Of a stretch of DNA of 64,000 bases, positions 1 through 64,000 are shown piece after piece. The notes under the pieces were generated by a model. That model saw only the letters and a program-made list of their open reading frames with translations. It was not told the DNA's origin and ran no database searches. Source of the DNA: Geminicoccus roseus DSM 18922 (GTDB lineage Bacteria; Pseudomonadota; Alphaproteobacteria; Geminicoccales; Geminicoccaceae); NCBI RefSeq assembly GCF_000427665.1, contig NZ_KE386572.1, positions 3,124,196-3,188,195 on the forward strand, given 5' to 3'. The translations under genes were made by a program, and so were the position numbers. Every line of letters starts with the position of its first letter. Position 1 is the stretch's first letter.

Positions 1-735
1 AGTGAACAGCGGCGCCAGGGTGACGTCCTCGTTGGGCGAGAGCACGTAGTAGTACGGGACCTGGATGAATGCGCCCAGCGCCGTGCGCGAACCGAACTTC
101 GGGCGCAGGAAGCCGGACTTTCGCTTCACCGACGGATCGGGGTGACTGAACTTCGGCATGTACATGACCGGGATGCCGAACAGGTCGAAGGTCGCATCCT
201 CGTAGACCACCTCCTTGGCGGTCTGATCATGGGTCACCTTGCGGCTCTTGATCTGCCAGAGCGGCGAGCTTTCCGGGTCCTCGCACAAGGGGCAGGGGCT
301 GTAGACGGCGCGGTCGAGGACGGTCTGGTTGCCGCTCGAGCGCAGGGCGCGGCGCGCCGCCAGGCGGCTGTCGTCGGCGAGCAGCACGCCGACATCCTCG
401 ATGAAACCGGCGCGCAGGCTGTCGGAGAGCTCGACCTTGTCGCCGAACAGGGTCTCGCCGTCCTCGCCGACGATGACGACGTTGCCCTCCGCGATGACGA
501 TGTTGGTGTCGCGGTTCCAGGTGATCTTCTGGGCCAGCAGGGTGCGGCCCTCGCGGGTCAGCTCGACGTCCCCCTCGGCGATGATGAGGTTCTCCCGCTG
601 CTGGTAGTCCAGCCGGTCGGCGGTCAGCAGGACCTCGGGCTCCGGCTCCCCTTCCTGGGCCAGGGCGGGCATGGCGAGCGGGCAGAGAATGGTCGCGGCG
701 AGCACCATTCGCCGAAGACAACGGGCAAGACTCAT
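1..735 (-). CDS. lptD: LPS-assembly outer-membrane protein LptD, N-terminal part (gene continues beyond the left edge)
   Basis: LptD is the outer-membrane barrel that, with LptE, inserts lipopolysaccharide into the outer leaflet. The ATG is at 735 on the minus strand, and 245 codons are open to the window edge, so the C-terminal barrel is missing. The product begins with a basic, hydrophobic signal peptide ending in PALAQ near residue 27. The LptA-like periplasmic jelly-roll follows, with repeated short beta strands (for example LLTADRLDY and IIAEGDVEL). The start of the barrel region (PVMYMPKFSHPDPS, YYYVLSPNEDVT) is typical of LptD. A CPLC pair lies near residue 150; LptD proteins carry structural disulfides, but the role of this pair is inferred. 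It starts 7 bases after the lptG stop, so lptF-lptG-lptD looks like one operon for LPS export. Confidence 0.93.
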   Translation of the reverse strand, partial: MSLARCLRRMVLAATILCPLAMPALAQEGEPEPEVLLTADRLDYQQRENLIIAEGDVELTREGRTLLAQKITWNRDTNIVIAEGNVVIVGEDGETLFGDKVELSDSLRAGFIEDVGVLLADDSRLAARRALRSSGNQTVLDRAVYSPCPLCEDPESSPLWQIKSRKVTHDQTAKEVVYEDATFDLFGIPVMYMPKFSHPDPSVKRKSGFLRPKFGSRTALGAFIQVPYYYVLSPNEDVTLAPLFT

Positions 736-742
736 TCGACGC

Positions 743-1897
743 TCAACCGTCCTCGGTGTGGAACAGGAGGGCAAGTCCCAGGAGGATCGCCACGACCGCC
801 GGTGTCCAAGCGGCCAATTCCGCTGGTAGCCGACCGGACAGCCCCACCGCCAGCACGACATTGGCGAACACGAAGAAAACGAAGCCGGACGCGATGCCCA
901 TCCCGACGAACACCAGCGTGCCGCCGCGCCGGCCGAAGCGCAGCGAGAACACCGTGCCGATCAGCAGCATCGCCGCGAACATCAGCGGCGTGGCCAGGAG
1001 GTTCTGGTAGTGGACGACATGGCCACGGGTCGGCAGGCCGATCGAGCGCAGCGTGGCGATGTAGTCCGGCAGGGCCCAGAACGAGATGGTCTCGGGCAGA
1101 GCCAGGCCGCGATGGATTCGCTCAGGTGACAGGTTTGTCGGGATCCGCAGGACCTCATCCCGCCTCATCTGGCCCGACGGCTCGGCGGTGGCGGCATCCC
1201 TCAGGAGCCAGTAGCCCTTGGTCAGCTCGGCGCCCGGGGCGTCGATGCGGCCGGCATAGCCCCCGTTGGCGTCCAGCAGAAAGATCGTCACCTCGGAAAG
1301 GCCCATGGCCTGCTCGTCGGCGACCCCGCGCGCATGCACCACGATCGGAAGGTCGTTCCAGTTCTGGCGCAGCCACAGGCCGCCGCTGGCGACGTCCATC
1401 CGGTCGAGATCCCCGTCCTCCAGCATGTCGACCCGGGCCTCGTAGCGTGCGTACAGCGCGGCATTGACCGGGTTCAGCACGGTGACGGCGACGGTGCCCA
1501 GCACCAGGGCGATGCCCCAGACCGGCAGCAGGAGCTGCCAGATCGAGATGCCCGCCGCGCGCGCCGCCACCAGCTCGTTCGAGCGCGACAGCCGCCGGAA
1601 GGTCAGCATCGCCGCGAACAGCATGGTGAAGGGCAGAAGCTGCAGGGCCGTGGACGGCGCGTGCAGGAGCGCGAGCTCCACGACATCGCCCAGACCGCCG
1701 CTCTCCCGGGTGCCGGAGCGCCGCAGCTGCTCGATCGCATCGAACATCACGACCAGGAGAACCAGGCCGAGCGTGACCGCCAGGACCGACTGGATCAGGG
1801 CGCGGGCCTGGTAGCGCGCAAAGGTCCAGGAGAAGCCCCAGCGACGGCGGTCCCGCTGGCCCGCCCTGGGGCTGCCCGCAAACTCAAGCTCCCGCAC
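743..1897 (-). CDS. lptG: LPS export system permease LptG
   Basis: LptG is one of two inner-membrane permease subunits that, with LptF and the ATPase LptB, extract LPS from the inner membrane and feed it to the LptC/A/D bridge. The 384-residue product has the family layout: three N-terminal membrane segments, a large periplasmic beta-jellyroll domain (about residues 140-270) and three C-terminal segments. The motif RLSRSNELVAARAAGISIWQ in the first cytoplasmic loop corresponds to the coupling region that contacts LptB. The ATG used lies inside the last codons of lptF (14-base overlap), which supports translational coupling. The N-terminus is longer than in many homologues, so an internal start is possible. 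Confidence 0.93.
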   Translation of the reverse strand: MRELEFAGSPRAGQRDRRRWGFSWTFARYQARALIQSVLAVTLGLVLLVVMFDAIEQLRRSGTRESGGLGDVVELALLHAPSTALQLLPFTMLFAAMLTFRRLSRSNELVAARAAGISIWQLLLPVWGIALVLGTVAVTVLNPVNAALYARYEARVDMLEDGDLDRMDVASGGLWLRQNWNDLPIVVHARGVADEQAMGLSEVTIFLLDANGGYAGRIDAPGAELTKGYWLLRDAATAEPSGQMRRDEVLRIPTNLSPERIHRGLALPETISFWALPDYIATLRSIGLPTRGHVVHYQNLLATPLMFAAMLLIGTVFSLRFGRRGGTLVFVGMGIASGFVFFVFANVVLAVGLSGRLPAELAAWTPAVVAILLGLALLFHTEDG

Positions 1898-3029
1898 GTG
1901 CCACTCCCTGAGGTCCGCCAGGCAGGCTAGGCCTGCGACTGCGGCGCCGGCCGATCTGGCCGGTCAGCACCAGGATGGCAAGGACGGCGGGCACGATCTG
2001 CGCCAGATAGAAGAGCGGCAGAAAGGTGAGCGAGTTGATCGTGAAGCTGGTGGCCGCGAGCTGGACGAGTTGCTGGACGGTGGCGAGGGCGACCGCCAGG
2101 GCGATGCGCTTGCCGTGGCCACGCCGGTCCAGGTCCGCCGGCAGAAGGACGGCCAGCGCGATCAGCACGAGGACGATCGGCGCCAGGGGCGTGGTGAGCC
2201 GGTCATGGGCCGCCGAGATCAGGCGGGTGCGGTTCTTCTGGTCGTCGACATCATCGGCTGGCCAGAGCAGCTCGCTGAGGTAGCGCTCCTTGGGCTTGCG
2301 CCAGCGATAGGAGTCCTCGTCGTCGCTGAGCGTGGTCAGGTCGACGGTGTAGGCGTCGAAATGCAAGGCCGATACCCGCCCGTCCGGCGCGCGCTCCTGG
2401 CGGGTGCCCCGCTCCAGCACGAGGCGCGGCTCGTCGCCGACCGTGACCAGCACCCCCCGCTCGGCCGTGATGGTCGAGGCGGCATCCGGGTTGCGCGCGT
2501 CATCGACCAGCAGGCCGCTCAGCGATCCGTCGGGCTGGCGCTGCTCCACGTAGACGGTGACCCCTGGGGCCGGTGCATTGAACACGCCTTCCTGGAGCAG
2601 CACGAAGGTGTAGCTGTTGCGGATCTCGTGCTCGAGATCCTTGAACGCCCGCGCTCCCGCCGGCATCAGCACCATCGAGATCAGGTAGCAGACCAGGGTC
2701 ACGATTGCGGCCAGGTAGAGCGCCGGCTTGGCCAGATCCAGATCGGAGCGGCCGGAAGCCTTCAGCGCGATCAGCTCGCTGTCGTTCCACAGCCGGGCAT
2801 AGGTGAAGATCGTCGCCACCAGCAGGGCCAGCGGCAGGACCACCAGCAGCAGCGACGGGAACAGCAGCGCCGTCAGCCACAGGAAGGTGGTGGCAGGCAG
2901 GCCCTTGTTGACGATCAGGTCGAACAGCCGCAACGATTGCGACAGCCATACCGCTCCTGCCACGGCGATGACGGCCACCATGGTTGGCACGGCGAGTTGG
3001 GAGAGCAGGTAGCGCACATAGACAGGCAT
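1884..3029 (-). CDS. lptF: LPS export system permease LptF
   Basis: LptF is the partner of LptG in the LptB2FG ABC exporter. The 381-residue product begins with a membrane segment, has three N-terminal and three C-terminal transmembrane helices, and carries a central periplasmic domain at about residues 120-270. The cytoplasmic loop ARLWNDSELIALKASGRSD is the characteristic coupling-helix region. The gene is the first of the lptF-lptG-lptD run and is divergent from pepA across a 94-base gap that must hold both promoters. The divergent lptFG / pepA arrangement is common in Proteobacteria. Confidence 0.93.
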   Translation of the reverse strand: MPVYVRYLLSQLAVPTMVAVIAVAGAVWLSQSLRLFDLIVNKGLPATTFLWLTALLFPSLLLVVLPLALLVATIFTYARLWNDSELIALKASGRSDLDLAKPALYLAAIVTLVCYLISMVLMPAGARAFKDLEHEIRNSYTFVLLQEGVFNAPAPGVTVYVEQRQPDGSLSGLLVDDARNPDAASTITAERGVLVTVGDEPRLVLERGTRQERAPDGRVSALHFDAYTVDLTTLSDDEDSYRWRKPKERYLSELLWPADDVDDQKNRTRLISAAHDRLTTPLAPIVLVLIALAVLLPADLDRRGHGKRIALAVALATVQQLVQLAATSFTINSLTFLPLFYLAQIVPAVLAILVLTGQIGRRRSRRPSLPGGPQGVARAGA

Positions 3030-3123
3030 GGCGGCATCTTAGACGCCCACCTCGTCGCCGGTCGATGGTGCTCCCACATGAGCATGGGCTGGTGCTCTCT
3101 GTTTGATGCGAGGACTTCGATCG

Positions 3124-4620
3124 ATGGACGTGACCCTGGAGCGATCCGAGCTACCTGCCGCCGGACGGGTGGTGGTGCCGGTGGGCGTGAGCGGCGCGCT
3201 CGGGAAAATGGCCCAGGCGCTGGACACCCATTCCGGCGGCCTGATCCGCCGGGTGATCGACGATGCCGGACGGCGCTGGAAGCATGGCGCCATCCTGGAA
3301 CTGCCTTTTCCGGCGGGCACCGGCCTCGACCGAGTCTGGCTGCTGGGGATGGGCAAGGACGATCTGGACCGGCTGGAGATCGAGCAGCTGGGCGGCAGCC
3401 TGTGGGCGGCGCTGGCCCGGCTGGAGGGCGGAAGCGTTACGCTGGCGTCGCCGGAGGGCATCGAGCTGCCGGTGCCGGCCGACCAGGCGCAACTCGCGCT
3501 GGTGACCGGGTTGCGGCTGCGGTCCTGGCGCTTCGACAAGTACAAGAAGACCGACGAGGACGACCAGGCGGCTGGACCAAGCCGTCTCGCCGTCGCGGTC
3601 CTGGACGAGGTTTCGGCCCGCAAGGACCTGGCCGAGGCCGAGGCCGTGCTTGCCGGGGTGAACCACACGCGGGCGCTGGTCACCGAACCCGCCAATGTCC
3701 TTTATCCGGAAAGCTTTGCCGACGAGGCGCTCAAGCTCCGCTCGCTGGGTCTCGAGGTCGAGGTGCTGGACGAGAACGCCATGCGCGAACTCGGCATGGG
3801 CGCCATCCTGGGGGTGGCCCAGGGCAGCCGGCGGGCGCCGCGCCTGGTGGTGCTGCGCTGGAACGGCGGTGGCGGAGAGGACAGTCCGATCGCCTTTGTC
3901 GGCAAGGGCGTGTGCTTTGATACCGGCGGCATCTCGATCAAGCCGGCCGGCGGCATGGAGGACATGAAGTTCGACATGGGCGGTGCCGGCGCCGTGTTCG
4001 GGGCCATGGAGGCGCTGGCCCGGCGCAAGGCAAAGGTCGACGTGGTCGGCGTGCTGGGCCTGGTGGAGAACATGCCGGACGGCAACGCGCAGCGGCCGGG
4101 CGACGTGGTGCGGGCAATGTCCGGCACCACGATCGAGGTGATCAACACCGACGCCGAGGGCCGGCTCGTGCTGGCCGACGCGATCTGGTACACGCAGGAC
4201 CGCTTCAAGCCCAAGCTGATCGTCGACCTCGCGACCCTGACCGGGGCCGTGATCGTGGCGCTCGGCCATGAGCATGCCGGGCTGTTCAGCAACGACGAGG
4301 AACTGGCGGCCAGGCTGACCCGGGCTGGCGAGCAGGTGGGCGAGACGCTGTGGCGGCTGCCGCTCGGCAAGGCCTACGCCAAGCACATCAAGTCGGAGAT
4401 CGCCGACATCAAGAACACCGGCCGGGCCCGGCAGGCGGGCAGCACGGCAGGGGCGGTATTCATCGAGCAGTTCGTGGCCGGGGTGCCGTGGGCGCATCTG
4501 GACGTGGCCGGTACGGTCTGGAGCAGCCGCGACCTGCCGCTGTCGGGCAAGGGCGCCACGGGTTTCGGCGTGCGCCTGCTCGACGCGCTGGCCCGCTCCT
4601 ATGAGGACGAAGCGCACTGA
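3124..4620 (+). CDS. pepA: Leucyl (cytosol) aminopeptidase PepA, M17 family
   Basis: PepA is a hexameric di-metal aminopeptidase that removes N-terminal residues from peptides; in E. coli it also binds DNA. Metal and catalytic residues are visible: K261, D266 and K273 in VGKGVCFDTGGISIKP, the NTDAEGR signature with D343 and E345, and the GGISIKPAGGMEDMKFDM segment. The length, 498 residues, is normal. The chosen ATG has a GAGG element about 10 bases upstream; two earlier in-frame starts (TTG 3103, ATG 3106) lack this. The stop codon overlaps the presumed CTG start of holC, so the two genes are probably translationally coupled. Confidence 0.95.
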   Translation: MDVTLERSELPAAGRVVVPVGVSGALGKMAQALDTHSGGLIRRVIDDAGRRWKHGAILELPFPAGTGLDRVWLLGMGKDDLDRLEIEQLGGSLWAALARLEGGSVTLASPEGIELPVPADQAQLALVTGLRLRSWRFDKYKKTDEDDQAAGPSRLAVAVLDEVSARKDLAEAEAVLAGVNHTRALVTEPANVLYPESFADEALKLRSLGLEVEVLDENAMRELGMGAILGVAQGSRRAPRLVVLRWNGGGGEDSPIAFVGKGVCFDTGGISIKPAGGMEDMKFDMGGAGAVFGAMEALARRKAKVDVVGVLGLVENMPDGNAQRPGDVVRAMSGTTIEVINTDAEGRLVLADAIWYTQDRFKPKLIVDLATLTGAVIVALGHEHAGLFSNDEELAARLTRAGEQVGETLWRLPLGKAYAKHIKSEIADIKNTGRARQAGSTAGAVFIEQFVAGVPWAHLDVAGTVWSSRDLPLSGKGATGFGVRLLDALARSYEDEAH

Positions 4621-5075
4621 GCGAGATCGGCTTCTACCATCTGACCCGCTCCAGCCTGGAGGACGCGCTGCCGCGTCTCCTGGGCAAGGTGGTCCAGTCC
4701 CGGATGCGCGTCGTGCTGCGCGCCGCCTCGCGCGAGCGGGTCGACGCGCTGGACCGGCATCTGTGGGTCTACGAAGCAGATTCCTGGCTGCCGCACGGCA
4801 CCCGCGCCGACGGCAACCCGGCGATGCAGCCGATCTGGCTGACCGAGCAGGTCGAGAACCCCAACGAGGCGACGCTGCTCGTGTTGGTCGACCGCGCTTG
4901 CGACGACGACCTGGCGAGCTTTGCCCGGGTGCTCGACCTGTTCGACGGCGGCGATCCCGAGGCGGTGGAAGCGGCGCGGGAGCGCTGGCGCGCCCGGCGC
5001 GCGGCCGGGCACAAGCTGGTCTACTGGCGGCAGGACGAGCGGGGAGGCTGGGAGAAGGCCCGCGAGGAGGGTTGA
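4617..5075 (+). CDS. holC: DNA polymerase III chi subunit HolC, probable CTG start codon
   Basis: HolC links the clamp loader to single-stranded DNA-binding protein. The 152-residue product has the family N-terminus (SEIGFYHLTR), the AMQPIWLT region and the C-terminal KLVYWRQDERGGW element. The conserved N-terminus can only be included if translation starts at CTG 4617, because a TGA lies in frame at 4602-4604 and the next ATG (4689) would delete about 24 conserved residues. A GAGGA element at 4603-4607 sits 9 bases upstream of this CTG. The CTG overlaps the pepA stop (CTGA). The order pepA-holC-ndk is typical of alphaproteobacteria. The product call is secure; the start codon is inferred. 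Confidence 0.88.
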   Translation: MSEIGFYHLTRSSLEDALPRLLGKVVQSRMRVVLRAASRERVDALDRHLWVYEADSWLPHGTRADGNPAMQPIWLTEQVENPNEATLLVLVDRACDDDLASFARVLDLFDGGDPEAVEAARERWRARRAAGHKLVYWRQDERGGWEKAREEG

Positions 5076-5150
5076 GCCGGAGTGGCCAGGGAGCGGCCGT
5101 GCTGCTAAAGGCGCGGCCCGAACCCATCTCCGTATCGGATGAGATTTCCC

Positions 5151-5573
5151 ATGGCTCTCGAGCGCACCTTCTCCATCATCAAGCCCGACGCCACCCGCCG
5201 CAACCTGACCGGCGCCATCAACGCCGTCATCGAGAAGGGCGGCCTGCGCATCGTCGCCCAGAAGCGCATCCAGCTCTCCAAGGCGCAGGCCGAGGCGTTC
5301 TATGGCGTCCACAAGGAGCGCCCCTTCTTCAACTCGCTGGTCGAGTTCATGACCAGCGGCCCGGTCGTGGTGCAGGTCCTGGAAGGCGAGAATGCGGTCG
5401 CCCGCTACCGCGAGGTGATGGGCGCCACCAACCCGGCCAATGCCGAGGAAGGCACCATCCGCAAGCTGTTCGCCGAATCGATCGAGGCGAATTCGGCCCA
5501 TGGCTCCGACAGCCAGGAGAATGCCGCGATCGAGATCGCGTTCTTCTTCGCCGGCATTGAGATCGTCGGCTGA
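5151..5573 (+). CDS. ndk: Nucleoside diphosphate kinase Ndk
   Basis: Ndk transfers the gamma phosphate from ATP to nucleoside diphosphates through a phosphohistidine. The 140-residue product has the ATP-binding K11 (SIIKPDA), the [11 protein letters not shown] loop and the active-site histidine H117 within NSAHGSDS. This length is standard for bacterial Ndk. An upstream in-frame ATG at 5139 would add four residues (MRFP); 5151 gives the canonical [13 protein letters not shown] start. It follows holC after 75 bases that hold no gene. Confidence 0.97.
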
Positions 5574-5583
5574 TTTTCCAGAA

Positions 5584-5608
5584 GGGCGTCGCCGCTCAGG
5601 CGGCGCCC
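5584..5608. terminator. GC-rich hairpin between convergent ndk and MFS genes
   Basis: A 10-base-pair stem (GGGCGTCGCC with GGCGGCGCCC, one G-T pair, 5-base loop) lies 10 bases after the ndk stop, and the stop codon of the minus-strand MFS gene lies in its loop. There is no strong T tract on either side, so it is only a plausible bidirectional 3' end. Confidence 0.45.
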
Positions 5609-6822
5609 GACCTGCTGGCGGATCCCACCATGCGGGCCGCCCCGATGGACAGGATGGTCGCCAGCGCTGCCACGAGCAGCACCGTCTGGGGCTGGCCGCG
5701 ATCGAGCAGGAAGCCGACAAAGGTCGGCGCGAAGGTCGCCCCCAGATCCAGGCCAGAATAAGCGAAGCCGAACACCCGGCCGGCCGAGCCCGGCGGGGCC
5801 GCGGCCCGCACCATCAGGTCGCGCGACGGCATGGTCGCGCCGGCAAGACCGCCGGCCAGGGCGATCAGCGCCAGCAGGCCGGGCTCGTTCAGCGGCAGGA
5901 CCGCTACCCCCAGGATGCACAGCGCGCTGGCACCCAGGCCGCCGGCCAGAAGCCAGCCATGCTGCCCGGAGCGGTCGGCCAGCATTCCGCCGACGCCCGT
6001 GCCGATGGCGCTGCCGACGATGAAGGCGGTCACCGTGGTGGTGCCCACCAGGAGCGGCGTCCCATGGAGCTGCACCAAGATCGACGGGAGAAAGCTCTGC
6101 AGCGTGATCTGCGAGACCGACTGCAGGGCGAAGAACAGGAAGCAGCCGAGGATCGCCACGCCGAACAGGGTGCGCAGCAGGCCGGGCGCGCCGGTCTCCC
6201 GCGTCTCGTGCGCCATGTCGCGGGTGGTGGGGATGGTGATGTCGGGACGGGACCACACCAGGGCCACGGTGATGAGCAGACCCGGAAGCGTGGCGGCGAT
6301 CACCGCGGCCCGCCAGCCGAACGTGGCGGCGATCGCGGTGACGAACACCGGTGCCGCGGCCCAGCCGAGCGCCCCGCCGATCGTGTGAACGGAAAAGGCC
6401 CGTCCCATCCGGTGCGGACTGATCCGCCGGCCCAAAATGGCATAGTCGGCGGGATGGAACACGCTGTTGCCGATGCCGGCAAGCGCCGCCAGCGGCAGCA
6501 TGAGCGCCCAGTCCTGCACGAAGCCGACCAGACCGGTGGCGATGGCCAGCAGCACCAGCCCCGCGATCAGGATCCGGTGCGCGCCGAACCGGTCGACCAG
6601 GAAGCCGGCCGGGGCCTGGCTGAGCCCGGAGGCGGCGAAGAACACCGAGCTCAGCAGGCCAAGCTCGGCCCAGGACACGCCGAGGTCGTCCTTGAGGATC
6701 GGGAACAGCGGCGGGAGGATCAGGTGGTAGAAGTGCGAACCGAAATGCGCGACGCCGATCAGCCCGATCACTTTCAGATCGGACGGCGTTTTCGCGACCA
6801 TCGCCGAAGCCATTGCCGTCAT
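5596..6822 (-). CDS. Major facilitator superfamily transporter, Fsr-like
   Basis: This is a 408-residue, 12-helix MFS permease of the inner membrane. The N-terminal motif HFGSHFYHLILPPLFPILK and the loop DRFGAHRIL resemble drug or metabolite exporters of the fosmidomycin-resistance (Fsr) and related MFS groups; the substrate is unknown. The second half repeats the motif ADRSGQHGWLLAGG. ATG 6822 is preferred; ATGs at 6813 and 6801 are also possible, and the long extension back to 6906 is proline- and arginine-rich and probably not coding. No clear ribosome binding site was seen for any of these. A terminator-like hairpin upstream separates it from terC, so it likely has its own promoter. Confidence 0.8.
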   Translation of the reverse strand: MTAMASAMVAKTPSDLKVIGLIGVAHFGSHFYHLILPPLFPILKDDLGVSWAELGLLSSVFFAASGLSQAPAGFLVDRFGAHRILIAGLVLLAIATGLVGFVQDWALMLPLAALAGIGNSVFHPADYAILGRRISPHRMGRAFSVHTIGGALGWAAAPVFVTAIAATFGWRAAVIAATLPGLLITVALVWSRPDITIPTTRDMAHETRETGAPGLLRTLFGVAILGCFLFFALQSVSQITLQSFLPSILVQLHGTPLLVGTTTVTAFIVGSAIGTGVGGMLADRSGQHGWLLAGGLGASALCILGVAVLPLNEPGLLALIALAGGLAGATMPSRDLMVRAAAPPGSAGRVFGFAYSGLDLGATFAPTFVGFLLDRGQPQTVLLVAALATILSIGAARMVGSASRSGAA

Positions 6823-6875
6823 CACCGCTGGGACCCGGCTGGACCGCCCGCTTCCGGCCGCTCGGGTTCGTTCGT

Positions 6876-6920
6876 GTAAAACAGACGCGGACGAGGGGCG
6901 GCCCACGCGGCCACCCCTCG
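6876..6920 (-). terminator. Probable intrinsic terminator of terC
   Basis: On the minus strand a 12-base-pair stem (one G-U pair, 5-base loop, positions 6920-6892) is followed by a T-rich stretch (TGTTTTAC, about 6875-6883). It lies 48 bases past the terC stop codon. Confidence 0.6.
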
Positions 6921-6967
6921 CTCGAACGTCTTCCTTTAGATGGTCGGCGACGGTGCCGGAAGTGCGG

Positions 6968-7945
6968 TCAGACCGCGCCCTCCCGGCGGGTGCGCAGGAA
7001 CGAGTAGACCACGCCGCTCACCAGGATCGCGAAGGTGATGCCCAGCGAGATCGCCGGATCCATCTTGCCCCAGATCTGGGTATAAAAGATCTTGCCGCCG
7101 ATGAAGATGAGCACCAGGGCCAGGGCGTACTTGAGATAATGAAAGCGATGGATCATCGCGGCCAAGGCAAAATAAAGAGAGCGAAGGCCCAGAACAGCAA
7201 AGATGTTGCTGGTGTAGACGATGAAGGGGTCCTTGGTGATCGCGAAGATGGCTGGCACCGAATCCACCGCGAATACCAGATCGACGAACTCGACCAGCAC
7301 CAGCGCCATGAACAGCGGCGTGGCGTAGCGGACCATCTTGCCGGTCACCGGGTGGGGAGCGTGGATGAAGAAGTGGTTGCCGTCGACACGGTCGGTGACG
7401 CGGAACAGCCGCCGGGTGATCTTCAGCACGGGGTTGCTGGCGATGTCCGGCTCGCTGTCGACGGTCATCAGGAGCTTCACGCCGGTGAACAGCAGGAAAG
7501 CGCCGAACAGATACATCACCCAGTCGAACTCGTGGACCAGCGCGGCGCCCAGGAAGATCATCGTGCCGCGCATGACGATCACGCCGATGATGCCCCAGAA
7601 CAGTACCCGGTGCTGGTAGATCCGCGGGACGTGGAAATAGGTGAAGATCAGGGAGATGACGAAGACGTTGTCGAGGGAGAGGCTCCACTCGATCAGGTAG
7701 CCCGTGTAGAACTCCGCCGCAGCATTGCCGCCCATCTGCCAGAGAACATAGAGGCCGAACAGGCCGGCCAGACCCATATAGCCCAGGGAGAGCAGCATCG
7801 ACTCGCGCACGCCGATCTCGCGCTGCTTGCGGTGCAGAACGCCCAGGTCGAGCACGAGGATGGTGAGGACAATGCCCAGGAAGAGCAGCCACATCCAGGC
7901 AGGCTTGCCCATGACCGGAGCGAAAAGAAAAGAGGCGATATCCAT
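6968..7945 (-). CDS. TerC/Alx-family integral membrane protein (probable manganese exporter or metal-related)
   Basis: This polytopic inner-membrane protein belongs to the TerC/Alx family, some members of which export Mn(II) or metallate secreted proteins. The 325-residue product has about nine membrane segments and both internal-repeat motifs: EWSLSLDNVFV (D92, N93) in the first half and EFVDLVFAVDSVPA in the second, with acidic residues placed in the membrane. The ATG at 7945 gives a normal N-terminus; the further upstream extension runs through the leader structure and is not expected. The gene is monocistronic, with a terminator downstream. The 95 bases before the start fold into a possible yybP-ykoY-type leader, which would fit Mn-responsive control. 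Confidence 0.85.
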   Translation of the reverse strand: MDIASFLFAPVMGKPAWMWLLFLGIVLTILVLDLGVLHRKQREIGVRESMLLSLGYMGLAGLFGLYVLWQMGGNAAAEFYTGYLIEWSLSLDNVFVISLIFTYFHVPRIYQHRVLFWGIIGVIVMRGTMIFLGAALVHEFDWVMYLFGAFLLFTGVKLLMTVDSEPDIASNPVLKITRRLFRVTDRVDGNHFFIHAPHPVTGKMVRYATPLFMALVLVEFVDLVFAVDSVPAIFAITKDPFIVYTSNIFAVLGLRSLYFALAAMIHRFHYLKYALALVLIFIGGKIFYTQIWGKMDPAISLGITFAILVSGVVYSFLRTRREGAV

Positions 7946-7950
7946 GATGG

Positions 7951-8040
7951 TGTCCGTCTCAAGCGGCAGACTGCATGCCAATCTGCCAACGAGGCAGTCC
8001 GACATCGCAGCCGATTGACGGCTACCAGAGGGGCCCGGAC
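7951..8040 (-). promoter_or_regulatory. Candidate yybP-ykoY-like (Mn) leader RNA of terC
   Basis: Read on the minus strand, the terC leader begins with GTCCG and ends with CGGAC (P1). It encloses AGCCG-TCAAT-CGGCT (P2) and a GGACTGC/GCAGTCT helix (P3). GGTAGC precedes P2 and TTGAGAC precedes the closing strand; these resemble the GGAGUAGC and GCGAGACC junction elements of the manganese riboswitch. The GAGACGGA segment sits where a Shine-Dalgarno sequence for the ATG at 7945 should be, so folding could mask it. The 5' junction motif is not a full match, so this remains a candidate. Confidence 0.35.
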
Positions 8041-8161
8041 CCAATGTCGCGTGACTTGGGGCACAGGTCGGCGATCTTCAAGGCCTGGGCTGCAACGAAT
8101 GCTGGACGGTGCGGCGGGCTTTGTGCGTGGCTGCGGTCTATCGGGACGGGGAGGCGACGGC

Positions 8162-8791
8162 TTGGCGTCCAGCCTGCATTTCTGGAACCGGTCGATCCTG
8201 CCGCCGGTGATGGACCGGGTGATGGCGCGCGGGATGTTCGCCCGGCTGCGCAGCGAGGCGACCGCTCCCGCCCATGGCAAGGTGCTGGAGGTCGGGATCG
8301 GCTCCGGCCTCAACCTGGGCTACTATCCACGGTCGCTGGAGAGCGTGGTGGGGGTCGACCCGTCGATGCCGCTGCTGCAGCGTGCCCATCGTCGGGCGGC
8401 CTGGATGGCGTTCCCCGTCCACCTGCGCCAGGGAACCGCCGAGAGGCTGCCCATCACCGACCAGTCGATCGACGTGGCGGTCTCGACCTGGACCTTGTGC
8501 TCGGTGGAGGATCCGGCCCAGGCGCTCGCGGAGATTCGCCGGGTCCTGAAGCCCGGCGGGCTGTTCTGCTTTTGCGAGCATGCGCTCTGCCCGGACCACC
8601 GGACCGCCGCCTGGCAGCGCAGGCTGACCCCGATCTGGCGGCGGGTAGCCGGCGGCTGCCACCTGGACCGGCCGCATGACCGGCTGATCGAAGGCGCCGG
8701 CTTCCGGATCGAGCGGATCCGCCATGGCCGCCTCCTGCCGGGGCCGGCGCTGCTGGGCTGGCACCAGCTGGGGCTGGCGACGGTCAGGTGA
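8162..8791 (+). CDS. Class I SAM-dependent methyltransferase
   Basis: This 209-residue Rossmann-fold methyltransferase is of the UbiE/PmtA-like (Methyltransf_11) type. Motif I is VLEVGIGSGLNLGYY (residues 41-55), D66 follows at the second strand (VVGVDPS), and the post-motif GGLFCFCEHAL is seen. The C-terminal part (CHLDRPHDRLIEGAGF) resembles small phosphatidylethanolamine or arsenite-type methyltransferases, but the substrate cannot be assigned. The start is TTG 8162: a perfect GGGGAGG at 8148-8154 lies 7 bases upstream, whereas the in-frame ATG at 8099 has none. It is divergent from terC, and its last 8 bases overlap the convergent stress-protein gene. Confidence 0.82.
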   Translation: MASSLHFWNRSILPPVMDRVMARGMFARLRSEATAPAHGKVLEVGIGSGLNLGYYPRSLESVVGVDPSMPLLQRAHRRAAWMAFPVHLRQGTAERLPITDQSIDVAVSTWTLCSVEDPAQALAEIRRVLKPGGLFCFCEHALCPDHRTAAWQRRLTPIWRRVAGGCHLDRPHDRLIEGAGFRIERIRHGRLLPGPALLGWHQLGLATVR

Positions 8792-9281
8792 CCGCGTCGA
8801 TCTCCTCGGGCGTGAGCTCGCCCGGCACCAGGGTCAGCGGAATCCGGACGTTCTTGCCCAGGTTCGACATCAGGTGGGTGACGAGCGGGCCGGGTGAGCT
8901 GCCCCTGGCGGTGCCCAATACCAGCAGCGAGATGCCGCTCTCCTCCTGCAGGAGCTGGACCAGCTCCTCGCGGCGGTCGCCCTCGCGCAGGTGCAGCGTC
9001 GGCATCTTCCCCGTCATGCGATAGGCCTCGTCGGCCAGGCGGTGCAGGAGCGCCTCGGCATCGCGGCGCTCGTTGTCCTCGATCACCTGGCCCACCCCCA
9101 GCCAGTTGCCGAGGTCGGCAGGCTCGATGACCGCGAGCAGGGCGACACGGCCGCCGGAATGCTGGGCACGCCGGCAGGCGAAGCGCAGCGCGTTCTTCAT
9201 CTCCTCGCTCTCGTCGGCGACCACGAGGAAGACACGCTCCTGGATGGGCGCCGGAGCGGGTGCGGGAGCTTCTTCGGCCAT
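8784..9281 (-). CDS. Universal stress protein (UspA family)
   Basis: This single UspA domain of 165 residues follows an alanine/proline-rich leader (EEAPAPAPAPIQ). The nucleotide-binding fold is recognised from the first strand (RVFLVVADESEE), the ALRFACRRAQ helix and the LLVLGTARGSSPGPLVTHLM segment, which corresponds to the G-2x-G-9x-G phosphate-binding loop. The ATG at 9281 has GGAG 9 bases upstream. It is the last gene of a minus-strand run behind a YedE transporter, an ArsR regulator and a TIGR02186 protein, 5 bases after the previous stop, so it is probably co-transcribed with that sulfur-related set. Confidence 0.85.
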   Translation of the reverse strand: MAEEAPAPAPAPIQERVFLVVADESEEMKNALRFACRRAQHSGGRVALLAVIEPADLGNWLGVGQVIEDNERRDAEALLHRLADEAYRMTGKMPTLHLREGDRREELVQLLQEESGISLLVLGTARGSSPGPLVTHLMSNLGKNVRIPLTLVPGELTPEEIDAVT

Positions 9282-9286
9282 CTCGG

Positions 9287-10036
9287 TCAACTCCTTCGGA
9301 ACGCGATGTTGGCCAGCCATCCGGCAGTGATGGCCAGCAGGAGGGCGCCAAGGCCGTACAGGGCGCCCTGCCGCAGCGCGAAGTCGGTCAGGTCGGCCTC
9401 CAGGCCGACCTTGGAAACGGTCAGGATGCTGGCCTGGGCTTCCACCACCTGATTGGCGACCACCCGCAGGACCTGGACCTGGTAGGGTCCGGACGGGACG
9501 TTGGCGGGAAAGGAGACGGTGGTGCGGAACAGCCGGTCGCCCAGCATCGAGATCTGCCCGACGGCGCGGGGGTAGAGGCCCAGGCGCTGCTGCAGCCCGA
9601 TCAGCGCCTCGCGGAATTTTGCGATCTGCTTCTGGTCGAACTTGGCGACCGGCTGCAGGCGCAAGGCCTCCACGCCCAGCTCATGCCGCGAGCGCAATGC
9701 CGGAGTGGTGATCGGCCCGAGCGGCCGGGTGGAGGCCACGGCATAGAAGCTCGGCACGCCGGTGAAGGTCATCTCGTCGCCGGGCAGCCAGACGCCCGTG
9801 GTGCGCTCGCGGGCCCGCACGGTGCGGAGGGTGCGGGGCCCGGTCACCACCACCACCACGTCGCCGCCAGTCTCCTCCAGCGCGCCGAACAGGAGCACGT
9901 CGCTGCCGGTGAAGGCGGTGGTGATCGCGATCAGGTGATGAGACAGGTCGGCCACAAGGCCGGCCGCGCGGCTGGCGAAGGCGCCGCCGGCCAGCAGCCC
10001 GAGCGCCAGGACCAGAGCCCACCACCGTTTCCTCAC
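9287..10036 (-). CDS. TIGR02186-type membrane-anchored protein
   Basis: The 249-residue product has an N-terminal signal or membrane segment (residues 6-24), an extracytoplasmic beta-rich domain (SHHLIAITTAFTGSDVLLFGA, VVVVVTGP) and a C-terminal transmembrane anchor (about 222-245). This layout matches the conserved TIGR02186 family, which is often found beside TauE/SafE sulfite exporters; its biochemical role is unknown to me. Here it lies beside a YedE transporter instead. The GTG start overlaps the stop of the ArsR gene (GTGA), so translation is coupled to the regulator. Confidence 0.75.
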   Translation of the reverse strand: MRKRWWALVLALGLLAGGAFASRAAGLVADLSHHLIAITTAFTGSDVLLFGALEETGGDVVVVVTGPRTLRTVRARERTTGVWLPGDEMTFTGVPSFYAVASTRPLGPITTPALRSRHELGVEALRLQPVAKFDQKQIAKFREALIGLQQRLGLYPRAVGQISMLGDRLFRTTVSFPANVPSGPYQVQVLRVVANQVVEAQASILTVSKVGLEADLTDFALRQGALYGLGALLLAITAGWLANIAFRRS

Positions 10037-10374
10037 GTGACCACTCCATCCTCGCCGGCCAGATGCGCAGCGGCCTGCGGCCTGCCGCCGAACAGCCGGT
10101 CCAGGGTGGCGATCATCTCCCGGGCTTCGCCGGAGGCCAGGGAGTACCAGACGGTCTGGGCATCCCGGCGCGTCCGGACCAGGTCCTCGCGGCGCAGCCT
10201 AGCCAGATGCTGCGAGATCGCCGACTGGCTGAGGCCGGTCTGCCTGGCCAGTTCGCCCACCGACTGCTCGGCGCCGGCGATCCGGCAAAGGATGGCGAGC
10301 CGGTGCTCGTTGGCCATCACCCTGAGCAGCCGCGTCGCGCGCTCCGCCCGCTCGGCCACCAGCACCGTCTGCAT
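10033..10374 (-). CDS. ArsR/SmtB-family regulator, BigR/SqrR-like
   Basis: This 113-residue winged-helix repressor has its recognition helix in QTGLSQSAISQHLARLRREDLV and a wing at RRDAQTVWYSL. The N-terminal half (RLLRVMANEHRLAILCRI) resembles the BigR/SqrR/YgaV persulfide-sensing group, including its first cysteine (C30). The second cysteine expected in the last helix is absent: the segment reads LDRLFGGRPQ and C30 is the only cysteine. The ATG at 10374 is preceded by GAGGGG. The neighbouring YedE transporter makes control of sulfur uptake or detoxification likely. Confidence 0.8.
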   Translation of the reverse strand: MQTVLVAERAERATRLLRVMANEHRLAILCRIAGAEQSVGELARQTGLSQSAISQHLARLRREDLVRTRRDAQTVWYSLASGEAREMIATLDRLFGGRPQAAAHLAGEDGVVT

Positions 10375-10474
10375 CGCCTGCCCCTCACGTCGTCCAGCTT
10401 GGTCGGGACCTGTTGTGTTTTCCGGCTGGAGCGGGTCCCGTCTGGAAATACTGCGCCGCCGGTGGGGTATCGGT

Positions 10475-11431
10475 CTATCGGCTGAACAAGCCGCGTCCCT
10501 CCAGGACGCGCAGTGTCTGCCGACAGCCGGCCGCCATGGCGAGAGTGCCGACAATCGCGACCGGTAGCAACGCAGCGAATCCGCTCACCGCCATTCCGAA
10601 GCTGCAGATGCCGATGAGGCCACCGCCTGCGCCCATCAGGAGGGCGCCCAGGACATGCCGCTTCAGGTCGGCGCCGTCGACGAAGCCCTCGAAGCGGTGG
10701 CTGCGTCGGACCAGGCCCATCAGGGCGGCGCCGCCGATCGTGCCGGCGGCAAACAGCGCGCCGGCCCAGCCGCTTTCGCCTGCGGCCAAGGCGGCCAGCA
10801 GGTCGGCGTTCGGCAGCACGAAGGAGGGCATGACCGGCCAGGGCCGGGTCTGGACCAGGACGTGCCAGAGCGGCACCAGCGCACCCAGGGCAGCACCGGT
10901 CACGATGTCGGTCCTGGCCCGGATGCGCTGCTTGGCTGGGACCAGGATCCAGGCAGCGGCAGCGGCGGCGATCAGCAGGCCGGCCGGCGCCAGCAGGTCC
11001 GGCGGCAGCGCCACCGTGCTCGACCAGCTCCGCAGCCAGGCCGCTGGCCCGGCCAGGATACCGGCGGTGGTGACGAGGGTGGCCAGGCTGGTCACCACCA
11101 GGGTCAGGCCGGCCTTCAGGCTGCCCTGGCCGGCGCGGACCAGGTTGCGGGTGATGCAGCCGCCGGAAAGGGTCATGCCGGCGCCGAAGGCGAGCGGCCC
11201 CAGGACCGCTGCCAGCCAGGGCAGGGTCACCGTTCCGTCGCCGAACACCGGCAGGCCCGCCAGCGCCAGGAACGAGGTGCCGGCCATCGCCGTGGCCGTG
11301 GCCGCCACCAGGCCGCGCAGGCGGCGGGTGCTCTGGAACAGGAAATAGTCCGAGAGCGCCCCCATCGTGCAGAAATGGCGGTGGGCAGCGATGGCCCCGA
11401 ACGCCAGGCCTAGGGCCAGGACGGCCAGCAT
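10475..11431 (-). CDS. YeeE/YedE-family sulfur-compound transporter
   Basis: This 318-residue inner-membrane protein with about nine helices belongs to the YeeE/YedE family, members of which import thiosulfate or related sulfur species through a relay of conserved cysteines. The expected cysteines are present: C21 (HRHFCTMGALSD), C92 (GGCITRNLVRAGQGS) and C276 (GICSFG). Both half-repeats are in one chain. A GTG codon directly precedes the chosen ATG. It lies 17 bases after bactofilin and 100 bases before the ArsR gene. That 100-base gap contains a GGGACC...GGTCCC inverted repeat and could hold a promoter or operator. Confidence 0.85.
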   Translation of the reverse strand: MLAVLALGLAFGAIAAHRHFCTMGALSDYFLFQSTRRLRGLVAATATAMAGTSFLALAGLPVFGDGTVTLPWLAAVLGPLAFGAGMTLSGGCITRNLVRAGQGSLKAGLTLVVTSLATLVTTAGILAGPAAWLRSWSSTVALPPDLLAPAGLLIAAAAAAWILVPAKQRIRARTDIVTGAALGALVPLWHVLVQTRPWPVMPSFVLPNADLLAALAAGESGWAGALFAAGTIGGAALMGLVRRSHRFEGFVDGADLKRHVLGALLMGAGGGLIGICSFGMAVSGFAALLPVAIVGTLAMAAGCRQTLRVLEGRGLFSR

Positions 11432-11448
11432 CACAGGAAGGTCGTTGC

Positions 11449-11928
11449 TCAGTTCTGGTGCTCGTGGGATGCGAACGGGTCGGTCACCGCCTCGGATCCG
11501 GCCAGCCGGCGGATGGCGCCTTCCAGATAGGCGCCCTCGTCGATCTGCAGGACATCGTGGTGGATGTCGGCGAACACCCGGCAGCCGCGGATCAGGTGGA
11601 CGCGTCGCGCATGCACCGAGCCGCGCACCAGCCCGTGCAGGATGACCTCGTCGGCCTCGATCCGGCCGTTGATCTCGCCGTCCCGGCCGAGCGTCACCAT
11701 GCGTGCCTCGACGCCGCCCTGGATCCGCCCGTCGATAAGCAGGTGGCCGTCGGCGGTGACGTCGCCGGTGATCATCAGGTCCGGGCCGAGAATGGTCGGC
11801 GCGCCCCGGCGGTCGCCGGTCAGGGCGGGCAGGCCGGAACGCGAGGCGGTCGGGACCAGGGCAGTGCCGGTTGCCGCGGCCTCCCGGGCCTGAGCCTCCT
11901 TTGCCTTCTTATTCCTGCGAAAGAACAT
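11449..11928 (-). CDS. Bactofilin (polymer-forming cytoskeletal protein)
   Basis: The 159-residue product has a basic N-terminal tail (MFFRRNKKAKE) and a central bactofilin beta-helix of short repeats (about residues 48-135; ITGDVTADGHLLIDGRIQGGV, GEINGRIEADEVILHG, GSVHARRVHL). Bactofilins self-assemble without nucleotides and position cell-wall enzymes. Its start overlaps the 3' end of the M23 peptidase gene by 20 bases. Bactofilin-M23 pairs are widespread and act together on cell shape; the pairing here supports that role. Confidence 0.92.
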   Translation of the reverse strand: MFFRRNKKAKEAQAREAAATGTALVPTASRSGLPALTGDRRGAPTILGPDLMITGDVTADGHLLIDGRIQGGVEARMVTLGRDGEINGRIEADEVILHGLVRGSVHARRVHLIRGCRVFADIHHDVLQIDEGAYLEGAIRRLAGSEAVTDPFASHEHQN

Positions 11929-13171
11929 GGGCCAAGCGCACGCGCGCCTCCAGAAAGTCGGCTGGATCGACGGCCTTTCCGTCGACCCGGATCTCGTAAT
12001 GCAGGTGCCGGCCGGTGCTGCGGCCGGTGGTGCCGATTTGGCCCACCTCCGTGCCCTGCGCCACCTGCTGGCCGACCTTTACATCGATCGAGGCCAGATG
12101 GGCATAGCGTGTCGTGAGGCCGAAACCATGGTCGATCTCAACCAGGTTGCCATACGCGCCGCGGCGGCCGGCGCTCACCACGATGCCGGGCGCGGTGGCG
12201 AAAGCCTGACCGGAACTGCCCGGGGTGAAGTCCAGACCCGTATGCATGGCCCGGCGGCCGGTGAACGGATCGCGGCGGATGCCGAAGCCGCTGCGGGTCT
12301 CTGCGTCCGGCGCCGGGATGCCGAGCGGCAGGGCGACCAGGAGCCGGCGCATGGTGTCGACCGCGCGGAAGCTGGCGTCCAGTTCATGCGGGAGCGGCAC
12401 CAGCGTGCTGCGGCCGGCATGCTCGTCGCCCGGCGCGAGCGGCACGAACGGGCCGCCTTCGCCTTCCATCTCGGCGCTCGCCAGCTTGACCAGAGGATCG
12501 ACCCGGACCCCGGAGGTCTTCAGCACGCCCTTCAGCGCGCCGTAGTGATGGGCGGCCCAGGCCTGGAAGCTCTCCTTGGTGGCCTCCAGCTCCTTGCTCA
12601 GGTCGTCCAGCTTCGCTTCCAGGGAAGCGGCCTTGGCGGAGAGCGCCGTGGATTCCATCTCCGCGCTCGCCCGGTCGGCCAGGGCCCGGTCGAGCGCCGC
12701 GGTGAGCTTGGTCACCTTGGCGGGACCGGCGAGAACCGCGGCGGCGACCGGGGCTTGGGCTGCCTGGTCGGCCACCAGACGGTCCATCACCACCATGGCC
12801 TCGAGCCGGCGGCGGTCGGCACCGGCCAGCTGCCCGCGCACGGTGGTGAGCTCGGCGGTGGCGCTGCCGTGGAGGTCCATCAGGCGCTGGATGGTCGTGC
12901 GCTGGGCGAGGCTGGTCTGGTTCAGCTCGGCGAACGCCACCTCGAGTTGCCGGGTGCGCTGCTGGTCGTGGCGGAGGTCGCGGTTCTCGTCGGCCAGGCG
13001 GTCGATGATGGCGTCCCGGGCCGCCAGTTCCGACCGGAGCTGGATGCCCCACCAGCTCGCCCCGGTCAGGGCCAGGGTCGCGCCCACCAGCAGGCCGACC
13101 GACAGCGGCCGCAACCTGCCGCTACTTCTCGAAGGCCTGCCGTCGGCCGCGTGCGTATCCTCTGGACGCAT
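11909..13171 (-). CDS. M23-family (LytM) peptidoglycan endopeptidase with coiled coil
   Basis: This 420-residue membrane-anchored protein has one transmembrane helix at about residues 24-45, a long coiled coil (about 50-210, rich in A, E, L and R) and a C-terminal LytM domain. Zinc ligands are intact: HTGLDF supplies H and D, YAHLASIDV the middle histidine, and HLHYE the final H-x-H. It is therefore likely an active D,D- or L,D-endopeptidase rather than an EnvC-like degenerate activator. It is the first gene of the minus-strand block that continues through bactofilin. An inverted repeat (GGCGCcatgacatGCGCC) lies about 30 bases upstream of the start. Confidence 0.9.
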   Translation of the reverse strand: MRPEDTHAADGRPSRSSGRLRPLSVGLLVGATLALTGASWWGIQLRSELAARDAIIDRLADENRDLRHDQQRTRQLEVAFAELNQTSLAQRTTIQRLMDLHGSATAELTTVRGQLAGADRRRLEAMVVMDRLVADQAAQAPVAAAVLAGPAKVTKLTAALDRALADRASAEMESTALSAKAASLEAKLDDLSKELEATKESFQAWAAHHYGALKGVLKTSGVRVDPLVKLASAEMEGEGGPFVPLAPGDEHAGRSTLVPLPHELDASFRAVDTMRRLLVALPLGIPAPDAETRSGFGIRRDPFTGRRAMHTGLDFTPGSSGQAFATAPGIVVSAGRRGAYGNLVEIDHGFGLTTRYAHLASIDVKVGQQVAQGTEVGQIGTTGRSTGRHLHYEIRVDGKAVDPADFLEARVRLAHVLSQE

Positions 13172-13284
13172 CGCGCCGCTCCATCACATCGGCCACTCGC
13201 CGAGGCGCCATGACATGCGCCCCGCCCGCCGGGGCCAGACCAAAGTCGCCCGCAGACGAGACGAACGCCGCGAACATGGGTGAG

Positions 13285-13331
13285 AAAAAAATCGACTTCA
13301 ACCCTGGAGGTTCCGCCGCCAGCAGCGGCGG
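13285..13331 (-). terminator. Possible terminator after tRNA-Thr
   Basis: On the minus strand a 7-base-pair GC stem (13331-13313, loop 5) is followed by a weak AACC/GGTT pairing and then a run of seven T at 13291-13285. The spacing between the strong stem and the T run is longer than usual. The 13172-13408 stretch holds nothing else that I can recognise apart from the promoter region expected for the M23 gene. Confidence 0.4.
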
Positions 13332-13408
13332 CGCCCAAGGAGTCCAGCGGGCCTGCCGGCCCCCGGTCCAGGCCACTCGGCGGGTGATCCGGTGCGCGGG
13401 GGAGGGGA

Positions 13409-13484
13409 TGGTGCCGGCGACAGGATTCGAACCCGTGACCTCCCGCTTACAAGGCGGATGCTCTACCAACTGAGCTACGCCGGC
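13409..13484 (-). tRNA. tRNA-Thr (anticodon TGT)
   Basis: A complete cloverleaf is seen on the minus strand: acceptor GCCGGCG pairing with CGCCGGC, D-arm GCTCAGTTGGTAGAGC, anticodon stem CCGCC/GGCGG-type with loop CTTGTAA (anticodon TGT), T-arm GGGTTCGAATCC, and an encoded CCA. It lies 21 bases beyond the rlmB stop on the same strand, so the two may share a transcript. Confidence 0.97.
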
Positions 13485-13505
13485 CCGCGCGACTTTCTAG
13501 CAGCC

Positions 13506-14246
13506 CTAGCCGCCCTGGGTAAGCGTCCACAACGCGATTCCGGCGGCGACCGAGACGTTCAGGCTCTCGATCCGCGCATCGATCGGCAACGCCGCCAGCC
13601 GGTCGCAGCGTTCGCGCACCAGGCGGCGCATGCCTTCGCCCTCGCTGCCGAGCACCAGGACCCACGGCTCCGGGGGCGGGTCCGAAGCCAGGCTGGTCTT
13701 GGCCTCGCCGTCCAGGCCGACCACGGTGAAGCCGCGCTCCTTCAGGTCGACCAGGCAGCGGGCGAGGTTCACGACCTCGGCGACCGGCACGATGTCCAGC
13801 CCGCCGGCGGCGGCCCGGGCACAGACGCCGTCCAGCGGCGCCGCGTGCCGCTCCGGCAGCACGACCATGTCGACCCCGAACGCCGCGGCGGAGCGCAGGA
13901 TCGCTCCCAGATTGCGCGGGTCGGTGACCTGATCGACCGCCACGATCCGGCGTGCCTGGGGATGCCGGTCCAGGAAGCCCGCGGGATCGACCGGCTCCAG
14001 CATCTCGACCTCGGCGACCAGACCCTGATGGACGGCGCCGCGCCCGAGCAGGAGCTCGAAGCACCTATCGTCGGTCCGGCGCATCTCCAGGCCGGCATGC
14101 GCCGGGGGCAGGGTGAGGGTCCTGGCGGTCCCGTCGCTGACATGCAGGCGGCGCACGCGCCGGTTCGGGTTGGCCAGGGCGGCAAGAACGGCGTGCCGGC
14201 CAAACAGCAGAATGGTCGGGCTTTTCGCCGTAGGACGTCTTTTCAA
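13506..14246 (-). CDS. rlmB: 23S rRNA 2'-O-methyltransferase RlmB (SpoU family)
   Basis: RlmB methylates G2251 of 23S rRNA in the peptidyl-transferase P-loop. The 246-residue product has an N-terminal substrate-binding domain starting at [11 protein letters not shown], and a SPOUT domain with motif 1 [21 protein letters not shown], motif 2 [12 protein letters not shown] and motif 3 [18 protein letters not shown]. The start is TTG 14246; no ATG lies upstream of the conserved FGRHAV segment. The gene is divergent from the tRNA-Tyr/tuf transcription unit and followed closely by tRNA-Thr. Confidence 0.93.
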
Positions 14247-14277
14247 CGGATTCTCGTGATTTTCTTGGTGCAGTCGA

Positions 14278-14305
14278 TTGACAAGGCGTCGCCTGGAAGT
14301 CTACC
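14278..14305 (+). promoter_or_regulatory. Sigma70-type promoter for tRNA-Tyr/tRNA-Gly/tuf
   Basis: A perfect -35 TTGACA (14278-14283) is separated by 16 bases from TCTACC (14300-14305), about 34 bases before the tRNA-Tyr 5' end. Confidence 0.6.
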
Positions 14306-14338
14306 ACCCGGCCGCTCTCGCTGAACGGCAGGGCTACC

Positions 14339-14424
14339 GGAGGGGTGGCCGAGTGGTCAATGGCAGCAGACTGTAAATCTGCCGGCGTAAGCCTACGTTG
14401 GTTCAAATCCAACCCCCTCCACCA
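14339..14424 (+). tRNA. tRNA-Tyr (anticodon GTA)
   Basis: This 86-base class II tRNA has acceptor GGAGGGG pairing with CCCCTCC, an anticodon loop around CTGTAAA, a long variable arm (GCCGGCGTAAGCCTACG), T-arm GGTTCAAATCC and an encoded CCA. Confidence 0.97.
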
Positions 14425-14456
14425 CCCTGCCTGGCAGAGAGAAGCGCCTTCGTGCC

Positions 14457-14530
14457 GCGGGCGTAGCTCAATGGTAGAGCCCCAGCCTTCCAAGCTGGTT
14501 GTGCGGGTTCGATCCCCGTCGCCCGCTCCA
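14457..14530 (+). tRNA. tRNA-Gly (anticodon TCC)
   Basis: A complete 74-base cloverleaf with acceptor GCGGGCG/CGCCCGC, anticodon stem CCAGC/GCTGG with loop CTTCCAA, T-arm GGGTTCGATCCC and an encoded CCA. It ends 53 bases before tuf; tRNA-Tyr, tRNA-Gly and tuf form the classic tufB-type transcription unit. Confidence 0.97.
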
Positions 14531-14583
14531 CGCAGGAGCCTGTCGACACCGAACCCCAAAAAAAGCTCCGGACTGTTCCCGCC

Positions 14584-15774
<1,191 letters not shown>

Positions 15775-15791
15775 GCTCTCGGCAAAGGGCT

Positions 15792-15813
15792 CCGGGGCCG
15801 CGCGCGGCCCCGG
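15792..15813. repeat. 22-base perfect GC palindrome after tuf copy 1
   Basis: A perfect self-complementary GC block starts 17 bases after the tuf stop. It could form an 8-9 base-pair hairpin that protects the 3' end or slows polymerase. No T tract follows, so it is not a standard intrinsic terminator. The rest of the 15775-15977 gap shows no gene. Confidence 0.55.
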
Positions 15814-15977
15814 CAGCGACGGAAAATCGACGAAGTCGTGATGATGTGCGTTCCGCCGCTTGCGGTGCGTGCGGGTTGCCGCTAGAAGCCACCCCCACGC
15901 AGGCTGGGAACGGCGGGCGTACCCTTCGCTGCGATCCTGCCGCCTTCGCGTGGCCGGGATGCGGCGAGAGGTGATGC

Positions 15978-16053
15978 AGGAGCGTAGCTCAATTGGTAGA
16001 GCACCGGTCTCCAAAACCGGGGGTTGGGGGTTCGAGCCCCTCCGCTCCTGCCA
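15978..16053 (+). tRNA. tRNA-Trp (anticodon CCA)
   Basis: A complete cloverleaf with acceptor AGGAGCG/CGCTCCT, D-arm GCTCAATTGGTAGAGC, anticodon stem CCGGT/ACCGG with loop CTCCAAA, T-arm GGGGTTCGAGCCCC-like pairing and an encoded CCA. Its position directly before secE is the usual one in Proteobacteria. Confidence 0.97.
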
Positions 16054-16087
16054 GCACCTTTGAGAATCGAACGGGATCCGACGACGG

Positions 16088-16285
16088 ATGGTGAGAGTAT
16101 CGCCCGCGCAATTCCTGCGGGAAGTGCGCCAGGAGATGTCCAGGGTCACCTGGCCGTCGCGCAAGGAGACCCTCTATACGACCGCGAGCGTGCTTGCGAT
16201 GTCGGCTGCCGCCGCGATCTTCTTCTTCCTCGTCGATCAGATCATCTCGTACGCGATCCGTCTGATCCTCGGCCTGGGGGTCTGA
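16088..16285 (+). CDS. secE: Preprotein translocase subunit SecE
   Basis: SecE clamps SecY in the Sec translocon. This is the short, single-helix form of 65 residues: an amphipathic cytoplasmic helix with the conserved [16 protein letters not shown] motif, then one transmembrane segment (about residues 36-58). The stop codon overlaps the nusG ATG by one base (TGATG). Confidence 0.96.
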
Positions 16286-16815
16286 TGTCGAAGAAATGGT
16301 ACATCATCCACGTCTACTCGGGCTTCGAGAAGAAGGTCCGTGAGGCGATCCTGGAGCAGGGTGGCCAGAAGGGGCTGAGCGAGGCCTTTGAAGAGATCCT
16401 CGTCCCGATGGAAGAGGTGATCGAGGTCAAGCGCGGCAAGAAGGTCCCGTCGGAGCGCAAGTTCTTCCCGGGCTACGTGCTCGTGAAGATGGACCTCAAC
16501 GACGAGACCTGGTCGCTGGTGCGCAACATCCCGAAGGTGACCGGCTTCCTGGGCGGCGGCGGCAAGCCGCAGGCGATCCCGGAAGCCGAGGCCCTGCGGA
16601 TCCACCAGCAGATCCAGGAAGGCACCGAGCACCCCAAGTCCACGGTGTCGTTCGAGATCGGCGAGCAGATTCGCGTGGCGGACGGACCGTTCGCCTCGTT
16701 CAACGGAACGGTCGAGGAGGTCGACGAGACGAAGCAGCGTCTCAAGGTCTCCGTTTCGATCTTCGGCCGGGCTACCCCGGTCGATCTGGAGTTCGGGCAG
16801 GTCGAGAAGGTCTGA
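16285..16815 (+). CDS. nusG: Transcription termination/antitermination factor NusG
   Basis: NusG binds RNA polymerase and links it to Rho or to ribosomal S10. The 176-residue product has an NGN domain ([15 protein letters not shown] at the N-terminus, FPGYVLVKM in the core) and a C-terminal KOW domain ([17 protein letters not shown]). The ATG at 16285 overlaps the secE stop, which fixes the start; the open frame extends further upstream through tRNA-Trp but is not coding there. Confidence 0.97.
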
Positions 16816-16895
16816 CCTGCGTCGGACGTGCGGGAGCCCGGGGCTGGTGAGCCTGGGCGTCGGTACCGCTAAGCTTCTGAGACAGGAGTGAAAGG

Positions 16896-17327
16896 TTGGC
16901 GAAGAAAATCACCGGGTACATCAAGCTGCAGGTACCCGCAGGCAAAGCGAACCCGAGCCCGCCGATCGGCCCGGCTCTGGGTCAGCGCGGCCTGAACATC
17001 ATGGACTTCTGCAAGAAGTTCAATGCAGAGACGCAGAATGTCGAGGTCGGCACCCCGCTCCCGGTGATCATCACCGCGTACGGCGATCGCACCTTCACGT
17101 TCATCATCAAGACTCCCCCTGTGTCCTTCTTCCTGAAGCGGGCGGCGAACATCACCTCGGCGAGCAAGACGCCGGGCCGTGGTTCGACGGCCGGTTCGGT
17201 GACCGTGGCCCAGTGCCGCGAGATCGCCGAGAAGAAGATGAAGGACCTCAACGCCCACGACCTCGACGCCGCGACCAAGATGATCGTCGGCTCCGCGCGG
17301 TCCATGGGCCTAGCGGTGGCGGAGTAA
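16896..17327 (+). CDS. rplK: 50S ribosomal protein L11
   Basis: L11 forms the GTPase-associated centre with 23S rRNA. The 143-residue product has the proline-rich N-terminal domain ([17 protein letters not shown]) and a C-terminal RNA-binding domain ending in [10 protein letters not shown]. It starts with TTG, preceded by AGGAG; no ATG is near. The 80-base nusG-rplK gap holds no further gene. rplA follows after 3 bases. Confidence 0.97.
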
Positions 17328-17330
17328 GAC

Positions 17331-18023
17331 ATGGCGAAGGGCAAGCGCCTCAAGAAGGCTGCCGGCAGCGTCGACGCCACCAAGCTGTACGGCCTCAACG
17401 AGGCGGTCGACCTGGTGAAGAGCAACGCGACGGCGAAGTTCGACGAGACCGTCGAGATCTCGATGAACCTCGGCGTTGATCCGCGCCATGCCGACCAGAT
17501 GGTCCGCGGCACGGTCAACCTGCCGCACGGCACCGGCAAGACGCTGCGCGTCGCGGTGTTCGCCAAGGGCGACAAGGCCGAGGAGGCCACGGCCGCCGGC
17601 GCCGACATCGTCGGTGCCGACGACCTCGCCGAGGCGATCCAGGGCGGCCAGATCGACTTCGACCGCTGCATCGCGACCCCGGACATGATGGGCATCGTCG
17701 GCCGGCTGGGCCGGGTGCTCGGTCCCCGTGGCCTGATGCCGAACCCCAAGCTCGGCACGGTCACGCCCAACGTGACCCAGGCGGTCAAGGACGCCAAGGG
17801 CGGCCAGGTGCAGTTCCGGGTCGAGAAGGCCGGCATCATCCACGCGGGCGTGGGCAAGGCCAGCTTTGCCGTCGAGCAGCTGGTCGACAATGTCCGGGCG
17901 ATCGTGGATGCGGTCAGCAAGGCGCGGCCGAGCGGAGCGAAGGGGACCTACCTCAAGCGCGCGCATCTGAGCTCCACGCAGGGGCCGGGCGTGAAGCTCG
18001 AGGTCGGCGGAATCCTCGAATAA
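17331..18023 (+). CDS. rplA: 50S ribosomal protein L1
   Basis: L1 forms the mobile stalk that handles E-site tRNA and, in many bacteria, represses its own rplKA message. The 230-residue product shows the signature [17 protein letters not shown] and [14 protein letters not shown]. The ATG is 3 bases after the rplK stop, and the pair forms the L11 operon. The 206 bases after it hold the rplJ promoter and leader. Confidence 0.97.
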
Positions 18024-18049
18024 CGGTCCTGCCGGGCCGACATGGCCTC

Positions 18050-18096
18050 TTGCAATCTGGCGACGGCGGCTTATGTTGCCGCGTCTTGCAAGACGC
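18050..18096 (+). promoter_or_regulatory. rplJL promoter with leader hairpin
   Basis: TTGCAA (18050-18055) and TATGTT (18072-18077), spaced by 16 bases, form a good alphaproteobacterial-type promoter. Immediately after it lies a 16-base perfect palindrome (18081-18096), then a leader of about 135 bases before rplJ. An L10-binding leader is expected here by analogy with other bacteria; I did not resolve its kink-turn. Confidence 0.55.
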
Positions 18097-18229
18097 ACTG
18101 TCTGGCTCGTCAGCGCCGTCGTCGGAATGACGGTGCCGTTTGGCGTGCGATTGCGTCACGCCTTTGAGACAACGGGCCCGGTCTTGATGACCTGAGGGGT
18201 CGTCCAGACCAAGTGCATCGGAGGCTCTG

Positions 18230-18739
18230 GTGCTTCGAGCTGAGAAAGCGCAGGTCATTTCAGACCTGAACGCTGTATTCAATGAGACCGGTGTGGTCGT
18301 GGTCACGCAGTATCGTGGCCTGACCGTGCCGGAAGTCACCCAGCTGCGGTCGCAGATGCGGCAGCAGGGTGCGTCCTTCAAGGTGACCAAGAACCGGCTG
18401 ACGGTCCGCGCCCTTGCGGAAACCGGCTTCTCGGGCCTGGTCCCGCTCTTCAAGGGTCCCACCGCGATCGCGTATTCGCGTGATCCGGTGACGGCTGCCA
18501 AGGTGGCGGTCGAGTACGCCAAGAAGAACGAGAAGCTTCAGATCGTAGGCGGCGGCCTGTCCGGATCGATTCTTTCGGCCGATCAGGTCAAGGCGCTGGC
18601 CGAGCTGCCGTCCCTGGACGACCTCCGGGCGAAGCTCATCGCGATCATCAATACCCCGGCGTCCCGTCTCGTCGGTGTGTTGCAGGCGCCGGGCGGCCAG
18701 CTCGCCCGTCTGCTTCGGGCAAAGAGCGATCAGGGCTGA
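18230..18739 (+). CDS. rplJ: 50S ribosomal protein L10
   Basis: L10 anchors the L7/L12 dimers to 23S rRNA. The 169-residue product has the N-terminal RNA-binding domain (TQYRGLTVPEVTQLRSQMR, KNRLTVRAL) and a C-terminal helix for L12 binding (RLLRAKSDQG). The start is GTG 18230, with GGAGG 5 bases upstream. It is the first gene after the internal promoter, so L10 and L12 can be made in excess of the upstream L11 and L1. Confidence 0.97.
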   Translation: MLRAEKAQVISDLNAVFNETGVVVVTQYRGLTVPEVTQLRSQMRQQGASFKVTKNRLTVRALAETGFSGLVPLFKGPTAIAYSRDPVTAAKVAVEYAKKNEKLQIVGGGLSGSILSADQVKALAELPSLDDLRAKLIAIINTPASRLVGVLQAPGGQLARLLRAKSDQG

Positions 18740-18830
18740 CCGCTCGAAGCGATCCAAGGTCCTGGCGGACCTGCAATGAACATTGTGGCCTCGGATGGCC
18801 ACGCGTGAGTGTAGTGGAGTGGATGTCGTT

Positions 18831-19211
18831 ATGGCGAACCTGCATCAGATCGTCGAAGACCTGTCGAGCCTGACCGTTATCGAGGCTGCCGAGCTGGCGA
18901 AGCTCCTCGAGGAGAAGTGGGGCGTCTCGGCCGCTGCGCCGGTCGCCGCCGTCGCCGCGGGTGGCGGTGCTGCCGCTGCCGCTGCCCCGGCCGAGGAGCA
19001 GACCGAGTTCGACGTGATCCTGGCCAGCGCTGGCGCCCAGAAGATCAACGTGATCAAAGAGGTCCGTGCGATCACCAATCTGGGCCTCAAGGAGGCCAAG
19101 GACCTGGTCGAGGCTGCCCCGAAGGCGGTCAAGGAAGCCGTCTCCAAGGAAGACGCTGCCAAGATCAAGGCTCAGCTCGAGGCCGCCGGCGCCACCGTGG
19201 AGATCAAGTAA
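18831..19211 (+). CDS. rplL: 50S ribosomal protein L7/L12
   Basis: L7/L12 is the multi-copy stalk protein that recruits translational GTPases. The 126-residue product has an N-terminal dimerisation helix ([20 protein letters not shown]), an alanine-rich hinge ([18 protein letters not shown]) and a C-terminal factor-binding domain ([19 protein letters not shown]). ATG 18831 gives the canonical [11 protein letters not shown] start; the longer frame back to 18783 is not supported. Confidence 0.98.
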
Positions 19212-19238
19212 TCTCCAGTCGCGACGCGACTTCTTTTT

Positions 19239-19275
19239 CGGCTCCGGAGCCGTCGGTGTGCGCACCGGCGGCTTT
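19239..19275 (+). promoter_or_regulatory. Overlapping hairpins between rplL and rpoB (candidate attenuator)
   Basis: The palindrome CGGCTCCGGAGCCG (19239-19252) overlaps a 10-base-pair stem, GCCGTCGGTG with CACCGGCGGC (19249-19272, 4-base loop), followed by TTTC. The two helices share bases and cannot coexist. The rplL-rpoB gap is an attenuation and processing site in E. coli, so a similar role is inferred here. Confidence 0.5.
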
Positions 19276-19384
19276 CGGCGCTGCCGGCATCGCCACGCGA
19301 GTGGCAATTTCCGGTTGAGTTCCTATATGCTGGGAGGCCGCCCGCCCCCCGGCCTGTTCCAGCTTCGATCAGCGAAGGCCCGTC

Positions 19385-23476
<4,092 letters not shown>

Positions 23477-23485
23477 GCTTCGGTT

Positions 23486-23524
23486 CCGGGCGGATGACAT
23501 GGCTCATCCGTCCCGGTTTTCTTT
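23486..23524 (+). terminator. Terminator-like hairpin with T tract between rpoB and rpoC
   Basis: A stem of CCGGG plus CGGATGA pairs with TCATCCG plus CCCGG (one bulged T, 6-base loop, 23486-23516) and is followed directly by TTTTCTTT (23517-23524). It begins 9 bases after the rpoB stop and has the shape of an intrinsic terminator. Because rpoC must still be transcribed, partial read-through is inferred. Confidence 0.65.
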
Positions 23525-23554
23525 CCTGATGCGGATGAGCGAGAGACGGTCCAG

Positions 23555-27742
<4,188 letters not shown>

Positions 27743-27747
27743 GTGGC

Positions 27748-27780
27748 CTGCGCCCGCCGGGAGCCTCCTGGCGGGCGCAG
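27748..27780 (+). terminator. GC hairpin after rpoC
   Basis: An 11-base-pair perfect stem (CTGCGCCCGCC with GGCGGGCGCAG; inner bases GGGAG and CTCC can extend it) begins 5 bases past the rpoC stop. No T tract follows, so termination may be partial or Rho-assisted. Confidence 0.5.
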
Positions 27781-27784
27781 GGAC

Positions 27785-27813
27785 TTGACGGCAGGGCAGC
27801 TGGCGGATAGAAG
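27785..27813 (+). promoter_or_regulatory. str operon promoter (rpsL)
   Basis: TTGACG (27785-27790) and TAGAAG (27808-27813), spaced by 17 bases, lie right after the post-rpoC hairpin. This leaves an untranslated leader of about 160 bases before rpsL in which I recognise no gene. Confidence 0.55.
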
Positions 27814-27980
27814 CCGCGCACCTTTTCATTCTCGAGCCTGGTGGTGGCCATGACTGGCCAGACGCAGGGTCGGTTGTTCGGGTGCATTCCTGCTGGTTCC
27901 CTGAGGCGGCTCGGCATATGTCGGGCGGCCGAACTTGCTTCGTGGAACGCGCACTTCGGACAGGGCGAGACAAAGACGAG

Positions 27981-28352
27981 ATGCCGACGATCAACCAGTT
28001 GGTCCGCACGGGCCGGACGAGCAAGCCGAAGCGCAACAAGGTGCCTGCCCTCGAGGGCTGCCCCCAGAAGCGCGGCGTCTGCACCCGTGTCTACACGACC
28101 ACGCCGAAGAAGCCGAACTCCGCTCTTCGTAAGGTCTGCCGCGTGCGCCTCACCAACGGCTTCGAGGTGACGAGCTACATCCCGGGTGAGGGGCACAACC
28201 TCCAGGAACATTCGGTCGTGCTGATCCGCGGCGGCCGCGTGAAGGACTTGCCTGGCGTGCGCTACCACACGCTCCGCGGCGTCCTCGACGCCCAGGGCGT
28301 CAAGAACCGCAAGCAGGGCCGTTCGAAGTACGGCGTCAAGCGTCCCAAGTGA
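27981..28352 (+). CDS. rpsL: 30S ribosomal protein S12
   Basis: S12 monitors codon-anticodon pairing in the decoding centre. The 123-residue product has the N-terminal [34 protein letters not shown] with lysine at the classical streptomycin-sensitivity position (K43), and the [10 protein letters not shown] loop. Start ATG 27981 follows ACGAG. It is the first gene of the str operon. Confidence 0.98.
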
Positions 28353-28372
28353 TCGGCCGAAAGGGTTTCTGA

Positions 28373-28843
<471 letters not shown>

Positions 28844-28870
28844 TCGGCCCGGAACGGTTCGGATAGGATC

Positions 28871-30946
<2,076 letters not shown>

Positions 30947-30984
30947 GACGTCTCAGGTTAGAGGACTGACGAGGGGCACAGACG

Positions 30985-32175
<1,191 letters not shown>

Positions 32176-32205
32176 TCCTGACGAATACGCGGGGATCGTC
32201 CGACC

Positions 32206-32514
32206 ATGGACGCGCAGAATATCAGAATTCGGCTCAAGGCTTTCGATCACCGCGTGCTCGATCAGTCGGTGAGGGAAATCGTCGGCACGGCGAAGCGGAC
32301 CGGGGCGCGCGTGCGCGGCCCGATCCCTCTGCCCAATCGTATCGAGAAGTTCACGGTGCTCCGCTCGCCGCACGTCGATAAGAAGAGCCGTGAGCAGTTC
32401 GAAATCCGGACGCACAAGCGCCTTCTCGACATCGTCGACCCCACTCCGCAGACCGTGGACGCGCTGATGAAGCTCGACCTGGCGTCGGGTGTGGACGTCG
32501 AGATCAAGCTCTGA
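32206..32514 (+). CDS. rpsJ: 30S ribosomal protein S10 (NusE)
   Basis: S10 is a 30S head protein and, as NusE, a partner of NusB and NusG in antitermination. The 102-residue product shows [34 protein letters not shown] and the [20 protein letters not shown]-terminus. It is the first gene of the S10 operon, which here follows tuf with only 30 bases between, so the operon is probably read from upstream. Confidence 0.98.
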
Positions 32515-32526
32515 GGGCCTGAAGAA

Positions 32527-33213
32527 ATGCGTACGGGGCTGTTGGCCCAGAAAATGGGTATGACGCGGTTGTTCGGCATCGACGGAAGTCACGTGCCGGT
32601 CACCGTTCTCAAGGTCGAGGACTGCGAGGTTGTCGCGGTCCGCACCGGCGACAAGGACGGCTACACCGCCGTCCAGCTCGGTGTAGGTCCGAAAAGTGCC
32701 AAGAATGTGACCAAGCCGATGCGCGGCCACTTCGCCAAGGCGAAGGTCGAGCCGAAGGCCTATGTCGCGGAGTTCCGGGTCGCCGACGATGCGGTGCTGG
32801 ACGTGGGTGCGCGCCTGACGGTGGAGCACTTCGTCGAGGGCCAGTTCGTCGACGTCACCGGCATCTCGATCGGCCGCGGTTTCGCGGGCGTCATGAAGCG
32901 CCACAATTTCGGCGGCCTGCGGGCGTCGCACGGCGTGTCGGTTTCGCACCGCTCGCACGGCTCGACCGGTAACCGCCAGGATCCGGGCCGCACGTTCCCG
33001 GGCAAGAAGATGGCCGGCCACATGGGCGCCAAGCAGCGCACCGTGCTGAACCTGGAAGTGTTCGGCGTGGACGAGGAGCGCGGCCTGTTACTGGTCAAGG
33101 GCGCCGTCCCGGGTTCCGAAGGGTCCTGGGTCCGGGTTCGCGATGCGGTGAAGAAGGCCTTGCCGAAGGATGCGCCGTATCCGGCCGGTGTTCTCGCTGC
33201 GGGAGCCGAGTGA
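32527..33213 (+). CDS. rplC: 50S ribosomal protein L3
   Basis: L3 reaches towards the peptidyl-transferase centre. The 228-residue product starts [16 protein letters not shown] and carries the central loop [19 protein letters not shown] with the [17 protein letters not shown] segment. Its stop overlaps the rplD ATG by one base. Confidence 0.98.
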
Positions 33214-33833
33214 TGCAGATCGCCGTCAAGACGCTGGATGCCGAGGATGCCGGCACCATCGACCTGATCGATTCGGTGTTCGGCCTGGAGCCGCGCGCCG
33301 ACATCCTGCAGCGCGTGGTGCTCTGGCAGCTGGCCAAGCGCCGTGCGGGCACCCACAAGGTGAAGAGCCGCGGCGAAGTCGCCGGCTCCACCGCCAAGAT
33401 CTACAAGCAGAAGGGCACCGGCCGCGCCCGCCACGGCAACAAGCGCGCGCCGATCTTCCGCACCGGTGGCCGGGCCCACGGCCCGACGCCGCGCGACCAC
33501 GCGATCGACCTTCCCAAGAAGGTCCGCGCGCTGGGTCTGCGGATGGCTCTTTCGGACAAGGCCAAGAACGGCAAGCTCGTCGTCGTCGACAAGCTGGAGC
33601 TGGACCAGCCGCGCACCAAGGAGCTGATCGCTCGCCTGGGCAAGCTCGGCCTGGACAAGGTGCTGTTCGTCGGCCCCGCCGAGCTGCAGCTCAACTTCGC
33701 GCTGGCCTCGCGCAACCTGACCCACGTGGACGTGCTCCCGTCGGTCGGCGCGAACGTCTATGACATCCTGCGCAGCGACCAGCTGGTGATCAGCAAGGCC
33801 GCGGCTCAGGAACTTCAGGAGCGCCTGGCATGA
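33213..33833 (+). CDS. rplD: 50S ribosomal protein L4
   Basis: L4 lines the peptide exit tunnel and in E. coli represses the S10 operon. The 206-residue product has the extended loop [20 protein letters not shown] typical of L4. ATG 33213 overlaps the rplC stop (TGATG); a GTG one codon earlier is an alternative. The 3' end overlaps rplW by 4 bases (ATGA). Confidence 0.97.
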
Positions 33834-34123
33834 ACCAGGAGCGGATGTACGATATCATCCTCGCCCCGGTGGTGACCGAGAAGTCGACCCGGATCTCCGA
33901 GCTGAACCAGGTCACCTTCAAGGTGCGCGGCGATGCCGCGAAGCCCGAGATCAAGCAGGCCGTCGAGGCGCTGTTCAACGTCAAGGTCACCGCGGTCAAC
34001 ACCATGGTGACCAAGGGCAAGACCAAGCGCTTCAAGGGCAAGGCCTATCAGCGTTCGGACGTCAAGAAGGCGATCGTGACGCTCGAGGCGGGCCAGACCA
34101 TCGACGTGACGACGGGGATCTGA
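33830..34123 (+). CDS. rplW: 50S ribosomal protein L23
   Basis: L23 sits at the tunnel exit and docks trigger factor and SRP. The 97-residue product has [33 protein letters not shown] and the basic [10 protein letters not shown] loop. It overlaps rplD by 4 bases. Confidence 0.98.
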
Positions 34124-34127
34124 GGCG

Positions 34128-34970
34128 ATGGCGCTGAAGAACTACAACCCGACCACGCCTTCGCAGCGCGAGCTGGTGCTGGTCGACAAGTCGGAGCTCT
34201 GGAAGGGCAGCCCGGTCAAGACGCTGACCGAGGGTCTCTCCAAGTCCGGCGGCCGCAACCATTACGGCCGGATCACCACCCGCCACGTGGGTGGTGGCCA
34301 CAAGCGCTCCTACCGGCTGATCGACTTCAAGCGTCGCAAGTGGGACGTGGTCGGCACGATCGAGCGGATGGAGTACGATCCGAACCGGACCGCGTTCATC
34401 GCGCTGGTGCGCTATGACGACGGCGAGCAGGCCTACATCCTGGCGCCGCAGCGGCTCAAGGTCGGCGACAAGGTGGTCGCGGGCGAGCGGGTCGACGTGA
34501 AGCCGGGCAATGCCGCCCCGCTGAAGGCGATCCCGGTCGGCACCATCGTGCACAACCTGGAGCTGAAGGCTGGCAAGGGCGGCCAGGTCGCCCGTTCGGC
34601 GGGCGCGTTCGCCCAGCTGATCGGCCGCGACGGCGACTACTGCCAGATCCGCCTGAACTCCGGCGAGATCCGCCGCATCCGGCAGGATTGCATGGCCACC
34701 ATCGGTGCCGTGTCCAATCCCGACCACCAGAACGAGAATCTGGGCAAGGCCGGCCGCAAGCGCTGGAAGGGCGTCCGCCCGACCGTGCGTGGTGTCGCGA
34801 TGAACCCGGTCGATCATCCGCTCGGCGGTGGTGAGGGCCGCACCTCGGGTGGCCGTCATCCGGTCAGCCCGTGGGGCCAGCCCACCAAGGGTTACCGGAC
34901 CCGCCGCAACAAGCGTACCACCAACATGATCGTGCGGTCGCGGCACGTTGCCAAGAAGCGTGGAGGTTAA
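34128..34970 (+). CDS. rplB: 50S ribosomal protein L2
   Basis: L2 is essential for subunit joining and peptidyl-transferase assembly. The 280-residue product contains [19 protein letters not shown], the SH3-like core and the C-terminal [19 protein letters not shown] stretch with the conserved histidine. Four bases separate it from rplW and three from rpsS. Confidence 0.98.
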
Positions 34971-34973
34971 GGC

Positions 34974-35252
34974 GTGGCCCGTTCAGTCTGGAAGGGTCCG
35001 TTCGTCGACGGCTATCTGTTCAAGAAAGCCGATGCCGCACGGCGTTCGGGCCGCAACGAGATCATCAAGATCTGGTCGCGTCGCTCGACCATCATGCCCG
35101 AGTTCATCGGCCTGACCTTCGCCGTCCACAACGGCAAGAAGCATCTGCCGGTCTACGTGACGGACAACATGGTCGGTCACAAGTTCGGCGAGTTCGCGCC
35201 GACCCGGACCTTCACGGGTCACGGTGCCGACAAGAAGGCGAAGAGGGGCTGA
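34974..35252 (+). CDS. rpsS: 30S ribosomal protein S19
   Basis: S19 is a 30S head protein near the A-site finger contact. The 92-residue product starts with GTG and reads [18 protein letters not shown], with [19 protein letters not shown] and [21 protein letters not shown] in the rplB tail serves as ribosome binding site. Confidence 0.97.
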
Positions 35253-35253
35253 G

Positions 35254-35637
35254 ATGAGCAAGCCCAAGTCAGAGCGTAAGGTGACCGCCAACGAGGCGTT
35301 CGCCGAAGACACGCTGGTTCGCTCCAGCCCGCAGAAGCTGGGCCTGGTGGCCGAGCTGATCCGCGGCATGTCGGCCGGTCGGGCGGTCACCGCCCTGGAG
35401 TTCTCGCGCAAGCGGGTCGCCCTCGAGGTGCAGAAAACCTTGAAGTCGGCTATTGCGAATGCCGAGAACAATCACAACCTGGACGTTGACCGGTTGGTGG
35501 TCGCCGAGGCTTACGTGGGCAAGCGCTTCGTGATGAAGCGCCTGCATCCGCGTGCGCGCGGCCGTGCCGCCCGGGTGGAAAAGTTCTACAGCCGCCTGCG
35601 CATCGTCGTCCGTGAGCAGAGCGAGGGAAGGGCCTGA
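35254..35637 (+). CDS. rplV: 50S ribosomal protein L22
   Basis: L22 lines the exit tunnel opposite L4. The 127-residue product has [37 protein letters not shown] and the basic hairpin [19 protein letters not shown] 35254 gives MSKPKSE; the longer frame from 35224 overlaps rpsS and is rejected. The stop overlaps rpsC by one base. Confidence 0.97.
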
Positions 35638-36317
35638 TGGGTCACAAGGTAAATCCCGTCGGGCTGCGGGTCGGCATCAATCGTACCTGGGATTCGCGCT
35701 GGTTCGCGGAAAACAACTACGCGAAGATGCTGAAGGAAGATCTCCAGATCCGCGAGTTCCTGGAGAAGCGCCTCTCGAACGCCGGCGTCTCGCGCGTGGT
35801 GATCGAGCGCCCGGCCAAGAAGGCCCGGGTGATGATCTACACCGCCCGTCCGGGCGTGGTGATCGGCAAGAAGGGCGAGGCGATCGAGGTGCTGCGGCGG
35901 GAAGTCGCCCAGCGCTGCTCGGCCGACGTGCACCTCAACATCGTCGAGGTCCGCAAGCCGGAGCTGGACGCCAAGCTGATCGCCGAGAGCATCGCGCAGC
36001 AGCTGGTGCGCCGCGTCACCTTCCGCCGCGCGATGAAGCGTGCGGTGCAGGCGGCGATGCGCCTGGGCGCGCTGGGCATCCGGGTGCATTGCTCGGGCCG
36101 CCTGGGCGGCGCCGAGATCGCCCGGTCGGAATGGTATCGCGAGGGCCGGGTGCCGCTGCACACGCTGCGCGCCAGCATCGATTTCGCCAAGGCCACCGCG
36201 CATACGCCGTACGGTACGAACGGGATCAAGGTGTGGGTGTTCCGTGGCGAGATCATGGAGCACGACCCCTCCGCGTACGATCGGCGCATGACCGAAGCCG
36301 CGCCGGCACGGGGTTGA
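35637..36317 (+). CDS. rpsC: 30S ribosomal protein S3
   Basis: S3 forms the mRNA entry channel and has helicase activity with S4 and S5. The 226-residue product begins [20 protein letters not shown] and has the KH domain ([19 protein letters not shown]) and the C-terminal [12 protein letters not shown]-like segment. Normal length. Confidence 0.98.
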
Positions 36318-36326
36318 TATTGAACA

Positions 36327-36737
36327 ATGTTGCAGCCTAAGAGAACCAAGTACCGCAAGGCGTTCAAGGGCCGTATCCACGGCCTGGCCAAGGGCGGAGC
36401 GGAGCTCAACTTCGGCGCGTTCGGCCTGAAGGCGGTCGAGCCGGCGCGGATCACCGCCCGGCAGATCGAATCGGCCCGCCGCGCCATCACCCGTCACCTC
36501 AAGCGTGCCGGCCGCGTGTGGATCCGGATCTTCCCGGATGTGCCGGTCACCTCCAAGCCTGCCGAAGTCCGCATGGGCTCGGGCAAGGGGTCGGTGGATC
36601 GCTGGGTGGCCCGGGTGAAGCCTGGCCGGATCATGTTCGAGATCGACGGTGTCGCCCCTGAGCTGGCCGAAGCCGCGATCGCCCTGGGTGCTGCGAAGCT
36701 GCCGATCAAGGCCCGCTTCGTGCAGCGGGAGCTCTGA
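36327..36737 (+). CDS. rplP: 50S ribosomal protein L16
   Basis: L16 helps place aminoacyl-tRNA in the A site. The 136-residue product starts [19 protein letters not shown] and contains [19 protein letters not shown], which includes the arginine hydroxylated in some bacteria (R81 region). Confidence 0.98.
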
Positions 36738-36742
36738 GAGCG

Positions 36743-36949
36743 ATGAACGCTTCGGAAATTCGTAATGAAGGCCGCAAGGCTCTGATCGACCGGCTGCTGG
36801 GCCTGAAGAAGGAGCAGTTCAACCTGCGCTTTCAGAAGGCGACCGGGCAGCTGGAAGGGACGGCCCGGATTCGCGAGGTCCGCAAGGACATTGCGCGGGT
36901 CAAGACGGTTCTGCGCGAGCAGGCCGTCTCGGCTAAGACCGGCGCCTGA
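36743..36949 (+). CDS. rpmC: 50S ribosomal protein L29
   Basis: This small helical L29 protein of 68 residues lies at the tunnel exit. The core [20 protein letters not shown] and [17 protein letters not shown] are characteristic. It starts 5 bases after rplP. Confidence 0.96.
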
Positions 36950-36960
36950 GGAGATAAGCG

Positions 36961-37218
36961 ATGCCGCGTCGCGTACTGCATGGGCAGGTGGTCAGTGACG
37001 TCGCCGACAAGACCGTCGTGGTCAAGGTCGAGCGGCAGGTGATGCACCCGCTCTATAAAAAGTACATCAAGAGCACCAAGAAATACATGGCTCACGACGA
37101 GTCGAACCGATTCAAGATCGGCGATACTGTCATGATCCGTGAGTGCCGGCCCCTTTCGGCGCGCAAGCGTTGGGAAGTGCTGGTCGAGGACGCAGCGGCT
37201 CCGGCTGCAGAGGCGTGA
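36961..37218 (+). CDS. rpsQ: 30S ribosomal protein S17
   Basis: S17 is an OB-fold primary 16S rRNA binder. The 85-residue product has [39 protein letters not shown] and [16 protein letters not shown] short alanine-rich tail (AAAPAAEA) extends the C-terminus. Confidence 0.97.
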
Positions 37219-37229
37219 GGATCTAAATC

Positions 37230-37598
37230 ATGATCATGCCCGAGACCGATCTCGATGTTGCCGACAACTCGGGAGCGCGTCGGGTCCAGTGCATTCGTGT
37301 ACTGGGTGGCTCGCATCGTAGGTGGGGTTCTGTTGGCGACGTCATCGTCGTCGCCATCAAGGACGCCATACCGCGCGGCAAGGTAAAGAAGGGCGACGTG
37401 GCCATGGCCGTTGTCGTCCGGACGGCAAAGGAAGTGTCGCGGCCCGACGGGTCGGCGATCCGTTTCGACCGCAACGCGGCCGTCCTCATCAACAAGCAGG
37501 GTGAGCCGATCGGCACCCGCATCTTCGGGCCTGTGACCCGCGAGCTGCGTGCCCGTAAGTTCATGAAGATCATCTCCCTCGCGCCCGAGGTGTTGTGA
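37230..37598 (+). CDS. rplN: 50S ribosomal protein L14
   Basis: L14 forms an intersubunit bridge. The 122-residue product has [38 protein letters not shown] and [22 protein letters not shown] 37230 is used; the stop overlaps rplX by one base. Confidence 0.98.
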
Positions 37599-37915
37599 TG
37601 GCAGCCAAGGTCAAGAAGGGCGACAAGGTCGTCGTTCTCACTGGTCGCGACAAGGGCCGCCAGGGCGAGATCCTGAAGGTGGACCCGAAGGAAGGCCGCG
37701 TGGTCGTCCAGGGCGTGGCGGTGGTGAAACGCCACACCAAGTCGACCGGCATGCGCGAGAGCGGCATTGTCGAGAAGGAAGCTTCGATCGACGCGAGCAA
37801 TGTCGCGCTGGTCGATCCGTCCGACGGCAAGGCCACCCGCGTCGGGTTCAAGTTCCTCGAAGACGGCCGCAAGGTCCGCTTTTCCAAGCGGACCGGCGAG
37901 CTGCTCGACCGGTGA
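37598..37915 (+). CDS. rplX: 50S ribosomal protein L24
   Basis: L24 is an assembly-initiating KOW protein. The 105-residue product starts [20 protein letters not shown], with [19 protein letters not shown]. The ATG at 37598 overlaps the rplN stop (TGATG). Confidence 0.98.
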
Positions 37916-37922
37916 GGCGGTG

Positions 37923-38462
37923 ATGGCACGTCTGAAGACACAGTACGAGAACACCGTCCGGGCCGCTCTCGTCGAACAGTTCGGCTACAAGAACCCGATG
38001 CAGGTTCCGAAGCTGGACAAGATCGTCATCAACATGGCGGTCGGCAAGGCTACGCAGGACACCAAGAAGCTCACCAACGCGGTGGCGCAGCTGACCAAGA
38101 TCGCCGGCCAGAAGCCGGTGATGACCAAGGCGCGCAAGTCGGTGGCGAACTTCAAGCTGCGCGAGGGCATGAACATCGGCTGCAAGGTGACCTTGCGGCG
38201 CGAGCGCATGTACGAATTCCTCGATCGCCTGATCAACATCGCGATGCCGCGGATCCGCGACTTCCGTGGTGTGTCGCCGAAGAGCTTCGACGGCCGGGGC
38301 AACTATGCCATGGGCCTGAAGGAGCAGATCATCTTCCCGGAGATCTCGTTCGACGAAGTCGACGAGAACCGCGGCATGGATATCATCTTCTGCACCACCG
38401 CGAAGACGAACGAGGAGGCCAAGGCGCTCCTCGCGGCATTCAGCATGCCCTTCACGAAGTGA
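37923..38462 (+). CDS. rplE: 50S ribosomal protein L5
   Basis: L5 binds 5S rRNA and contacts P-site tRNA. The 179-residue product shows [36 protein letters not shown] and [22 protein letters not shown] 37923 follows GAGG; the frame extends upstream through rplX but is not coding there. Confidence 0.98.
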
Positions 38463-38481
38463 TCTGAACAAGGATATCGTC

Positions 38482-38787
38482 GTGGCGAAGAAGAGTTCAG
38501 TTGAGAAGAACAACCAGCGTCGCGAGCTGGTGGCGAAGCAGGCCGCCAAGCGCGCTGAGTTGAAGGCGATCATCAAGCAGAAGGACATCGACGACGGCGA
38601 CCGGTTCGAAGCCGTGCTGAAGCTGGCCGAACTGCCGCGGAACGGATCCAAGGTCCGTGTTCGCAACCGTTGCGAGATGACCGGCAGGCCGCGTGCCTTT
38701 TACCGGAAGCTCGGTCTTTCTCGTATCGCATTGCGGGACTTGGCATCCACGGGGCAGATCCCCGGGATGGTCAAGTCGAGCTGGTAA
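38482..38787 (+). CDS. rpsN: 30S ribosomal protein S14 (zinc-independent form)
   Basis: S14 is a 30S head protein. This is the long 101-residue form that lacks the two CXXC pairs, as usual in alphaproteobacteria. The core is [20 protein letters not shown] and [15 protein letters not shown]-like. It starts with GTG 38482. Confidence 0.97.
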
Positions 38788-38799
38788 GGGGTCCGCGGA

Positions 38800-39198
38800 A
38801 TGGCGATGTCCGATCCGCTCGGTGACTTGTTGACGCGCATCCGCAACGGCCAGCTGGCCGCCAAGGGTGCCGTCCTCGCGCCGAAGTCGACGATGCACGT
38901 GCGCGTGCTCGAGGTCCTGAAGCGCGAAGGCTATATTCGCGGCTTCGGTGAGGTAGAGCAGGCGCCTGGAAAGCGCTCGATCAGCGTCGAGCTGAAGTAC
39001 CACAACGGCGAGCCGGTCATCCGCGAGCTGAAGCGGGTGAGCAAGCCCGGTCGCCGCGTCTATGCCGGCGTGCGCGATCTGCCGACCATTTATAATGGCC
39101 TGGGCATCGCGATCGTCTCGACGCCCCGGGGTGTGATGTCCGACGCGGAAGCTCGGGCGGCGCATGTCGGCGGCGAGATCTTGTGCCTGGTGTTCTGA
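38800..39198 (+). CDS. rpsH: 30S ribosomal protein S8
   Basis: S8 is a primary 16S rRNA binder and the spc-operon repressor in E. coli. The 132-residue product has [16 protein letters not shown], the central [18 protein letters not shown] and the C-terminal [19 protein letters not shown]. Confidence 0.98.
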
Positions 39199-39200
39199 CC

Positions 39201-39734
39201 ATGTCCCGTATCGGCAAGCACCCGGTCTCCGTACCGGCTGGCACCACCGTGACGGTGGAAGGCCAGACCATCAAGGCCAAGGGCAAGCTCGGCGAGCTGT
39301 CGGCGGTCCTGCACGACGCGGTTTCCGCGACCTACGAGAACGGCGCGATCACCGTGCTCCCGCGCGAGATGGACCGCCAGGGCCGCTCGCTATGGGGCAC
39401 CTCCCGCTCGGTCGTCGCGAACCTGGTCAAGGGCGTGTCGGAAGGGTTCACGGAGAAGCTGGAGATCAGCGGCGTGGGTTACCGCGCGGCGCTGGACGGC
39501 TCGATCCTGAACCTGCAGCTCGGCTACAGCCACGACATCAAGTACGCGGTGCCGAAGGAGATCAAGGTCGTGGTCGACACCCCGACCTCGATCCAGATCA
39601 GCGGCGCCGACAAGCAGAAGGTCGGGCAGCTCGCTTCCGAGATCCGCGCGTTCCGCCTGCCGGAGCCCTACAAGGGCAAGGGCGTGAAGTACGCCGGCGA
39701 GACGATCCGTCGCAAAGAAGGCAAGAAGAAGTAA
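39201..39734 (+). CDS. rplF: 50S ribosomal protein L6
   Basis: L6 is a duplicated-domain protein near the sarcin-ricin loop. The 177-residue product starts [17 protein letters not shown] and ends with [20 protein letters not shown]. The ATG at 39201 is 2 bases after rpsH; the upstream extension to 39183 is not supported. Confidence 0.98.
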
Positions 39735-39736
39735 CC

Positions 39737-40099
39737 ATGGTGAAGGTGGACGAGCGCTTCGAGCGTCGCCGGCGTCGGGTTCGCTTCGCGATCCGGCAGC
39801 GGGCTTCCGGCCGTGCCCGGCTGTCGGTGTTCCGGTCGAGCTGCCACATCTACGCCCAGGTCATCGACGACCTGAGGGGCGTGACGGTGGCGGCAGCCTC
39901 GACGATCGAGCCGACGTTGCGCGGCGAGCTGAAGACCGGTGCGGACAGCGAGGCGGCCAAGCGGGTCGGCTTGCTGCTCGCCGAGCGCGCCAAGGCGGCC
40001 GGTATCGATACGGTAGTGTTCGATCGTGGTGGTTATCAGTACCACGGTCGTGTGAAGGCTCTGGCCGACGGCGCCCGCGAGGGCGGCCTGTCGTTCTGA
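39737..40099 (+). CDS. rplR: 50S ribosomal protein L18
   Basis: L18 binds 5S rRNA with L5. The 120-residue product begins [20 protein letters not shown], with [18 protein letters not shown] and [23 protein letters not shown] 39737 lies 2 bases after rplF. Confidence 0.97.
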
Positions 40100-40119
40100 T
40101 CCATCGCGGGAGGACGGAA

Positions 40120-40677
40120 ATGGCGCGTCAGCGCGGTGATGATCGCAACGACAGGGATCGCGGCGAGTCCGAGTTCATGGACCGGCTCGTCAGCATCAAT
40201 CGTGTGGCGAAGGTGGTGAAGGGTGGCCGTCGTTTCGGCTTCTCGGCGCTGGTGGTCGTGGGCGACGGCAAGGGCCGGGTCGGCTATGGCAGCGGCAAGG
40301 CACGCGAAGTGCCGGAAGCGGTGCGCAAGGCGACCGAGGCTGCGAAGAAGGGGCTGATCCGGGTGCCGTTGCGCCAGGGTCGTACGCTGCATCATGACAC
40401 GATCGGCCACTTCGGTGCCGGCCGGGTCCTGCTGCGCTCGGCTCCTCCTGGTACCGGCGTGATCGCCGGCGGCCCGATGCGCATGGTGTTCGAGGCTCTG
40501 GGCATTGGCGACGTGGTCGCCAAGTCGCTCGGCACCTCAAACCCGCACAACATGGTCAAGGCCACGTTTGCGGCGCTGACCACGGTGGCGAGCCCGCGGG
40601 CGGTCGCGGCCAAGCGCGGCAAGAAGGTCTCCGACCTGATCGGCCGCCGCGAGGCGATCGAGCCGAAGGCGGAGTGA
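40120..40677 (+). CDS. rpsE: 30S ribosomal protein S5
   Basis: S5 contributes to decoding fidelity. The 185-residue product has a charged N-terminal extension ([18 protein letters not shown]), then [37 protein letters not shown] and [19 protein letters not shown]. Length and spectinomycin-loop region look normal. Confidence 0.98.
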
Positions 40678-40682
40678 CGACC

Positions 40683-40886
40683 ATGGGCACGATCAAGGTC
40701 ACCCAGGTGAAGAGCCCGATCGGGCGACGCAAGGACCAGCGCGAGACGCTGGTCGGCCTGGGTCTGAACAAGTTGCACCGTACCCGCGTCCTGGCCGATA
40801 ACCCGGCCACGCGCGGTCGGGTCGAGAAGGTCAAGCACCTGGTGGTGTTCGAGACTCTCGACGGTGCCGAGACGGCCAAGGGCTGA
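40683..40886 (+). CDS. rpmD: 50S ribosomal protein L30
   Basis: This is a small 67-residue L30: [19 protein letters not shown] and [20 protein letters not shown]. The ATG at 40683 is chosen over a GTG at 40674 because it gives the standard MGTIKVTQ start. Confidence 0.96.
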
Positions 40887-40891
40887 GAGTC

Positions 40892-41374
40892 ATGAAGCTG
40901 AACGAACTCCGGGACAATCCCGGGGCGCGCGGGCCGCGCAAGCGGCTCGGGCGTGGTATGGGGTCGGGCCTCGGCAAGACCTCGGGTAAGGGTCACAAGG
41001 GTGCGAAGGCTCGCGCCGGCGGTGGCAAGCCTGCCTATTTCGAGGGTGGCCAGATGCCGCTGTATCGGCGTCTGCCGAAGCGCGGCTTCAACAACATCTT
41101 CCGCGCCGACTATGTCGTGGTGAACCTGGATTCGCTGCAGAAGGCGGTGGACGCCGGCCGCATTGACACGGCGCAGCCGGTCGACGCCGCGGCGCTGGTC
41201 GCTGCCGGCCTGGTCGGCAACCCGCGCGACGGCATCCGCCTGCTCGGTCGCGGCAGCCTGCAGGCTGCCCTGACGATCGAGGTTGTCGGCGCCTCCGCCT
41301 CGGCCGTCGAGGCGGTCGAGAAGGCGGGCGGCAAGGTGAACGTGATCGGCGGCCCCGTCGCCGCGTCCGAGTAA
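40892..41374 (+). CDS. rplO: 50S ribosomal protein L15
   Basis: L15 is a late-assembly 50S protein. The 160-residue product has the glycine-rich basic N-terminus ([19 protein letters not shown]), [17 protein letters not shown] and a C-terminal globular domain with the [19 protein letters not shown]-type ending. Confidence 0.98.
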
Positions 41375-41383
41375 GGAAGAACC

Positions 41384-42735
<1,352 letters not shown>

Positions 42736-42736
<1 letters not shown>

Positions 42737-43458
42737 TGCGGGTTATTCTTCTCGGTCCCCCCGGTGCCGGCAAGGGAACTCAGGCGGCGTGGATCCGGGA
42801 CCGGTTCAGCATCCCGCAGCTCTCCACGGGCGACATGCTGCGCGCGGCGGTCGCCAACGGGACCGAGGTCGGCCGGCAGGCCAAGGCGATCATGGAGGCG
42901 GGCAAGCTCGTCTCCGACGACGTGATCAACGCCATCGTCGCGGAGCGGATCGACCAGCCCGACTGCGCCGGCGGCTTCATCCTGGACGGCTTCCCGCGGA
43001 CCACCGACCAGGCCGAGGCGCTCGACCGCATGCTGGCGGAGCGCGATCTCCGCATTGATGCGGTGATCGAGTTCCAGGTGGACCAGGCCGCCCTGGTCGA
43101 ACGGATTTCTGGCCGGTATGCCTGCGCGAATTGCGGGGCCGGCTATCACGACACGTTCAAGAAGCCCAAGGTGCCGGGCGTCTGCGACGTGTGCGGCAGC
43201 ACGGAGTTCGTGCGCCGCAAGGACGACAATGCCGAGACGGTGGCGGCTCGGCTCGAGGCGTATGACGCGCAGACCGCGCCGCTCCTGCCGTACTACCGGC
43301 AGCGCGGCAATCTGCACACGGTCGACGGCATGGCGCCGATCGGTGAGGTGACGGCCGCGATTGCGGCGGTCCTGGAGCCGCTGGCGACGGAAACCGCGTC
43401 CGGACCCGCAGGCGGGTCTGCTGAAAAAGCAGGCTCGTCCGGAGCCGGTAACGCTTGA
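42736..43458 (+). CDS. adk: Adenylate kinase with zinc-type LID
   Basis: Adk interconverts ATP, ADP and AMP. The 240-residue product has the P-loop GPPGAGKGT, the AMP-binding STGDMLRAAV, and DGFPRTTDQAEAL. Its LID carries four cysteines, C130, C133, C150 and C153, in the CxxC-CxxC arrangement that binds structural zinc in Gram-positive and some proteobacterial enzymes. A low-complexity tail of about 25 residues (ETASGPAGGSAEKAG) ends the protein. The stop codon overlaps the -35 box of the next promoter. Confidence 0.97.
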
Positions 43459-43482
43459 CAGTCTTGTAACGGTTCTTATGAT
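43455..43482 (+). promoter_or_regulatory. Near-consensus promoter of the rpsM-rpsK-rpoA-rplQ (alpha) operon
   Basis: TTGACA (43455-43460) and TATGAT (43477-43482) are spaced by 16 bases. The -35 hexamer overlaps the adk stop codon, and the start of transcription would fall about 60 bases before rpsM. Confidence 0.7.
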
Positions 43483-43550
43483 CCGCGCACTTTTGTCGCT
43501 ACCGACCGGTGGCGATGCGATCGCGCGTTGCGTTTGAAGGGGAGCGATCG

Positions 43551-43931
<381 letters not shown>

Positions 43932-43933
43932 TC

Positions 43934-44332
43934 ATGGCTACTGGCAAGGACGCCGGCTCGCGCATCAAGCGCCGCGAGCGGAAGAACATCACGTCGGGCG
44001 TGGCGCATGTGAGCGCGACGTTCAACAACACGATGATCACCATCACCGATGCGCAGGGCAACGCGATTGCCTGGTCGTCGGCTGGTGCGCAGGGCTTCAA
44101 GGGCTCGCGCAAGTCCACCCCGTTCGCGGCGCAGGTCGCGGCGGAGCTGGCGGCGCGCAAGGCCATGGAGCACGGCATGAAGACCGTCGAGGTCCAGGTG
44201 CGTGGTCCGGGCTCCGGCCGCGAGTCGGCGCTGCGTGCGCTGCAGGCGGCTGGTCTGGTGGTCAGCACGATCCGCGACGTCACGCCGATCCCGCACAATG
44301 GCTGCCGCCCGCGCAAGCGTCGGCGCGTCTGA
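43934..44332 (+). CDS. rpsK: 30S ribosomal protein S11
   Basis: S11 lines the platform near the mRNA exit. The 132-residue product has [36 protein letters not shown] and [18 protein letters not shown]. It lies 2 bases after rpsM; 90 bases with a strong hairpin follow before rpoA. Confidence 0.98.
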
Positions 44333-44352
44333 CCTCATCTCTATCCGCTGGG

Positions 44353-44393
44353 ACGGGTCTCGGTGTGCTTCGGCACCCGGGACCCGTTCTTTC
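44353..44393 (+). terminator. Terminator-like hairpin between rpsK and rpoA
   Basis: ACGGGTC (44353-44359) pairs with GACCCGT (44381-44387), and an inner CGGTG/CACC(C)G helix extends the stem. TCTTTC follows. The structure has an attenuator-like shape, and read-through into rpoA is required. Confidence 0.5.
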
Positions 44394-44422
44394 GATCGAT
44401 CGTCGTTCCTGAGAGGCATCCC

Positions 44423-45439
44423 GTGATCCAACGGAACTGGCATGAGCTGATCAAGCCCCAGAAGCTCGACATTCAGGTCGGCCGGCGCCCGGATCGTGAA
44501 GCCACGGTGGTCGTGGAGCCGCTCGAGCGCGGTTTCGGCATCACCATCGGCAACGCGCTGCGTCGTGTCCTCCTGTCGTCGCTCCAGGGCGCCGCGATCA
44601 CCTCGGTCCAGATCGACGGTGTGCTGCACGAGTTCGCCGCCATTCCCGGCGTCCGCGAGGACGTCACCGACATCGTCCTGAACCTGAAGACCATCGGGAT
44701 CCGCGGCCATGGCGAGACGCCGAAGCGCTGCTACCTGAAGGTCGAGGGTCCGGCGGTGGTCACCGCCGGCATGATCGAGACGCCCCATGACGTCGAGATC
44801 ATGGACCCGGACCATGTGATCTGCCACGTCGACCAGGGCGGCAAGTTCTCGGTCGAGCTCACCGTGCAGACCGGCAAGGGCTACGTGGCGGCGCATCTGA
44901 ACAAGGCCGAGGACGCGCCGATCGGCCTGATCGCCATCGACGCGATCTACAGCCCGGTGCGCAAGGTCGCCTACAAGGTCGACAACAGCCGTGTCGGCCA
45001 GCAGACCGACTACGACCGTCTGACCCTGCAGCTGGAGACCGACGGCTCGGTCAGCCCGGAGGATGCGCTGGCGCTGGCCGCGCGGATCCTCCAGGATCAG
45101 CTGCAGCTGTTCATCAACTTCGAGGAGCCGCAGGCCCACGGGGCGGGCGAGGTCAAGCGCGACCTGCCGTTCAACCCGAACCTGCTGCGCAAGGTCGACG
45201 AGCTGGAGCTTTCGGTCCGCTCGGCGAACTGCCTGAAGAACGACAACATCGTGTATATCGGCGATCTGGTCCAGAAGACCGAGGCCGAGATGCTGCGTAC
45301 GCCGAACTTCGGTCGCAAGTCCCTGAACGAGATCAAGGAAGTGCTGGCCCAGATGGGTCTGCACCTGGGCATGGAAGTGCCCGGCTGGCCGCCGGAAAAC
45401 ATCGAAGAACTGGCCCGCAAGGTCGAGGAACCGTTCTGA
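44423..45439 (+). CDS. rpoA: RNA polymerase alpha subunit RpoA
   Basis: RpoA dimers scaffold RNA polymerase assembly and contact activators and UP elements. The 338-residue product has the N-terminal assembly domain ([21 protein letters not shown]) and a C-terminal DNA-binding domain ([38 protein letters not shown]). The start is GTG 44423, preceded by GAGAGG. Confidence 0.98.
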
Positions 45440-45514
45440 GGTTCTTTCGGACCTCGGTGCTGAATGTAGCTTAGGCGCGGCCCCTTGGCCGCTGGTTGAA
45501 GTCGGAAGGTCATC

Positions 45515-45949
45515 ATGCGTCATCGTGTACGCGGTCGGGCGTTCAGCCGCGACAGCTCCCACCGGCAGGCGATGTTCGCCAACCTGGTGAGCGCCCTGGT
45601 CAAGCACGAGCAGATCGTGACGACCCTGCCGAAGGCCAAGGAGCTGCGGCCGATCGTCGAGAAGATGGTCACGCTCGCCCGCAAGGGCGATCTGGCCGCC
45701 CGTCGTCTGCTGATCGCGCGCACGCGCAGCGAGGCGGCGGCGAAGAAGCTCGTCGAGGTGCTGGGCCCGCGCTACAGCAACCGTCCGGGCGGCTATGTCC
45801 GGATCCTCAAGGCTGGCTTTCGCTACGGCGACAACGCGCCGGTGGCGGTGATCGAGTTCGTCGACCGCGACATCGACGCCAAGGGCAAGGACAGCGGTCC
45901 GGTCCAGGTGCGCGAGGACGAGAACGAGGCGGTCGCCGCGGCGGCCTGA
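45515..45949 (+). CDS. rplQ: 50S ribosomal protein L17
   Basis: L17 is the last gene of the block. The 144-residue product starts [20 protein letters not shown], with [20 protein letters not shown] and [18 protein letters not shown]. The 75-base leader contains a GCGGCC-CCTT-GGCCGC hairpin. Confidence 0.98.
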
Positions 45950-46001
45950 TCCGGCGGAGCCTTTTGGCTTCTCGATCGCCGGTCGAACGACCATATCGAA
46001 G

Positions 46002-46036
46002 AGGGCCGGGCGGCGACGTCCGGCCCTTCGTCGTTT
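46002..46036 (+). terminator. Terminator of the alpha operon
   Basis: An 8-base-pair perfect stem, AGGGCCGG with CCGGCCCT (10-base loop), is followed by TCGTCGTTT, 53 bases after the rplQ stop. Confidence 0.65.
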
Positions 46037-46060
46037 CCAGCCCACCAACGGAGCTCGCGG

Positions 46061-47476
46061 ATGCGCAGCCTCGTCGCCTTGCCGTCGGTGATCGGCCTCG
46101 TCCTGCTGCTCCTCTGGGCGCCGCTTCAGGCACAGGAACGCCAGGTTCCGGCCTCCCAGGCGCAGGTCCGGCTGAGCTTCGCGCCGGTGGTCCGGGCGGT
46201 GGTGCCGGCAGTGGTCAACATCCAGACTTCGCGCGACGTGGCAGGCGCCAACCGGCCGTTCCTGAACGATCCGCTGCTGGAGTTCTTTTTCGGCCAGAAC
46301 CGCGGGCGCGCTCCGGCCGAACGGCGGGTCGAGAACTCCCTGGGCTCCGGCGTGATCCTGCGCGGCGACGGGGTGGTGGTGACCAACAACCACGTGATCG
46401 AGGGCGCCGACCAGATCACAGTCATCCTGTCCGACCGGCGGTCGTTCCAGGCGGAACTCCTGTCGCGCGACGAGCGTGCCGACTTGGCCTTCCTCAAGAT
46501 CGATCCGGGCAACGAGACCCTGCCGACCCTGCAACTCGCCAGCTCGGATGCGCTGGAAGTGGGTGATCTGGTCCTGGCGGTCGGCAATCCGTTCGGGATT
46601 GGCCAGACGGTCACGTCCGGAATCGTGTCGGCCACCAACCGGTCTGCGGAAGGGCTGGAGCGCGACGTGTCGTTCATCCAGACCGATGCGGCGATCAATC
46701 CGGGCAACTCCGGAGGGGCGCTGGTCGACCTGGACGGCCAGCTGGTCGGCATCAACACCGCGATCTTCTCGCGCTCGGGCGGGTCGATCGGGATCGGGTT
46801 CGCCATTCCGGCCGACCTGGTGCGGGTGCGGCTGCAGGGCGCGGTGTCCGGCAACCAGGAAATCTCGCGCCCCTGGCTCGGCGCCGACCTGCAGAGCGTC
46901 GATGTCGGGATCGCCGAGAGCCTGGGCATGCAAAGCCCGCGCGGCGTGCTGGTCGGCCGGATCTGGCCGGACAGTGCTGCCGCCGAGGCGCGCCTCCTGA
47001 CCGGCGACGTGATCCTGTCGGTGGATGGCGCGCCGGTGGATGACCCGGCGAGCTTCGGCTACCGGATGGCGCTGCGCCCCCTGGGCACGCCCGCCAGCCT
47101 CGTGGTGCTGCGTCGCGAGGAGCAGATCCATCTGGACGTGCCCCGCGCGGCGGCACCGGAGCGCCCCGCACCGGATCTCACCACCTTCGGGCCGGAGGAT
47201 GCCTTGGGCGGCGCCACGGTCGCCAACATGTCCCCCGGCTTCAACGAGCGGCACGGGCTGGACCCGTTCGACACGGGCGTGGTGGTGGTCGAGGTCCGGC
47301 GCCGCTCCAGGGCCGCCTACATGAACCTGGAGGTGGGCGACGTGATCGTGGGGATCGATGGCAGGGAGGTGCGCAGCGTGGACGAACTCGAGGAGGCCCT
47401 GCCCAGGCGCGGCCGCCCGTTCGGGCTGGCGGTCAAGAGCGGTGGGCGCCTCTACCAGTTCCGGGTGACCGGCTGA
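46061..47476 (+). CDS. Periplasmic serine protease, DegP/DegQ (HtrA) family
   Basis: This is a protein-quality-control protease of the periplasm. The 471-residue product has a signal peptide cleaved after about A24, and a trypsin-like domain with catalytic H111 (TNNHVIEG), D141 (RADLAFLKID) and S217 (NPGNSGGALVD). Two PDZ domains follow (about 275-365, SPRGVLVGRIWPDSAA; about 385-470, MNLEVGDVIVGIDGRE). The second PDZ is preceded by a proline-rich linker. The stop overlaps the rarA start by one base, so the pair is probably co-transcribed; this protease-rarA order is common in alphaproteobacteria. Confidence 0.93.
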   Translation: MRSLVALPSVIGLVLLLLWAPLQAQERQVPASQAQVRLSFAPVVRAVVPAVVNIQTSRDVAGANRPFLNDPLLEFFFGQNRGRAPAERRVENSLGSGVILRGDGVVVTNNHVIEGADQITVILSDRRSFQAELLSRDERADLAFLKIDPGNETLPTLQLASSDALEVGDLVLAVGNPFGIGQTVTSGIVSATNRSAEGLERDVSFIQTDAAINPGNSGGALVDLDGQLVGINTAIFSRSGGSIGIGFAIPADLVRVRLQGAVSGNQEISRPWLGADLQSVDVGIAESLGMQSPRGVLVGRIWPDSAAAEARLLTGDVILSVDGAPVDDPASFGYRMALRPLGTPASLVVLRREEQIHLDVPRAAAPERPAPDLTTFGPEDALGGATVANMSPGFNERHGLDPFDTGVVVVEVRRRSRAAYMNLEVGDVIVGIDGREVRSVDELEEALPRRGRPFGLAVKSGGRLYQFRVTG

Positions 47477-48810
47477 TGGACCTGTTCGGTGAGACGCCTC
47501 CGGCCACGGGTAAGCGCCGGCGGCGCGAGGAGGCCGACCGGCCGCTGGCCGATCGCCTGCGGCCGGCGCGGGTCGAGGAGATGGTCGGGCAGGAGCATCT
47601 GTTCGCCGCGGAGGCGCCGCTCGCCCGGATGCTGGCGAAGGGGCGGCTGCAGTCGATGATCCTGTGGGGGCCACCCGGCTGCGGCAAGACCACGCTCGCC
47701 CGGATCCTGGCCGATGCGACGGGCGAGCCGCTGCTGGAGCTTTCCGCGGTGATGTCGGGCGTAGCCGACCTGCGCAAGAGCTTCGAGGATGCCCGCAAGC
47801 TGCGCGGCTCCGGACGCCATCCGCTGCTCTTCATCGACGAGATCCACCGCTACAACCGCGCCCAGCAGGACGGCCTGCTCCACGAGGTCGAGGACGGCAC
47901 CGTCACCCTGGTGGGCGCCACCACCGAGAACCCCTCCTTTGCCCTGGTTCCCGCCCTCCTGTCGCGCTGCCAGGTCCTGGTGCTGCATCGCCTGGACGCA
48001 CCGGCCCTGAATGGCCTGATCAGCCGGGCCGAGGCGGCGCTGGGACGCCGCCTGCCGCTCAGCGCGCCGGCCCGGGCGCGCCTGGCCGAGATGGCGGATG
48101 GCGATGGCCGCTACCTCCTCAACCTGGTCGAAGCCCTGGCGGACCTGCCGCCCGAGCCTGATCTCGATCCCGAAGCGCTCGGCCGCACGCTGCAGCGGCG
48201 GATGCCGCTCTACGACCGGGCCCAGGAGAGCCACTACAACCTGATCAGCGCCCTGCACAAATCGGTGCGCGGCTCGGATCCGGATGCGGCGCTCTACTGG
48301 TTCTGCCGGATGCTCGAGGGAGGGGAGGACCCGCGCTTCCTGGCGCGCCGGATCGTGAGGATGGCGGTCGAGGATATCGGGCTGGCTGATCCTCGTGCGG
48401 TCGAGCAGGCGCTGGCGGCCGCCACCACCTTTGAGCGCCTGGGCAGCCCGGAAGGCGAACTGGCCCTGGCGCAGGCGGTCGTGTATCTGGCGGCGGCGCC
48501 GAAGTCGAACGCGGTCTACCTGGCCTATAAGGCGGCCCGCGCGGCAGCCAAGGAAACCGGCTCGCTGATGCCGCCCGCCACCATTCTCAATGCGCCCACC
48601 CGGCTCATGAAGGAACTGGGTTACGGGCGGGACTACGACTACGATCACGACGCCCCGGACCGCTTCTCCGGGCAGAACTATTTTCCCGACGGCATGTCGC
48701 GACCGTCGTTCTACCGGCCGACGGCCGAAGGGATCGAAGCGCGGATTGCCGAGCGCCTGGACCGGCTGGACCGGTTGCGCCTGGAACGTGAGAAGGATCG
48801 CCAGCCATGA
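47476..48810 (+). CDS. rarA: Replication-associated recombination protein RarA (MgsA)
   Basis: RarA is an AAA+ ATPase acting at stalled replication forks and interacting with SSB and the clamp. The 444-residue product has an N-terminal region (PLADRLRPARVEEMVGQEHL), Walker A WGPPGCGKTTLAR, Walker B LLFIDEIHRYN, sensor 1 GATTENPSF, and the C-terminal tetramerisation domain (ESHYNLISALHKSVRGSDPD, RFLARRIVRMAVEDIGLADP). Normal length. Confidence 0.95.
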   Translation: MDLFGETPPATGKRRRREEADRPLADRLRPARVEEMVGQEHLFAAEAPLARMLAKGRLQSMILWGPPGCGKTTLARILADATGEPLLELSAVMSGVADLRKSFEDARKLRGSGRHPLLFIDEIHRYNRAQQDGLLHEVEDGTVTLVGATTENPSFALVPALLSRCQVLVLHRLDAPALNGLISRAEAALGRRLPLSAPARARLAEMADGDGRYLLNLVEALADLPPEPDLDPEALGRTLQRRMPLYDRAQESHYNLISALHKSVRGSDPDAALYWFCRMLEGGEDPRFLARRIVRMAVEDIGLADPRAVEQALAAATTFERLGSPEGELALAQAVVYLAAAPKSNAVYLAYKAARAAAKETGSLMPPATILNAPTRLMKELGYGRDYDYDHDAPDRFSGQNYFPDGMSRPSFYRPTAEGIEARIAERLDRLDRLRLEREKDRQP

Positions 48811-49808
48811 GCGGCGTCGAGCAGAGGACCATCGCCCGGGCCGAGGCGGACTGGCGTTTCGATCGCTGGTGCAAGGTCCATTTCCCGGACCTGGGCTTCG
48901 GGCAGATGCAGAAGCTCCTGCGCACCGGCCAGTTCCGCCTGGACGGCAAGCGGATCGACGCTGCCGCCCGGCTGACGCCCGGGCAGGTGGTGCGCGTTCC
49001 TCCGCTTCCGCTGGCACCCGACGTGCCGCTCCTGCCGGTCAAGCCGGAGCAGCGCGTCTCCGAGCGCGACACCGCGATGCTGCGCAGTCTGGTGATCCAC
49101 GAGGACGACGCGCTGATCGCCATCGCCAAGCCGGCAGGCTTGGCGGTGCAGGGCGGCACCGGCACCACCCGCCACGTCGACGGCCTGATGCAGGCGTTTG
49201 CCGACCGCCACGGCGACAAGCCGAAGCTGGTCCACCGTCTCGACCGCGACACGTCTGGGGTGCTGGTGCTGGCCAAAACCGCCGCTGCGGCCCGGTCGCT
49301 CACCTTCGCCTTCCAGCAGCACAAGGTGCGCAAGCTCTACTGGGCGGTGGTGATCGGCCGGCCCAAGCGCGACGAGGGCGTCATCGACCTGGCGCTCGAG
49401 AAGAGCGGCGGGGCAGGGCACGAGAAGATGACCGCCAGCGAAAGCGAGGAAGCCCGCTACGCGCGCACCGGCTTCCGGGTGGTCGATGCCAACGCCAAGG
49501 TCGCGGCCTGGCTGGGCCTCCTGCCACTCACCGGGCGCACCCACCAGCTGCGCGCGCACTGCGCGCTCTCGGGCTTCCCGATCCTGGGCGACGGCAAGTA
49601 TGGCGGCAAGGCTGCCCATCCGACCGGGGCGCCGTCCGGGCTGGCGCTGCATGCGCGGGAGCTGGACCTGCCCCATCCCGACGGCGGCCGCCTGCGGCTG
49701 ACCGCCGAGCCGGACAAGCCGATCCGCGCGGCGTTCGACTGGATGGGCCTGGGCCGGGAGCTGCCGCGCTTCGCCCGCCTCGACGACTGGCCGGAGGACC
49801 GCCGGTGA
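48807..49808 (+). CDS. RluA-family 23S rRNA pseudouridine synthase (RluC-type)
   Basis: This enzyme isomerises uridines in 23S rRNA. The 333-residue product has an S4 RNA-binding domain at about residues 12-75 (DRWCKVHFPDLGFGQMQKLL) and a catalytic domain with IAKPAGLAVQGG and HRLDRDTSGVLVLAKT, whose aspartate is the nucleophile. LTGRTHQLRAH is the third conserved motif. The S4-plus-RluC architecture favours RluC (positions 955, 2504, 2580), but RluD or RluA specificity cannot be excluded. It overlaps rarA by 4 bases and the next gene by 4. Confidence 0.9.
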   Translation: MSGVEQRTIARAEADWRFDRWCKVHFPDLGFGQMQKLLRTGQFRLDGKRIDAAARLTPGQVVRVPPLPLAPDVPLLPVKPEQRVSERDTAMLRSLVIHEDDALIAIAKPAGLAVQGGTGTTRHVDGLMQAFADRHGDKPKLVHRLDRDTSGVLVLAKTAAAARSLTFAFQQHKVRKLYWAVVIGRPKRDEGVIDLALEKSGGAGHEKMTASESEEARYARTGFRVVDANAKVAAWLGLLPLTGRTHQLRAHCALSGFPILGDGKYGGKAAHPTGAPSGLALHARELDLPHPDGGRLRLTAEPDKPIRAAFDWMGLGRELPRFARLDDWPEDRR

Positions 49809-50461
49809 AGCTGGTCCTGTTCGACTGCGACGGGACGCTCGTCGACAGCGGCGCGCTGATCGTGGCGGCGGCCGAGGACGCGTTCACGGAGTTCGGCGAA
49901 GTACCACCCGACGAGATCACCCTGCGGGCCGCGATCGGGTTGTCGGTTGCGGAATGCATGGAGTTCTGGCGCCCGGCCATGTCGGACGCGGGCCGCGCCG
50001 AGATCGCCCGGGCGTTCGGCCAGCACTACTGGAAGTACCGCGCCAGCGGCGTGCATGCCGAGCCGCTGTTCCCAGGCATCCTCGATCTGCTCGACCGCCT
50101 GGCGGAAGAGCCGTCGACCCTCCTGGGAATCGTCACCGGGAACAGCCGGCGCGGCCTGGATTCGATCCTGGCCCATCACGAGCTGGCCGACCGCTTCGTG
50201 ACCTTCCAGACCGCCTGCCGCCACCCATCCAAGCCGCATCCGGCCATGGTGCTGCAGGCGCTGGAGGAGACCGGGGTCCAGGCGTCCGACACCGTGGTGA
50301 TCGGCGATACCGCCTTCGACGTGCTGATGGCCAAGGCGGCCGGCGCATTGCCGGTCGGCGTCGCCTGGGGCAACCACCCGGTGGCGCGGCTGGTGGAGGC
50401 CGGAGCCGCGCATGTGGTCCACGGCGCGGACGAGCTCCACCCGATCCTGGGACTTGCATGA
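49805..50461 (+). CDS. HAD-IA hydrolase (phosphoglycolate phosphatase-like)
   Basis: This 218-residue haloacid-dehalogenase-superfamily phosphatase has motif I LFDCDGTLVDS (D7, D9), motif II VTGNSRRG, a motif III lysine in KPHPAMV and motif IV GDTAFDVLMA. The cap is the small helical C1 type. It starts with GTG inside the rluC-type stop codon and ends in an ATGA overlap with the ATP12 gene. In alphaproteobacteria this gene commonly sits between an rluC-type gene and the ATP12 gene. The substrate is unproven. Confidence 0.88.
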   Translation: MKLVLFDCDGTLVDSGALIVAAAEDAFTEFGEVPPDEITLRAAIGLSVAECMEFWRPAMSDAGRAEIARAFGQHYWKYRASGVHAEPLFPGILDLLDRLAEEPSTLLGIVTGNSRRGLDSILAHHELADRFVTFQTACRHPSKPHPAMVLQALEETGVQASDTVVIGDTAFDVLMAKAAGALPVGVAWGNHPVARLVEAGAAHVVHGADELHPILGLA

Positions 50462-51165
50462 AGCGCTTCTACAAGAACGTCACGACCGCAGCCGTCGACG
50501 GGAACTGGCAGGTCCTGCTCGACGGCAAGCCGATCCGGACCCCGATGCGGCGGGTCCTGCACGTGCCGACCCTGGCGCTCGCCCAGGCGATCGCGATCGA
50601 GTGGGACCTGCAGGGGGAGGAACTGCAGGTGCCAGCCATGCGGCTGACCAGGCTCGCCACCACCGTGGTCGACCTCCTGCCGGAACGCCAGGAGCCGGCG
50701 GTTCTCCAGGTGATGGACTATGTCGGCACCGACATGCTCTGCTACCGCGCCAGCAGCCCATCCGACCTGGTGCGGCGGCAGGACGAGGTCTGGCAGCCCT
50801 GGCTCGACTGGCTGGAGCGGGCGTTCGACGTCCGGCTGCCGGTGTTCCAGACCATGCTGCCCCAGGAGGTGGCGCCGCAGGCGCAGGAGCGGCTGGACCG
50901 GGTCGTGCGCGGCCTCGACCCCTGGCGGCTGGTGGCCCTGCATGCCGCGGTGACCGCCACGGGCTCCCTGGTCCTGGGCCTAGCGATGGTGGAAGCGGTG
51001 CTGCCGGCGGACGAGGCGTTCCTGGTGGCGGAACTGGATAGCCTCTACCAGGTCGAGCAGTGGGGCGAGGACCCGGAGGTCACCCGGCGCCATGTAGCCC
51101 TGCGCGCGGACCTCGAAGCCATTGGACAGTTCGTGACGGCTCTGGCACCGCCTGTGGGCATGTGA
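50458..51165 (+). CDS. ATP12-family F1-ATPase assembly chaperone
   Basis: ATP12 proteins bind the free F1 alpha subunit during ATP-synthase assembly; they occur in mitochondria and alphaproteobacteria. The 235-residue product begins [25 protein letters not shown] (a hallmark N-terminus), with [27 protein letters not shown] and [20 protein letters not shown] near the end. The start overlaps the HAD gene by 4 bases. Confidence 0.92.
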
Positions 51166-51175
51166 GCTACAAGAC

Positions 51176-51236
51176 GCCTCGCCGCCGCCGATCGATCTGG
51201 GTAGTACCGACCCAGGCAGGCCGGAACGGGCGAGGC
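51176..51236 (+). promoter_or_regulatory. Nested stem-loop leader before pccB
   Basis: GCCTCGCC (51176-51183) pairs with GGCGAGGC (51229-51236), enclosing a CTGGGT/ACCCAG hairpin (51197-51215). It ends 8 bases before the AGGGG ribosome binding site of pccB. It may be a 5' leader structure or part of a weak terminator after the ATP12 gene. Confidence 0.35.
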
Positions 51237-51254
51237 CGCTGGCAGGGGATGACG

Positions 51255-52787
51255 GTGCAGACGATCATCGAGCAGCTCGAGAGCAAGCGCGAGGCCGCGC
51301 GGCAGGGCGGTGGCGAGAAGCGGGTACGCAACCAGCACAAGCGCGGCAAGCTGACCGCGCGCGAGCGCATCGAGCTCCTGCTCGACCAGGGGTCGTTCGA
51401 AGAGACCGACATGTTCGTCGAGCACCGTTGCGTCGATTTCGGCATGGACGAGATGCGCATCCCGGGCGACGGGGTGGTGACCGGGCAGGGCACCATCAAC
51501 GGCCGCCTGGTGTTCGTGTTCAGCCAGGATTTCACCGTGTTCGGCGGCGCCCTCTCCGAGGCGCATGCCGAGAAGATCTGCAAGATCATGGACCGTGCCG
51601 TGAAGGTCGGCGCCCCGGTGATCGGCATCAACGACAGCGGTGGTGCTCGGATCCAGGAAGGCGTGGCGTCGCTCGCCGGCTATGCCGACGTGTTCCAGAA
51701 GAACGTGCTGGCGTCCGGGGTCGTGCCGCAGATCTCGGTGATCATGGGCCCGTGCGCGGGTGGGGCGGTCTATTCCCCGGCGATGACCGACTTCATCTTC
51801 ATGGTCCGCGACAGCTCCTACATGTTCGTGACCGGGCCGGACGTGGTGAAGACCGTTACCAACGAGGTGGTGACCGCCGAGGAGCTGGGCGGGGCCGGGA
51901 CCCATACCGGGAAGTCGGGCGTGGCCGACCTGGCGTTCGACCATGACATCCAGGCGCTGCACGAGCTGCGCCGCTTCTTCGACTTCCTGCCGCTCAACAA
52001 CCGCGAGAAGCCGCCCGAGCGGCCCTGCGACGATCCGATCGACCGGGACGATCCCTCGCTCGACACGCTGATCCCCGCCAATTCGAACCAGCCCTACGAC
52101 ATGATGGAGCTGATCGAGAAGATCGTCGACGAGGCGGACTTCTTCGAGCTGCAGAAGGACTACGCGAAGAACATCATCACCGGCTTCGCCCGGATCGAGG
52201 GGCGCACCGTCGGGATCGTCGCCAACCAGCCGATGGTGCTGGCCGGCTGCCTGGACATCGCGGCCTCCGTCAAGGCGGCTCGGTTCGTGCGCTTCTGCGA
52301 CTGCTTCAATATCCCGCTGGTCACGCTGGTCGACGTGCCGGGCTTCCTGCCCGGCGTCGGACAGGAATATGGCGGGATCATCAAGCATGGCGCGAAGCTC
52401 CTGTTCGCGTTCGCCGAGGCCACGGTGCCCAAGGTCACCCTGATCACCCGCAAGGCCTATGGCGGGGCCTACGACGTGATGAGCTCCAAGCATCTGCGCG
52501 GCGACGTGAATTTCGCCTGGCCCACTGCCGAGATCGCGGTGATGGGCCCCAAGGGGGCAGTGGAGATCATCTTCCGCCAGGACGCCGGCAACGGCGAGGC
52601 GATCGAGGCGCGGACCGAGGAGTACCGGGAGCGCTTTGCCAACCCGTTCGTGGCGGCCAAGCGCGGCTTTGTCGACGACATCATCATGCCGCACGGGACG
52701 CGGCGGCGGATCGCCAAGTCGCTGCGTTGGCTGGACGGCAAGCAGCTCTCCAACCCGTGGAAGAAGCACGCCAACATTCCGCTCTGA
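51255..52787 (+). CDS. pccB: Propionyl-CoA carboxylase beta chain (carboxyltransferase)
   Basis: PccB transfers carboxyl from biotin to propionyl-CoA, giving methylmalonyl-CoA. The 510-residue product has both crotonase-like halves: the oxyanion loop SGGARIQEG and [16 protein letters not shown] in the first, [20 protein letters not shown] and [16 protein letters not shown] in the second. GTG 51255 is preferred: AGGGG lies 6 bases before it, and it gives the family N-terminus ([18 protein letters not shown]). ATG 51249 directly abuts AGGGG. pccA follows after 23 bases. Confidence 0.95.
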
Positions 52788-52810
52788 TCCTGCCGCGGGA
52801 AACAACCACG

Positions 52811-54805
52811 ATGTTCAAGAAGATCCTGATCGCCAACCGCGGCGAGATCGCCTGCCGGGTGATCCGCACCTGCCGAAAGCTGGGGATCGCCACGGTCGCC
52901 GTGTATTCGGAAGCGGATGCCCAGGCGCTGCACGTCCGGATGGCCGACGAGGCGGTGCCGATCGGGCCGGCGGCCGCCCGCGACAGCTATCTGGTGATCG
53001 ACAAGATCATCGCGGCCTGCCGGCAGACCGGCGCCGAGGCCGTCCATCCGGGCTACGGGTTTCTTTCGGAGAACGCCGCCTTCGCCACCGCGCTGGATGC
53101 CGCGGGGATCGTGTTCATCGGCCCGCCGATGAACGCCGTGCAGGCGATGGGCGACAAGATCGAGAGCAAGATCCTGGCGAGGAAGGCCGGCGTCTCGGTG
53201 GTGCCGGGCCATGTCGAGCCGGTTTCCGACCCGGAGGAGGCGCTGCGGATCGCCCGGAGCATCGGCTATCCGGTCATGGTCAAGGCGGCGGCGGGCGGCG
53301 GCGGCAAGGGCATGCGCATCGCCCATGACGACCCGTCGCTGACCGAGGGGCTGGAGCGGGCCCGCTCAGAGGCGCGCTCCTCGTTCGGCGACGACCGGGT
53401 CTTCCTGGAAAAATACATCGAGCAGCCCCGGCACATCGAGATCCAGGTGCTGGGCGATCGGCATGGCCATGTCATCCATCTGGGCGAGCGAGAATGCTCG
53501 ATCCAGCGCCGCCACCAGAAGGTGATCGAGGAGGCGCCGTCGCCCTTCCTGGACGAGGCCACCCGGCAGGCGATGGGCGCCCAGGCGGTGGCCCTGGCCG
53601 AGGCGGTTGGCTACCACTCCGCCGGCACCGTCGAGTTCATCGTCGACGCCCAGCGCAACTTCTATTTTCTGGAAATGAACACCCGCCTGCAGGTCGAGCA
53701 TCCGGTGACCGAACTCGTCACCGGGCAGGACCTGGTGGAGTGGATGATCCGGATCGCGGACGGCGAGCGGCTCACGCTGCGCCAGGAGGACGTGACGCTC
53801 TCCGGCTGGGCGATCGAGGCCCGTGTCTATGCGGAAGACCCGTCCCGCGGTTTCCTGCCCTCGACCGGCCGCCTGCGGCGCTACCAGGCGCCGGAGGGCA
53901 AGGGCATCCGCGTCGACACCGGCGTCGCCGAGGGCCTGGACGTCTCGATGTTCTACGATCCGATGATCGCCAAGCTCTGCGCCTATGCGCCCGACCGCAC
54001 CATGGCGGCAGAGCGGCTGGCCGACGCCCTGGACGCCTATGTCATCCGCGGCCTGAGCCACAACATCGCCTTCCTGACCTCGCTGATCACCCATCCGCGC
54101 TTCCTGGAAGGGCGGCTCACCACCAACTTCATCGCCGAGGAGTATGGCGAGCGGTTCGAGGGCTGCGCGCTCGCTGCCGAGGCGAAGGAGGAACTCGCGG
54201 CGGTCGCCCTGGCGATGCGGGTGGTCGAGGCGGAGCGCGCCATGGCCGGCAGCGGCAAGATGCATGGCTGGATACCGCCGCACGTGGCGTCCTGGCTGGT
54301 GACGCTGGACGACGAGCCGTTCGACCTGACGATCGAGCCCGGCGCCGGCTCCAGCCCGGTGATCATGGTCGGCACCCGCCCGGTGCCGCTGCAGCTGGAC
54401 TGGAAGCCGGGCCGCCTGCTGGCCCGGGTCGAGATCGGCGGTCGCGTTCGGCTGGTCCAGGTCGACCGGCGGGCGGAAGGCTACCTGCTGACCCACCGGG
54501 GCGCCCAGGTGACCGCGGTGATCCGCACCCGCAAGGCCGCGGAATACGCGGCGCGGATGCCCAAGAAGATCCCGCCGGACCTTTCCAGGTTTCTGGTGTC
54601 GCCCATGCCGGGCCTGATCGTGTCGGTGGCGGTGGAACTGGGGCAGGAGGTCAAGGCCGGCCAGGAACTGTGCGTGCTCGAAGCCATGAAGATGGAGAAC
54701 GTGCTGCGCGCGGAGCGCGACGGGATCATCGAGACGCTCGATGCGAAGCCGGGCGACGCCGTGGCGGCCGACCAGGTGCTGATGACCTTCGGCAGCACCG
54801 GCTGA
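52811..54805 (+). CDS. pccA: Propionyl-CoA carboxylase alpha chain (biotin carboxylase plus BCCP)
   Basis: The 664-residue product has a biotin carboxylase N-terminal domain (FKKILIANRGEIACRVIRT), an ATP-grasp domain (PVMVKAAAGGGGKGMRI; RHIEIQVLGDRHG; EMNTRLQVEHPVTE), the BT linker domain and a C-terminal biotinyl domain with the lysine in LEAMKMENV (about residue 630). Together with PccB this forms the propionyl-CoA to methylmalonyl-CoA route used for odd-chain lipids and some amino acids. The methylmalonyl-CoA mutase partner is not in the window. Confidence 0.95.
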   Translation: MFKKILIANRGEIACRVIRTCRKLGIATVAVYSEADAQALHVRMADEAVPIGPAAARDSYLVIDKIIAACRQTGAEAVHPGYGFLSENAAFATALDAAGIVFIGPPMNAVQAMGDKIESKILARKAGVSVVPGHVEPVSDPEEALRIARSIGYPVMVKAAAGGGGKGMRIAHDDPSLTEGLERARSEARSSFGDDRVFLEKYIEQPRHIEIQVLGDRHGHVIHLGERECSIQRRHQKVIEEAPSPFLDEATRQAMGAQAVALAEAVGYHSAGTVEFIVDAQRNFYFLEMNTRLQVEHPVTELVTGQDLVEWMIRIADGERLTLRQEDVTLSGWAIEARVYAEDPSRGFLPSTGRLRRYQAPEGKGIRVDTGVAEGLDVSMFYDPMIAKLCAYAPDRTMAAERLADALDAYVIRGLSHNIAFLTSLITHPRFLEGRLTTNFIAEEYGERFEGCALAAEAKEELAAVALAMRVVEAERAMAGSGKMHGWIPPHVASWLVTLDDEPFDLTIEPGAGSSPVIMVGTRPVPLQLDWKPGRLLARVEIGGRVRLVQVDRRAEGYLLTHRGAQVTAVIRTRKAAEYAARMPKKIPPDLSRFLVSPMPGLIVSVAVELGQEVKAGQELCVLEAMKMENVLRAERDGIIETLDAKPGDAVAADQVLMTFGSTG

Positions 54806-54806
54806 G

Positions 54807-54843
54807 GCCGCCTGCCGCCGGCTTGGTGCCAGCGGCAGGCGGC
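54807..54843 (+). terminator. Hairpin after pccA
   Basis: A perfect 12-base-pair stem (GCCGCCTGCCGC with GCGGCAGGCGGC, 13-base loop) starts 1 base past the pccA stop. No T tract is present. Confidence 0.5.
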
Positions 54844-54862
54844 GCTAAGGATTGCATACATC

Positions 54863-54909
54863 CATCCGCCCCCGAGCCCGCCGCGAAGCGGCCCGGCCCG
54901 GGGCGGATG
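54863..54909 (+). promoter_or_regulatory. Second long hairpin, leader of the FAH-family gene
   Basis: CATCCGCCCC (54863-54872) pairs perfectly with GGGGCGGATG (54900-54909), with an inner CCGC-GAA-GCGG helix. It lies 17 bases before the next ATG and could expose or hide translation signals. Its function is not known. Confidence 0.35.
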
Positions 54910-54926
54910 ACCAGCGGGATCGTTCC

Positions 54927-55589
54927 ATGAACAGCCTTCCTTTCGCCACGGGCGGCGCGCTCCAGGTGCGCCGGGTCTTCTGCGTCGGCCGCAACTATGC
55001 CGAGCACGCCAAGGAGATGGGCCACGACGAGCGCGAGCCGCCCTTCTTCTTCGCCAAGTCGGCAGAAGCCCTGGTCCTGGGCCCGGAGGTGCCCTACCCG
55101 CCGATGACCGGCGACCTGCACCACGAGGTCGAACTGGTCGTCGCGATCGGGCGTGACGGGGCCGGGATCTCGGTGGACGCGGCGCGCTCCCACATTGCCG
55201 GCTACGCGGTCGGGATCGACCTGACCCGCCGCGACCTGCAGGCGGTCGCCAAGAAGCAGGCACGGCCCTGGGCCATGGCCAAGTCCTGGATCGGCGCCGC
55301 GCCGATCGGGACGCTGCATGCCCCGGCGGAAGTCGGCCACCCCCGCGCCGGCCGGATCGTGCTGAAGGTCAATGGCGAGATCCGCCAGTCCGGAGATCTG
55401 GCCGAGATGATCTGGAGCGTGGACGAGATCGTGGCCGAATTGTCGCGCTACGACCGGCTGCTGGCGGGCGACCTGATCATGACCGGCACGCCGGCCGGGG
55501 TGGGGCCGCTGGCGATCGGCGACAAGGTCGAGGTGTCCATAGACGGGATCGGCGGTGCCGGCTTCGTGATTGGCCCCGTGGCTGGCTGA
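54927..55589 (+). CDS. Fumarylacetoacetate hydrolase (FAH)-family protein
   Basis: The 220-residue product is a single FAH domain, the size of FAHD1-like acylpyruvases/oxaloacetate decarboxylases. Seen are FCVGRNYAEHAKEMG, the metal-binding LHHEVELVVAIG (H, E, E), GIDLTRRDLQ, KSWIGAAPIG and GDLIMTGTPAGVGPL. A role in cleaving acylpyruvates or decarboxylating oxaloacetate is family inference. It may be read with pccBA, but two hairpins intervene. Confidence 0.9.
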   Translation: MNSLPFATGGALQVRRVFCVGRNYAEHAKEMGHDEREPPFFFAKSAEALVLGPEVPYPPMTGDLHHEVELVVAIGRDGAGISVDAARSHIAGYAVGIDLTRRDLQAVAKKQARPWAMAKSWIGAAPIGTLHAPAEVGHPRAGRIVLKVNGEIRQSGDLAEMIWSVDEIVAELSRYDRLLAGDLIMTGTPAGVGPLAIGDKVEVSIDGIGGAGFVIGPVAG

Positions 55590-55617
55590 CCTGCCCGACG
55601 CTCCAGGTCAGAATCGA

Positions 55618-55648
55618 GAAGGCCGAAGGGGCGACCCCTTCGGCCTTC
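55618..55648. terminator. Strong bidirectional-type hairpin after the FAH gene
   Basis: A 14-base-pair perfect stem (GAAGGCCGAAGGGG with CCCCTTCGGCCTTC, 3-base loop) lies 29 bases past the stop. The DUF1127 gene converges from the other side, so it may serve both. Confidence 0.65.
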
Positions 55649-55762
55649 GATCGTTCAGGGGGTCCGGGGCCTCCGCGGGAACTTCCACGCGAACAGGACC
55701 GTCCCATGCCTCCAGGGAGGCGGTCGGAAACTCGGCGGAGACCGGATGGTCTCCGCGTCCGG

Positions 55763-56005
55763 TCAACGGCCGGCAGCCGCCTTCGTCGCCACGCTTTCCA
55801 ATTCGGAGCGCATGACCCCGATGTCGTGGAGCTCGCGGTCGGTGAGACGCGACAGCTCGTTCATGGTCTGACGATAGAGCCACCAGCGCTTGACGGTCTC
55901 CAGCAGACCCTCGCTCGCAGGCGCCTTGGAGGCGTTGCGCAGCTGCCAGGAGGCCACCGCAGTGGTCGCAAGCACGCTGTAAGGGTTGATGAATTCGATC
56001 GACAT
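55763..56005 (-). CDS. Small DUF1127 (YjiS-like) protein
   Basis: The 80-residue product has an N-terminal variable helix and the C-terminal DUF1127 signature RQTMNELSRLTDRELHDIGVMRSEL. Short, basic DUF1127 proteins are abundant in alphaproteobacteria; several bind RNA or affect phosphate and carbon metabolism and are stress-induced, but the function here is unknown. The ATG at 56005 faces the divergent dehalogenase-like gene across a 266-base intergenic region. Confidence 0.85.
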   Translation of the reverse strand: MSIEFINPYSVLATTAVASWQLRNASKAPASEGLLETVKRWWLYRQTMNELSRLTDRELHDIGVMRSELESVATKAAAGR

Positions 56006-56026
56006 GGCGGTACACTACTTCATTGG

Positions 56027-56145
56027 TGCATCCGCGATCGCCGGCTCCCGGTGTCTGCATGATGCACTGCACAAGAGCGGATATGGGCAAGAAGCGGGCA
56101 TTCAGGAACCACCGTTTGTGCAATGCAGCTTGGATGGTGCTGCAT
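56027..56145 (+). promoter_or_regulatory. TGCA-rich intergenic control region with exclusive hairpins
   Basis: Seven TGCA tetramers occur between 56027 and 56144. TGCACTGCACAA (56063-56074) pairs with TTGTGCAATGCA (56116-56127, one mismatch), while ATGCAGC (56123-56129) pairs with GCTGCAT (56139-56145). These helices share bases, so they exclude one another if transcribed. It could be an operator array or a leader switch for the dehalogenase-like gene or the DUF1127 gene. No gene was recognised in 56006-56271. Confidence 0.4.
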
Positions 56146-56271
56146 GCTGGGTGGAGATCCCGTCATGATCGCGCGACGTCGGCCCCAAGTGCCGGAGGGA
56201 CTCGCCGCCCGGGCGCATCGCGACCATCTCCCCTGACAGCGTCCTAGGCGCACAGCGACGGGAGATCAGCG

Positions 56272-57165
56272 ATGCTCGAGGGCTTCGAGAAATGGCGCGT
56301 CGCCGGCGGCGGCGCCGAGATCTTCGTGCGGATCGGCGGATCGGGTCCGCCGCTCCTCCTGCTGCACGGCTACCCCCAGACTCATGTGATGTGGCACCAG
56401 GTGGCACCCCATCTGGCCGAGCGCTTCACCGTGGTCTGTCCCGACCTGCGCGGCTACGGCGCCTCCAGCACCCCCATGGGCAGTTGGGACCATTCAACCT
56501 ATTCCAAGCGGGCGATGGCGGCCGACATGGTGGCCGTGATGGCAGGCTTGGGATTCGATCGCTTCGCCGCGGCGGGGCACGACCGGGGCGGCAGAGTCCT
56601 GCACCGGATGTGCCTGGACCATCCCGCCGCCGTCACGGCGGCCACCGTCCTGGACATCGTGCCGACTCGCACCGTGTTCGAGGCGACCGATCAGGCTCTG
56701 GCAACAGGCTACTACCACTGGTTCTTCCTGATCCAGAAGGCGCCGCTGCCGGAGCGGATGATCGGGATCGACCCGGAATTCTGGGTGCGGAGCAAGCTGG
56801 AGCGCTGGTCGGGCAGCGGCCTCAAGGCGTTCGCTCCCGAGGCGGTCGCCGCCTATGTCGATGCGTTCCGTGAGCCGGGCGTCGTCCACGCGACCTGCGA
56901 GGACTACCGGGCCGGGGCGACGATCGACCTGGAGCACGACCGGGCCGACGAGAACGCCAGGATCGCCTGCCCGCTCCTGGTGCTCTGGGGCGAGCACGGA
57001 CTGATGCACCGCCTGTTCGACGTGCCGGCGACCTGGACGCCCAAGGCGGCGGGGCCGGTGGAAAGCCAGGTGCTGCCATGCGGGCATTTCCTGCCCGAGG
57101 AGCAGCCAGGGCCGACCATCCATGCTCTGGATGAGTTCTTCGGGAAGCACGTCCCGGCAGGATGA
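56272..57165 (+). CDS. Alpha/beta hydrolase of the fluoroacetate dehalogenase type
   Basis: The 297-residue product closely follows bacterial fluoroacetate dehalogenases. It has the oxyanion HGYPQT, nucleophile D104 in GHDRGGR with the carboxylate-binding R105 and R108, catalytic acid D128 in LDIVPT, halide pocket H149-W150 (YYHWFF) and Y212 (CEDYRAGA), and base H272 (GHFLPEE). These positions match those described for the Burkholderia FA1 enzyme. W150, which favours fluoride over chloride substrates, is kept. It may therefore dehalogenate fluoroacetate or chloroacetate, but related epoxide or ester hydrolases are possible. GGGAG lies 8 bases before the ATG. Confidence 0.85.
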   Translation: MLEGFEKWRVAGGGAEIFVRIGGSGPPLLLLHGYPQTHVMWHQVAPHLAERFTVVCPDLRGYGASSTPMGSWDHSTYSKRAMAADMVAVMAGLGFDRFAAAGHDRGGRVLHRMCLDHPAAVTAATVLDIVPTRTVFEATDQALATGYYHWFFLIQKAPLPERMIGIDPEFWVRSKLERWSGSGLKAFAPEAVAAYVDAFREPGVVHATCEDYRAGATIDLEHDRADENARIACPLLVLWGEHGLMHRLFDVPATWTPKAAGPVESQVLPCGHFLPEEQPGPTIHALDEFFGKHVPAG

Positions 57166-57187
57166 TGGCCATCCGGGCGATGCCGCC

Positions 57188-58072
57188 TCAGATGGTCCGC
57201 TCGCGCCCTGGCACCGTCTCCGCCACGAACTCGATGATGCATCCACCGGCCTCGGCCGGCCCGACCCAGATCGTGTCGTTGGGCGTGCGCTGATGGGGGA
57301 CCTGGTTACGCACCAGGATGCTCTCGACCAGTCGCAGCTCGGCGACCCGGATGCCCAGGGCGGCGGGGAACGGTGCCTCGGCCACCCCGGCGCCCGGATA
57401 GCGCCGGACGACGCCGACGAGATCGGTGACGGTGAGGCGGCCGCCGCCGCCCAAGCGAAACGTGGAGCCCGCAGCCGGTCCCAGCAGCCGCGCGAAGCGC
57501 TCCCGGCTGCGGCCGACGTCCTGGACCGCCAGCACCACGAACGCCAGCGCCGTGGCGCCGTTGACATGGACCGGCCGGCTGGGATGCCAGACCACGTCGC
57601 GGGAGCGGTGCTCGATCAGGACCAGGTCGGCCTCGGGCCAAGCCCGGCCGTCAAGATGGGCCATGCGGAAGGCGGCAGGCTGGCTGCCCGAGCCGGCCGG
57701 CCACTCGCGCACCAGCGAGACCGGCGCCTCGATTCCGGGGACGTTCGGGCCGAGATCGGCGCGCAGGTCCGAAAGGTCGGGCGTGCCGAACGCCACCAGA
57801 TGGATGCCCTCCCGCCGTTTCGCGCGGCGCGCCACGTCCTGGCCATACTCCGTGCCGCCGGTGGCAGCCATCAGCTCGAGATAGCCGTGGTCCAGCGTGA
57901 TGCAGCGTCCGGCGGTGCCCCAGGCGACGATCCGGCCGCCCGGTTCGAGCTGGCCTTCGTGCGACAGTTGGGCCGACAGTCCGAACCCCATGCGCTCGAA
58001 CGCCTGGGCGGTGCGATCCAGCCGGCGCACCAGGAGCGTGACGTGATCCAGCGCGAGCTCAGGACGGGGCAT
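57188..58072 (-). CDS. VOC/glyoxalase-fold protein
   Basis: The 294-residue product opens with a glyoxalase-like beta-alpha-beta module (ALDHVTLLVRRLDRTAQAFERMGF, GYLELMAATGG) and has a second related module in its C-terminal half (FVVLAVQDVGRSRERFARLLG). This two-module layout matches Glyoxalase_3 / VOC proteins of unknown substrate. Histidine and glutamate residues at metal-ligand-like positions are present (DHV, YLELM, CIIEFV). ATG 58072 is preferred; ATGs further upstream (58099, 58135) are possible. It converges on the dehalogenase-like gene (22-base gap). Confidence 0.72.
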   Translation of the reverse strand: MPRPELALDHVTLLVRRLDRTAQAFERMGFGLSAQLSHEGQLEPGGRIVAWGTAGRCITLDHGYLELMAATGGTEYGQDVARRAKRREGIHLVAFGTPDLSDLRADLGPNVPGIEAPVSLVREWPAGSGSQPAAFRMAHLDGRAWPEADLVLIEHRSRDVVWHPSRPVHVNGATALAFVVLAVQDVGRSRERFARLLGPAAGSTFRLGGGGRLTVTDLVGVVRRYPGAGVAEAPFPAALGIRVAELRLVESILVRNQVPHQRTPNDTIWVGPAEAGGCIIEFVAETVPGRERTI

Positions 58073-58152
58073 GGCCGAACGATCCCGGGATTGAGCCATA
58101 CGCTGCAGTTGAGAAGCGATTCCACTCGCCGTCAACCTCTACCAAAGGTTGT

Positions 58153-59418
58153 TCAGCTCAATCCCAGTTCCTGCCAGGAGAGAAACGTCAGCGCGTCGCC
58201 CTGCGCGACCTGAGCACGATCGGCATCGAGTTCCGCGATTCCGTCAGCTTCCAGCAGGGTGCTGAGCATGCCTGAGCCCTGGCGGGTGACCGGCTGCAGC
58301 ATCTCCGTTCCCTGGTCCCGAACGACCCGGCAGCGCAGCAACTCGGTGCGGCCCTGCTTCTTTTCCATGGCGAAGGCGGCAGGAAGGGACCGGCCGGGCG
58401 GCACATGCCAGGCAGCACCGGCCAAGGCGAGCAGGAGAGGGCGCACGAAGCGCAGGAAGCATGAGGCTGCCGCGACCGGGTTGCCAGGCAGGGCGACGCA
58501 GGCGGCATCGCCCACCGAACCCAGGGCCAAAGGACGGCCGGGCCGCATCGCGACCCGCCAGAAGTCGAGGCTGCCCCGCTCAGCCAGCAGCGAGGCGACA
58601 TGATCCTCGTCGCCCCGCGAGGCACCGCCGCTGCCAAGGATAAGGTCGCATCCATCGCTCTTGTCGAGCGTCGCCCCGATCCGCCCGCGGTCGTCGCCGA
58701 CGATGCCATGGTCGTGCACGTCGACCGGAAGCTGTGCCAGCAGGGCATGGAGCAGGGGGCGGTTCGTGTCGTAGACGCCCGCCTTGCGCCATGCGGCTCC
58801 GGGAGGCAACAGTTCGTCGCCGGTGGAGAACAGGGCCACGCGCGGGCGGCGATGGACGGTGATTTCTCCCAGGCCCAGCGCAGCCGCCACCGCGATCTCC
58901 CAGGGGCCGAGCCGGGCACCGCGTGCCAGCAGGTGCCGGCCGGTGGAAACATCCTCGCCGTGGATCCGCCGGTTCGCCCCCGCCTTGAGGCCTTCCGGGA
59001 TGGAGACCTGTCCGCCGCTAAAGGAGCAGGCCTCGACCGCGGCCACGGTGTCGGTGCCGGCGGGCAGCGGCGCCCCGGTCAGGATCCGGACGGCATGGCC
59101 GGGCTTCACCTCGTCGGAAAAGGCATGGCCGGCGGCGCTGCGCCCGCTTAGCAGTTCGAGCGTCCCGCCGCCTTCCAGCCTGGCGCTCCAGGCGAAGGCG
59201 ACCCCGTCGACCGCGGCGTTGTCGAAGGCCGGCACGTCCCGCGGGGCTGCGATGTCCTGGGCGAGGATGCGGCCCTGGGCCTGCTGCAGCGCCACCCGCT
59301 CGGTGCCCTGCACCGGCACCGCCCGCCGCTCGAAGCAGCGCAGGGCCTCGGCGTAGCCGATCGGAGAGGGGCCGCCGTCGGCGGTGCAACCGCCCTCGCA
59401 GGAATTGGCGCCGCTCAT
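58153..59418 (-). CDS. moeA: Molybdopterin molybdenumtransferase MoeA
   Basis: MoeA inserts molybdate into adenylylated molybdopterin. The 421-residue product has the conserved DVPAFDNAAVDGVAF, HAVRILTGAPLPAGTDTV, RPRVALFSTGDEL and GSGGASRGDEDHV motifs. The last of these, normally GGVSxGDxD, carries A for V. PGNPVAAASCFLRFVRP follows. The N-terminus contains an unusual short CEGGC cysteine pair (residues 7-11). ATG 59418 overlaps the mobB stop by 4 bases (ATGA), which fixes the start. Confidence 0.93.
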   Translation of the reverse strand: MSGANSCEGGCTADGGPSPIGYAEALRCFERRAVPVQGTERVALQQAQGRILAQDIAAPRDVPAFDNAAVDGVAFAWSARLEGGGTLELLSGRSAAGHAFSDEVKPGHAVRILTGAPLPAGTDTVAAVEACSFSGGQVSIPEGLKAGANRRIHGEDVSTGRHLLARGARLGPWEIAVAAALGLGEITVHRRPRVALFSTGDELLPPGAAWRKAGVYDTNRPLLHALLAQLPVDVHDHGIVGDDRGRIGATLDKSDGCDLILGSGGASRGDEDHVASLLAERGSLDFWRVAMRPGRPLALGSVGDAACVALPGNPVAAASCFLRFVRPLLLALAGAAWHVPPGRSLPAAFAMEKKQGRTELLRCRVVRDQGTEMLQPVTRQGSGMLSTLLEADGIAELDADRAQVAQGDALTFLSWQELGLS

Positions 59419-59921
59419 GCGACGCCTCGCAGCTCCAGTTCCCGCAGGACGATCGCCGCCGCGGTCTCGACATCGTCCAGGCCGAACACCGGGACTGGGC
59501 AACCGGGGATCGGCTCGTCGGAGGCGACCGCCACGATGCTTTGGTCCTCCAGTGCCAGGAGGGGTGTGCCACGCTCCTGGCGATGGACCTCGATCTTGGG
59601 ATGCTGGTGCCGCTTGAAACCCTCCACGATCACGAGATCGACGGGCGCCAGCTTCGCCAGCAGCTCGTCCAGTTCCGGCTCCGGCTCGTCGCGCAACTCA
59701 TGCACCAGCATCCAGCGTCGCGAGGTCGCCAGCATCACCTCGGTGGCGCCGGCCTCGCGGTGCCGGAAGCTGTCCTTGCCAGGCCGGTCGACGTCGCACT
59801 CGTGATGGGCATGCTTGATGGTCGATACCCGCAGGCCGGCGCCGATCAGCCGCTCGACCAGGTGGACCACCAGGGTGGTCTTGCCGTTGTTCTTCCAGCC
59901 GACGATCCCGAAGACACGCAT
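59415..59921 (-). CDS. mobB: Molybdopterin-guanine dinucleotide biosynthesis protein MobB
   Basis: MobB is a GTP-binding adapter for conversion of Mo-molybdopterin to its guanine dinucleotide form. The 168-residue product has P-loop GWKNNGKTTL near the N-terminus, the TIKHAHHECDVD motif, DSFRHREAGA, and the VIVEGFKRHQHPKIEVHR signature. The tandem ATGs at 59924 and 59921 are both possible starts. mobB and moeA form a two-gene operon; mobA is not here. Confidence 0.93.
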   Translation of the reverse strand: MRVFGIVGWKNNGKTTLVVHLVERLIGAGLRVSTIKHAHHECDVDRPGKDSFRHREAGATEVMLATSRRWMLVHELRDEPEPELDELLAKLAPVDLVIVEGFKRHQHPKIEVHRQERGTPLLALEDQSIVAVASDEPIPGCPVPVFGLDDVETAAAIVLRELELRGVA

Positions 59922-59990
59922 CATCCGCCTCTGGCCCTTCTCCGGCTCCCGGCGTAGCACCGCTTCGCGGGAACGGCGAGGATCACGACG

Positions 59991-60239
59991 ATGAGCGAGG
60001 CGGAGCGGCAGGCGGCGACCAGGCAGCTTGACGCGCGCCATCTGGCCTGCCCCCTGCCGGTGCTGCGCGCCCGCAAGCTCCTGCAGGGCATGGCGGCCGG
60101 TGCCCGGCTGGAAGTGCTGGCGACCGATCCGGCCGCACGGCGCGACTTCCCGGACTTCGCCGAGACCAGCGGCCATCTCCTGCTCGAAGCGAGCGAGCCG
60201 GAGCCTGGCCTGTTCCGCTTTCTCCTGGAGCGCTGCTGA
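59991..60239 (+). CDS. TusA-family sulfur carrier protein
   Basis: TusA-type proteins accept persulfide sulfur on a conserved cysteine. The 82-residue product has the hallmark ACPLPVLRARKLL with the CPxP motif, then a compact alpha/beta domain ending near the C-terminus. GAGGA precedes the ATG. The gene is divergent from mobB (69 bases) and converges tail to tail with the regulator at 60248. Sulfur supply to tRNA thiolation or molybdenum cofactor is plausible; this assignment is inference from context. Confidence 0.88.
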   Translation: MSEAERQAATRQLDARHLACPLPVLRARKLLQGMAAGARLEVLATDPAARRDFPDFAETSGHLLLEASEPEPGLFRFLLERC

Positions 60240-60247
60240 AGCGCCGG

Positions 60248-61210
60248 TCAACGCCGACGCAAGGCGCTCGGCGGCGTGCCGAACTGGCGATGAAAGCTGC
60301 GGCTGAAATGCTCCAGGCTGGCAAAGCCGCAGTCCAGCGCCACGTCGCGGATCGAGCGGCTGGTGGCGGCGAGCTGGTCCCGGGCCTTCAGCAGCCGTAG
60401 CTGCAGGATGAACCGGTGGGGGCTGGTGCCGGTCTCGCGCCGGAACAGCGTGGTGAGCGCGCGCGGCGAGATGCCGGTGCGGCGGGCCAGGACCGCCAGC
60501 GACCAGCTCTCGGAAGGATCCAGCTCGATCGCCGCCAGCACCTCGCCCAGGCGGGCATGGCGCACGCCCAGCCGATTGGCCAGGGTCGGCCGTTGCGGCA
60601 GGTCGCCGGCGCGCCAGGTGGCCGCGACCAGCTGCTCGGTGATCGAGCGCACCAGGGTTTCGCCATGCCGGCGGCCGATCAGGTGCAGCATCATGTCGAA
60701 CGGTGAGGTTCCGCCGGCACTGGTGAAGCGGTTGCGGTCGATCTCGTAGAGCCTCGGGCTGAGCTCGACCTTGGGGAAGGTCGCCGCGAAGGCCGGCGCC
60801 GCCTCCCAGTGCAGGGTGATCCGGTGGTGGTCGAGCAGGCCGGCCGCGGCCAGGGGCCAGGCGCCGGTGTCCAGGGCACCCATCGCGATCCCGAACCGCG
60901 CCAGCCGGCGGAGCAGCGCCACCGCCGGTCCGGCCGCATGACGCTCCGGCTCGAAGCTCGCCACCACCAGCAGGGAACGCATCTGCGACGAGGCCGAAAG
61001 CGGCTCGTCCGCCACCACCATCAGCCCGTTGCTCGCCCGGACCGGCAGGCCGTCCAGGCTGAAGATCCGCCAGCGATACAGCTCGCGGCCAGCCACCCGG
61101 TTCGCCACCCGCAAGGGCTCCAGCGCCGAGGTGAACGCCATCATCGAGAACCGGTCGAGCAGGAGGAAACCCACCGTATCCGGCGCCGTGACAAAGGTCG
61201 GGTCCAGCAT
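60248..61210 (-). CDS. GlxA-type AraC-family regulator, probable CdhR (carnitine-responsive)
   Basis: The 320-residue product has an N-terminal DJ-1/PfpI (GATase-1-like) sensor domain (about residues 10-175; DRFSMMAFTSALEPLRVANR) and a C-terminal AraC double helix-turn-helix (about 215-318; GISPRALTTLFRRETGTSPHRFI, SIRDVALDCGFASLEHFSRSF). Regulators of this architecture include CdhR and GbdR of Pseudomonas, which activate carnitine and betaine catabolism. It is divergent from the carnitine genes at 61300 across 89 bases, a typical position for their activator. Confidence 0.88.
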   Translation of the reverse strand: MLDPTFVTAPDTVGFLLLDRFSMMAFTSALEPLRVANRVAGRELYRWRIFSLDGLPVRASNGLMVVADEPLSASSQMRSLLVVASFEPERHAAGPAVALLRRLARFGIAMGALDTGAWPLAAAGLLDHHRITLHWEAAPAFAATFPKVELSPRLYEIDRNRFTSAGGTSPFDMMLHLIGRRHGETLVRSITEQLVAATWRAGDLPQRPTLANRLGVRHARLGEVLAAIELDPSESWSLAVLARRTGISPRALTTLFRRETGTSPHRFILQLRLLKARDQLAATSRSIRDVALDCGFASLEHFSRSFHRQFGTPPSALRRR

Positions 61211-61299
61211 GCCGGAAAGTTCAGGCAGATTGCCCGATTCGTCAAACCCATCCTTGATCCGCGTGGCAACGTCCGAGCGCGATCCACAGGAGGCGTGGC
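61211..61299. promoter_or_regulatory. Divergent control region of the carnitine locus
   Basis: These 89 bases separate the regulator start from the catabolic operon start and must contain both promoters and the activator site. AGGAGG at 61288-61293 is a strong ribosome binding site for the 61300 ATG. No clear direct repeat for AraC binding was resolved by eye. Confidence 0.45.
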
Positions 61300-62181
61300 A
61301 TGAACAGGGACGTGATCGTCAGTTGTGCGGTGACCGGTGCCGGGGACACGGTCGGCCGGCATCCGGCCATCCCCGTCACGCCGGAGGAGATCGCCCGGGC
61401 CTGCATCGAGGCGGCCGAGGCCGGCGCCGCGATCGCCCATGTCCATGTGCGCGATCCGCAGACCGGCAAGGCGGCCAGGGCCCCGCATCTCTACCGCGAG
61501 GTCGTCGAGCGGGTGCGGGCGTCCGGGACAGATGTCGTGCTGAACCTGACCGCCGGCATGGGTGGGGACTATGTGCCGGAGGCGGCGGAGCCCTGGCGGG
61601 GCGGCCCCGGCACCGACATGGCCTCGGTCGAGGACCGGCTCAGCCACGTGGTCGAACTTCGCCCGGAGATCTGCACCCTCGACTGCGGCTCGATGAACTA
61701 TGCCGGCGCCGCCTATGTCAGCACCCCTGACCAGCTCCGCCAGATGGCGAAAATCATCAAGGAGGTGGGGGTACGCCCGGAGCTCGAGGTGTTCGAGCTG
61801 GGCCATGTCTGGATGGCCAACACCCTGATCGAGGAAGGCCTGGTCGACACGCCGGCAATGTTCCAGCTCTGCATGGGCATTCCCTTCGGGGCTCCCGCCG
61901 ATATCCGCGCCATGACCGCGATGCGCGACCTCCTGCATCCGGGCTCCAGCTTTGCCGCATTCGGGATCGGCCGGATGCAGATGCCGATGGTGGCGCAGGC
62001 GATGCTCCTGGGCGGCAATGTCCGGGTCGGCCTGGAGGACAATCTCTGGCTGGACAAGGGCGTGCCTGCCTCCAACGGCAGCCTGGTCGCCCGGGCCTGC
62101 GAGGTCGTGCGGCTTCTGGGCGGACGGACGCTCACGCCTGGGGAGGCCCGCGACAAGCTGGGCCTGGCCCGGCAGCGCTGA
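61300..62181 (+). CDS. cdhC: Beta-keto acid cleavage enzyme, probable dehydrocarnitine cleavage (CdhC-like)
   Basis: BKACE (formerly DUF849) enzymes cleave a beta-keto acid with acetyl-CoA. The 293-residue TIM-barrel product has the zinc ligands H47 and H49 ([11 protein letters not shown]) and E246 ([10 protein letters not shown]), plus the substrate loop LNLTAGMGG. Its neighbours, a carnitine dehydrogenase fusion and a CdhR-like regulator, indicate 3-dehydrocarnitine as substrate, giving acetoacetate and betainyl-CoA. Start ATG 61300 follows AGGAGG. Confidence 0.88.
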
Positions 62182-62196
62182 GGCGGGAGACCAGAC

Positions 62197-63681
62197 ATGA
62201 CCATCCGGACAGTCGGCCTTGTCGGTACCGGGGTGATCGGTGCGGGCTGGGCGGCGCGCTGCCTGTTCCGCGGCCTGGACGTGGTCGCCACCGACCCGTC
62301 GCCAGGCGCCGAGGACCTGCTGCGCGCCAGCGTCGACCTTGCCTGGCCGTCCATGGCCAAGCTGACCCAGGCGCCCTTGCCGTCGCCCGGCCGGCTGACC
62401 TTCGTGTCCAGCCTGGAGGAGGTCGCGGGCACCGCCGACCTGGTCCAGGAATCTGCCCCGGAGCGGCTGGAGCTGAAGAGAAGCCTGTTCCAGGCGATGG
62501 ACCGGGTGGCCGGCCCCGAGGTGATCCTGGCCTCGTCCTCGTCGGGCCTCCTGCCGAGCGAGATCCAGGCAGGCCTGACCCGGCCTGGCCGGATGGTGAT
62601 CGGCCACCCGTTCAACCCGGTCTATCTCCTGCCGCTCTGCGAGGTGCTGGGCGGGCAGGAGACCGACCCGGAAACGGTCGAGCGCGCGATGGCGTTCTAC
62701 ACCTCGATCGGCATGCACGCCCTGAAGGTGCGCAAGGAGGTCGAGGGCTATATCTCCGACCGGCTGCAGGAAGCGCTTTGGCGCGAGGCCCTGCACATGG
62801 TCAACGACGGCATCGCCAGCACCGACGAGATCGACGCCGCGATCGCCTACGGGCCGGGGCTGCGCTGGTCGTTCTGGGGGACCTGCCTGATCTTCCACCT
62901 GGCCGGCGGCGAAGGCGGCATGCGGGCGATGCTGGAGATGTTCGGGCCGGCCCTGGAATGGCCGTGGACCCGGCTCAAGGCTCCGGAACTCACCGGCGAG
63001 CTCATCGAGCGGATGGTCGAAGGCTGCGAGGCGCAGGCGGCCGGCCGCAGCATCCGCGAGCTGGCGCGCACCCGCGACGCCGCCCTGGTGGACGTGATCC
63101 GCGCCCTGCGCCCGCACGAGCTGGGCGCCGGCGCCACCCTGGCGGCCGACGAAGCGCGGCTCTATGGCCGGATCGACTACCCGCGCTGGAAACCGGACAC
63201 CCCGGTCGACGCGCCGCTGCAGCTCTATCGGGGCGGCGTCAACCCCTCCTGGGTCGACTATAACGGCCACATGTCGGAAGGCTCCTATCTCTGGGCCTTC
63301 GGCGACGCGTCCGATGCCCTGTTCCGCTATGTCGGGATCGACGAGGCGTACCGGGCAGCCGGCCACAGCTTCTACACGGTCGAGAGCCACATCAATTACC
63401 TGCGGGAGGTCGGTTCCGGCGACCGGCTGCGCTACACGACCCAGCTCCTCGACCTCGACGAGAAGCGCCTGCACCTCTTCCACGAGATGTTCCACGACGG
63501 CACCGGCGAACTGGTCGCGACCACCGAGCAGATGCTGATGCATGTCGACAGCAGGGCGCAGCGCTCGGCGCCGATCCAGCCGGAGGTCCTGGCGGCGCTG
63601 ACGGCGATCTTCGCCGTGCACAAGGACAGGCCGCGCCCGGATGGGGCAGGGCGGACAATCGGGATCCGGCGGAAGGGCTGA
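62197..63681 (+). CDS. L-carnitine 3-dehydrogenase fused to betainyl-CoA thioesterase (CdhA-CdhB)
   Basis: The 494-residue product is a fusion. Residues 5-310 form a 3-hydroxyacyl-CoA-dehydrogenase-like carnitine dehydrogenase with an NAD site (GLVGTGVIGAGWAARC, acidic D33), the ASSSSGLLPSEIQ and IGHPFNPVYLLPLCEVLGG catalytic segments, and a C-terminal dimer domain (GYISDRLQEALWREALHMVN). Residues about 345-480 form a hotdog thioesterase domain (VDYNGHMSEGSYLWAFGDASD). Carnitine is oxidised to 3-dehydrocarnitine and, after cleavage by the 61300 enzyme, the thioesterase would release betaine from betainyl-CoA. Such fusions are reported in Rhizobiales; in Pseudomonas the two are separate genes. 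Confidence 0.88.
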   Translation: MTIRTVGLVGTGVIGAGWAARCLFRGLDVVATDPSPGAEDLLRASVDLAWPSMAKLTQAPLPSPGRLTFVSSLEEVAGTADLVQESAPERLELKRSLFQAMDRVAGPEVILASSSSGLLPSEIQAGLTRPGRMVIGHPFNPVYLLPLCEVLGGQETDPETVERAMAFYTSIGMHALKVRKEVEGYISDRLQEALWREALHMVNDGIASTDEIDAAIAYGPGLRWSFWGTCLIFHLAGGEGGMRAMLEMFGPALEWPWTRLKAPELTGELIERMVEGCEAQAAGRSIRELARTRDAALVDVIRALRPHELGAGATLAADEARLYGRIDYPRWKPDTPVDAPLQLYRGGVNPSWVDYNGHMSEGSYLWAFGDASDALFRYVGIDEAYRAAGHSFYTVESHINYLREVGSGDRLRYTTQLLDLDEKRLHLFHEMFHDGTGELVATTEQMLMHVDSRAQRSAPIQPEVLAALTAIFAVHKDRPRPDGAGRTIGIRRKG

Positions 63682-63685
63682 GGCA

Positions 63686-64000
63686 ATGGATTTCGGCTTA
63701 TCAGGCGAGCAGGACATGCTCGTCGCGACGACGCGCGCCTTCGTCGAGAGGGAACTCTACCCTTACGAGACAGAGGTCGAGCGGACCCGGCAGGTGCGTC
63801 CGGAGCTGGTGCGCCAGGTGATCGAGCGGGCGCTGGAGGCCGGGCTCTATGCCGCGAACCTGCCGGAGGAACTGGGCGGTGGCGGGCTGGACACGGTGTC
63901 GATGTGCCTGGTCGACCGCGAGCTTGGGCGCGCATCCTATGCGCTGCACTACCTGGTCGCGCGGCCGTCCGGCATCCTGCAGGCCTGCGTGGGTGAGCAG
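63686..64000 (+). CDS. Acyl-CoA dehydrogenase family protein, N-terminal part (runs off the window)
   Basis: 105 codons are visible from ATG 63686 to the window end. They correspond to the N-terminal helical domain of acyl-CoA dehydrogenases (GLSGEQDMLVATTRAFVERELYP, ANLPEELGGGGLDTVSM, VDRELGRASYAL). Its place 4 bases after the carnitine dehydrogenase gene suggests a gamma-butyrobetainyl-CoA or crotonobetainyl-CoA-related step that channels other carnitine precursors into this pathway; the substrate is inferred only. Confidence 0.8.
   Translation, partial: MDFGLSGEQDMLVATTRAFVERELYPYETEVERTRQVRPELVRQVIERALEAGLYAANLPEELGGGGLDTVSMCLVDRELGRASYALHYLVARPSGILQACVGEQ

Follow-up and report, generated by a model that had tools for sequence, protein, structure and literature searches.

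Introduction

Among the described enzymes closest to the one considered here, Alr0039 (also NOS0089) and Daro3835 (also DAR3835) are both recorded as active on fluoroacetate and difluoroacetate, among others, in the part of PMC11022551 available to us. The same part of that paper gives the roles of Arg105, Arg108, His149, Trp150 and Tyr212 in the fluoroacetate dehalogenase FA1 of Burkholderia, where Trp150 is crucial for the defluorination of fluoroacetate and dispensable for the dechlorination of chloroacetate. Naturally evolved defluorinases are called inherently rare in the accessible part of PMC11139923, according to which the characterised members of the family act on fluorine in preference to the other halogens, a sign that fluoroacetate was selected for; in the portion of PMC12350541 at hand reaction with fluoroacetic acid is held to be what the family likely evolved for.

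The gene described here lies in a window of 64,000 nucleotides (the whole stretch of DNA that was analysed) from Geminicoccus roseus DSM 18922. A preliminary description, made from the letters alone, had credited its product with eight residues known to matter for defluorination, among them a tryptophan said to separate defluorinating enzymes from those acting on chlorine only.

Results

The open reading frame at 56272..57165 on the forward strand starts with ATG and runs for 297 codons plus a stop, thus coding for a protein of 297 amino acids, and its GC content of 0.70/0.49/0.87 at codon positions 1/2/3 is the pattern of a real gene in a GC-rich genome. Pfam places the protein in general alpha/beta hydrolase families, with Abhydrolase_1 on top, PHROGs returns general hydrolase and reductase families and nothing more specific, and no NCBIfam model scores above its cut-off; taken with the PDB sequence matches, the tree and the model given below, this makes it a predicted alpha/beta hydrolase of the fluoroacetate dehalogenase family. 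Its Met1 aligns with Met1 of the Burkholderia FA1 enzyme, and the numbering of the two is the same from D104 to M245, H272 corresponding to FA1 H271.

All eight residues were read from the translation at the positions the preliminary description had assigned to them, and the alignment with FA1 agrees. On the forward strand, the codons of the nucleophile D104 and of R105 and R108 (within HDRGGR) occupy 56581..56595; the two arginines align with those of FA1 and are predicted to bind the carboxylate. D128, the acid of the Asp-His-Asp triad, is at 56653..56655 and the catalytic histidine H272 at 57085..57087, so that nucleophile, base and acid are all present on an alpha/beta hydrolase fold. The putative fluoride pocket aligns with that of FA1 as well, with the pair H149-W150 at 56716..56721 (invariant in 81 of the 81 closest rows) and the third residue, Y212, at 56905..56907. 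Near the active site, W179 (56806..56808) equals Trp180 of the H1 enzyme by numbering alone, its role being taken from the available part of PMC12955510. By homology with FA1 and RPA1163, from which every catalytic step is carried over, the present data consisting only of residues, alignment, clade and predicted fold, R105 and R108 would bind the carboxylate of a 2-haloacid whilst D104 makes an SN2 attack on the alpha carbon and expels the halide. H149, W150 and Y212 would hold the leaving halide (fluoride), a glycolyl ester would remain on D104, and H272, with the help of D128, would activate a water molecule to hydrolyse this ester, giving glycolate and fluoride.

In a sequence search of the PDB the top match was 3qyj (Alr0039; E 1.3e-104), the second 8sdc (Daro3835; E 2.1e-100), and FA1 (1y37) matched with E 3.9e-89; the similarity to 3qyj and FA1 is far beyond chance. 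A single-chain AlphaFold2 model built from a 23-row alignment has a mean pLDDT of 94.3, and its best 50 Foldseek rows consist of 3qyj, 8sdc/8sdd, 9c9f, 4nvr and RPA1163 entries (judged by title, time-resolved entries being taken as RPA1163). VIA-align superposes the model on 3qyj with Z 48.2 and 1.0 A over 291 residues, on 8sdc with Z 47.7 and 1.0 A over 293 residues, and on FA1 1y37 with Z 45.6 and 1.4 A. The predicted structure thus fits fluoroacetate dehalogenases at 1.0-1.4 A over almost its whole length.

The tree, made by a quick method from 167 protein rows and with 55 of its 164 inner branches drawn open, tells the same. A clade of 150 rows (SH-aLRT 99) holds the candidate together with FA1, RPA1163, NOS0089, DAR3835, the Delftia D4B enzyme 9c9f and the uncharacterised 4nvr, and is separated from a clade of 15 epoxide hydrolase/Cif-like rows, including 7ac0, 7jqx and 7jqz, by a branch of length 1.37 (SH-aLRT 99). 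Two remote long-branch rows (L122 and L164) fall outside both. Many of the inner forks are weak; even so, the candidate pairs with its Geminicoccus harenae counterpart (support 99) in a group mostly of genomes of the same taxonomic family, the sister group of which contains DAR3835 (fork support 92), whilst RPA1163 branches deeper. Since RPA1163 lies deeper and DAR3835 in the sister group, defluorination is the simplest inherited state.

This placement bears on the possibility that the protein is a Cif-like epoxide hydrolase, opening the ring with a histidine and a tyrosine. The fold is shared, and the lid pair H149/Y212 taken alone would also be in keeping with the His/Tyr epoxide hydrolases of PMC8244358, as far as the available part of that paper goes; the same two residues are equally those of the fluoride pocket. 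In addition, the next PDB matches after FA1, the 4b9a/4bat group (E about 1e-72 to 3e-73; Z 42.6-42.9, 1.5-1.8 A), are labelled probable epoxide hydrolase. This label is known from entry titles, which also name T131D and Q244E mutants and 'bound MFA', and the group, left out of the tree, matches the candidate as a family member would, which speaks against a clean split from epoxide hydrolases. Apart from this group, no epoxide hydrolase does better than E 1e-35 (7ac0, the next one, at 1.2e-35), as against 1e-104 for 3qyj, the set DRRDHWYH occurs in none of the 16 rows below 35% identity, with W or I replacing R105 in 12 of these 16, and in the tree, drawn without 4b9a/4bat, the candidate stands outside the epoxide hydrolase/Cif-like clade. 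On tree, residues and match scores we reject the epoxide hydrolase reading as highly improbable. The preliminary description had offered a structure-based placement among epoxide hydrolases as grounds for its own refutation, and instead both fold and tree lead to the fluoroacetate dehalogenases.

The complete set of eight residues is a trait of the whole family. It is found in 81 of the 81 rows of the closest set and in 147 of 168 rows overall, a set that holds duplicate sequences. All 147 are among the 152 rows whose identity reaches 43%, and none of the 16 rows under 35% has it. When each distinct sequence is counted once and references and candidate are left out, the figure is 139 of 143. 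Five rows at 43% identity or more depart from it: L120 and PDB 4nvr have W at the place of H149, L138 has P there, the pocket of L151 reads Y, F and F, and L152 has Y where R108 is expected. As members of the same clade in which the fluoride pocket or the arginine pair has changed, they are natural test cases for the need of the pocket. W179 is less fixed, being W in 80 of the 81 closest rows and in 132 of the 152 rows at 43% identity or more.

The importance given to the tryptophan therefore stands in one respect, as in FA1 it is needed for fluoroacetate and not for chloroacetate (PMC11022551, available part), and falls in another: with nearly every member carrying it, it marks the family and not this protein, and any hint that the candidate is special is not supported by the sequences compared. 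Could the enzyme be a chloro- or bromoacetate dehalogenase inactive on fluoroacetate? No sequence gives certainty of an activity, and substitutions surrounding the pocket alter the activity of the H1 enzyme (PMC12955510, in its accessible part). Against this, W150 and the entire pocket are present and the part of PMC11022551 at hand lists the two nearest characterised relatives among enzymes that defluorinate, so we hold such a restriction to be improbable and keep to fluoroacetate as a predicted substrate.

The surroundings of the gene add little. Upstream, two genes code for an acyl-CoA carboxylase that is propionyl-type by domain, one for its carboxyltransferase and one for its biotin carboxylase subunit, and another codes for an FAA-hydrolase; they are followed by a divergent DUF1127 gene of 80 codons (55763-56005, reverse strand), which lies between the FAA-hydrolase and dehalogenase genes and over which a stretch of 94 codons is 82% identical in Geminicoccus harenae. 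Downstream a glyoxalase-like gene (57188-58135, reverse strand) is convergent, and beyond it are MoeA, MobB, an AraC-type regulator and a BKACE gene. These last two, the regulator (top NCBIfam GbdR, of choline metabolism, below cut-off) and the divergent beta-keto acid cleavage enzyme, span 60248-62181 and may, as a guess, form a carnitine-like degradation locus. An operon or catabolic cluster was sought and none found, the dehalogenase gene standing alone between its divergent and convergent neighbours, and no adjoining gene indicates a use of fluoroacetate or haloacids. No RNA family worth naming was found near the gene, nor a sigma-70-like promoter or terminator, of which about 0.1 and 0.4 would be expected.

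Among 80 loci with a family gene, the run of flanking genes is common only to that of Geminicoccus harenae (L002). Across lineages these loci have no conserved neighbour in common; the clustered neighbours are lineage-local context only, and rare links may be missed, as the simple ORF caller picked up the family gene itself in 63 of the 80. A glutathione synthetase gene is downstream of the family gene in 10 of the 80 (L022, L024, L027, L032, L035, L038, L039, L040, L069 and L080), nine titled Dadabacteria and one Deltaproteobacteria. By the same simple caller the downstream gene is at most 223 bases away in seven of them and 0.9-2.7 kb in three; two further conserved genes on the downstream side in the ten are presumably gatC- and gatA-like, judged by eye.

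The family is widespread. Matches at E<=1e-40 occur in 23 of the 31 genomes of the taxonomic family, its own genome counted, one of them with an internal stop codon and one split across two contigs. At E 1e-60 at least 50 of 190 genomes of the class and at least 53 of 299 of the phylum have a match, the best 12 and the best 7 candidates per genome being scored in the two samples; what is counted here is hits passing an E-value, some with a stop codon or fragmentary, and not active sites. At 1e-40, 266 of 72,556 plasmid records match. Relatives are found in Dadabacteria, Thioglobus, cyanobacteria and Thermoleophilia in the 80-locus set, which was seeded with six peptide patterns (any one sufficing, and one of them with the HW motif), and also on haloarchaeal plasmids.

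Fluoride is a product of the proposed reaction, and the genome has one CrcB fluoride-channel gene, about 2.1 Mb from the dehalogenase gene and near an open reading frame that resembles a urocanate hydratase. No fluoride riboswitch was found by the CrcB gene or in the genome, one search having scored the best 150 of 922 candidates. In the class sample, for which the lists were compiled by hand, the raw counts for CrcB are 45 of 50 genomes with the family against 87 of 140 without, and none of the five family-bearing genomes that lack CrcB is more than 87% complete. When the sample is confined to genomes that reach 2.5 Mb and 90% completeness, CrcB is in 43 of 43 with the family and 41 of 43 without (p 0.49). 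As the link is gone once size and completeness are controlled, genome size explains it, and a gene near-universal in complete genomes of such size and some 2.1 Mb away lends weak support at most and says nothing specific about the dehalogenase.

Discussion

The results of this work suggest that the Geminicoccus roseus protein is an ordinary, additional member of a known and rather common family of fluoroacetate dehalogenases. The earlier proposal that it may break a carbon-fluorine bond has gained good support from homology, in sequence, tree and predicted structure alike, and from these we expect with considerable confidence that it hydrolyses fluoroacetate in vitro. By analogy it is likely to act on chloroacetate too, and the chances that it acts on difluoroacetate, judged from the two nearest characterised enzymes, are about even.

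Whether fluoroacetate is what the enzyme is for is another matter. Fluoroacetate is thought to be scarce in nature. The family, present in at least 43 of the 86 genomes of the class sample with at least 2.5 Mb and at least 90% completeness, is commoner than that, and its true job could be on some other alpha-substituted acid or electrophile, with hydrolysis of fluoroacetate real and incidental. This would be compatible with the defluorination chemistry, and it agrees with the spread of relatives from Dadabacteria to haloarchaeal plasmids, with the lack of a neighbour conserved across lineages (glutathione synthetase being nearly confined to Dadabacteria) and with the inherent rarity of evolved defluorinases stated in the available part of PMC11139923, with which the breadth of the family sits uneasily. 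It is opposed by the almost invariant H-W-Y pocket, by the preference for fluorine that the same part of PMC11139923 takes as a sign of selection for fluoroacetate, and by the origin for fluoroacetic acid thought likely in the portion of PMC12350541 at hand; we find this role just as credible as not. Coming back to defluorination as the predicted chemistry, it is hard to refrain from a broader proposal, for and against which we are equally inclined: a full site for cleaving the carbon-fluorine bond would be near-standard in the larger genomes of Alphaproteobacteria, passed on within families such as that of the candidate and near-invariant, and either a natural alpha-halo acid (e.g., fluoroacetate) is much commoner than believed or the pocket is kept for another common substrate. 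A widespread, near-invariant defluorinating site whose natural substrate may or may not be fluoroacetate turns the purpose of the family into a testable question. At the same time, as one more predicted defluorinase, 53-55% identical to enzymes listed for difluoroacetate, the protein could reasonably be included in enzyme screens.

Compared with known systems, the closest is the Geminicoccus harenae orthologue, 77% identical and with conserved flanking DNA, from which we found no difference and on which a literature search (Geminicoccus and dehalogenase) returned no report. RPA1163 of Rhodopseudomonas palustris (3r3u and others) is 46-49% identical and matches over its full length with Z of about 45-47, but belongs to a deeper branch within the family. 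FA1 of Burkholderia (FAc-DEX; 1y37), at 49% identity, shares the numbering, W179 and the pocket loop L244-M245, although it sits in another branch. DAR3835 of Dechloromonas aromatica (8sdc), from the sister group, is 53% identical and has all eight residues and W179, with FV at 244-245 in place of the candidate's LM. NOS0089 of Nostoc (3qyj), finally, is 55% identical and likewise has all eight residues and W179, whereas it carries II at 244-245 of the pocket loop and stands in another branch of the family.
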